Part shown: positions 1 to 41,399 of the stretch, one piece after another | Layout: the number at the start of each line of letters is the position of its first letter | Numbering within the stretch: position 1 is the first letter of the stretch | NCBI GenBank assembly: GCA_945905835.1 | Contig: CAMDQJ010000022.1 | Coordinates: 1-41,399, forward strand | Reading direction: 5' to 3' | DNA from: Asaia bogorensis | GTDB taxonomy: Bacteria; Pseudomonadota; Alphaproteobacteria; Reyranellales; Reyranellaceae | Length of the DNA: 41,399 bases | Made by a program: the position numbers and the translations under genes | The notes under the pieces: generated by a model | The model's input: only the letters and a program-made list of their open reading frames with translations | What the model was told of the DNA's origin: nothing | Database searches by the model: none

Positions 1-257
1 GAACTCGGGATCGAGAAGCACCACGGGCGCGGCCGATGGCGCAACAACCGGGCCGAAAACTCGCATCAACCAACCCGACGACGGGAACGCAAGATGCAGG
101 GTTTCAAGAGCCGAGGATCTGCCCAACGATTTCTCTCAACCCACGCCGCCGTCTACAACACCTTCAACGTCCAGCGCCATCTGACATCTGCCAAAACGCA
201 CCGGGGTTTCGCGCCGCCGCGATGGACGCGTGGCGGACGGCAGTGGCGGTTGCCTGA
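1..257 (+). pseudogene. IS6-family DDE transposase, 3' end, frameshifted
   Basis: Reading from base 1 in frame, the translation contains [16 protein letters not shown], the hallmark block around the catalytic glutamate of IS6/IS26-like transposases. It continues with the family's [15 protein letters not shown] stretch. Near 200-215 the homologous reading moves to another frame, where [16 protein letters not shown] completes the usual C-terminus and stops at 257. The gene is cut off at its 5' end by the window edge and, as given, carries a frameshift in its last 20 codons. It may still be part of a recently active copy if the shift is a sequencing error. Confidence 0.75.
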
Positions 258-294
258 CAATATGCCGGCCGCAGGCCCCTCGTGTTCCTCGTTC

Positions 295-310
295 GGCAAC
301 GTGACAATGC
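295..310 (+). repeat. IS6-type right terminal inverted repeat
   Basis: The 16 bases GGCAACGTGACAATGC differ at one position from the right-hand repeat of the 132-bp element at 25115-25131 (GCCAACGTGACAATGCC). They lie 37 bases after the transposase stop, a normal distance for the right end of an IS6-family element. Confidence 0.6.
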
Positions 311-432
311 GGGCCGGCATGATGGTCTCGGTATTCGTGCTGGCGATCGTCGGCGTGATCCTGTCGTCGATCGTGCGCCGCATACAGGCCTACCTGCTGC
401 GCTGGCGTCCAGCGCAGCAGATGGCCGCTTGA
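311..432 (+). pseudogene. ABC transporter permease (SsuC/TauC-like), C-terminal remnant
   Basis: Just after the IS end, one frame reads a hydrophobic helix ([19 protein letters not shown]) followed by [12 protein letters not shown] and a stop at 430-432. A last transmembrane helix followed by a basic L-L-R-W-R/P tail is the standard ending of nitrate/sulfonate/taurine-type permeases. Only about 40 residues remain, and the rest of the gene would be on the far side of the insertion sequence. The strand agrees with a gene that was transcribed rightwards before the insertion. It is non-functional as it stands. Confidence 0.6.
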
Positions 433-442
433 TGCAGGTCTC

Positions 443-2128
443 TTACTTGTCGAGCCAGAACGTGTCGAAGCGCACGACGTCGTAGATGCCGAAGTACTCG
501 TTCGGCCGGTGGCCCTTCACGTAATTGTACCAGCCGTCGTTGATCTTCTCCCAGGAGATCGGCAGCAACGGGGGATCTTCCTCCATGATGGCCTCGGCCT
601 GGTTGATCAGGGCGAGACGCTTCTTGGCGTCGACCTCGCTGTCGATCTGGGGCAACAGGGCGGCGAACTTCGCGTTGTCCCACTTGGAGTAGTTCTGCGG
701 CCCGTCCTTCTTGTACCAGGCATTGAAATAGTCCGACGGATCGAGCAGCGTCGACACGATAGCGCCGACGGCAAGGTCGAACTTGCCGGTCTTGACGTCG
801 TCGAACCACACCGACTCGACGGCGGTGCGGATGTTGGTCTCGACGTTGAGAGTCTGCTGCAGCATCGCCTGGATGGCCTGAGACCACAATTTGAAGCTCG
901 CGACCTCGCGCACGAGATAGTCGAGGCCCTTGATGCCGTTGGCGTAACCGGCGGCGGTCATCAGTGCCTTGGCCTCCTTGATCGAGGCGGTCGTGTCGGG
1001 CTGGTAGCCCAGCCGCTTAGAAAGCTCGGCCTTCGGCGTGGCAAAGTCGGAGAACGGATAGATGAAGCCGCCGACCATCATCGGTGCGATGTCCTTGACC
1101 ACGTCGACCAGCACCGGCTTGTCGAGCACCAGATGGAAGGCGCGTCGCACCCTGGGGTCGTCCATCGGCTTCTTCTTGTTGTTCATCCAGGTGGCTTGGA
1201 TGACGCTCTGGTAGAAATCGGTGCCAGACATGCCGGCCGTCGCCTTGACCCGGCGCAGCGAGCCGGGATCGAGCAGGCGCGCGTAGTCGACGCGACCCGA
1301 CAGCAGGCCGGAGCCGAGCTCGGGCGAGAACGGCAGTGCGTGGTAGAACTCGATGCCGTCGAGATAGGGCAGCCCCTTGTTCCAGTAATTCGGGTGTTTC
1401 TCCATCACCCAGACTTCGTTCTCGACGCGGCGCTTGCTCTTGAACGGACCGGTGCCAGGGATGTCGACGACGCGGCGCAGGTTGTAGTCGTTATCCTCCA
1501 GCGTCTTCTTGCGCACGATGCCGTTCCAGCCGCTGGCTATCGCGCCCATGATGAAGTCGGCCGGACGCGGCGCCGAGAGCTTGAACTGCACGGTGTACTT
1601 GTCGGGTGCCACGATCTCGCTGACTGCGGCAAACAGCGTGCTGCGCGGGATGTTGATGCCCGCCGGCGGCTTGGAGATCCGGTCGAAGGTCGCCTTGACG
1701 TCCGCCGATGTCAGCTCGGCGCCATCGTGGAACTGCACGTCCTTGCGCAGATGGAAGGTGTAGGTCTTGCCGTCCTTGGAAATCTCCCAGCTATGGGCGA
1801 GATCGGGAATGATGGTCTTGCCGCTGTCTCGCGGGTCGCGCCGGACCAGGTTGTCGAACATGCAGCCCTGGCTGCCGAGGCTGTTGATGGTGCCGGACTG
1901 ATGAAAGTCGAAATGCGGCGGCCGCATGGTGATGCCGTATTTCAATACGCCACCCCGCTTGGGATTGGGCTCCGGTGCGGCAAGCTGGAACTTCGAGCCA
2001 TCGAATTCGTTGGGGACTCCCTGTCCCCAGGCGTGAAAGGGCAATCCGAACGCGCCTGCAGTGGCGGCGGCACCCTTGACGAAATCACGGCGATTGACGC
2101 CTCGACGTCCTGACTTTGAGTCGCGCAT
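443..2128 (-). CDS. ABC transporter substrate-binding protein, family 5 (peptide/nickel type)
   Basis: This 561-residue periplasmic receptor belongs to the family 5 solute-binding proteins (DppA/OppA/NikA relatives). It starts with a twin-arginine signal (NRRDFVKGAAATAGAFG, about residues 13-29), so export folded through Tat is likely. The body shows family hallmarks such as a KYGITMRPPHFDFH segment and the DGKTYTFHLRKDVQFHDG block near residue 120. The start at 2128 is chosen because GGGAGG lies seven bases upstream; an in-frame ATG five codons earlier has no such site. It is divergent from the two ATPase genes and completes an importer with the permeases at 4455-6310. The substrate could be peptides, glutathione, nickel or opines; the sequence does not decide. 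Confidence 0.9.
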   Translation of the reverse strand: MRDSKSGRRGVNRRDFVKGAAATAGAFGLPFHAWGQGVPNEFDGSKFQLAAPEPNPKRGGVLKYGITMRPPHFDFHQSGTINSLGSQGCMFDNLVRRDPRDSGKTIIPDLAHSWEISKDGKTYTFHLRKDVQFHDGAELTSADVKATFDRISKPPAGINIPRSTLFAAVSEIVAPDKYTVQFKLSAPRPADFIMGAIASGWNGIVRKKTLEDNDYNLRRVVDIPGTGPFKSKRRVENEVWVMEKHPNYWNKGLPYLDGIEFYHALPFSPELGSGLLSGRVDYARLLDPGSLRRVKATAGMSGTDFYQSVIQATWMNNKKKPMDDPRVRRAFHLVLDKPVLVDVVKDIAPMMVGGFIYPFSDFATPKAELSKRLGYQPDTTASIKEAKALMTAAGYANGIKGLDYLVREVASFKLWSQAIQAMLQQTLNVETNIRTAVESVWFDDVKTGKFDLAVGAIVSTLLDPSDYFNAWYKKDGPQNYSKWDNAKFAALLPQIDSEVDAKKRLALINQAEAIMEEDPPLLPISWEKINDGWYNYVKGHRPNEYFGIYDVVRFDTFWLDK

Positions 2129-2234
2129 TTCTTTTCCTCCCATTGGGTCTTTGTCGACCGCGCACTGTGTGCTTTGATGGTTCGCCCATCGATTGGGCCA
2201 AAAAGTACCACGATAAATTCCAGGGAGTCATTGC

Positions 2235-3293
2235 TTGAATTCAACCCAGCCGGGACCGCGTGTCGTCGGCGGTCCGGCGGCAGTGCCCGCGCGGACGGTC
2301 CTGCAGGTCGACAATCTGCAGACGCATTTTTTCACGGCGGTCGGCACCGTGCGCGCGGTCGACGGCGTGTCCTATGAGCTAAAGAGCGGCGAAACGCTGG
2401 GCGTCGTGGGCGAATCGGGCTGCGGCAAGAGCGTGTCGGCGCTGTCGATCCTGCGGCTGGTCGCCAATCCGCCGGGCCGCATCGTCGGTGGGGCGATCCG
2501 CTTCGAAGGCAAGAACCTGCTCGAACTCAGCGAAACCGAGATGGAGAGCATTCGCGGCAACGAGATCTCGATGATCTTCCAGGAGCCGATGACCTCCCTC
2601 AATCCGCTGTACACGATCGGCAGGCAGGTCAGCGAGGCCATCGCGCTGCATCAAGGCCTGTCGCGCGCCGAGGCCATGAACCGGGCCGTCGAGATGCTGC
2701 GCCAGGTCTCGATGCCCGAGCCGGAGCGCCGCGTCCATGCCTATCCGCACCAGCTTTCCGGCGGTATGCGCCAACGCGTGATGATCGCCATGGCGCTGTC
2801 GTGCAATCCCAAGGTGCTGATCGCCGACGAGCCGACCACGGCGCTCGACGTCACCATCCAGGCGCAGATCCTCGACCTGATGCGCGGACTGCAGGAGCAG
2901 TTCGGCACCGCCATCATCCTGATCACCCACGACATGGGCGTGGTCGCCGAGAACGCCGACCGCGTGGTGGTGATGTATGCCGGCCGCAAGGTCGAGGAGG
3001 CAAGCGCCGCCGATCTGTTCGACAATCCCGGCCATCCCTACACCAAGGGCCTGCTCGGCTCGATCCCGCATCTCGACACCGCGGCGCGCAGCGATACCCG
3101 CCGCACCCGCCTGAACGAGATCAAGGGCATGGTGCCGTCGCTGTTCAACCTGCCGGCGGGCTGCAGCTTCGCGCCGCGCTGCAGCTTCGCCACCGACCAG
3201 TGCCGTGTCGAGACACCGGCGCTCACGCAATACCGGCCCGGCCACTGGGTCGCCTGCTGGCACGCCGACAAGCTGCTCGGAGGGGCGGCATGA
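2235..3293 (+). CDS. Peptide/nickel-type ABC transporter ATP-binding protein (DppD-like)
   Basis: This 352-residue cytoplasmic ATPase has a Walker A motif (GESGCGKS), the signature LSGGMRQRV, Walker B in [13 protein letters not shown] and the H-loop ITHDMGVV. The C-terminal oligopeptide/dipeptide module has clustered cysteines (CSFAPRCSF). The start is taken as TTG at 2235, preceded by AGGGAG about seven bases upstream, which leaves a 30-residue lead before the ATPase core. It overlaps the next gene by four bases (ATGA at 3290-3293), so the two ATPases are translationally coupled. It probably forms a heterodimer with that neighbour to energise the importer. Confidence 0.92.
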
Positions 3294-4309
3294 ACGTGGT
3301 TCCGCCGGCGCCGCCATTGCTCGAGGTCAAGGACCTCAAGAAGCATTTCCCGATCTACAAGGGCGTGTTCTCGCGCGTTTCCGGCCAAGTCTATGCGGTG
3401 GACGGGGTGTCGTTCCAGATCGGCCGCGGCGAGACGCTGGGCCTGGTCGGCGAAAGCGGCTGCGGCAAGTCGACGGTCGGCCGCACGCTGCTCAAGCTGC
3501 TGGAGCCGACCGACGGTGAGATCCGCATCGGCGGCGATGACATCACCCATCTCGACGCGCCGGGTATGCTGCCTTACCGGCGGCGCATGCAGATGATCTA
3601 CCAGGATCCCTATGCTTCGCTCAATCCGCGCATGACGGCCGGCGACATCGTCGGCGAGCCGCTGATCATCCACCAGATCGGCACGCCGCCGGAGCGCCGC
3701 GAGCGGACCGCGTCGCTGTTCGAGCGGGTCGGCCTGCGACCCGAGGCGATGAGCTCCTATCCGCACGAATTCTCCGGCGGCCAGCGCCAGCGCATCGGTA
3801 TCGCCCGCGCGTTGGCGCTCAATCCCGAGCTTATCGTCGGCGACGAGCCGGTGTCGGCGCTCGACGTGTCGATCCAGGCGCAGATCATCAACCTACTGAT
3901 GGACCTGCAGGACGAGTTCAAGCTCTCCTACCTGTTTGTCGCCCACGATCTGGCGGTGGTCGAACACATCAGCCATCGCGTCGCCGTGATGTATCTCGGC
4001 CGCATCGTCGAGATGACGGACAAGACCAGCCTGTTCGAGATGCCGCTTCATCCCTACACCGAGGCGCTGCTGTCGGCCGTGCCGATCCCGAAAGCCAGCT
4101 CGCGCGGGCGCAAGCGGGTGATCCTGAAGGGCGACGTGCCGAGCCCGATCAATCCACCGCCGGGCTGCCACTTCCACGCCCGCTGCCCCTACGCCATGCC
4201 GCGCTGCCGCGTCGATGTGCCGGTCCTGCGTGAGGTCGTGCCGGGCCATGTCGCCGCCTGCCACCTGCACGACGGCGGCGTGACGTTTCCGCTTCGGGTG
4301 ACTTCATAG
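3290..4309 (+). CDS. Peptide/nickel-type ABC transporter ATP-binding protein (DppF-like)
   Basis: This is the second ATPase of the importer, 339 residues. It shows Walker [10 protein letters not shown], the signature [10 protein letters not shown], Walker B in [13 protein letters not shown] and the H-loop [10 protein letters not shown]. It ends with the C-terminal cysteine module ([11 protein letters not shown]) typical of OppF/DppF. The start ATG at 3290 overlaps the stop of the preceding ATPase gene. Downstream it faces the convergent permease genes across a long palindrome. It acts in the cytoplasm, paired with the DppD-like subunit. Confidence 0.92.
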
Positions 4310-4317
4310 AATCTTTC

Positions 4318-4446
4318 GCTTTCCTCCCCATTCAGATGGGGAGGTGTCAGCGTCTTGCGCTGACGGAGGGGTCATACGCGTTGCGCTCTTGACCCCTCCG
4401 TCGCCGTATGACGGCGCCACCTACCCATATGAATGGGGAGGAAAGC
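4318..4446. repeat. Long nested intergenic palindrome between convergent genes
   Basis: The outer arms at 4318-4346 and 4418-4446 (29 bases each) match as inverted repeats at 27 positions. Inside them a perfect 13-base pair, GACGGAGGGGTCA (4362-4374) and TGACCCCTCCGTC (4390-4402), nests symmetrically. The whole can fold into a long cruciform or RNA hairpin. It fills the gap between convergent genes and could serve as a bidirectional terminator. Its length and nested design fit a dispersed palindromic repeat (REP/MITE-like) rather than a simple terminator. Confidence 0.8.
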
Positions 4447-4454
4447 AAAGAGTC

Positions 4455-5357
4455 TTAAACCGAGCCCCGCAGCCTCGGATCGAGCATGTCGCGGATGCCG
4501 TCGCCTAAAAGGTTGAAGGCGAGCACCGTGAGCGTGATCGCGACACCGGGGAACAGCACCAGCCACCATGGCGGCACCAGGCCGGAATTGAGCGCGTCCG
4601 ACAGCATGTTGCCCCAGGTCGGGGTCGGTGGCGGGATGCCGACGCCGAGGAAGCCGAGCGAGGCTTCGATGACGATGGCGACGCCGAGATGGGTGGTGGC
4701 GAGAATCAGGTAGGGTGCCACGCATTGCGGCAGGATGTGGCGGAACATCAGGCGCTTGTGCGAGGCGCCCAGCCCGCGCGCAGCCTCGACATACTGCATT
4801 TCCTTGAGCGACATCACGACCGAGCGGATCACCCGGCCGCCGAACGGTATTCGGGTGATGGCGATGGCCACGATCACGGTGCCGAGGCCGCCGCCCAGAG
4901 CCATGGCGATGGCCATGGCCAATATCAGGTCGGGAAAGGATTGCAGGAACTCGATGACGCGCTGGCTCGCCATGTCGAAGCGGCCACCGAAATAGCCGCA
5001 GGCCAGGCCCCACAGGGCGCCGACCGTGGTGCCGAACAGCACCGCGCCGAAGGCCACCGTGAGCGAGGCCTGGCTGCCGTGAATGACGCGGGAGAGCGTG
5101 TCGCGGCCGATCTGGTCGGTGCCGAACCAGTGCGCTTCGCTGGGCGGCTTCTGCATGGAGCGGAAATCCGATTTCAGCGGCGGGTAGGGCGCGATCGCCG
5201 GTGCGGCGACCGACATGCCGACGATCAGCGCCGCCACGACCCCCCAGAACGCCGAGAACGGCGCGCGGCGGAAAAAGCGGCTGAGGCCGCGAACGATGGA
5301 GAGCGCGGCCGATCGCGCGGAAGGAGCGGCGGGTAGTGCCGGAACTGACACAGTCAT
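4455..5357 (-). CDS. Peptide/nickel-type ABC transporter permease (DppC-like)
   Basis: This 300-residue inner-membrane subunit begins with a cytoplasmic lead and a first helix (FWGVVAALIVGMSVAAP). It then shows the DppC periplasmic block HWFGTDQIGRDTLSRV and the permease coupling motif, seen as EAARGLGASHKRLMFRHILPQ. The C-terminus FNLLGDGIRDMLDPRLRG is standard for the family. The start at 5357 overlaps the stop of the DppB-like gene by four bases (ATGA at 5354-5357). The reading frame stays open upstream of this start but only as a shadow of the neighbour. Confidence 0.92.
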   Translation of the reverse strand: MTVSVPALPAAPSARSAALSIVRGLSRFFRRAPFSAFWGVVAALIVGMSVAAPAIAPYPPLKSDFRSMQKPPSEAHWFGTDQIGRDTLSRVIHGSQASLTVAFGAVLFGTTVGALWGLACGYFGGRFDMASQRVIEFLQSFPDLILAMAIAMALGGGLGTVIVAIAITRIPFGGRVIRSVVMSLKEMQYVEAARGLGASHKRLMFRHILPQCVAPYLILATTHLGVAIVIEASLGFLGVGIPPPTPTWGNMLSDALNSGLVPPWWLVLFPGVAITLTVLAFNLLGDGIRDMLDPRLRGSV

Positions 5358-6310
5358 CGGTGGCGAATCCTTGGATCGAGCAGGGCGATGGTGATGTCGA
5401 CCACGATGTTCAGCAACACGAACACCATGGCGTAGAGGAATACCAGGTTTTGCATGACGAAGACGTCGCGTTCGCTCACCGCGGTGAACATTGCATAACC
5501 CAGGCCCGGCGTGCCGAATGCGCGCTCGACCGGCACCGAGCCGGCCAGCACCAGACCGAGCAGGACGCCCGACAGGGTAATCACCGGCAGGAGCGCGTTG
5601 GGCAGGGCATGCAGCGAGATCACCAGGCGGCCGTTCAGCCCCTTGGCCCGTGCCGTGCGCACATAATCTTCGCGGATCACTTCGAGCAGGCTGGAGCGCG
5701 CCATGCGCGCGATATAGGCAGCCTGGCCGAGCCCCAGGACGATCGCCGGGCCGATGATCAATTGCAGGTTGGCCAACGGGTCGGCGAACAGCGAGGCGCC
5801 GGCCATCGGTGCGCGGTAGCCGAACCAGAACAGCAGGCCGAGCACGATCAGCATACCGACCCAGAAGCCCGGCACCGCGAGAAACAGGATGCTGAGGAAG
5901 CGTGCGACGCTGTCGGAGACGGTATTGGGCCGCAAGGCACTGACGATCGCCACAGGGATGCCGACGAACCACGACAGCACCACCGAGAGAAGCGCGATCT
6001 CAGCGGTCAAAGGTCCGCGTCGCAGGATCATGTCGGCGACGCTTTCGGAGCGGAAGAACGAATGGCCCCAATCGCCGCGAATGATGTCCTTTACCCAGGC
6101 CAGGTACTGCATCCACAGCGGGTCGCTGAGGCCGAGCTCCTTCATGTAGTTTGCCCGCTGCGCGTCGGTCAGCTTGGTGAAGCCCTCAGGGCCGAAGATG
6201 GCGACCAGCGGATCGCCGGGCAGGATGCGCATGACCACGAAGACCATGATCGACACGCCGACCACCGTCAGCGCGCCGAACGCAACGCGTCGGGCGATGT
6301 AGCTATACAT
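5354..6310 (-). CDS. Peptide/nickel-type ABC transporter permease (DppB-like)
   Basis: This is a 318-residue inner-membrane permease. The N-terminus MYSYIARRVAFGALTVVGVS and the following FVVMRILPGDP are classic DppB/OppB features. The EAA loop reads DYVRTARAKGLNGRLVISLHALPNA. The C-terminus LLNIVVDITIALLDPRIR is also typical. It is the first gene of the leftward permease pair. It is divergent from the hydroxyacid dehydrogenase at 6434, with about 120 bases between them. Together with the DppC-like partner it forms the membrane channel for the receptor at 443-2128. Confidence 0.92.
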   Translation of the reverse strand: MYSYIARRVAFGALTVVGVSIMVFVVMRILPGDPLVAIFGPEGFTKLTDAQRANYMKELGLSDPLWMQYLAWVKDIIRGDWGHSFFRSESVADMILRRGPLTAEIALLSVVLSWFVGIPVAIVSALRPNTVSDSVARFLSILFLAVPGFWVGMLIVLGLLFWFGYRAPMAGASLFADPLANLQLIIGPAIVLGLGQAAYIARMARSSLLEVIREDYVRTARAKGLNGRLVISLHALPNALLPVITLSGVLLGLVLAGSVPVERAFGTPGLGYAMFTAVSERDVFVMQNLVFLYAMVFVLLNIVVDITIALLDPRIRHR

Positions 6311-6433
6311 TGCAGCTCTTTGCCGGGCCGTAGCCCATCGGTCGTCTCCCAGATCTTGCGCCCGTTTCTTGAGCTACGGCGCTTGTTCTTGTCGGCTATC
6401 ATAGGGCCAGCCCGGCCCAAGCCAAGAGGCGCC

Positions 6434-7444
6434 ATGAACGTTCCGACCCACAAGTTGCTGCTCTCCGCCTTTGCTTTCCGCACCTGGGGCGAGCGCATTA
6501 CCGCCGCCGTTCCGGCCGGCAGCCTGTCGTTCCTGACCTCGGAGGAGGCCGCCGCCGACGGTGGCGCCAGCGAGGCTGATATCGCCTTTATGACCCGCGA
6601 GGTGACGGGAAAATCGAGCAAGGACAACCAGAGCCCGGAGCTGCGCGACTTCGATATCGTGGTGCGCAAGTCGCCAAAGCTGCGCTGGCTGCAGATTCAT
6701 CCCGCCGGCGCCGAACGGCCCATCTATCGCGAGCTGCGCGGCCGCGGCGTGAAGGTGACGACCGCTTCGGGGGCGACGGCGGTGACGGTGGCGCACAGCA
6801 CGCTGGGCGCCGTGATCGCGGTCAACCGGCGCTTCCCCCTGCTGGCCGATGCCCAGCGCCGGCATGTCTGGGAGCCCCGGTTGGGCGAGCGCTCGCCGCG
6901 CGATCTGAAAGGTCAATGCGCGGTGATCGTCGGTCTGGGCCCGATCGGCCGCAACCTGGCGGCCTTGCTGAAGATGCTGGGCATGACCGTGGTCGGCGTG
7001 CATCGCAGCGCCGAACTGGTCGAGCCGTGCGACCGGACCATCGCCTACGGCCAGCTGGGCGAAGTGCTGCCGAAAGCAGACTGGCTGATCCTGTGCTGCC
7101 CGGCCTCGCCGCTGACGCGCGGCATCGCCAATGCGGCGGCGTTCGCGGCGATGCCCGCTGGCGCCTGCTTCGTCAATGTCGCGCGCGGCGAGGTTGCCGT
7201 GGAGCGCGACGTCATCGAAGCGCTGGCGAGCGGCAAGCTTGCCGGCGCCTATCTCGATGTCTTCGAGCGCGAGCCGCTCGATCCCGCCTCGCCGCTATGG
7301 GACATGCCCAACGTCATCGTCTCGCCGCATACCGCCAGCCATTCGCTGGGCCAGAACGAGGCGATCTTCGAGATCTTCCTCGAGAACCTGGCGCGCTGGC
7401 GCAGCGGCCAGAAGCTGCGCAACGACGTCGACGATCTGGCTTAG
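6434..7444 (+). CDS. D-isomer-specific 2-hydroxyacid dehydrogenase
   Basis: This 336-residue cytoplasmic oxidoreductase of the D-2-hydroxyacid dehydrogenase family is NAD(P)-dependent. The dinucleotide-binding loop GLGPIGRNLAALLKMLG lies near residue 170, followed by the expected NVARGEVAVERDVIEAL and AYLDVFEREPLDPASPLW blocks. The catalytic histidine is in SPHTASHS near residue 295. The start ATG at 6434 has an AGAGG about five bases upstream. Its stop overlaps the stop of the convergent gene (7441-7444). The substrate cannot be read from sequence; glyoxylate/hydroxypyruvate-type acids are typical for the family. Confidence 0.88.
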   Translation: MNVPTHKLLLSAFAFRTWGERITAAVPAGSLSFLTSEEAAADGGASEADIAFMTREVTGKSSKDNQSPELRDFDIVVRKSPKLRWLQIHPAGAERPIYRELRGRGVKVTTASGATAVTVAHSTLGAVIAVNRRFPLLADAQRRHVWEPRLGERSPRDLKGQCAVIVGLGPIGRNLAALLKMLGMTVVGVHRSAELVEPCDRTIAYGQLGEVLPKADWLILCCPASPLTRGIANAAAFAAMPAGACFVNVARGEVAVERDVIEALASGKLAGAYLDVFEREPLDPASPLWDMPNVIVSPHTASHSLGQNEAIFEIFLENLARWRSGQKLRNDVDDLA

Positions 7445-8619
7445 AGGAACACCGCCGGCTTGCCACCGAGCAGGATGTGGCCGACGGCCTCGAAATGCGA
7501 GCCGCGCGACTGGATCTGCTGACTGAGCGTATGGATGTCGCGGAAGCGGCGCTCGAAGGGCGTGCCCGGGAAGATGCCGTCGACACCGGCGGCCTTGTAG
7601 ACGTAGTCGGCGACTTCTATCGCGGCATGGATGGCGTTGGTGCAGCCGAGTCGCACACGGGCGCGGGCGGGGATGTCCATGGGCGCGGCCGGGCTTGCGT
7701 TCTCGTGGAGGTCGCCCACGATCTCGAGCAAGTAGGCGCGGGCCGAGGCGAGGCGGGCCTCGTTCTTCGCCACGTCGGATTGCACGGTCGGGCTGTCGGC
7801 CATGCGCGCCAGATTGCGCGGCGTCTTGACCTGGGCGAGGTCGACCAGGGCGTCGAGCATGGCGCGGGCGATGCCGATCGCCACGCCGGAGACGCCGACG
7901 GCGTAGAGGCCGGCAGGGGTGCAGGAATAGAGCGGGCCGGTCTCGCGGCGCAGGCCGGGATCCTCGCGCTGGCTGGAGAAGGCCTCGGGGATGAAGACGT
8001 CGTCGAACCGGTAGGAGTCCGAGGCGGTGCCGCGCAGGCCGATCGTGTTCCAGGTGTCGAGCAGGGTCGCTTGTCCGACCGGGCAGAGCAGGATGCGCTG
8101 GGCCGGCCGGCCGAAGCGGTTGAGGCGGAGCTTGCCGTCGGCCTCCTCGACGAAACCATGCGCGCCCATCCAGTTGGCCGAGCGGCAGCCGCTGGCGAAG
8201 TCCCAGCGGCCGGCCATGCGGTAGCCGCCCGGCACGGCCTTGGCGCGATGCTCGTTGGGCGGGCCCCAGCTCACGATGGTGCGCGGATCGCCCCAGATGG
8301 CGCGCGCCGTGTCGAGTTCGATATAGGCGCCGACCAGGGCCGAGCTGTTGCCGACGAAGATGTTCCAGGCGATCGAGGCGTCGGCCTTGGAGATTTCCTC
8401 GACGGCGGCAAAATACTCGCCGGGTGTCACCTCGTCGCCGCCGACCGAGCGCGGCAGCAGCATACGGAAGAGCCGGGCAGCATGTAGGTCCGACAGCAGG
8501 CCGCCGGGAATGCGGCGCGTCCGCTCGATCTCGTCGCCGGCGGCGGCGATGGCAGGCGCCAGTGCGCGCGCCCGGTCCACCGGACGGGCAATGGCGTCGA
8601 CGCGCTCGATACGATCCAT
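7441..8619 (-). CDS. Acyl-CoA dehydrogenase-fold flavoprotein (monooxygenase-like)
   Basis: This 392-residue protein has the acyl-CoA dehydrogenase fold and resembles the group that includes flavin-dependent monooxygenases (HsaA/DszC type). An N-terminal helical domain carries RIPGGLLSDLHAARLFRMLLPRS. The middle has SWGPPNEHRAKAVPGGYRMAGRWDFASGC, where classical dehydrogenases have their beta domain. The C-terminal helices include GIFPGTPFERRFRDIHTLSQQ. I do not see the usual dehydrogenase catalytic-glutamate block, which favours a hydroxylase role with FMNH2/FADH2 supplied in trans. The start at 8619 is the first methionine matching the family N-terminus; the frame is open further upstream without family similarity. 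Confidence 0.8.
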   Translation of the reverse strand: MDRIERVDAIARPVDRARALAPAIAAAGDEIERTRRIPGGLLSDLHAARLFRMLLPRSVGGDEVTPGEYFAAVEEISKADASIAWNIFVGNSSALVGAYIELDTARAIWGDPRTIVSWGPPNEHRAKAVPGGYRMAGRWDFASGCRSANWMGAHGFVEEADGKLRLNRFGRPAQRILLCPVGQATLLDTWNTIGLRGTASDSYRFDDVFIPEAFSSQREDPGLRRETGPLYSCTPAGLYAVGVSGVAIGIARAMLDALVDLAQVKTPRNLARMADSPTVQSDVAKNEARLASARAYLLEIVGDLHENASPAAPMDIPARARVRLGCTNAIHAAIEVADYVYKAAGVDGIFPGTPFERRFRDIHTLSQQIQSRGSHFEAVGHILLGGKPAVFL

Positions 8620-8718
8620 AGGCGAGCGTCGGCCGAGCGGGGGGCCGCTGTCAACGGAGGTCACGCGACCAGCGGAATCGTGCCAATATTCGCCATGGGA
8701 TCGAACAGCGAGGGTGCG

Positions 8719-9687
8719 ATGCGTCTTGGACGTCGGGCGGTGCTGGCTGCGGCTGGAACTTTTGCTTTCACCCCCGGTGCGAGAGCCCAGGATTTCCCGC
8801 GCGGCCCGATCCGCATGGTGATCGCGTTTCCGGCGGGAGGGCCCACCGACGTGGTCGGCCGGTTCGTTGCACATCGCATGTCGGAGCTGCTGGGCCAGCA
8901 GGTCGTCGTCGAGAACAGGTCGGGCGCCTCCGGCAATATCGGTACCGCCAGCGTCGCCGCCGCCAAGCCGGACGGCCAGACCATCCTCTTCACCGCCTCG
9001 ACCACGGCGCTGGTGCCGGCGCTCTACGGTGCGTCGCTGCCCTACGATGCCGCCAAGAGCCTGACGGCGATCGCCTATGTCGCCAGCATGCCGCTGATCC
9101 TCGTCGTGCCGGCGGACGGCCCTAAGACTACTGCCGAGCTGATCGCCCGGCTGCGCAAGGAGCCTAGCAAGTATTCGTACCCCTCGTCGGGCAATGGCGG
9201 GATGATTCATGTCGCCAGCTACCTGTTCGCCAAGCAGGCGGGCGCCGATGTGCTGCACGTGCCTTATCGCGGCTCGGCGCCGGGCATGATGGACACGATC
9301 GCCGGCCGGCATGCCTTCCAGATCGACACGCTGGGCACCAGCAAGGGATTCATCGAGTCCGGCAAGTTGCGCGTTCTGGGCGTCGGCACGGAAAAGAGGA
9401 TGCCGGCTTTGCCCGACGTGCCGACGGTCGAGGAGAGCGCCGGCTTTCCCTACGCGATCAACACCTGGTACGTGGCCTTCGCGCCGGCCGGAACGCCGGC
9501 GCCGATTATCGACAAGCTCAACGCCGTCATGAACCAGGCGCTGAAGCATCCCGACATGCTGGTGAAATCGAAGGAGCTGGCGATCGACTGGATCGAGTCG
9601 ACGCCGGCACAGGCGCAGAAATTCTTCGATGACCAGCGCGCCTTCTGGGATCCCATCGTCAAGGAATCAGGCGCCAAGGCCGAGTAG
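8719..9687 (+). CDS. Bug-family (TctC-like) periplasmic receptor, orphan
   Basis: This 322-residue periplasmic binding protein belongs to the tripartite tricarboxylate transporter receptor family. A cleavable signal with a twin-arginine-like start (MRLGRRAVLAAAGTFAF...ARAQ) is followed by PIRMVIAFPAGGPTDVVGRF, the standard first strand and anion-binding loop. Later come GQQVVVENRSGASGNIGT and VPYRGSAPGM. The start ATG at 8719 is preferred because AGGG precedes it; ATGs at 8680 and 8695 would spoil the signal peptide. No tctA/tctB genes are adjacent, so it is an orphan receptor, as is common where this family is expanded. The ligand is probably a carboxylate but is not specified by the sequence. 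Confidence 0.87.
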   Translation: MRLGRRAVLAAAGTFAFTPGARAQDFPRGPIRMVIAFPAGGPTDVVGRFVAHRMSELLGQQVVVENRSGASGNIGTASVAAAKPDGQTILFTASTTALVPALYGASLPYDAAKSLTAIAYVASMPLILVVPADGPKTTAELIARLRKEPSKYSYPSSGNGGMIHVASYLFAKQAGADVLHVPYRGSAPGMMDTIAGRHAFQIDTLGTSKGFIESGKLRVLGVGTEKRMPALPDVPTVEESAGFPYAINTWYVAFAPAGTPAPIIDKLNAVMNQALKHPDMLVKSKELAIDWIESTPAQAQKFFDDQRAFWDPIVKESGAKAE

Positions 9688-9691
9688 ACAG

Positions 9692-10711
9692 CTAGCCGCC
9701 GCGCTTGCTGCCCCACAGCTCGGCCAGCTCCGGCCGCGTGCGTTCGGCGTCGGCGCCCGAGGGCAGGGCGGCTCGCTTGTCGTCGATCCAGGCAACGATG
9801 TCCTTGGCTACGACCGGTCCTTCCTTGTCACGCAGCAGCATGTGATAGCCGTCGCGATAGAAACCGAGATGCGAATCGGGACGCCGCGGCATCAGGGCGA
9901 TCGCCGAGCGCACCGGGTCCTGGGGTATGAGGCGGTCGCCCAGCCCGTGCAGCATGAGGTAGGGCTTGGCGATGTGGGGCGCTGCCTTCTTGGCTGCATC
10001 CATCGCCTCGACCAGGCCATAGCCGAGATCGACGCGGGGATAGCGCAGGATCATCGGGTCCTTGCGCAGCTTTTCCATGGTGCGGGGATTGTCGGTCGGC
10101 TGGAAGTCGATCGAGGTCGGGCCGACCGGCAGCCAGGGCACGACATGGGCGAAGAAGGCGAGACCGCCGGTCGCCACCGGACCCAGCGTGTCGCGCGAGC
10201 GCAAGGCCGTGGCCAGCAGGATCAGCCCGTCGACATCGGCGCCCTGATCGGCGGCCACCAGCGCAAGCGCGCCGCCCATACTTTCGCCGGCGAGGTAGAA
10301 CGGTACGCCGGGATGGCGTGCCCGCACCAGACGCGCCACCGCCAAGATATCACCGGCCAGGGTCTGCGTGCCGGCCCAGCGGCCGCGCGTCGGACTCGCG
10401 CCAAAGCCGCGCTGGTCCCAGGCGTAGGTGGTGATGCCCGCGGCCGCCCAGATCTCGGCCGGCTCCTCCCAGGCGTTGCGATAGTCACCGAAGCCGTGCA
10501 CGCCCAGGATCACGGCCCGCGGCGCCCCGTTGGCGGCGGGCCAGACGGCGAAGGGCAGGCTGGTGCCGTCGGCGGCGACATAGCGGCCATCCTCGAGCGC
10601 CGGCGCCCGCACCGTCTCGCCCGCCGGAATCACGGTGGGCGCGCAAGATGCGAGCATGACCGCGCCGAGCAGCGCTGCTAGTATCCGACGATAGTTATTG
10701 GACAAGGGCAT
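9692..10711 (-). CDS. Alpha/beta hydrolase lipoprotein (monoacylglycerol lipase-like)
   Basis: This 339-residue protein has a lipoprotein signal peptide ending in a lipobox (MLASC, about residues 19-23), so it is probably anchored in a membrane facing the periplasm. The hydrolase domain shows the oxyanion region [12 protein letters not shown] and the nucleophile elbow GESMGGA. The acid region lies around HGLGDRLIP and the catalytic histidine in DGYHMLLRD. The order and spacing fit serine-aspartate-histidine lysophospholipase/monoglyceride lipases (Hydrolase_4). The start at 10711 gives the complete signal peptide. It is divergent from the zinc-finger gene at 10724, leaving only 12 bases between the two starts, so both promoters must overlap coding sequence. 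Confidence 0.85.
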
Positions 10712-10723
10712 CAGGAGACAGAC

Positions 10724-10915
10724 GTGACCGAACCGTTCGAGACCATCACCGTCGAGTCGGATCGCGTCGCCTGCGACGGTGGCGGCGGCGGCGGCGCGCT
10801 GGGACATCCCAAAGTGTATCTCAATCTCGGGCCCGAGGGGCGGGTCGAATGCCCCTATTGCAGCCGTCTCTACGTCCTGCGCGAAGGCGCCCATGTAGAC
10901 GCTCACGCGCATTGA
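10724..10915 (+). CDS. CHCC zinc-finger protein (zf-CHCC family)
   Basis: This 63-residue protein has the motif [21 protein letters not shown] followed by [12 protein letters not shown]. The single Cys, His, then CPYC pair is the zinc ligand pattern of the zf-CHCC family, whose mitochondrial relative is the complex I subunit NDUFS6. The start is GTG at 10724, with AGGAG seven bases upstream. Six consecutive glycines replace the usual shorter glycine run. The function in bacteria is uncertain. It lies just upstream of a MaoC-like gene, and the two are probably co-transcribed. Confidence 0.85.
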
Positions 10916-10925
10916 GGCGACTACC

Positions 10926-11384
10926 ATGAAGCAACTCGGCGAAGGCTGGAACTGGAAGGAGCTCAAGCTTGGGGACTGCTACGTTACCTATGGGCGCACC
11001 ATTTTCGAGGCCGACCTCCTCAATTTCGTGACGCTTTGCGGCTTTTCCGAGGAGCTGTTCACCAACAAGGAATACATAAAATCGCACGCGCCGATGCGCG
11101 GCGGTCATCCGGTTCCCGGCGCGCTGGTCTATTCCTTCGCCGAGGGGCTGGTGATCCCCACCACGCTGCAGGGCTCAGGCCTGGCCTTCCTGTCGATGGG
11201 TTTCGACATCAAGGGCCCGACCTATGTGAACGACACGATCCATGTCGAGATCGAGGTCAGCGAGATCAAGCCGACCTCCAAGGATCCCAGCCGCGCGCTG
11301 GTGCGCACCACGAATGTCGTGAAGAACCAGAAGGGCGAGACCGTGCAGGTCTATACGCCGCTGCGCATGATGCAGGGCCGCTAG
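10926..11384 (+). CDS. MaoC-like hotdog-fold acyl dehydratase
   Basis: This 152-residue protein belongs to the MaoC/hydratase 2 group of hotdog proteins. It has the N-terminal GWNWKELKLGDCYVTYGRTIFEADLLNFVTLCG, in which the DLLNF region matches the substrate-binding helix. The C-terminal strands read FDIKGPTYVNDTIHVEIEVSEIKPTSKDPSRALV. The likely role is hydration of an enoyl-CoA. The catalytic Asp-His pair of classical MaoC proteins is not obvious, because the central helix reads HAPMRGGHPVPGALVYSF. Ten bases separate it from the zinc-finger gene and two from the following crotonase, so this is one operon for acyl-CoA metabolism. Confidence 0.82.
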   Translation: MKQLGEGWNWKELKLGDCYVTYGRTIFEADLLNFVTLCGFSEELFTNKEYIKSHAPMRGGHPVPGALVYSFAEGLVIPTTLQGSGLAFLSMGFDIKGPTYVNDTIHVEIEVSEIKPTSKDPSRALVRTTNVVKNQKGETVQVYTPLRMMQGR

Positions 11385-11386
11385 GG

Positions 11387-12153
11387 ATGGCCGCCGAGGG
11401 GGCCAAGGTCGCGGTCGAAAAAGAAGGACCGGTCACGATCGTGTCGATCGACCGCTTCGCCGAGGCGCGTAACGCCGTCGATCCCGAAACCGCGATCCTG
11501 CTGCGCGAGGCCTTCTTCGCCTTCGACCGCGACGAGGCGCAGTCCGTGGCCATCCTGCCCGGCCGCGACGGCACCTTCTGCGCCGGCTACGATCTAAAGG
11601 TCGCGGCTGGCCGTACTGAGCCCGCGCTGCACGATGTCAATGGCCCCGGTCCGATGGGCCCGACGCGCCATCTGCTGTCCAAGCCGGTGGATCGCCGCCG
11701 TCGAAGGCTATGCCGTGGCCGGCGGGCTGGAACTGGCGCTGTGGTGCGACATGCGCGTGGCCTCGGCCACCGCAAAGTTCGGCGTGTTCTGCCGGCGCTG
11801 GGGCGTGCCGCTGATCGACGGCGGCACGGTCCGTTTGCCGCGCCTGATCGGCCAGAGCCGCGCACTCGACATGATCCTGACCGGCCTTCGCCTGGGGCCT
11901 CGCCAACCGGCTGGTACCGGCGGGACAGGCGCTCGCCGAGGCCAAGGAGCTGGCCCTGCAGCTCACCAAATTTCCACAGACCTGCCTGCGTTCCGACCGC
12001 CGCTCGGCCTATGAGCAATGGGGCCTCGACTTCCCCGCAGCGCTTGGCAACGAGGCCAGGCTCGGCATGCCGGCGCTGCAGGCTGAATCGCGCTCCGGCG
12101 CGGCACGCTTCGCTGCCGGCAAGGGCCGCGGCGGCAGCTTCGGGAACATCTGA
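11387..12153 (+). pseudogene. Enoyl-CoA hydratase/isomerase family gene, two frameshifts
   Basis: The protein starts well (GPVTIVSIDRFAEARNAVDP, then DGTFCAGYDLK for the oxyanion hole). Near 11690 an extra G moves the homologous sequence to a second frame, where IAAVEGYAVAGGLELALWCDMRVA and FCRRWGVPLIDGG follow. Near 11885-11900 the expected segment after MILTG is shortened and the frame changes again, giving WGLANRLVPAGQALAEAKEL through GKGRGGSFGNI and the stop at 12153. As given it cannot make a full-length enzyme. It keeps the crotonase first catalytic glutamate (GGLELA) that the paralogue at 15932-16711 lacks. Assembly error is possible for the single-base shift but less so for the missing segment. 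Confidence 0.75.
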
Positions 12154-12154
12154 C

Positions 12155-12403
12155 ATGGCCTTCGACAAGGATCCGCTCGACGTCGCCCTCGACATCAAGC
12201 GCCATTTCGCCAAGGTCGCCGCCAGTCGCGAGCGACAGCCGGTGGAGAACATCGGCTATCTGCTGGGCGCCATCATCTGGTGGCTGGTCGTTTTCGTCGC
12301 GCTTTTCCTCGTCGGCGTGGCGTGGCTGCCGGCGGCGATCGCGGCGGGCGTACTGTGCTGGTTCTGGCCGATCTTGCTGCAGCTGCGCCTGATCCGCCGA
12401 TGA
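12155..12403 (+). CDS. Small membrane protein of unknown function
   Basis: This 82-residue protein has a charged cytoplasmic N-terminus (MAFDKDPLDVALDIKRHFAKV) and two hydrophobic helices at about residues 38-55 and 58-77, ending LRLIRR. The start is one base after the stop of the disrupted crotonase. Its own stop overlaps the start of the PhyH gene (ATGA at 12400-12403), so it is part of the same transcription unit. I recognise no family. Confidence 0.65.
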   Translation: MAFDKDPLDVALDIKRHFAKVAASRERQPVENIGYLLGAIIWWLVVFVALFLVGVAWLPAAIAAGVLCWFWPILLQLRLIRR

Positions 12404-13209
12404 CGCTGCTGACCGGCGAGGAGATCGCGCAATACCGCGCCGACGGCGCCGTCTGCTTGCGCAATGCCTTTGCCATGGAGTGGATCGAGCGGCTGCGCAT
12501 GGCGGTCGATGCCGACATGGCCAACCCCGGTCCGATGGTGCGGCTCAACACGCCGCAGGGTGCACCCGGGCTCTTCTTCGTCGATTTCCAGCTCTGGCAG
12601 CGTCATGCCGGCGCCCGCGCCTTCGTCTACGACTCGCCCGCCAAGGAGATCGCCGCGTGGCTGATGGGCAGCCGCGAGGTCGTCTACTACCACGATCATC
12701 TGCTGGTGAAGGAGCCGGGCACGCAGGAGCGCACGCCCTGGCATCACGACCAGCCCTACTATCCGATCGACGGCGAGCAGATCGTCTCGCTGTGGCTGCC
12801 GCTCGACCCGGTCGATCGCGCGACCTGCGTGCAGTACGTCAAAGGCTCGCATCGCTGGGGCCGCTGGTTCCAGCCCAAGTTCTTCAAGCAGGGGGGTGTC
12901 GATCTCGCCGTGCAGGACCCACGCTTCGAGCCGCTGCCCGATCTCGACGCCGAGCGCCTCGCCCATGAATTCCTCGCCTGGGACATGGTGCCGGGCGACG
13001 TCATCGCCTTCCACGCGCTGACGCTGCACGGCGCCCCGGGCAATCTCTCCACCACCCGCCGCCGCCGCGCCTGGGCGACACGCTGGTGCGGCGACGATGC
13101 ACGTTACGCCGCGCGCGTCGGCCAGATCTCGCCGCCGATCGACGGACATGGGTTGAAGCCGGGCGACCGGCTGGCATGCGAAACTTTTCCTAGGGTGTGG
13201 CCCGGTTGA
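12400..13209 (+). CDS. Phytanoyl-CoA dioxygenase (PhyH) family protein
   Basis: This 269-residue Fe(II)/2-oxoglutarate-dependent oxygenase begins TGEEIAQYRADGAVCLRNAF, the usual PhyH opening. The metal-binding His-X-Asp is in WHHDQPYY near residues 113-115, and the distal histidine is in LTLHGAPGN near residue 208. An arginine for 2-oxoglutarate follows in the RRRRAWATRW block. It is encoded with a four-base overlap after the small membrane protein. The substrate is unknown; PhyH family members hydroxylate acyl-CoAs or various small molecules. Its stop lies inside the next gene's start region, so coupling continues. Confidence 0.87.
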   Translation: MTLLTGEEIAQYRADGAVCLRNAFAMEWIERLRMAVDADMANPGPMVRLNTPQGAPGLFFVDFQLWQRHAGARAFVYDSPAKEIAAWLMGSREVVYYHDHLLVKEPGTQERTPWHHDQPYYPIDGEQIVSLWLPLDPVDRATCVQYVKGSHRWGRWFQPKFFKQGGVDLAVQDPRFEPLPDLDAERLAHEFLAWDMVPGDVIAFHALTLHGAPGNLSTTRRRRAWATRWCGDDARYAARVGQISPPIDGHGLKPGDRLACETFPRVWPG

Positions 13210-14897
13210 GTCCGCGAGAATGCGTCGCCGCCTGGGCCGTAGCCTTTTTGCTCGCGCTCACCTTGATGGCGGCCGATGTGCTGGGACTCGTGGGCGGCGG
13301 CGCGGTCCCCTATGCCAACGGCGTAGGCTGCGACGTCTGGTTCTACTTCAGCCTGGTGCTGTCGCCCGAGAGCGTGGCGGCAATGACGCCGTCCGACTCA
13401 CGTTTCATGACACGGCCGCTTTATTTCGCGCCGGTCCATCTCTTGAAGTCGTTGCTGCCGGCGATCGACATCAATGTCCTGAGCTTCCTGCTCTTCCTGC
13501 CGCTGGCGACGGCGGCGCTCTATGCCGGATTGCGCTCGATGTTCGCCCCGCCCAGCGCGGCACTGGGCGCCGTGTTGGTCGGTTCGACGTCGCTCCTGAT
13601 CACCGTGATGTCCTCGACCTTCGCGACCGTGGCCTCTGCGGCCTATAGCAACGTCATGCTCGCTTGCCTCATGTGGGGCGGGCGACTGGCGAGCCCGCGC
13701 CTGGCGCGGAGCGACCTGCTGTTCGCGGCCGCCGGCGTCTTCTTCGTCTTCGCCGCCAACGCTCACCTTATGGCGATCAAGTTCAACTTCCTCTACGTGC
13801 TGTTTGCCGTGCCGATTCATCTGCTGTCCAGGCCCTATGGGCCGGCGGTCACCGTGGTCGGGCGTGCGGCCGGCCTGTTTCTCGTCGGCATGGTCGTGGG
13901 CATCGCCGCCACCCTGTCGCTATCCGGCGCGCTCGGCCTCGGGTTTTTCATGCCCTACCGGCAGATCGAGGTCGCGCTCCGGGGCATTGCCGACGTCCAT
14001 TCCGCGCATTGGCTCCATGAGACGCATGCCTTCGTGCTGATGGGTCTCCTGCTGATGCTGTCGCTCTGGGCCGTGAAGCGGTTGCGCTGTCAGTCCGGAC
14101 CCGAAGCCCGGCGTCTCTACCTGCTGCTCGGCATTGCGGCCGCGACATGCCTGTTCAATCTTCACGCCGGCCTGATCGTCGGCGATTATAACCTGGTCCA
14201 CGACTATTTCTATTTCCTGCTCCTTCCCTGCGTCGGACTGACCTTCTGCGCCGCCTTCGCCGACCGCATCGACCGGGCCGGCAAGACGGCCTTTTTGGCG
14301 CTGGGCGCCACGCTGGTTGGCCTCAATCTCCTGATTGCCGTTGTCTACGAGCTGAAAACGCTCCTGGCCTACAAGAACAACTACACCGCCTACGCCGTGC
14401 TGGCCGCGGTGGCGGTGGGTCTGTTCCTCCTGCGCCGCCGGCCGGGCGTTTCCTGGAGTGTCGCTCTGGTTGCGATCGGCCTGCATGTCGCGGCCGACAA
14501 CACGACGCGGGCGCATTACCTGTCGGCGCGCGTCGAGGACCAGGCGGTGGCGCGCACGACCGAGCGCGCTATTGCCTTCATCTTCGCGCATGTCCGGAGC
14601 CAGCCAATCGCCTGGATCGCGGCGGCCGACAATCATCGTCTCGATCTCACGATCTTCCGCGGCCTGCAGCGTTGCGACTATGAGCCGTCCTTTCCCGGGC
14701 GGCTGCCCGACCGGCCGGAAGCGCTGGCGGCGGGCCGCACGCTGATCGTGATCGATGGCGAAGCCCGGCCGGCCAGTCGCATCCAGGAGGCGCTGGCGCC
14801 GCATGGCGTGGGCTTCGAGCCGGTCGCGTCGCGTTACTTCCCGCGCGGCGACGTCGCCAAGGCCGGCGTGCAGATCACCATAGGCACGCTGCGTTAG
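13197..14897 (+). CDS. Polytopic membrane protein with GT-C-like architecture
   Basis: This 566-residue protein has about a dozen hydrophobic helices over residues 10-450 and a soluble C-terminal part of roughly 110 residues. After the first helix comes a long loop containing GVGCDVWFYFSLV and RFMTRPLYFAPVHLL. The arrangement, with an acidic residue in the first extracytoplasmic loop, resembles membrane glycosyltransferases of the GT-C class, but no sequence motif confirms that. The start could be GTG at 13197 or TTG at 13206; both overlap the PhyH gene end. The function is not recognised. Confidence 0.72.
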   Translation: MARLSPRECVAAWAVAFLLALTLMAADVLGLVGGGAVPYANGVGCDVWFYFSLVLSPESVAAMTPSDSRFMTRPLYFAPVHLLKSLLPAIDINVLSFLLFLPLATAALYAGLRSMFAPPSAALGAVLVGSTSLLITVMSSTFATVASAAYSNVMLACLMWGGRLASPRLARSDLLFAAAGVFFVFAANAHLMAIKFNFLYVLFAVPIHLLSRPYGPAVTVVGRAAGLFLVGMVVGIAATLSLSGALGLGFFMPYRQIEVALRGIADVHSAHWLHETHAFVLMGLLLMLSLWAVKRLRCQSGPEARRLYLLLGIAAATCLFNLHAGLIVGDYNLVHDYFYFLLLPCVGLTFCAAFADRIDRAGKTAFLALGATLVGLNLLIAVVYELKTLLAYKNNYTAYAVLAAVAVGLFLLRRRPGVSWSVALVAIGLHVAADNTTRAHYLSARVEDQAVARTTERAIAFIFAHVRSQPIAWIAAADNHRLDLTIFRGLQRCDYEPSFPGRLPDRPEALAAGRTLIVIDGEARPASRIQEALAPHGVGFEPVASRYFPRGDVAKAGVQITIGTLR

Positions 14898-14906
14898 CGG
14901 GAGACG

Positions 14907-15929
14907 CTACGGCACCAGCACGGCCTTACCGACGACGGTGCGCTCCTCGATCAGCTTGAAAGCCTTGACGTAATCGGCGAGGTCGAACTTGCCGGCCACC
15001 ATGGCCTTCAGCTTGCCCTCGGTGAACCAGCGCATCAGTTCCTGCTGCGCGTCCATGACCATGGCGCGGCGCCGGGCGAGCGCTTCGGCTTCCTTGGGCG
15101 ACGGCGCGGTCTTGCCGCCCCAGCCGTTGTAATAGCCGTAGTAGAAGCCGATCACGGTGACGTTCTTGACCAGAAGGATATTGGCCGGGATCTGCGGGAT
15201 GGTGCCGCTGGCGAAGCCCATGGGGATGATGCGGCCCTCGGGCGCCACGCAGCGCATCGAGGCTTCGAAAGCCGAGCCGCCGACGGGATCGTAATGTACG
15301 TCGGCGCCCCGGCCGCCGGTCAGCTCCAGCACCTTGGTGCGGAGATCCTCGGTGCGGTAGTCGATCAGGTGATCGGCGCCGACGGCCTTGGCGGCTAAAA
15401 GCTTGTCGGCGCCGCCGGCGCTGGCGATCACCGTGGCGCCCATGGCCTTGCCGACCTCGATTCCGGTCAGGCCCGAACCGCCGCCCGCGCCATGCACCAG
15501 CAGCACTTCGCCCGGCTGCAGATCGGCCTTCCACTTCAGCGCGCCGTAGGCCGTCGGATAGAGCGTCGGGAAGTTCGTCGCTTCGGCATAGGGCAGCGAA
15601 TCGGGAATCGGCACGGCATTGGCCGCGATGGTGACGCAATACTCGGCGAAGCCGCCGCGGCTGCCGCCGGTGGCGATGCGCTGGCCGACCTTGAGGGATG
15701 TGACACCCTCGCCCAGCGCCACGACCTCGCCCGAGATCTCGTTGCCCGGCACGAAGGGCAGCGGCGGCTTGTTCTGGTGCTTGCCCTGGATGCCCAGCAT
15801 GGCGGCGAAGCTCACGCCCGCCGCACCGACCTTGACCAGAACCTCGCCGGCCTGCGGCGTCGGCTTGGGCACGTCCTCGAGCTTGAGACTCTCAATCGGA
15901 CCATAAGCATGAAGCACCAGTGCACGCAT
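14907..15929 (-). CDS. NADPH:quinone oxidoreductase family protein (MDR superfamily)
   Basis: This 340-residue medium-chain reductase has the N-terminal catalytic domain MRALVLHAYGPIESLKLEDVP and PFVPGNEISGEVVALGEGV. The cofactor domain has HGAGGGSGLTGIEVGKAMGATVIASAGG near residue 145. The zinc-binding cysteine and histidine clusters of alcohol dehydrogenases are absent, which fits the zinc-free quinone oxidoreductase branch. It ends VGKAVLVP as usual. It is two bases downstream of the intact crotonase gene and is probably the last gene of the puuD-led minus-strand unit. Confidence 0.88.
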   Translation of the reverse strand: MRALVLHAYGPIESLKLEDVPKPTPQAGEVLVKVGAAGVSFAAMLGIQGKHQNKPPLPFVPGNEISGEVVALGEGVTSLKVGQRIATGGSRGGFAEYCVTIAANAVPIPDSLPYAEATNFPTLYPTAYGALKWKADLQPGEVLLVHGAGGGSGLTGIEVGKAMGATVIASAGGADKLLAAKAVGADHLIDYRTEDLRTKVLELTGGRGADVHYDPVGGSAFEASMRCVAPEGRIIPMGFASGTIPQIPANILLVKNVTVIGFYYGYYNGWGGKTAPSPKEAEALARRRAMVMDAQQELMRWFTEGKLKAMVAGKFDLADYVKAFKLIEERTVVGKAVLVP

Positions 15930-15931
15930 CT

Positions 15932-16711
15932 CTACCCCGTGAATTTTCCGTGGCGGCCTTCGCCCTGGGCGAAGCGCGCCGCGCCGCTCTGCGATTCCTT
16001 GCGCCGGGCGGCCAGCGACAGTTCCATCTCGCGCTGGATCGCGGCCTGCTGGTCGCGGTCGAAGCTCTCGTAGGCCGATTGCCGATCCGACGTCATGGCG
16101 ATGGGCGGAAAGCCCGCGATCTGACGCGCAAGTTTCTCTGCCTCAACCCGCGTCGTGCCGCGCGCCACCTTGCGCGTGGCGAGGCCAATGGCGATCGCCT
16201 CGTCGGCACCGACGGCGCGGCCGGTCAGCAGCATGTCGAGCGCGCGGCCCTGGCCCACGATGCGCGGCAGGCGCACGGTCGTGCCATCGCTCATCGGCAC
16301 GCCCCAGCGCCGCGAGAACACGCCGAAGGTCGCCGTCTCGTCGACGATGCGGATGTCGCAGAACAGCGCCACGCCCAGCCCGCCGGCGCAGGCATGGCCC
16401 TCGATGGCGGCGATCACCGGTTTTGTGAGCGGTGCGCGCAACGGGCCGCCTTCGCTACCGGCCCACGGGAAATAGTCCATACCGCCGCCCAACTCCTTGA
16501 GGTCGGCGCCGGCGCAGAAGGCGCCGCCGGCGCCGGTCAGCACGGCCACGCGGGCGACGGCATCGGTTTCGAAGGCCTGCAGCGCATCGGCGAGGCCGTG
16601 CGCCGCGTCGTTGTCGAGCGCGTTCTTGGCCTTCGGGCGGTTGATGACGATGGTGGTCACAGGGTCGTCGCGGTCGACGAGGATCTTTCCCGAAGCGAGC
16701 GAGACGGTCAT
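15932..16711 (-). CDS. Crotonase-fold protein (enoyl-CoA hydratase/isomerase family)
   Basis: This 259-residue intact crotonase has VTTIVINRPKAKNALD at the N-terminus and the oxyanion-hole segment GAFCAGADLKELGGG near residues 63-77. The helix GHACAGGLGVALFCDIRI is followed by FGVFSRRWGVPMSDGTT. The two glutamates used by crotonase for hydration are replaced here (GLGVAL instead of G-E-L-A, and SRRWG in the second position), so hydratase activity is doubtful; another crotonase-fold reaction is possible. It overlaps the upstream gene by four bases. The broken paralogue at 11387-12153 is its closest relative in the window. Confidence 0.85.
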   Translation of the reverse strand: MTVSLASGKILVDRDDPVTTIVINRPKAKNALDNDAAHGLADALQAFETDAVARVAVLTGAGGAFCAGADLKELGGGMDYFPWAGSEGGPLRAPLTKPVIAAIEGHACAGGLGVALFCDIRIVDETATFGVFSRRWGVPMSDGTTVRLPRIVGQGRALDMLLTGRAVGADEAIAIGLATRKVARGTTRVEAEKLARQIAGFPPIAMTSDRQSAYESFDRDQQAAIQREMELSLAARRKESQSGAARFAQGEGRHGKFTG

Positions 16712-17085
16712 CGCACGGTCGCGAGCTCGTCTTCCAGCTGGCCATTGGAACGGCGCGGGGTGCGGAAGTACCACCAGTTCTTCGCCGCCGTCCATTTCTC
16801 TTCCTTGGCGGTGCGGCTGCTCCACACGCAGCGCTTGAAGTCCTTGGTCGCCTCGCTGAAGAGCTTGTCGGCGCCGTCGAGCTTGAGCGCATGGTCGCCC
16901 ATCTCCTCGAGGCTGAACATCGGCAGCGCTTCCTCGATCAGTTCGCGCACGTCGACGTCGTTCAGCCAGTTGCCGAGGTCGAAGTTGTAGCCGGTCTTGT
17001 CGAGGTCGGCCGTGAAGCTCGTCCACTGGTCGATTAGCTCGCGCAGCTCCTCGACGTCTGGCGGTCCGGGCGGCGGCGGCTTCAT
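16708..17085 (-). CDS. Acidic protein of unknown function, downstream of toxin-like gene
   Basis: This 125-residue protein starts MKPPPPGPPDVEELRELIDQW. Its first 90 residues are rich in aspartate and glutamate; the C-terminus is more basic (WWYFRTPRRSNGQ). It has no signal peptide or transmembrane segment and I recognise no family. It overlaps both neighbours by four bases (ATGA at each end), so it is translated together with the upstream membrane-anchored nuclease-like protein. Acidic composition and position directly after a possible toxin suggest an immunity role, but that is inference only. Confidence 0.7.
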   Translation of the reverse strand: MKPPPPGPPDVEELRELIDQWTSFTADLDKTGYNFDLGNWLNDVDVRELIEEALPMFSLEEMGDHALKLDGADKLFSEATKDFKRCVWSSRTAKEEKWTAAKNWWYFRTPRRSNGQLEDELATVR

Positions 17086-17543
17086 TCGCCGCGCTCTGTT
17101 TGCCGGCGGTAATAGCGCTCGCCGTCATTGGGCTTGAAGAAGGTGCGGATGATGCCGTTGGGGTTGAAGGCGATGAAGGCGCCGGTCTGCTTATCGAAGC
17201 GCGTCGCCACGCCGTCGCCGCGCACCGTCTCGAGCACCGGCCCGCCTGCTGCGGTGTCGCGCAGCAACTGGGCCTGGTGGAGATAATCCTGCTTGGTGAT
17301 GCGACCGAACTCCATGCCGTGTTTTTCGAAATGCTCGTCGAGCCGCCGCGCATCGGCGAAGCCGATCCCGGGCCCGAAGACCTTGCCACGGCCGGGCGCG
17401 CTTGCCCGGGCCGCCGTCATGTCACGCGCGACGGCGCGCTCGCCGCGTTCGGCCGTATGGTTCCAGTAGAGGAAGATCGCGACCGCGGCCAGTGCTGCCG
17501 TCGCGAGACGGCGCCATGGCCAGCGGGTCGTACCGGTGATCAT
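17082..17543 (-). CDS. Membrane-anchored protein with RNase-toxin-like C-terminal domain
   Basis: This 153-residue protein has an uncleaved-looking N-terminal helix (about residues 11-27) after a basic start. Its C-terminal domain (about 66-148) reads RLDEHFEKHGMEFG, then DGVATRFDKQTGAFIAF, then GIIRTFFKPNDGERYYRRQ. The His-containing first block and the final R-T-F-F-K-P block resemble C-terminal domains of polymorphic toxins of the Barnase/EndoU/colicin E5-D/RelE-like group. Candidate active residues are His71, His75, Arg133 and Thr134. The start at 17543 is four bases after the puuD stop. A longer frame to 17579 would overlap puuD. The assignment is from motif memory and needs a profile search. 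Confidence 0.68.
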   Translation of the reverse strand: MITGTTRWPWRRLATAALAAVAIFLYWNHTAERGERAVARDMTAARASAPGRGKVFGPGIGFADARRLDEHFEKHGMEFGRITKQDYLHQAQLLRDTAAGGPVLETVRGDGVATRFDKQTGAFIAFNPNGIIRTFFKPNDGERYYRRQTERGE

Positions 17544-17547
17544 GGCG

Positions 17548-18738
17548 CTATTGTGCGCCCCCCTTGAACCAACGCGCAATCATGCGCCGCTCTGCATCGG
17601 TGATATGCGTCATGTTACCGGGCGGCATCACCTTGGTGACGGCCGACTGCTGGTTGATGGCGGCGGCCATGGCCTTTATCTGCGACGGCGTCTCGAAAAC
17701 CACGCCCTTGGGCGGCGCCGCGATGCCTTCCTGGGTCGGTTTGGCGGCGTGGCAGGATAGGCAGCGCGCCTGCATGATCGGCAGCACCTCCTCGAAGGCG
17801 ACCGGCCCGCCGCCGCCGTCGTTGCTGGGGCGGGGCAGGGCCGCGAGAGCGGTCAGCGCCAGCACAACCAGGCCAGAGACGCCGACCAGCGGATTGGCAT
17901 TGCCCTTGTGGCGCTGCACGAACCAGACGCGGATCAGGGCGCTCGCCACCGTGAGGCCCATCAGCAGCACCCAGTTCCACGGATGGCCGTAGAGGCCGGC
18001 GTAGTGGTTGCTGATCATGGTGAACAGCACCGGCAGGGTGAAATAGGTGTTGTGGACCGAGCGCTGGCGGCCGATCAGGCCGTGCCGGGGGTCGGGGATG
18101 CGGCCTGCTTCCTTGGCCTTCACCAGCTCCTTCTGGCCGGGAATGATCGTGAAATAGACGTTCAGCACCATGATGGTGCCGAGCATGGCGCCGAAATGCA
18201 GGAAGGCGCCGCGCCCGGAGAAGATCTGGCAGAGCCCCCACGCAGCCGCCGTGCAGAAGAGGAACAGCAGCCCGCCCAGCACCGCCTCATCCTCGCCGAA
18301 CGCCGACTTGCAGAGCCAGTCGTAGACCAGCCAGCCGCCGGCCAGGAAGGCGAGGCCGATGGCAATGGCATGCGCCTTGGAGAGCGCCATGACCGAGGGG
18401 TCGATCAGCGCGATCTCGGCACCGTGGTAGTAGACGAGGCAGAGAAGAAAGAAGCCGGTGACCAGCGTCGCGTAGGCCTCGAACTTGAACCAGTGCAGCA
18501 CCGGCGGTAGCTGCTGCGGCGCCACCGTGAACTTCTTGGCGGTATAGAAGCCGCCGCCATGGACCGCCCAGACCTCGCCGCCAATGCCGCGGGCCGAATC
18601 GGCCGGATCGAGCGGGGCGTGCAGGTGGTTGTCGAGCCAGATGAAGTAGAACGAGGCGCCGATCCAGGCGATGCCCACGATCATATGGGCCCAGCGCAGG
18701 ATGAGATTGAGCCAGTCGGCGAGATAGGCGGCGTCCAT
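17548..18738 (-). CDS. puuD: Urate hydroxylase PuuD (membrane, cytochrome c domain)
   Basis: This 396-residue integral membrane protein fits the PuuD family, which oxidises urate to 5-hydroxyisourate. It begins YLADWLNLILRWAHMIVGIAWIGASFYF, with several further helices and conserved histidines (VHGGGFYTAKKF, RSVHNTYFTLPVLFTM, FTMISNHYAGLYG). The periplasmic C-terminus holds a cytochrome c heme site, CLSCH, near residue 327, and a methionine-bearing MPPGNMTHI as the distal ligand region. The start at 18738 gives the family N-terminus. It is the first gene of a leftward unit. No other purine-catabolic genes are in the window. Confidence 0.9.
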   Translation of the reverse strand: MDAAYLADWLNLILRWAHMIVGIAWIGASFYFIWLDNHLHAPLDPADSARGIGGEVWAVHGGGFYTAKKFTVAPQQLPPVLHWFKFEAYATLVTGFFLLCLVYYHGAEIALIDPSVMALSKAHAIAIGLAFLAGGWLVYDWLCKSAFGEDEAVLGGLLFLFCTAAAWGLCQIFSGRGAFLHFGAMLGTIMVLNVYFTIIPGQKELVKAKEAGRIPDPRHGLIGRQRSVHNTYFTLPVLFTMISNHYAGLYGHPWNWVLLMGLTVASALIRVWFVQRHKGNANPLVGVSGLVVLALTALAALPRPSNDGGGGPVAFEEVLPIMQARCLSCHAAKPTQEGIAAPPKGVVFETPSQIKAMAAAINQQSAVTKVMPPGNMTHITDAERRMIARWFKGGAQ

Positions 18739-18825
18739 ATCCTGTCGTAGCGCCTTGCCGGGCAGGGCCTCAAGGCGGTAAATCGCCCCGCACAAAGTAA
18801 ATTCGGGATTCGGGAGAGGGACGAC

Positions 18826-18870
18826 ATGGCGGCTTCATCGGTCGGCGACGAGAAAAAAGCGGCGGCCTGA
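18826..18870 (+). CDS. Possible 14-codon leader peptide
   Basis: An ATG at 18826 is preceded by GGGAGAGGG at a good distance for ribosome binding. It opens a 14-residue frame, MAASSVGDEKKAAA, that stops nine bases before the ligase gene. The ribosome site here is better than that of the ligase at 18880, so ribosomes might reach the ligase by reinitiation. It could equally be a decayed start of the ligase gene or chance. Confidence 0.25.
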   Translation: MAASSVGDEKKAAA

Positions 18871-18879
18871 GCTCCCGGA

Positions 18880-20109
18880 ATGGTTCAGACGGTTTACGAC
18901 GTCACCCGGACGGGGCGGGCGCATACGCCCGCCATCGGCGCGCCCGGCCGCCCCTGGCTCGATTATGCCGGCCTCAAGAAACTGGTCGACACGACGCTCG
19001 CGGCGCTGAATGGCGCGGGCATCGGCCGCGACGATCGCGTCGCCCTGGTGCTGCCCGACGGCCCGGAGATGGCGGCGGCCTTCATCGCCGTCGCCTCGGG
19101 CTGCGGCGCGGCGCCGCTCGACCCCGCCTATGGCGCCGCCGATTTCGAATTCCATCTCGGGCATCTCAAGCCCAGGGCGGTCATCGTCCAGAAGGGCATG
19201 GACAGCCCGGTGCGCGCCGTCGCGCAGAAGCTCGACCTGAAGCTGATCGAGCTGGTGGCGCAAGCCACTGGTCCGGCCGGCGCCTTCACGCTCGACGTGT
19301 CTGCACTGGCGCCGGCCAAGGCTGCCAAGTCCGGACCGTCGCGCGGGCCGGAGGTTGCGCTGGTGCTGCACACACCCGGCACCGCAGAACGCCCGAAAAT
19401 CGTGCCGCTGACATCGTCGAACCTCGGCGCCTCGGCGCGCCACATCGGTGCGGCGCTGGCGCTCACGCCCAAGGACCGCTGCCTCAACGTCATGCCGCTG
19501 TTCGAGGCCCATGGTCTGATCGCGGCGGTGCTGTCGTCGCTGGCCTCGGGCGCGTCGGTGAGCTGCACGCCGGGCTTCGACGCCCTGCCGTTCTTCGCCT
19601 GGCTCGATGAAGCGAGGCCCACCTGGTACACGGCGGTGCCCGACATGCACCGCACGATCCTGGCGCGGCTCGGCCGCAGCATCGAGGTCGCCCGCGGCGC
19701 CAACCTGCGCCTGATCCGCTCGTCGTCGGCGCCGTTGCCACCGCAGGTCATCCAGGACCTCGAAGGCGCCTTCGGCTGCCCGGTGATCGAGACCTACGGC
19801 ATGACCGAGGCCAGCCACCAGATGGCGTCCAACGCCCTGCCGCCGGGCAAGCGCAAGCCCGGGTCGGTCGGCCTGCCGGCCGGCCCCAAGGTCTCGATCA
19901 TGGACGAGGAGGGCAAGTTCCTGCCCCAAGGCGAGAGCGGCGAGGTCGTGATCCAGGGGCCCAACGTGACGGCGGGCTACGACGACGATGCCGATGCCAA
20001 CCTCAAGGCCTTCGCCGAAGGCTGGTTCCGCACCGGCGACCAGGGCCACTTCGACGAGGACGGCTATCTGTTCCTCACGGGGCGGCTCGAGGAGAAGGCC
20101 GCGCCCTGA
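18880..20109 (+). CDS. AMP-forming acyl-CoA synthetase lacking its C-terminal subdomain
   Basis: The 409-residue protein matches the large N-terminal domain of AMP-forming ligases. The region IETYGMTEASHQM near residue 305 is the A5 motif, and the A7 region is GWFRTGDQGHFDEDGYLFLTGRLEE. The overall look (VYDVTRTGRAHTPAIGAPGRPWLDYAGL, VALVLPDGPEMAAAFIAVASG) recalls oxalate-CoA ligases (Pcs60-like). Family members are about 500 residues. This one ends right after the hinge (GRLEEKAAP), so the mobile subdomain with the catalytic lysine is missing. In the usual phosphate-binding loop position the sequence reads HTPGTAERPKIV, where a T-S-G-T-T-G-x-P-K type is expected. Its stop overlaps the next start (TGATG). 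Confidence 0.8.
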   Translation: MVQTVYDVTRTGRAHTPAIGAPGRPWLDYAGLKKLVDTTLAALNGAGIGRDDRVALVLPDGPEMAAAFIAVASGCGAAPLDPAYGAADFEFHLGHLKPRAVIVQKGMDSPVRAVAQKLDLKLIELVAQATGPAGAFTLDVSALAPAKAAKSGPSRGPEVALVLHTPGTAERPKIVPLTSSNLGASARHIGAALALTPKDRCLNVMPLFEAHGLIAAVLSSLASGASVSCTPGFDALPFFAWLDEARPTWYTAVPDMHRTILARLGRSIEVARGANLRLIRSSSAPLPPQVIQDLEGAFGCPVIETYGMTEASHQMASNALPPGKRKPGSVGLPAGPKVSIMDEEGKFLPQGESGEVVIQGPNVTAGYDDDADANLKAFAEGWFRTGDQGHFDEDGYLFLTGRLEEKAAP

Positions 20110-20564
20110 TGAGCGAGGCAATCGAACTGCGGCGGGCGACCCTGGCGGATGCAGCCGCCGTTCGCCAGCTCACCCGCGACGCCTACGCCAAATGGGTGCC
20201 GCTGATCGGCCGCGAGCCCAAGCCGATGACGGCCGATTACGGGGCGGCCGTGCGCGACCACCGCATCGACCTTCTGTATCTCGACGGCAAGCTGGCTGCC
20301 CTGATCGAGACGATCCCGCAATCCGATCATCTGCTGATCGAGAACGTCGCGGTGTCGCCCGCCTTTCAGGGCCGCGGCCTCGGCCGCCGGCTGATGGCGC
20401 ATGCGGAAGGGCTGGCGGCGGGCGCGGGCCAGACCGAGCTCCGCCTCTACACCAACAAGATGTTCGCTGCGAACGTGCAGCTCTACCTCAGGCTCGGCTA
20501 CCGCCTCGACCGTGAGGAGGTGCTGAGCGTCGGCACCGCCGTCCACATGAGCAAGCGGCTTTAG
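20109..20564 (+). CDS. GNAT family N-acetyltransferase
   Basis: This 151-residue GNAT protein has the acetyl-CoA-binding motif A as VSPAFQGRGLGRRLMAHAEGLA near residue 78. The C-terminal strand is LRLYTNKMFAANVQLYLRLGYRLDREE, where N-x-x-Y-L-R-L-G-Y is the typical motif B. The start ATG at 20109 shares a base with the ligase stop, so the two are translationally coupled. The substrate is unknown. Location directly at the point where the ligase is cut short suggests the join came from a deletion, but the GNAT itself looks complete. Confidence 0.87.
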   Translation: MSEAIELRRATLADAAAVRQLTRDAYAKWVPLIGREPKPMTADYGAAVRDHRIDLLYLDGKLAALIETIPQSDHLLIENVAVSPAFQGRGLGRRLMAHAEGLAAGAGQTELRLYTNKMFAANVQLYLRLGYRLDREEVLSVGTAVHMSKRL

Positions 20565-20576
20565 AACAGCCGCCGG

Positions 20577-21857
<1,281 letters not shown>

Positions 21858-21932
21858 GGGGGTTCTCCTCCTAATTCTGGAAGGAACCCTAGACGAGATT
21901 TGGCGGGGGCGAAATCGCGCCCTGCCACAGCG

Positions 21933-22814
21933 TCAAGAAGGGGGCGTAGGATCTTCTAAGGCCTTCCTGACTGCCGCTTCGATGTTTTCGGGCTGCCGCA
22001 TGCACCGGTCAATGAAGGTCTCAATGGCCCTTCCATAGACCCGCAACATGGCGTGTGCGGCAACGCTCTCGTTGATGCGTCTAACCAACGTGTTCGCGTT
22101 GGCCTCTATCGTACGCTGAATGACGCGCTTGGATCGGCTGGCAATGAACACGCTGTGCGGCGAAAGGGGCATCATGGCGATGAACTCTGGATCGGATGGT
22201 CGACCCTTCGTCCAGAGTGGACGATCGCCCAATAGCAGCTCCACGCTAGCGTGAGCCAGACTATGAACAATCCACTCAAGCTCCAAGAACTCTCGGACGT
22301 GCTGCTCATTGGTGAGGAATTTCACCATCTGTACCAAGCCTAAGTTCTCAATGCCGGAGACGTTGTTCTCTACCCATTCGAGTAAGGTGGCTTCGACGGC
22401 AGCCCCCTTTACGGCAAGATATTCTTCAGGATTTTCAGCGAGAGCTCGACGAACGTGCTTGTCCGTAATTTGCTTCGCTAACTCGATTTTTTCGGGAACA
22501 CGCGCATTGGCAGCCATAACAAATGTTACCCAAACAAATCGTTCCTTGGCTGACAAATCTGGCTCGCGCCGTTCGATCCGCGCATAGATCGGCGCGGCTG
22601 CGTTATCGAGCTTCTTAAAAAATTCTTTCTCGATTATGTGCCGGTGGTCGCTGGGCACTTCATTAATTGCATATAGATCAGGCTCGTAACCAGTGTATTC
22701 CGGCGAGAGTCGATCACGCACGATGTGCCCGCCCTTTCGAGCAAAATAAGGAACTTTGCCGTCAGCTTCTGCCCAGTAGCGCAGTGCAAACTGCGGAACA
22801 AAATGATGCTTCAC
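21933..22814 (-). CDS. DUF4238 family protein
   Basis: This 293-residue protein opens MKHHFVPQFALRYWAEADGKVPYF, the H-x-V-P-Q-F-x-L-R-x-(F/W) signature of DUF4238. The rest is mostly helical (KFLTNEQHVREFLELEWIVHSLAHASVELLLG, and so on) with no transmembrane helix. The function of the family is unknown. Base composition is clearly poorer in GC than the flanks, and codon use includes many A/T-ending codons, which suggests recent horizontal acquisition. It lies at the left border of a stretch with phage- and IS-derived fragments, so it may be cargo of a former mobile element. Confidence 0.8.
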   Translation of the reverse strand: MKHHFVPQFALRYWAEADGKVPYFARKGGHIVRDRLSPEYTGYEPDLYAINEVPSDHRHIIEKEFFKKLDNAAAPIYARIERREPDLSAKERFVWVTFVMAANARVPEKIELAKQITDKHVRRALAENPEEYLAVKGAAVEATLLEWVENNVSGIENLGLVQMVKFLTNEQHVREFLELEWIVHSLAHASVELLLGDRPLWTKGRPSDPEFIAMMPLSPHSVFIASRSKRVIQRTIEANANTLVRRINESVAAHAMLRVYGRAIETFIDRCMRQPENIEAAVRKALEDPTPPS

Positions 22815-23028
22815 GACGCTCCGTCAGTCGGGATAAAGCCTCGAAGAAGGCTTGGTTTATTGGTCTGTCTGAAGCCACGGAATCGCGACCTGCAAAGACA
22901 ACATGGCATCCATGGTCTGTGAACCGCTACCGATTTTGGGTTGTAGCCTCCGAGTCGCCAATTTCTGAAGGCGAACAGATCGTGAGAATTGGCTGGAAAG
23001 AGACCTCGAAGAATCGGACGCTCACGCC

Positions 23029-24237
23029 ATGTCTGTCGCCGCGCCTGACTCCCACGCGCCTGCCGGTCGCCTGTGGGCGACGCTGCTGGCGGCGACGCTG
23101 ATGAACCTGCCGCTGGGCTCGGTCTACTCCTTCAGCGTCCTCCTGCGCCCGCTCGAGCAGGAGCTCGGCGTAACCCGCTCGGCTCTGTCGCTCGTCTTCG
23201 GCGTGGCGACGGTGGGCTTCACCGTGGGCTCGGTCGGCGCCGCCTTCCTATACCGCGCGGCACCCTTGCCGATCCTAGTCCTCGCGAGCGCACTGATCGG
23301 CGCGGGCGGGGTCACGCTCGCCGCGACGGCGACCGGGCTCACGCAACTGCTGCTGGGCTATGGCGTCGTCTTCGGCACGGGCGGCGGGGCGGCCTATATC
23401 CTGCTGCAGCAGGGCGTGAACATGCTGGTGCGCCGGCGCCGCGGGCTGGTGAACGGCTATATCGTGAGCCTCTACCCGATGGGGGCGATGCTCGCGACGC
23501 CGGCCTTCCATGCCTGCAACGAGGCCTTCGGCTGGCGCACCACGCTGGGCGGGCTCGCGGCGGTGCTGGTGGTGTGCGGCACCGTCGCGGCGCTGCTCGC
23601 CTGGCACAGTGGCGCCAGGCTGGTCGCGTCCGCGGGTAGTGCGCCGCATCGGTCGGCAGCGCTCGGCCCGACCTTCTTCAAGCTCTCGGGCACGTTCTTC
23701 CTCGCCGCCTCGGCGGGGCTGATGGTGCTGAGCCAGGCGCGCGAGATCGTGGCGACCTATGGCGGCGCCACGGCGCTGGCGGTGGCGGCCACCACCGTGC
23801 TGACCGGTGCGATCGCGGCGGCGCGCCTCGGCGGCGGCTGGATGGTCGACCGCTTCGCCGTGCCCTACGTGATGTGCGCGGCGCACGGGCTGGCGCTTTG
23901 CGGCGTCGCGCTGCTGACGCTCTTTCCCGCGCCGGTCACGGCGGTGCTGGGTCTGGGCATGATCGGCGTGGGCTACGGCTTCGTCTCGGGAGCGACGGCC
24001 GGCGGCATCGGCCTTTACTGGCCGCCCGCCGACTACGGCCGCATCGCCGGCCGCACCTACGTCGCCTGGTGCCTGGCCGCCATCAGCCTGCCGGTGCTGG
24101 CCGGCTACCTGTTCGACATCACGCGCAGCTATTCGACGGCGGTGCTGATCGCGGGCTGCGCCAACGTGATGGGCATGGCGCTTGCTCTCACGATGCCGGG
24201 GAGGGGGAGGGGTGATATTTTGAGACGAGAGACCTGA
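23029..24237 (+). CDS. MFS transporter, oxalate/formate antiporter (OFA)-like
   Basis: This 402-residue, twelve-helix major facilitator has a first helix with LMNLPLGSVYSFSVLLRPLEQELGVTRS, close to the OFA family signature. The loop 2-3 region is reduced, and GYGVVFGTGGGAAYILLQQGVNMLVRRRRGLVNGYIVS marks helices 4-5. The second half begins near FFKLSGTFFLAASAGLMVLS. The carried anion could be a monocarboxylate or dicarboxylate. An oxalate link is tempting given the genes downstream but is not shown by the sequence. No strong ribosome site is seen before the ATG, and upstream lies about 210 bases of low-GC sequence without a gene. Confidence 0.8.
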   Translation: MSVAAPDSHAPAGRLWATLLAATLMNLPLGSVYSFSVLLRPLEQELGVTRSALSLVFGVATVGFTVGSVGAAFLYRAAPLPILVLASALIGAGGVTLAATATGLTQLLLGYGVVFGTGGGAAYILLQQGVNMLVRRRRGLVNGYIVSLYPMGAMLATPAFHACNEAFGWRTTLGGLAAVLVVCGTVAALLAWHSGARLVASAGSAPHRSAALGPTFFKLSGTFFLAASAGLMVLSQAREIVATYGGATALAVAATTVLTGAIAAARLGGGWMVDRFAVPYVMCAAHGLALCGVALLTLFPAPVTAVLGLGMIGVGYGFVSGATAGGIGLYWPPADYGRIAGRTYVAWCLAAISLPVLAGYLFDITRSYSTAVLIAGCANVMGMALALTMPGRGRGDILRRET

Positions 24238-24267
24238 AATACCGACGGCATATGGCTTAAATGTGTC

Positions 24268-24681
24268 TCACGCGTCGATGGTCGTGCGCTGTTCGACGGC
24301 TACAGGGCCCCCGTCGGCACCGACGACCTCGCTAATCCTGCGATCCGAATACCGCCGCGGCGACAGCTTGGACGCGCGCCACTGAAGCGCCGCCAGCTTC
24401 ACCCGGTCGGCGACCGCCGTCTCAGGCGTGCAGTTGGCCGCGATCTGCCCGATCTCGTAGGCGGCCATGTCCGCCAGCGCCTCGCGGGCCTTTTCGAGTC
24501 GTGCGGCAAAATCAGGCCGCTCCGCCGTCCATCTGTAGACGGACTTCCTGTCCGGGAACCTCGGCTCCGCGCAGATGGACATTAAGTCATGCCCATCGAT
24601 CATCGCGTTGGCAATGCGGTCGGCGAGTGCCTCGCTGTATTTGCTCGGTCTGCCGACAGGGCGGCCGGTGGGTTTGGTCAT
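24268..24681 (-). CDS. Phage terminase small-subunit-like protein
   Basis: The protein (137 residues from ATG at 24681; a GTG at 24699 would add six) reads GRPVGRPSKYSEALADRIANAMIDGHDLMSI and then FPDRKSVYRWTAERPDFAARLEKAREALAD. This is a helix-turn-helix-like DNA-binding arrangement found in small terminase subunits of tailed phages. The C-terminal half contains RVKLAALQWRASKLSPRRYSDRR. No large subunit, portal or capsid gene is nearby, so it is an orphan from a prophage remnant or a captured DNA-binding gene. It lies next to the tRNA-Leu fragment. Confidence 0.75.
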   Translation of the reverse strand: MTKPTGRPVGRPSKYSEALADRIANAMIDGHDLMSICAEPRFPDRKSVYRWTAERPDFAARLEKAREALADMAAYEIGQIAANCTPETAVADRVKLAALQWRASKLSPRRYSDRRISEVVGADGGPVAVEQRTTIDA

Positions 24682-24770
24682 GGTAGAGAAATGATACACT
24701 ATAACACTACGGTATGCGATGGCGCGGGCTGCGTGCCGGTGATGACGTTATGCCATGCCGCTGGTTGTGG

Positions 24771-24814
24771 GCCCGCTTGATGGAACCGGTAGGCATACAG
24801 GACTTAAAATCCTG
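24771..24814 (+). tRNA. tRNA-Leu(TAA), 5' half only
   Basis: The 5' acceptor strand GCCCGCT and a D-arm with GGAACCGGTAGGCA lead into a perfect five-base anticodon stem. That stem is CAGGA (24798-24802) and TCCTG (24810-24814) around the loop CTTAAAA, with anticodon TAA at 24805-24807. The variable arm, T arm and 3' acceptor strand are missing; instead the sequence runs directly into an IS256-family transposase remnant. No matching 3' half (GTTCGA loop) is seen within the next 400 bases. It is therefore a truncated, non-functional tRNA gene. Confidence 0.75.
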
Positions 24815-24926
24815 ACCGTCACCCGTCTCGGCCTTCCTGCCAAGCTGCGCCGGTCGCTCGCCTGCACTAACATCATCGAGAATATGAACGGCACCATCCG
24901 TCGTGTGCACGCCAAGGCCGCATAGG
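24810..24926 (+). pseudogene. IS256 (mutator)-family transposase remnant
   Basis: In one frame the sequence reads LTVTRLGLPAKLRRSLACTN and continues IIENMNGTIRRV before a stop at 24924-24926. The block R-R-S-L-A-x-T-N-I-I-E-N-x-N-G-x-x-R-R-V contains the last catalytic glutamate of IS256-family transposases. Only about 35 codons remain. The 5' part is lost at the tRNA-Leu junction and the 3' part by a premature stop after RVHAKAA. It is a scar, not an active element. Confidence 0.75.
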
Positions 24927-24930
24927 CTCA

Positions 24931-24959
24931 AAAATCGAGCACGCTTGCTGCGCGATTTT
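24931..24959. terminator. Hairpin, possible terminator
   Basis: AAAATCG (24931-24937) and CGATTTT (24953-24959) pair perfectly. The inner GCA/TGC extends the stem beyond one mismatch, leaving a seven-base loop. On the minus strand the stem ends in a T run, as in a rho-independent terminator, and it would lie downstream of the formate-THF ligase gene that ends at 25202. It could equally be a leftover end of the mobile elements here. Confidence 0.4.
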
Positions 24960-24999
24960 CAACAAAGAGCGGGACATCCCCGCTTCCTGCGGGTGAACG

Positions 25000-25131
25000 G
25001 GCATTGTCACGTTGGCAGAGCTCACCCCCCAACTCCGACCGCTTCGCTTCATGGCGCTGTAGCATTTCCAATGACTTAGCAGGCTCGGGCAGAGGCCAGA
25101 AATGGCTCACAAGCGCCAACGTGACAATGCC
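25000..25131. mobile_element. 132-bp MITE-like element with IS6-type inverted repeats
   Basis: Perfect 17-base inverted repeats, GGCATTGTCACGTTGGC at 25000-25016 and its complement at 25115-25131, bound a 98-base core with no reading frame of interest. The right repeat matches the end of the IS6-family element at 295-310 with one difference, so this looks like an internally deleted, non-autonomous derivative of the same IS. The flanking eight bases on the two sides are not identical, so no target duplication remains. Confidence 0.65.
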
Positions 25132-25201
25132 GTGCTGGCATGTTCGCTTTGGGTCATTCGCGTCGTTCTGAGGGTGCGTCGCGCGCGCCCCCAACGGAGG
25201 T

Positions 25202-26899
25202 CTAGAACAACCCGACGATCTTGCCGTCCGCCGCAACATCGATGCTGTTGGCGGCCGGCACCTTGGGCAGGCCGGGCATGGTCATGATGTCGCCGCAGAC
25301 CGCGACCACGAACTCCGCGCCGGCCGACAGGCGGACCTCGCGCACCGTCACGATGTGGTCGGTCGGCGCGCCCTTGGCGTCGGGGTTGGTCGAGAAGCTG
25401 TACTGCGTCTTGGCGATACAGACCGGGACCTTGCCGAAGCCCATCGCCTCGAACGAGGCGAGCTGGTCGCGCACCGACTTGTCGACGGCGATGTCCTTGG
25501 CGCGGTAGATCTCCTTGGCGATGGTGCGGATCTTCTCGATGAGCGGCATCTCGTCGGGATAGAGCAACTTCATCTTGCTCTTGCCGCCCTCGATCACTTT
25601 TACGACCGCGCGCGCCACGTCGGCCGCGCCCTTGCCGCCCTCGGCCCAATGGTCGGCCATAACGGCCTCGACGCCGAGCTTGGCGCAGGCGGACTTGACC
25701 AGCGCGATCTCGGCGTCGGTGTCGGCGCTGAAGCGGTTGATCGAGATCACCGGCACCAGGCCGAACTTCTGCATGTTCTCGACATGGCGCTGCAGGTTGG
25801 TCATGCCGGCTTCCAGCGCCTTGAGGTTCTCGGTCTTGAGGTCTTCCTTCTTCACGCCGCCATGCATCTTGAGCGCGCGGATGGTCGCCACCAGCACGAC
25901 GGCATCGGGCATCAACCCGGTCTTGCGGCACTTGATGTCGATGAACTTCTCGCCGCCCAGGTCGGCGCCGAAGCCCGCTTCGGTCACGACATAGTCGGCG
26001 AGCTTCAGCGCCGTCGTGGTCGCCAGCACCGAGTTGCAGCCGTGCGCGATGTTGGCGAAGGGGCCGCCATGGATGAAGGCGGGCGTGCCCTCGAGCGTCT
26101 GCACCAGGTTGGGCGAGAGCGCGTCCTTCAGCAGCACGGTCATCGGGCCATGCGCCTTGAGGTCGGAGGCGCGCACCGGCTTACGGTCGCGGGTGTAGGC
26201 GACGATGATGTTGCCCAGCCGGCTCTTGAGGTCCTCGAGGTCCTTGGCGAGGCAGAAGATCGCCATGACCTCTGACGCCACGGTGATGTCGAAGCCGTCC
26301 TCGCGGGCGAAGCCGTTGGCGACGCCGCCCAGCGACGACACGATCTGGCGCAGGCTGCGGTCGTTCATGTCGATGGCGCGGCGCCAGGCGACGCGGCGGC
26401 TGTCGATGCCGAGCGCATTGCCCCAGTAGATGTGGTTGTCGATCAGCGCCGAGAGGAGATTGTGCGCGGCCCCGATGGCGTGGAAGTCGCCGGTGAAGTG
26501 GAGGTTGATGTCCTCCATCGGCACGACCTGGGCGTAGCCGCCGCCGGCGGCACCTCCCTTCATGCCGAAGCTCGGGCCAAGCGAGGGCTCGCGCAGGCAA
26601 AGCATGGCCTTCTTGCCGATATGGTTCAGCGCGTCGGTCAGGCCCACCGTGGTCGTGGTCTTGCCCTCGCCGGCCGGCGTCGGCGAGATCGCCGAGACCA
26701 GGATCAGCTTGCCGTTGGGCCGCGCCTGCAGCGACTTGATGTAGTCCATCGAGATCTTGGCCTTGTAGTGGCCATAGGGATCGAGATTGACCGGCGCGAT
26801 GCCGAGCTTCTCGCTCGCCAGCTCCATGATCGGCCGCTTCTTTGCTTCCTGCGCGATCTGGATGTCGGTCTTCGGATTGCTATGCTGCGTGCTGGCCAT
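25202..26899 (-). CDS. fhs: Formate-tetrahydrofolate ligase
   Basis: This 565-residue cytoplasmic enzyme makes 10-formyl-THF from formate, THF and ATP. The ATP-binding loop [18 protein letters not shown] lies near residue 73. It is followed by the family blocks [40 protein letters not shown] and [19 protein letters not shown]. Its length agrees with the family. AGAGG lies about nine bases before the ATG. It is the last gene of the leftward oxalate unit, separated from the formyltransferase by a palindromic repeat. In context it captures formate released by formyl-CoA transferase into the folate one-carbon pool. Confidence 0.95.
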
Positions 26900-26928
26900 A
26901 ATTTTTTCCTCTCGTCTTTACGAAACCA

Positions 26929-27035
26929 CCTCACCCTGAGGCGCCGCGCGCAGCGCGGCGTCTCGAAGGGTGGGCGACAGTCTTGCTTTTGCCCACCCGT
27001 CGAGACGCGTCCGGCGGACGCTCCTCAGGGTGAGG
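26929..27035. repeat. Intergenic palindromic repeat, CCTCACCCTGAGG type
   Basis: The outer arms CCTCACCCTGAGG (26929-26941) and CCTCAGGGTGAGG (27023-27035) are perfect 13-base inverted repeats. An inner pair at 26960-26975 and 26991-27006 matches at 15 of 16 positions (GTCTCGAAGGGTGGGC against its complement). A GCGC-rich hairpin sits within the left arm. Sequences of this kind are dispersed between genes in Bradyrhizobium and related alphaproteobacteria. Here it separates two genes of one operon and could cause partial termination or protect RNA ends. Confidence 0.8.
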
Positions 27036-27061
27036 TTGTCTTTGTTCGTTCGAAGCGTTCC

Positions 27062-27991
27062 TCAGACGAGGCGCGCGCCGACGGCGAGCTTGGCTGCCGC
27101 CGCCCATTCGCCGGCACCGACCTTCGGTCCGTCGGCGGGTTTCACGCGCAGAATCTTGATGCGGCCGTCCGGGCAGACGACCGTGAAGCCGTCGGCCTCG
27201 ACCGCGACGACTTCGCCGTACTTGCCGCCGATGCCCTTGGGGTCCTTGGCCGGCAGCGCCTTGACCTCGAAGACCTGCAAAGTCGCGCCGTCGAGCGTCG
27301 TCCAGGCGCCGGGTGCCGGATTGCAGCCGCGGACCAGCGGATCGATCTGGCGCCACGACTTGCCCCAGTCGATGCGGGCGATGTCGGCCGTCGCGCGGCC
27401 TTCGTAGGTGGCCTTCGATTCGTCCTGCTTGAGGCGCGGCGCCTTGCCGGCCTTCACCAGGTCGACCGATTCCAGCATCGCCTCGACGCCCATCGGGAAC
27501 AGGCGCTTGAAGTAGAGGTCGCCCATCGTGTCGGTCGGGCTGAGCGGCGTCTTTTTCGTCAGCAGCACGTCGCCGGTATCGAGGCCGTTGTCGGGCCAGA
27601 AGATCGACAGGCCGGTTTCCTTTTCGCCGAGGATGATCGGCCAGTTGATGGCCGACGCGCCGCGATAGGCCGGCAGCAGCGACGGGTGATACTGGATCGA
27701 GCCGTGCGTCGGAATGTTCAGGAACTCCTCGGGCACGAACAGGGTGACAAAGGCCATGACCTGCAGGTCGGGCTTCAGCGCCTTGAACTCTTCCCAGACC
27801 TCGGGCTTGCGGTACGAAGCCGGCTGGAACACCGGCAGCTTGGCCGCGACCGCCGCTTCCTTCAGGGGATCGGCCTTCTGGCCGGGCTTCTCCGGCGCCA
27901 CATAGACGCCGACGATGTTTTCGCCGCGCTTGAGCAGCGCCTCCAGCACGGCCTTGCCGAAGGCCTGCTGTCCGTGAACTACGATGCGCAT
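27062..27991 (-). CDS. Formyltransferase-fold protein like the N-terminal domain of 10-formyl-THF dehydrogenase
   Basis: This 309-residue protein has a formyltransferase N-terminal domain and a C-terminal OB-like domain. The segment GSIQYHPSLLPAYRGASAINW, then FWPDNGLDTGDVLL and ATYEGR, matches the hydrolase domain of 10-formyl-THF dehydrogenase (ALDH1L1) more closely than Met-tRNA formyltransferase. The catalytic His and Asp are His102 (HPSLLP) and Asp138 (GLDTG). The asparagine that bacterial Fmt has two residues before the histidine is a glutamine here (Gln100). It lacks the carrier and aldehyde dehydrogenase domains. The start at 27991 has GGAG upstream within the preceding gene's end. 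It may hydrolyse or transfer formyl groups between CoA/THF pools; the exact reaction is inferred. Confidence 0.85.
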   Translation of the reverse strand: MRIVVHGQQAFGKAVLEALLKRGENIVGVYVAPEKPGQKADPLKEAAVAAKLPVFQPASYRKPEVWEEFKALKPDLQVMAFVTLFVPEEFLNIPTHGSIQYHPSLLPAYRGASAINWPIILGEKETGLSIFWPDNGLDTGDVLLTKKTPLSPTDTMGDLYFKRLFPMGVEAMLESVDLVKAGKAPRLKQDESKATYEGRATADIARIDWGKSWRQIDPLVRGCNPAPGAWTTLDGATLQVFEVKALPAKDPKGIGGKYGEVVAVEADGFTVVCPDGRIKILRVKPADGPKVGAGEWAAAAKLAVGARLV

Positions 27992-27995
27992 GTCG

Positions 27996-29426
27996 TCACT
28001 CCGCTGCTTGGGCTTTGGGAGCTTCACCCGTCGCGCCGGACGCCTTGATGTCGGCGATCTCGCGCGGCGTGAACTTCAGCACTTTGGAGAGGATCTCGTC
28101 GGTGTGCTCGCCCAGCAGCGGTGAGCGCTCGACCTCGGTGATGCTGTCGGAAAGCTTGATCGGGTTGCCGACCGACAGGTATTTGCCGCGGGTCGGATGG
28201 TCGACCTCGACCACCGTGCCGGTGGCGCGTAGCGAGGGGTCCTCGGCCAGCTCCTTCATCGACAGGATGGGGCCGACGGGGATGTCGAGCGCGTTGCAGG
28301 CGTTCATGACCTCGAACTTGGTCATGGTCATGGTCCACTGCTCGATCACCCCGAAGATCTCCGTCAGTCGCGGCAAGCGGGCCGGCGGCTTGGCGTAGTT
28401 GGGATCGGTCTTCCATTCCGGCTTGCCGATCAGGTCGCAGATCTTCTCCCAGACCGGCGCCTGGGTGATGAAATAGATGTAGGCGTCGGGATCGTTCTCC
28501 CAGCCCTTGCACTTCAGGATGACGCCGGGCTGGCCGCCGCCCGAGTCGTTGCCGGCGCGTGGTGTCGCTTGGCCGAACGGGATGCCCTGGCCGAACTGCG
28601 TGTATTCCTTGAGCGGGCCATGCGCGAGACGCTGCTGGTCGCGCAGCTTGACGCGGCAGAGGTTGAGCACGCCGTCCTGCATGGCGCAGAGCACGCGCTG
28701 GCCGCGGCCGGTGCGGTTGCGCTGGTAGAGGGCGCTGACGATGCCGAGGGCGAGGTGCAGGCCGGTGCCCGAGTCGCCGATCTGTGCGCCGGTGACCAGC
28801 GGCGGGCCGTCCCGGAAGCCGGTTGTCGATGCCGAGCCGCCAGCGCATTGCGCGACGTTCTCGTAGACCTTGCAGTCCTCGTAGGCGCCGGGGCCGAAGC
28901 CCTTGACCGAGGCCACGACCATGCGCGGGTTGAGCGCATGGATGCGCTCCCAGGTGAGGCCCATGCGGTCGAGCGCGCCGGGTGCGAAGTTCTCGACCAG
29001 CACATCGCAGCTCTTCACCAGGCGCTCGAGCACGGTCATGCCCTGCTTGCTCTTGGAGTCGAGCGTGATCGAGCGCTTGTTGTGGTTGAGCATGGTGAAA
29101 TAGAGGCTGTCGGCGCCCGGCACGTCCTGGAGCTGGCCGCGCGTGATGTCGCCGACACCGGGACGCTCGACCTTGATCACGTCGGCGCCGAACCAGGCAA
29201 GAAGCTGCGTGCAGGTCGGGCCCGACTGCACATGCGTGAAGTCGAGGATTTTTACCCCGTCGAGCGCCTTGCCGTCCTTGCCCCATGGTTTGGTGGATGG
29301 CTTCTTCGACATCTTCGGCGCGGCCGCCTTGGCGACGACCTTCAGCGCCGGCTTCTTCGCTGCCTTCGCCTTGATCTTGTCCTTGCGCTTGGCCTTCTTT
29401 TCCTTCTTGTCCTTCTTCTTAGCCAT
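27996..29426 (-). CDS. frc: Formyl-CoA:oxalate CoA-transferase with polybasic N-terminal extension
   Basis: This 476-residue class III CoA-transferase moves CoA from formyl-CoA to oxalate. From residue 53 it matches Frc closely ([20 protein letters not shown], then [19 protein letters not shown]). The catalytic aspartate is Asp218 in [13 protein letters not shown], equivalent to Asp169 of the Oxalobacter enzyme with the 49-residue offset. The first 50 residues are a Lys/Ala-rich tract ([20 protein letters not shown]...), absent in usual Frc proteins. The start at 29426 is backed by a GGGG site about seven bases upstream. A methionine near residue 39 could give a shorter form but has no good site. 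It is 11 bases after oxc. Confidence 0.92.
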
Positions 29427-29437
29427 GGTCGTTCCCC

Positions 29438-31171
29438 TTACTTCTTCTTCAGCTGGCTTTGCGGATTGAGATTGCCGATGCGGCCGCTCTCGCTGCCGGC
29501 GGCCGGATCGATCGCCGCGTTGATGAGGGTGGGCTTGCCGGAGTCCATCGCGGTGTTGACGGCACGCTTCAGCTCGTCGGGCGTCGTGGCATGGACGCCG
29601 ACTCCGCCGAAGGCCTCCATCATCCTGTCGTAGCGCGAGCCTTTGACGAACACGGTGGGCGCGGGATCGCTGCTCACCTTGTTGACGTCGGTGCCGCGAT
29701 AGATGCCGTCGTTGTTGAAGACGACGATGCAGACCGGGAGGTTGTAGCGGCAGATCGTTTCGACCTCCATGCCGGAGAAGCCGAAGGCGCTGTCGCCCTC
29801 GATCGCAAGCACCGGTTTGCCGGTCTCGACCGCGGCGGCGATGCACTGGCCCATGCCGATGCCCATGACGCCCCAGGTGCCGACGTCGAGCCGCTTGCGC
29901 GGCTGGTACATGTCGATGACGCCGCGCGTCAGGTCGAGCGTGTTGGCGCCTTCGTTGACCAGGATCGCGTCCGGCCGTTCCTTGATGATGGTGCGCAGCA
30001 CGCCCAGCGCGCCGTGATAGTCCATCGGGTTGTTGTTGTTCATGAGGCGCGGCGCCATCTTGGCGACGTTCTCCTCGCGCTTGGACGAAACGGCGCCCAT
30101 CCAGTCCGCCGGACCCTTGGGCCAGCCGCCGCCCATGCCGTCGAGCAGCGCCGCAACGCACGAGCCGATGTCGCCCACCACGGGCGCCACGATCTCGACG
30201 TTGCTGTCCATCTCCTTGGGCTCGATGTCGACCTGGATGAACTTCTTGGGGGCGTCGCCCCAGGCCTTGCCCTTGCCGTGCGACAGCAGCCAGTTGAGGC
30301 GCGCGCCGATCAACATCACGACGTCGGAATCCTTCAGCACCGTCGAGCGCGCCGCACCGGCGCATTGCGGATGCGTGTCGGGCAGCAGGCCCTTGGCCAT
30401 GCTCATGGGCAGGAACGGCACGCCGCTTTTCTCGACGAAGGCCGTGATTGCGTCGTCGGCCTGCGCGTAGGCGGCGCCCTTGCCGAGGATGATCAGCGGG
30501 CGCTTGGCGCCCTTCAGCACGTCGAGCGCGCGCTTGATGGCGGCTGGCGCCGGGATCTGGGCCGGCGCCGCGTCGATCACCTTGACCAGCGATCTCTTGC
30601 CCGCGTCGGCGTTCATGACCTGGCCGAAGAGTTTGGCCGGCAGGTCGAGATAGACGCCGCCCGGGCGGCCCGAGACGGCGGCGCGAATGGCGCGGGCGAG
30701 GCCGATGCCGATGTCGGCGGCGTGGAGCACGCGAAAGGCCGCCTTGCACAGTGGCTTGGCGATGGCGAGCTGGTCCATCTCCTCGTAGTCGCCCTGCTGC
30801 AGGTCGACGATCTCGCGCTCCGAGGAGCCCGAGATCAGGATCATCGGGAAGCAGTTGGTGGTGGCGTGGGCAAGCGCGGTGAGGCCGTTCAGAAAGCCCG
30901 GTGCCGACACGGTGAGGCAGACGCCGGGCTTCTTGGTCAGGAAGCCGGCGATGGCCGCGGCATAGCCCGCGTTCTGCTCGTGGCGGAACGACAGGACGCG
31001 AATGCCTGCGGCCTGCGCCATGCGACCGAAGTCGGTAATCGGGATGCCGGGGACGCCATAGATCGTCGTGAGGCCGTTCAGCTTCAACGCGTCGATCATG
31101 AGGTTGAAGCCGTCGGTCAGGTCCTGCGTGTCTTCCGCGGCGCCAGGCGCCTTCAATGCTGCTTCGGCCAT
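29438..31171 (-). CDS. oxc: Oxalyl-CoA decarboxylase
   Basis: This 577-residue thiamine-diphosphate enzyme converts oxalyl-CoA to formyl-CoA and CO2. The N-terminal domain has [18 protein letters not shown] and [18 protein letters not shown] with the catalytic Glu65. The TPP/Mg block is [35 protein letters not shown]. The YGVPGIPIT and [10 protein letters not shown] segments separate it from other acetolactate-synthase relatives. The start has GGGGGAA seven bases upstream. It follows the gntR gene by 26 bases and precedes frc by 11. It ends in LKKK. Confidence 0.95.
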
Positions 31172-31197
31172 GATGTTCCCCCGTTCAGTCTAGGCGT

Positions 31198-31887
31198 TCA
31201 ATCCAGGTAATCGACGTGCTTGGCGACATGCGCGGCGAGGCCAAGCGCATGCTGGCGCACCAGGTCCTCGGCGCGCTCGGTGTCGCGCGCCTCGAGGGCC
31301 TGGATGATGTTCATGTGGTCGCGGATCGAACGGTCGGCGCGGTCTTCCTCGCCAATCGTCTGACGGCGGATCATCCGCATGTGGGTGAACAGGTTCTCCG
31401 CCAGACGGATGAGCACCTGGTTGCCGCTCAACTCGATAATCGTCTGGTGGAAGGCGATGTTGACCTCGGAGTACTCGTCGAGCTTGGCGTGCAGCCTGTC
31501 GCCCTCGAAGGTCGCGAACATGCGCCGCAGCCCCGCGATGTCGGCGTCGCTGGCGCGCTCCGTGATCAGCCGCGCCGCCATGCTCTCCAGGGCTGCCCAG
31601 GCGGTGATCATCTGGATCACCTCTTCCTTGGTCTTGCGCACGACATAGATGCCGCGTCGCGGCACCGAGCGGACGAAGCCCTCGCGTTCCAATTGCGCCA
31701 TGGCCTCGCGCACCGGCGTGCGTGAGATGCCGAAATCCTGCGCGAGCTGACGCTCGTCAAGCCGGATGTCGGCGCGCGAGCGGTAGACATCCGAAGACAC
31801 GATGACGTTCCGCAAGGCCGCGTAGGCCTTGTCCTTGAACGTCTCCGGGCTGTCGATCGGACCGACCACCACGCGGCTTTCACTCAC
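31198..31887 (-). CDS. GntR/FCD-family transcriptional regulator
   Basis: This 229-residue regulator has a winged helix at the N-terminus (RLDERQLAQDFGISRTPVREAMAQLEREGFV, residues 42-72) and an FCD ligand domain. The metal-binding residues of the FCD domain are seen in FHQTIIELSGN and in IRDHMNIIQALEARD plus the final RQHALGLAAH. The start is GTG at 31887, with GGGGGAGG about eight bases upstream. It is directly upstream of oxc on the same strand and downstream of tctA, so it probably controls the oxalate unit in response to a carboxylate or CoA ester. A TGTAATACA palindrome lies about 25 bases before its start. Confidence 0.92.
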   Translation of the reverse strand: MSESRVVVGPIDSPETFKDKAYAALRNVIVSSDVYRSRADIRLDERQLAQDFGISRTPVREAMAQLEREGFVRSVPRRGIYVVRKTKEEVIQMITAWAALESMAARLITERASDADIAGLRRMFATFEGDRLHAKLDEYSEVNIAFHQTIIELSGNQVLIRLAENLFTHMRMIRRQTIGEEDRADRSIRDHMNIIQALEARDTERAEDLVRQHALGLAAHVAKHVDYLD

Positions 31888-31909
31888 CGACTGTCCTCCC
31901 CCTGACCCC

Positions 31910-31918
31910 TGTAATACA
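31910..31918. promoter_or_regulatory. Candidate GntR operator TGTAATACA
   Basis: A nine-base palindrome (TGTA-A-TACA) lies 23-31 bases before the GTG start of the GntR/FCD gene, in an AT-rich patch within GC-rich surroundings. FCD regulators usually bind short palindromes with GT...AC half-sites, and autoregulation is common. Only one copy is seen, so the assignment is weak. Confidence 0.4.
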
Positions 31919-31980
31919 TAATGCCACCGGGTCGGAGGGCGTCAATCACCGACCTCGCCATGGCGGCCCGAGGCCTGTGA

Positions 31981-33486
31981 TTACCTGCGTTGCGCTGGCG
32001 TCAGGGCCTTGCTGTAAAGGGTCGACAGGAACGGCCAGAACAGGGCGATCAGGCCCAGGCTCATGATCGTGGCGACCAGGCCGCTCGACCAGAACACGCC
32101 GAGGCTGCCCTGGGAGATCAGCAGCGACTGCCTGAAAGCCTCCTCGGCCTTGTCGCCCAGCACGATCGCAAGGACCAGCGGCGCCAGCGGATAGTTGCAC
32201 TTTTTCAAGAGGTAGCCCGCGACGCCGAAGACCAGCATCATGACCACGTCGAAGCTGTTGTTGTGCACGGTATAGGCGCCGATGGCGCAGATCACGAGGA
32301 TGACCGGTGCGATGACGGCGAACGGGATGCGCAGGATCGCGGCGAAGAGCGGCACCATGGTCAGCACGACCACGAGGCCGACGATGTTGCCGAGATACAT
32401 GCTGGCGATCAGGCCCCAGACGAATTCCTTCTGCTCGACGAACAGCAGCGGACCGGGCTGCAGGCCCCAGATCAGCAGGCCGCCCAGCAGGACGGCGGCG
32501 GTTGGCGATCCGGGCACGCCGAGCGACAGCATCGGCAACAACGCCGAGGTGCCGGCGGCATGTGCCGCGGTCTCCGGCGCGATGACACCTTCGATCTCGC
32601 CGGTGCCGAACTTGTCGCCGTTCTTCGACGCCCGCTTGGCGATGCCGTAGCTCATGAACGAGGCGGGCGTGGCACCGGCCGGGGTGATGCCCATCCAGCA
32701 ACCGATCAGGCAGGAGCGCAGCGAGGTCACCCAGTAGCGCGGCAATTCCTTCCAGGTCTGCAGGACCACGGCGGGATTGATGCCGGCGGCCTTGCCCTTG
32801 AAGCTCAGCCCTTCCTCCATGGTGAGCAAAATCTCGCCGATGCCGAACAGCCCGATGACGGCAATCAGGAAATCGAAACCGCCCAGGAGTTCGGTGGAGC
32901 CGAAGGTCAGACGGAGCTGGCCGGTCACCGTGTCGGTGCCGACAGCGGCCAGCGCGAAGCCCAGCATCATGGCCGCGATGGTCTTCGTCGGCGGCTCCTT
33001 GCCCATGCCGACGAAGCTGCAGAAGGCCAGGAAGAACACCGAGAATTTCTCCGCCGGGCCGAATTGCAGGGCGAAGCTCGCGACCAGGGGTGCCGCCAGG
33101 GTGATGACAATGACGGCGAACAGGGCGCCGACGAAGGACGAGGTGAAGGCCGCCGTGAGCGCCTCGCCCGCCTTGCCGTTCTGCGCCATGGGATGGCCGT
33201 CGAAAGTGGTCGCGACCGACCACGGCTCCCCCGGAATGTTGAACAGGATCGATGTGATGGCGCCGCCGAACAACGCGCCCCAGTAGATGCAAGAGAGCAG
33301 GATGATGGCCGATGTCGGCGACATGCTGAAGGTGAGCGGCAGCAGGATCGCCACACCATTGGCGCCGCCGAGTCCAGGCAGCACGCCGATGATGACGCCC
33401 AGCACGATGCCGATCACCATGTAGAGCAGGTTCTGCCAGCTCAGCACGACGGCGAAGCCGCCCATCAAGTCGCCAATGCTTTCCAT
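31981..33486 (-). CDS. tctA: Tripartite tricarboxylate transporter, large membrane subunit TctA
   Basis: This 501-residue protein has about 12 transmembrane helices. The family signature GVIIGVLPGLGGANGVAILLPLTFSMSP lies near residues 30-57. It is followed by CIYWGALFGGAITSILFNIPGEPWSVATTFDGHPMAQNG and a mirrored motif in the second half (SLGVPGSPTAAVLLGGLLIWGLQPGP). It forms the permease with TctB and takes substrate from TctC. It is 94 bases upstream of gntR on the same strand. Location suggests import of oxalate or a related carboxylate, but the substrate is not shown by sequence. Confidence 0.93.
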   Translation of the reverse strand: MESIGDLMGGFAVVLSWQNLLYMVIGIVLGVIIGVLPGLGGANGVAILLPLTFSMSPTSAIILLSCIYWGALFGGAITSILFNIPGEPWSVATTFDGHPMAQNGKAGEALTAAFTSSFVGALFAVIVITLAAPLVASFALQFGPAEKFSVFFLAFCSFVGMGKEPPTKTIAAMMLGFALAAVGTDTVTGQLRLTFGSTELLGGFDFLIAVIGLFGIGEILLTMEEGLSFKGKAAGINPAVVLQTWKELPRYWVTSLRSCLIGCWMGITPAGATPASFMSYGIAKRASKNGDKFGTGEIEGVIAPETAAHAAGTSALLPMLSLGVPGSPTAAVLLGGLLIWGLQPGPLLFVEQKEFVWGLIASMYLGNIVGLVVVLTMVPLFAAILRIPFAVIAPVILVICAIGAYTVHNNSFDVVMMLVFGVAGYLLKKCNYPLAPLVLAIVLGDKAEEAFRQSLLISQGSLGVFWSSGLVATIMSLGLIALFWPFLSTLYSKALTPAQRR

Positions 33487-33519
33487 CGATCCCCCGGCTT
33501 CCCCCGCCGCCCCTGGGTT

Positions 33520-34023
33520 CTAGAGCCCGAGCAGGTCCTCGAGCGGACCCTTCGGCAACGACAAGAGGAACCACTTCTCGAACGTCACATAGATGACGAC
33601 CTGCAGTCCCAGGCCGATGCCCAGGGTGAGCGGCCAGCCATAGCGCCCGAGCCAGCGCATGAAACCTATGATCAGCAGCGCGGACGATACGTAGATGCCG
33701 AGCCACGGCACTGCCGCGACATAGATCGCCATCGGCCACACGATCTTGAGGACCTGGGAGATCTGCCTCCATTCGGCGAACAGCTTCCGGCTGGAGTCGA
33801 GATAGGCCCGGACGAAGTTGGAGGCGCTGGCGGCCACGATCAGCAGGCCGACCCAGAAAGGAAAGAAGCCGGACTTCGGCCCTTCCGCCCCCCAGCCGAT
33901 GCCGACCTTGAGGCTGCCGAAGATGGTGATGGCGCCCAGCACCAGTATGGAGGCGGCAACGCCCATCTCGACGTGGCGGTGCCGTGGCCCGGACATATCC
34001 GAATCATCCGACGAATTGGACAC
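33520..34023 (-). CDS. tctB: Tripartite tricarboxylate transporter, small membrane subunit TctB
   Basis: This 167-residue membrane protein has four hydrophobic helices, with the family GWGAEGPKSGFFPFWVGLLIV segment after helix 1. The usual motif is P-x-x-G-x-x-P, seen here as PKSGFFP. The C-terminus ends in a basic loop and a final helix (LGLQVVIYVTFEKWFLLSLPKGPL). The start at 34023 gives a short charged tail MSNSSDDSDMSGP. It lies between tctC and tctA, 33 bases before tctA. Confidence 0.88.
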   Translation of the reverse strand: MSNSSDDSDMSGPRHRHVEMGVAASILVLGAITIFGSLKVGIGWGAEGPKSGFFPFWVGLLIVAASASNFVRAYLDSSRKLFAEWRQISQVLKIVWPMAIYVAAVPWLGIYVSSALLIIGFMRWLGRYGWPLTLGIGLGLQVVIYVTFEKWFLLSLPKGPLEDLLGL

Positions 34024-34077
34024 CGACGACCTCTTCTTGTTTTTGCAGGCGTGCGGGCGTGGACTGGCCGGTTGCGA

Positions 34078-35091
34078 TCAATTGGTGGCCAGGAAGCCTG
34101 CTTCCTTCATCAGGTCGCGATGGCGCTTTTCCTCGTTCTCGACCCACTTCGCGTAGTCGGCGCCCGTCATGGACGACTGGTTGAAGGCGCCGTCCTTCAT
34201 GAGCTGTGCCCATTCCGGCGTGGCGCGGACCTTCTTGAACAGGTCAACGTAGAAGTCGACCGCGTCCTTGGGGACGCCCGCCGGCATGAAGACGCCGCGC
34301 AGCATCAGGTATTCGATATCGAGGCCCTGCGACTTGCAGGTCGGGATGTCGGCCCATGACATGTCGCCGGCGACCTTGTCGGTGTAGGGCAAGGTCTTGC
34401 TATCGAACACGCAGAGCGGGCGCAGCTTGCCGGCACGCCACTGCGCGACCGCTTCGATCGGGTTGTTGACGGTCGAATCGATGTGTTTGCCCACGAGCTG
34501 GACCGCGACCTCGCCGCCGCCCTTGTAGGGGACATACGTCATCTTCTTGCCGATCGCCTTTTCCAGCGCGACGGTGATGATCTGGTCTTCCTGCTTCGAG
34601 CCGGTCCCGCCCATCTTGAACTGGCCGTTCGGCGCCGCCTTGATCGCCGCCACGTATTCCTGAACCGTCTTGTAGGGCGAGTCGGCATTGACCCAGAGCA
34701 CGAACTCGTCGAGTGCCAGCATCGATACAGGCGTCATGTCCTTCCACGAGAAGGGGATGCCTGTGGCAAGCGGCGTGGTGAACAGGTTCGACAGCGTGAT
34801 GACCAGCTTGTTGGGATTTCCCTTCGCGCCCTTGATGTCGAGGAAGCCTTCGCCGCCGGCGCCCCCCGCCTTGTTGACGACCACCATGGTCTGCTTCATC
34901 AGATTGTGCTTGGCGATGATGCCCTGGATCATCCGCGCCATCTGGTCGGCGCCGCCGCCGGTGCCGGCCGGCACGATGAACTCGACGTTGCGTGTCGGCT
35001 CCCATGCAGCCGCCGGAGCAACGCCAAGGCTCGCCACAATCGTGGCGGAGGCCGCGAGGGTGAACGCACGAAATCGACGTGACTCGATCAT
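34078..35091 (-). CDS. tctC: Tripartite tricarboxylate transporter receptor TctC (Bug family)
   Basis: This 337-residue periplasmic receptor has a signal peptide (MIESRRFRAFTLAASATIVA...AAAW) and then RNVEFIVPAGTGGGADQMARMIQGI, in which the G-T-G-G-G-A-D loop binds the ligand carboxylate. The QTMVVVNKAGGAGGEGFLDI and YVPYKGGGEVAVQLVGKHID blocks are also typical. The start at 35091 is preceded by GGGAGGAG about nine bases upstream. It is the first gene of the tctCBA unit, divergent from the LysR gene. It is distinct from the orphan receptor at 8719-9687. Confidence 0.92.
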   Translation of the reverse strand: MIESRRFRAFTLAASATIVASLGVAPAAAWEPTRNVEFIVPAGTGGGADQMARMIQGIIAKHNLMKQTMVVVNKAGGAGGEGFLDIKGAKGNPNKLVITLSNLFTTPLATGIPFSWKDMTPVSMLALDEFVLWVNADSPYKTVQEYVAAIKAAPNGQFKMGGTGSKQEDQIITVALEKAIGKKMTYVPYKGGGEVAVQLVGKHIDSTVNNPIEAVAQWRAGKLRPLCVFDSKTLPYTDKVAGDMSWADIPTCKSQGLDIEYLMLRGVFMPAGVPKDAVDFYVDLFKKVRATPEWAQLMKDGAFNQSSMTGADYAKWVENEEKRHRDLMKEAGFLATN

Positions 35092-35129
35092 GGTCAGGGC
35101 TCCTCCCGAGGTTCTTTTCTTGGTAGTTC

Positions 35130-35146
35130 TTGCAATAATCCTACAA
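35130..35146. promoter_or_regulatory. Candidate LysR-type site in the tctC-lysR gap
   Basis: TTG-N11-CAA occurs in the divergent gap (TTGCAATAATCCTACAA), a T-N11-A arrangement with arms matching at four of five positions. It is placed where a LysR-type protein could bind to control both its own gene and tctCBA. It is a single weak motif, and it overlaps the alternative upstream ATG of the regulator. Confidence 0.3.
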
Positions 35147-35196
35147 TGGATTTTTCGACCGGTCGAGCGCCGGTACCCGGATCGCGTGTGGGCGAC

Positions 35197-36090
35197 ATGA
35201 TCGACAAACTCGAATTCCTTCTTGCCCTGGCGCGGGAAAAGAACTTCGGCAAGGCCGCCGGGCAGTGCGGCGTGACCCAGCCGACCTTCTCCGCCGGCAT
35301 CAAGCAGCTCGAGGCGACGCTGGGCGTACTGCTCGTTCACCGCAGCTCGCGGTTTATCGGCTTCACCGCCGAGGGCGAACGCGTCCTCGACTGGGCGCGC
35401 GGCATCGTGGCCGACAGCCGCGCGATGCGGCAGGAACTGCGGGGTCTCAAGCATGGCCTGGTCGGCCGGCTGAAGGTCGCCGCGATCCCGACGGCCCTGC
35501 CCATGGTGTCGGCGCTCACCACGCCCTTCCGCGCCCGGCATCCCAACGTCACCTTCACCGTCCTGTCGCGGACCTCGGTCGAGATTCTGTCGATGCTGGA
35601 AAATCTCGAGATCGATGCCGGCCTCACCTACATCGACAACGAGCCGCTCGGCCGTGTGCGCGCCGTGCCGCTCTATTTCGAGCATTATCGCCTGCTCACG
35701 TCGGAGACGAGCCCACTGGGCGATCGCTATAGCGTCACCTGGGCCGAGGTTGCCGGGATCCCGCTCTGCCTGCTGACGCCGGACATGCAGAACAGACGCA
35801 TCATCGATCAGCTGCTGCGCGCCGCAGGCGCCGGCGTGCCCGATCCCACACTCGAATCGAACTCGATGATCGTGCTGTTCTCGCACGTGCGGACAGGCCG
35901 TTGGGCAAGCGTTATGCCGGAGAAGCTCGCCGACACCCTGGGCCTGACGGAGCACCTGCGCTCCATCCCGATCATCGAGCCGGAGGCGGTTCATGGCATC
36001 GGGCTGGTGGTCTCGGATCGCGAACCCATGCCACCGTTGGCCGCCGCCCTGGTCGCCGAGGCAAAACTGCTGGCCGAGACGCTGTGCTAA
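35197..36090 (+). CDS. LysR-family regulator, probable controller of formate dehydrogenase genes
   Basis: This 297-residue regulator has the N-terminal helix-turn-helix MIDKLEFLLALAREKNFGKAAGQCGVTQPTFSAGIKQLE and an effector domain with IPTALPMVSALTTPFRARHPNVTFTVLSRTS. It closely resembles the LysR proteins found next to fds operons. The start ATG at 35197 matches the family N-terminus; an in-frame ATG at 35146 would add 17 residues that look unrelated. It precedes fdsG by 155 bases on the same strand and is divergent from tctC, so it may control either side or both. Confidence 0.9.
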   Translation: MIDKLEFLLALAREKNFGKAAGQCGVTQPTFSAGIKQLEATLGVLLVHRSSRFIGFTAEGERVLDWARGIVADSRAMRQELRGLKHGLVGRLKVAAIPTALPMVSALTTPFRARHPNVTFTVLSRTSVEILSMLENLEIDAGLTYIDNEPLGRVRAVPLYFEHYRLLTSETSPLGDRYSVTWAEVAGIPLCLLTPDMQNRRIIDQLLRAAGAGVPDPTLESNSMIVLFSHVRTGRWASVMPEKLADTLGLTEHLRSIPIIEPEAVHGIGLVVSDREPMPPLAAALVAEAKLLAETLC

Positions 36091-36156
36091 AAAGGTATTT
36101 GTTATCAATGTATTAGAGAGTATATCGGCTCAAATCCGACCAAATACTCCTCAACG

Positions 36157-36171
36157 ATAGATTTCTTCTAT
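36157..36171. promoter_or_regulatory. Candidate LysR-type operator ATAGA-N5-TCTAT
   Basis: The AT-rich 155-base gap before fdsG contains a perfect 15-base inverted repeat with a five-base spacer, which satisfies the T-N11-A rule for LysR binding. It lies 21 bases upstream of the -35-like hexamer at 36192-36197, a usual position for an activator site. The gap is strikingly AT-rich compared with its neighbours. Confidence 0.45.
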
Positions 36172-36191
36172 TGCAACACCCAACAGCTTTA

Positions 36192-36220
36192 TTGATTGAG
36201 GCCGGCGGCACGCAGATTAT
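36192..36220 (+). promoter_or_regulatory. Possible sigma-70-like promoter of fdsGBAD
   Basis: TTGATT (36192-36197) and GATTAT (36215-36220) are separated by 17 bases, upstream of the ribosome site GGGAG at 36234-36238. The match is moderate, and an alternative sigma factor cannot be excluded. Confidence 0.35.
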
Positions 36221-36245
36221 CCCATAAATAATAGGGAGACTGAGC

Positions 36246-36719
36246 TTGCCCAAGGCAGCCGTGTGGGACGAAGCCGAGGCCACTGACATCATCCGCCGCC
36301 ACGACGGGCGGCAAGGCGCGATGCTGCCCATCCTGCATGATCTTCAGGCCGCCTTCGGCTGTATCCCGCCGGCAGCCGTGCGGCTTGTCGCCGACGCGCT
36401 CAACCTCACCCGCGCCGAGGTTCATGGCGTGGTCAGCTTCTATCACGACTTTCGCGAGCAACCGGCGGGACGTCACGTGCTGAAGATCTGCCGTGCCGAA
36501 GCCTGCCAGTCGATGAATGGCGAGGCCGTGGCGCGCCAGGCGCTCGATCGCTTTGGCCTCCAATGGGGCGACACTACGCCGGACGGCCACCTGACCGTCG
36601 AGGCGACCTACTGTCTGGGGCTTTGCTCCTGTGCACCATCGGCGATGCTCGATGGCGAGCCGATCGGCCGTGTCGATTCCGCCACCCTCGACGAGATCGC
36701 ACGCGAGGTCGGACGATGA
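36246..36719 (+). CDS. fdsG: NAD-dependent formate dehydrogenase gamma subunit
   Basis: This 157-residue NuoE-like subunit carries a [2Fe-2S] thioredoxin-fold domain. The helical lead LPILHDLQAAFGCIPPAAVRLVADALNLTRAEVHGVVSFYHDFRE is typical. The four cysteine ligands are C-x4-C in CRAEACQS and C-x3-C in CLGLCSCAPS. The start is TTG at 36246, with GGGAG eight bases upstream. Its end overlaps fdsB by four bases. It transfers electrons between FdsA and FdsB in the cytoplasm. Confidence 0.92.
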   Translation: MPKAAVWDEAEATDIIRRHDGRQGAMLPILHDLQAAFGCIPPAAVRLVADALNLTRAEVHGVVSFYHDFREQPAGRHVLKICRAEACQSMNGEAVARQALDRFGLQWGDTTPDGHLTVEATYCLGLCSCAPSAMLDGEPIGRVDSATLDEIAREVGR

Positions 36720-38254
36720 CCAGGATCTTCGTTCCCCGCGATGCCGCCGCGCGCGCGGTCGGCGCCGATCGCGTGGCGACCGCCATCCTCCAGGAGACCA
36801 GTCGCCTCGGCCTCGCCGTCGACGTGGTCCGAACCGGCTCGCGTGGCCTTTTCTGGCTCGAGCCGATGATCGAGATCGAGACGCCGGGCGGACGCATCGC
36901 CTTTGGGCCGGTGACGGTCAAGGACGTTCCCGGTCTCTTCGCCGGTGGCCTGCCGCCGAGTGCCGCCCATCCGCTCTGCGTCGGCCGGCCCGAGGACATT
37001 CCTTTCCTGAAGCGGCAGACGCGGATCACGTTCGTGCGCTGCGGCATCGTCGATCCGCTGTCGCTTGCCGACTACCGTGCGCATGGCGGCTATCGTGGTT
37101 TCGAGCGCGCAAGGAGCCTGGGTGCGGCAGGAACCGTCGACGAGGTCGTGAAGTCGGGCCTGCGCGGTCGCGGCGGTGCCGGCTTCCCGACCGGTATCAA
37201 GTGGAAGACGGTCGCCGACACTTCGGCAGATTGCAAATACATCGTCTGCAACGCCGACGAAGGCGACTCGGGCACTTACGCCGACCGCATGATCATGGAA
37301 GGCGATCCCTTCCTGCTGATCGAGGGCATGACGATCGCGGGCTTCGCCGTTGGCGCGACCAAGGGCTACATCTACATCCGCTCGGAATACCCCGATGCCA
37401 TCCGCGTCATGGAACGCGCCATCGTGCTGGCCGAAGCAGAGGGGCTGCTGGGTGCAGCGGCAAAATTCGACATCGAGGTTCGCGTCGGCGCCGGCGCCTA
37501 TGTCTGCGGCGAGGAAACCTCGCTGCTCGAAAGCCTGGAAGGCAAACGCGGCCAGGTGCGTGCCAAGCCGCCGCTACCGGCGCACAAGGGCCTGTTCGGC
37601 AAGCCCACGGTCATCAACAACCTGATTTCGCTCGCCACCGTGTCGGCGATCCTGGCCGACGGCGCCAAGCACTATGCCGATCTCGGCATGGGTCGCTCGC
37701 GCGGCACGATGCCGATCCAGCTCGCCGGCAACGCCAGGCACGGCGGGCTGTTCGAGGCGGCCTTCGGTCTCACCCTGGGCGAGATCGTCGACGACATCGG
37801 CGGCGGCACGGCCAGCGGCCGACCGGTCCGCGCCGTCCAGGTGGGCGGGCCTCTGGGCGCCTACTTCCCGCGCGCCCTGTTCGACACGCCGTTCGACTAC
37901 GAGGCTTTCACCGCGCGCGACGGGCTGATCGGCCATGGCGGCGTCGTGGTGTTCGACGACAGCGTCGACATGGCGTGGCAAGCGCGCTTCGCGCTGGAAT
38001 TCTGCGCCATCGAATCCTGCGGCAAGTGCACGCCCTGCCGCATCGGCTCGGTCCGCGGCACCGAGACGATGGACAAGATCATCGCCGGCGATCGCGCCGA
38101 GGCCAACCTCGCGCTGATCACCGACCTTTGCCAGACGCTGAAATTCGGCTCGCTCTGCGCGCTTGGCGGTTTCACGCCCTATCCGGTGATGAGCGCGATC
38201 AAGCATTTCCCCGAGGACTTCAACCGTCCGCGCCTCGTGGCCGCGGCGGAATAG
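36716..38254 (+). CDS. fdsB: NAD-dependent formate dehydrogenase beta subunit
   Basis: This 512-residue NuoF-like subunit is the NAD+-reducing part of soluble formate dehydrogenase. An N-terminal 120-residue thioredoxin-like region is followed by the NADH-binding GRGGAGFPTGIKW near residue 150. FMN-binding NADEGDSGTYADRMIMEGDPF and GAGAYVCGEETSLLES follow. The [4Fe-4S] ligands are in ESCGKCTPCRIG (about 437-447), with the fourth cysteine in SLCALGG near residue 480. The start overlaps the fdsG stop (ATGA). Together with FdsG and FdsA it oxidises formate to CO2 with NADH formation. Confidence 0.94.
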   Translation: MTRIFVPRDAAARAVGADRVATAILQETSRLGLAVDVVRTGSRGLFWLEPMIEIETPGGRIAFGPVTVKDVPGLFAGGLPPSAAHPLCVGRPEDIPFLKRQTRITFVRCGIVDPLSLADYRAHGGYRGFERARSLGAAGTVDEVVKSGLRGRGGAGFPTGIKWKTVADTSADCKYIVCNADEGDSGTYADRMIMEGDPFLLIEGMTIAGFAVGATKGYIYIRSEYPDAIRVMERAIVLAEAEGLLGAAAKFDIEVRVGAGAYVCGEETSLLESLEGKRGQVRAKPPLPAHKGLFGKPTVINNLISLATVSAILADGAKHYADLGMGRSRGTMPIQLAGNARHGGLFEAAFGLTLGEIVDDIGGGTASGRPVRAVQVGGPLGAYFPRALFDTPFDYEAFTARDGLIGHGGVVVFDDSVDMAWQARFALEFCAIESCGKCTPCRIGSVRGTETMDKIIAGDRAEANLALITDLCQTLKFGSLCALGGFTPYPVMSAIKHFPEDFNRPRLVAAAE

Positions 38255-38267
38255 GCAGGAGCACGTC

Positions 38268-41111
38268 ATGTCTCTCATTCACGAGATCGACTACGGCACG
38301 CCGCCCAGCAAGTCTGGCGACACGGTCAGTCTGACCATCGACGGCAATACCGTCACGGTCGCGGCCGGCACCTCGATCATGCGGGCGGCGATGGATGCCG
38401 GCATCCAGGTCCCCAAGCTCTGCGCCACCGACTCGGTCGACGCCTTCGGCTCCTGCCGGCTCTGCCTGGTCGAGATCGCCGGCCGTCCCGGCACGCCCGC
38501 CTCCTGCACGACGCCGGTCGCGCCCGGCATGGTCGTCTCGACGCAGACCGAGCGGCTGAAGCAGGTCCGCAAGGGCGTGATGGAGCTCTACATCTCCGAC
38601 CATCCGCTCGATTGCCTGACCTGCGCCGCCAACGGCGATTGCGAATTGCAGGACATGGCCGGCGCCGTCGGCCTGCGCGACGTGCGCTACGGTTACCAGG
38701 GAGAGAACCATCTCAAGCTGGAGAAGGACGAGTCCAACCCGTACTTTACCTTCGACGCCTCCAAGTGCATCGTCTGCTCGCGCTGCGTGCGCGCCTGCGA
38801 GGAAGTGCAGGGCACCTTCGCGCTCACCATCCAGGGCCGCGGTTTCGATTCCAAGGTTTCGGCCGGTGCGTTCGGCGACGACTTTCTCAGCTCCGAGTGT
38901 GTGTCCTGCGGCGCCTGCGTGCAGGCCTGCCCGACCGCCACCCTTTCGGAAAAGAGCCTGATCGAGATCGGTCAGCCCGAGCACTCGGTCGTCACGACCT
39001 GCGCCTATTGCGGCGTCGGCTGCAGCTTCAAGGCCGAGATGCGCGGCGAGGAACTCGTCCGCATGGTCCCCTACAAGGACGGCAAGGCCAACCACGGGCA
39101 TTCCTGCGTCAAGGGCCGCTTCGCCTGGGGCTACGCCAATCACAAGGAACGGATTCTCAAGCCGATGATCCGCGAGACCATCGACCAGCCGTGGCGCGAA
39201 GTGAGCTGGGAGGTCGCGATCGACCGCGTCGCTTCCGAGTTCAAGCGTCTGCAGGCCAAGCACGGCCGGCTGGCGATCGGCGGCATCACCTCCTCGCGCT
39301 GCACCAACGAGGAGACCTATCTCGTGCAGAAGCTGGTGCGCGGCGGCTTCGGCAACAACAACGTCGATACCTGCGCGCGCGTCTGCCATTCGCCGACCGG
39401 CTATGGCCTCAAGTCGACCTTCGGCACCTCGGCCGGCACTCAGGATTTCGACTCGGTCGACGAGAGCGACGTTATCCTGGTGATCGGCGCCAACCCGACC
39501 GATGCCCATCCAGTCTTCGCCTCGCGCATGAAGAAGCGCCTGCGCGCCGGCGCCAAGCTGATCGTCATCGACCCGCGCCGCACCGATCTCGTACGCATGC
39601 CGCATATCGAGGCGCAGTATCACCTGCCGCTGCGGCCGGGCACCAACGCCGCGATCCTCAATGCGCTGGCCCACACCATCGTCACCGAGGGCCTGGTCGA
39701 CGAGGCCTTCGTGCGCGAATTCTGCGACCTCTCCGCCTTCGAGCATTGGGCGTCCTTCGTGTCGGAGCCGCAGAACAGCCCCGAGGTCGTCGGCATGCTG
39801 GCCGGCGTCCCGGCCGACGCGATCCGCGGCGCCGCCCGGCTCTTTGCCACCGGCGGCAACGGCGCGATCTATTACGGCCTCGGTGTCACCGAGCACAGCC
39901 AGGGCACCACGGCCGTCATGGCGCTCGCCAACCTTGCCATGGCTACCGGCAATCTCGGCCGGCGCGGCGTCGGCGTGAACCCGCTGCGCGGCCAGAACAA
40001 CGTCCAGGGCGCTTGCGACATGGGCTCCTTTCCGCACGAGCTCACCGGCTATCGCCACATCTCCGAGGACGCGACGCGCACCATGTTCGAGAAGCTGTGG
40101 GGCCGTACGCTCGATGCCGAACCCGGCCTGCGCATTCCCAACATGTTCGATGCGGCGATCGACGGTACCTTCAAGGGCATCTACGTCCAGGGCGAGGACA
40201 TCCTGCAGTCCGACCCCAACACCAAGCACGTGCAGGCGGCTCTGGCGGCGATGGAATGCGTCGTCGTGCAGGACCTGTTCCTGAACGAGACGGCCAACTA
40301 CGCCCACGTCTTCCTGCCCGGTTCGACCTTCCTCGAGAAGGACGGCACCTTCACCAACGCCGAGCGCCGCATCAACCGCGTGCGCAAGGTCATGACACCC
40401 AAGAACGGCATGGCCGACTGGGAGATCACGCTGGCCATCGCCAAGGCGATGGGCTTCGAGATGCCCTACAACCACCCGTCCGAGATCATGGACGAGATCG
40501 CGGCCCTCACGCCGACCTTCGCCGGCGTGTCCTACGACCTGCTCGACAAGGAAGGCTCGGTCCAGTGGCCGTGCAACGAGAAGGCGCCGTTCGGCACGCC
40601 GATCATGCATATCGGCGGCTTTGTCCGCGGCAAGGGCAACTTCATGATCACCGAATACGTGCCGACCGACGAGAAGGTCGGGCCGCGCTTCCCGCTGCTG
40701 CTGACCACGGGACGAATCCTCAGCCAATACAATGTCGGCGCCCAGACCCGGCGCACCGACAATGTCGTCTGGCACGAGGAGGACGTGCTCGAGATCCATC
40801 CGAACGATGCCGAGGATCGCGGCATCCGCGACGGCGACTGGGTGAAGCTCGACAGCCGCGCCGGCGGTACCGCCTTGCACGCGCGCATCACCGACCGCGT
40901 GGCGCCGGGCGTGGTCTACACGACCTTCCACCACCCCAACACGCAGGCCAATGTCGTGACGACCGAGTTCTCCGACTGGGCGACGAACTGCCCGGAGTAC
41001 AAGGTGACGGCCGTCCAGGTCTCGCCGTCCAACGGCCCCAGCGAATGGCAGAAGGACTATGCCGAGCAGGCCGACCACAGCCGGCGGATCGCCAGGGTCG
41101 CAGCGGAGTAG
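38268..41111 (+). CDS. fdsA: Molybdenum-dependent formate dehydrogenase alpha subunit
   Basis: This 947-residue catalytic subunit holds, in order, a [2Fe-2S] plant-type ferredoxin region (PKLCATDSVDAFGSCRLC), a NuoG-like CLTCAANGDC segment, two [4Fe-4S] ferredoxin clusters (CIVCSRCVRAC and CVSCGACVQAC) and a further cluster at CAYCGVGC before the molybdopterin domains. The active-site cysteine is Cys373 in ARVCHSPTGYGL, so this is the cysteine, not selenocysteine, type. The C-terminal molybdopterin-binding domain includes LLTTGRILSQYNVGAQTRRT. GCAGGAG precedes the ATG. The cytoplasmic, soluble enzyme is expected. Confidence 0.95.
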   Translation: MSLIHEIDYGTPPSKSGDTVSLTIDGNTVTVAAGTSIMRAAMDAGIQVPKLCATDSVDAFGSCRLCLVEIAGRPGTPASCTTPVAPGMVVSTQTERLKQVRKGVMELYISDHPLDCLTCAANGDCELQDMAGAVGLRDVRYGYQGENHLKLEKDESNPYFTFDASKCIVCSRCVRACEEVQGTFALTIQGRGFDSKVSAGAFGDDFLSSECVSCGACVQACPTATLSEKSLIEIGQPEHSVVTTCAYCGVGCSFKAEMRGEELVRMVPYKDGKANHGHSCVKGRFAWGYANHKERILKPMIRETIDQPWREVSWEVAIDRVASEFKRLQAKHGRLAIGGITSSRCTNEETYLVQKLVRGGFGNNNVDTCARVCHSPTGYGLKSTFGTSAGTQDFDSVDESDVILVIGANPTDAHPVFASRMKKRLRAGAKLIVIDPRRTDLVRMPHIEAQYHLPLRPGTNAAILNALAHTIVTEGLVDEAFVREFCDLSAFEHWASFVSEPQNSPEVVGMLAGVPADAIRGAARLFATGGNGAIYYGLGVTEHSQGTTAVMALANLAMATGNLGRRGVGVNPLRGQNNVQGACDMGSFPHELTGYRHISEDATRTMFEKLWGRTLDAEPGLRIPNMFDAAIDGTFKGIYVQGEDILQSDPNTKHVQAALAAMECVVVQDLFLNETANYAHVFLPGSTFLEKDGTFTNAERRINRVRKVMTPKNGMADWEITLAIAKAMGFEMPYNHPSEIMDEIAALTPTFAGVSYDLLDKEGSVQWPCNEKAPFGTPIMHIGGFVRGKGNFMITEYVPTDEKVGPRFPLLLTTGRILSQYNVGAQTRRTDNVVWHEEDVLEIHPNDAEDRGIRDGDWVKLDSRAGGTALHARITDRVAPGVVYTTFHHPNTQANVVTTEFSDWATNCPEYKVTAVQVSPSNGPSEWQKDYAEQADHSRRIARVAAE

Positions 41112-41345
41112 ATGGCCATGATGTCGACCGACGACAAGCTGGTGATGATGGCCAATCAGATTGGCAAGTTCTTCGTGCCGCAGCGCGGCGCCGATCCGGT
41201 CGCCGCCATTGCCGACCATCTGCAGAAGTTCTGGGACCCCCGCATGCGCGCCGCCATCGTCGCGCATGCCGCCGGCGGCGGCGCGGGTCTCGACGGGCCG
41301 GTCAAAGAGGCGGTGGGCCGGTTGAAATTGGCGAAGGACTCATAG
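41112..41345 (+). CDS. fdsD: Formate dehydrogenase delta subunit
   Basis: This 77-residue protein follows fdsA directly, with its ATG touching the stop. It reads DDKLVMMANQIGKFFVPQRGADPVAAIADHLQKFWDPRMRAAI, the FdsD signature (F-F-x-x-Q and H-L-x-x-F-W-D-P-R-M). It is needed for cofactor assembly or stability of the Fds complex in relatives. Further ATGs at 41118 and 41121 are possible starts. The sulfurtransferase/chaperone gene fdsC often found in this operon is not in the window. Confidence 0.9.
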   Translation: MAMMSTDDKLVMMANQIGKFFVPQRGADPVAAIADHLQKFWDPRMRAAIVAHAAGGGAGLDGPVKEAVGRLKLAKDS

Positions 41346-41354
41346 AGCTGGGGG

Positions 41355-41374
41355 CGCGCCACTCCAGTGGCGCG
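41355..41374 (+). terminator. Hairpin after fdsD, possible terminator
   Basis: CGCGCCAC and GTGGCGCG form an eight-base perfect stem around TCCA, nine bases after the fdsD stop. The following bases CATTCCTTGATTG are only mildly T-rich, so termination may be partial, or the hairpin may separate fdsD from a further gene to the right. Confidence 0.45.
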
Positions 41375-41399
41375 TCATTCCTTGATTGTGACAAAGACG

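Follow-up and report, generated by a model that had tools for sequence, protein, structure and literature searches.

Could an enzyme of bacterial catabolism carry a histone-like arm that is kept for its charge? This question is raised by a formyl-CoA transferase (Frc) gene in the window, that is, the whole stretch of 41,399 nucleotides that was analysed. An earlier note, made from the letters alone, had described about the first 50 residues of this Frc (29276-29426) as polybasic and as similar to a histone H1 tail in composition, ahead of a perfectly normal Frc domain. The polybasic stretch is real, and it covers residues 1-52 (29271-29426), which include 21 K, 10 A, 1 R, 3 D and 1 E and have a net charge of +18. 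The domain behind it is indeed a normal one, since the match to the TIGR03253 equivalog model starts at residue 53, covers residues 53-465 and scores 702.8 bits, above the cut-off of 504.2.

The frc gene and its neighbourhood

The features of the locus, all on the minus strand, are as follows.

25202-26899, minus strand: fhs, formate-tetrahydrofolate ligase (profile match, locus comparison)
27062-28027, minus strand: formyltransferase-like gene after frc, as the listed ORF (ORF listing, profile match, locus comparison)
27996-29426, minus strand: Frc gene, 476 aa plus stop (ORF listing, translation)
27999-29270, minus strand: Frc catalytic core, residues 53-476, CoA-transferase family III (domain and profile matches)
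29271-29306, minus strand: Frc junction segment, residues 41-52, with an end of the K-P/A/G-x-G-x-x-G type (alignment; model pLDDT 67 for residues 41-50)
29271-29426, minus strand: Frc polybasic N-terminal tail, residues 1-52, net +18 (common to 39 distinct proteins, the window's included)
29427-29445, minus strand: ribosome-binding region 5' of the tail ATG, including AAGGGG (pairing prediction)
29438-31171, minus strand: oxc, oxalyl-CoA decarboxylase (profile match)
31198-31887, minus strand: GntR/FCD regulator gene preceding oxc in the same orientation (domain match, locus comparison)

The stop of oxc is separated from the tail ATG by 11 bases, and the neighbouring oxc is consistent with the formyl-CoA:oxalate CoA-transferase activity predicted for the window Frc. 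The formyltransferase-like gene, whose true start is probably further in than that of the listed ORF, scores 157.2 against the methionyl-tRNA formyltransferase model, below the cut-off of 201.5, and may serve in the handling of oxalate-derived formyl groups. Further upstream (31981-36108, minus strand), there are genes which, judged by eye, resemble those of tripartite tricarboxylate transporters, perhaps for oxalate uptake.

Translation of the tail

It had also been claimed that the ribosome site supports the upstream start, and this holds for the relatives of the window Frc, but not for the window taken alone. With the 16S end that we assume as the anti-Shine-Dalgarno sequence, the predicted pairing is -7.3 kcal/mol at the tail ATG of the window and -6.0 kcal/mol at its sole internal ATG, M39, so the ribosome site by itself leaves the start unsettled there. 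Among the 39 distinct tailed proteins, 38 tail ATGs pair at -5 kcal/mol or better (mean -7.5; the weakest, in L024, at -3.5), as do 51 of the 473 other ATG triplets, which lie in the cores. There is no internal ATG in 24 of the 39 tails; the others contain 17 such ATGs with a mean of -2.3, of which the three best pair at -9.3, -6.0 (in the window Frc) and -4.7. GTG or TTG codons lie within 31 of the 39 tails (55 sites, mean -2.5, 8 of them at -5 or better), while five tails are devoid of internal start codons. Calculated from 13 independent close pairs, pN/pS is 0.47 for the tail, a rough value owing to the gapped alignment of low-complexity sequence, versus 0.13 for the core. Based on the pairing at the tail ATGs, the absent internal ATGs and this ratio, the tail evolves as loosely constrained protein. 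The comparison therefore supports the conclusion that the tail is coding, with the start at the tail ATG favoured by the relatives. For annotation, this means that a downstream start call would remove a conserved part of Frc.

It should be noted that, on the minus strand of the window, the reading frame of frc continues without a stop well into oxc, giving an ORF of 917 aa (27996-30749), which is probably a GC-rich shadow frame, since the frame is stopped near the core in most relatives. An Oxc-Frc fusion was considered and rejected; in most relatives the stop is no more than about 120 codons away from the core, with longer distances in L017, L021 and L064.

Composition, predicted structure and charge of the tail

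The set of tailed Frc proteins consists of that of the window, those of 15 of the 80 best genome-contig loci, 15 from loci of the same genus and nine from a sample of the class, that is, 40 in total, 39 of which are distinct. The 39 distinct tails are 39 to 99 residues long (median 56), and their mean composition is 30.5% K, 21.9% A and 8.6% P, with 2.9% D+E; the likeness to histone H1 thus extends to the whole set, which is K/A/P-rich and of low complexity. All 39 tails end in K-P/A/G-x-G-x-x-G or RPFG-x-x-G and 38 start with MA[KT], while an LKVVA- or KVVKL-like patch, a loose pattern fitted after inspection, is present in 28. A Pfam scan of five of the 40 tails gave no match, with HMMER filters that drop weak matches. 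In the AlphaFold model built with 49 sequences, which is of moderate quality (mean pLDDT 68.3; a poor 17-sequence model, at 50.8, was left out), residues 1-40 are coil with pLDDT of about 40 and no secondary structure, and the values rise to 67 for residues 41-50 and to 85 for residues 51-60, entering the core. This moderate model suggests that residues 1-40 form a disordered arm.

The mean pairwise identity is 60% for the tails versus 85% for the cores, and yet the net charge of the tails stays between +12 and +29, with a mean of 18.2 and sd of 3.2. In a simulation of neutral drift to 60% identity, by random mutation at an assumed 65% GC, the charge changed by -8.0 on average (sd 3.2). These comparisons support the view that the tail is retained as a trait and is held to its charge more than to its exact sequence. 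Such retention of charge while the sequence changed suggests that the tail helps Frc to attach to something anionic, for instance DNA, RNA or polyphosphate. In addition, the cores of tailed Frc are less acidic than those of untailed Frc (mean net charge +0.8 for 39 vs. -5.5 for 65), which relatedness alone may explain.

Distribution of the tail

Among the best 80 genome-contig loci, 15 are tailed, one (L027) has the junction only and 64 are untailed. In the window's genus, 17 of the 37 genomes, including that of the window, have an Frc match (E up to 1e-150), and a tailed copy is present in all 17; in the class sample of 385 genomes, 27 have a match (E up to 1e-200), 10 of which are tailed. 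The alignment across relatives that the earlier note had called for thus finds the tail in the window's genus wherever there is an ortholog, but not in Bradyrhizobium, since all loci with that title among the best 80 are untailed, while two titled Bradyrhizobiaceae (L013 and L022) are tailed.

In a tree of 81 cores, for which the untailed rows were chosen by us, all 39 tailed proteins fall together with the untailed L027, L032 and L104 in a clade of 42 with an SH-aLRT support of 97. The tree implies four changes, for which a single gain followed by three losses is the simplest account, and the placement of L104 is weak (long branch, support 81). The first tree agrees, with an 18-row clade of which 16 rows are tailed, three changes and a support of 98/81. 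As far as core sequences can tell, the tail marks one Frc clade, most simply with one gain and few losses, and is a clade-specific conserved extension of a known enzyme. The comparison also supports the idea that the tail is dispensable for Frc as a family. In G013, a genome of the window's genus, a tailed Frc (L106) that runs off the contig occurs together with a diverged untailed one (L104), and the natural tailed and untailed forms, both found in this genome, offer ready pairs for comparison. Another genome, G006, contains a 61% paralogue (L107) in which the tail is absent.

The neighbouring genes divide the loci in the same manner. At all 15 other tailed genome-contig loci, the formyltransferase-like gene is 75-91% identical to that of the window, and GntR is 72-91% identical at 13 of the 15, whereas the untailed loci, where these genes are present in the fetched stretch, show 46-59% and 49-58%, respectively, with L086 (formyltransferase 74%) as the exception. 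The junction-only L027 groups with the tailed loci (formyltransferase 79%, GntR 70%). Consequently, the tail seems to mark one operon lineage. The history of the hosts is not read from its distribution, because the hosts of MAG contigs are loosely named. The record names of L009 (Asaia), L019 (Rhizobium) and L073 (Rubripirellula) look doubtful for the Frc clades of those MAG contigs. At L017, the gene before frc (819-2573) encodes a divergent TPP enzyme, which scores below threshold for all 25 NCBIfam models shown; TPP enzymes also stand beside frc at L045, L066, L068, L083 and L084, and those of the six loci are only about 23-26% identical to the window Oxc.

In the genomes searched, the tail profile matches Frc almost exclusively. 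In the window's own genome, 52 places match the enzyme, some of them being pieces of one gene, and the profile built from the tail alone marks the window Frc only, the next match having an E of 7.6. In 61 genomes of the genus, 24 of the 25 matches of this profile are on Frc (exception L155), and in the 385 class genomes, with at most 17 candidates per genome scored, 8 of 8 are; the profile misses real tails in G021, G158 and G310 and leaves room for other kinds of K-rich tail elsewhere.

Comparison with known systems

The solved Frc/YfdW chains (TIGR03253; PDB 1p5h, 1pt5 and 1pqy) share the whole catalytic core with the window Frc (residues 53-465), whereas their matches start at or near the core start and leave the window tail without a counterpart. 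Residue 3 of 1p5h, which we take to be the Oxalobacter Frc, aligns to residue 53 of the window Frc and there is no tail, in agreement with the earlier statement that the Oxalobacter enzyme has no such lead. Among the matches listed by our literature searches (titles and abstract starts), there was no publication on an Frc with a lysine-rich N-terminal extension.

The closest likeness in composition is to the tails of AlgP and PhaF, which are also low-complexity, K/A/P-rich polycations predicted to be disordered; among the Frc tails, those of L111-L113 are full of KKPA/KKAA. The tail of AlgP is reported to be a 154-residue C-terminal repeat region (PMC9239181), whereas the Frc tail is N-terminal, has 39-99 residues and is attached to a metabolic enzyme. 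The same paper likens the K/P/A tail of AlgP to histone H1, and reports DNA binding by its fragments and by KPAA peptides as well as a role of AlgP in the spacing of polyphosphate granules (PMC9239181). KPAA is found in six of the 39 Frc tails and is absent from that of the window. PASK and PASK-like segments, such as those of YihI and RNase R, share with the tail a disordered lysine-rich region. In E. coli, these regions of both proteins are reported to bind polyphosphate, in a study that defines PASK as a 20-residue stretch containing one K and consisting of D/E/S/K to at least 75% (PMC12345225). The window tail (L001) reaches 0.75, exactly at the threshold, and is one of seven tails within the strict definition, which 32 of the 39 fail; as descriptions of the tail family, strict PASK and KPAA-repeat were therefore rejected, since neither is shared (7/39 and 6/39). 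The study further reports that YihI no longer bound polyphosphate when K was replaced by R or when acidic residues were missing (PMC12345225), and consequently net charge alone may not suffice for such binding. The Frc tails are poor in acidic residues.

What could the arm do?

By analogy, a polyanion-binding arm, AlgP/PhaF-like in composition, is the best reading. We propose it tentatively, with somewhat less than even confidence, as a translated, disordered, lysine/alanine-rich arm on the Frc of one alphaproteobacterial operon lineage that is kept for its charge and concentrates formyl-CoA/oxalate turnover by non-specific polyanion binding. Each Frc subunit would present an arm of about +18, which could bind nucleoid DNA, RNA/ribosomes or polyphosphate and thereby gather the turnover on the scaffold, while the short KPWG junction might space the arm or pack it against the core. 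A constant charge with a free sequence fits non-specific electrostatic binding, and such a histone-like arm on a catabolic enzyme, if true, would place bacterial metabolism on a polyanion scaffold. Domain matches for polyphosphate kinase and PHA synthase are present in the window's genome, although little can be read from the kinase, which is widespread, occurring in 7 of 14 control genomes. The clade rows without a tail (L027, L032 and L104), the lack of KPAA in the window tail and its rarity in the others, the small number of tails within strict PASK and the empty Pfam scan of five tails count against the polyanion-binding arm.

The substrates of Frc, oxalate and CoA thioesters, are anions, and oxc adjoins frc in the window, with a near-complete Oxc upstream at 12 of the 15 other tailed genome-contig loci (L019 and L020 are truncated where their contigs end, and L017 has another enzyme). 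The arm might attract the anionic oxalate and CoA thioesters or dock Oxc, and so speed the exchange between the two enzymes. However, the mean net charge of the TPP enzyme is +1.5 beside tailed Frc (13 near-complete) versus -1.1 beside untailed Frc (51), with one or more divergent TPP enzymes in each group, and that of the window Oxc is +1. The earlier idea of Oxc as the partner of the tail is weakened, since the Oxc beside tailed Frc is not acidic, although a local acidic patch would still be compatible with the net charge. In addition, L017 combines the longest tail with a divergent TPP neighbour, and the solved Frc enzymes are tail-free; overall, we regard such steering as unlikely. We see a slightly smaller chance that the arm aids solubility, stability or expression in general, with no binding partner, as its predicted disorder, high charge and sequence turnover would allow, because the charge is always strongly positive, not merely high, and the tail profile singles out Frc among all the enzyme-matching places of the genome.

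Polybasic stretches can bind acidic lipids, and an arm bound to the anionic inner membrane would place Frc near oxalate uptake; yet the hydrophobic or small-residue runs are short (3 in most tails, maximum 6) and no tail helix is predicted in the model, which makes this reading decidedly improbable. The wide range of lengths and the three tail-free clade rows might even point to a neutral by-product, in which AAG slippage or an upstream start created a drifting tail, but pN/pS is below 1, the charge is undiminished at 60% mean identity and the tail is present in several families, so that we hold this to be very improbable. Finally, we give hardly any credence to an elaboration of the polyanion-binding arm into a charge switch, in which the unmodified arm would sit on the nucleoid, RNA or polyphosphate, and acylation of its lysines by formyl-CoA or oxalyl-CoA would remove the charge and free Frc; if true, it would be a metabolic counterpart of histone-tail acylation.
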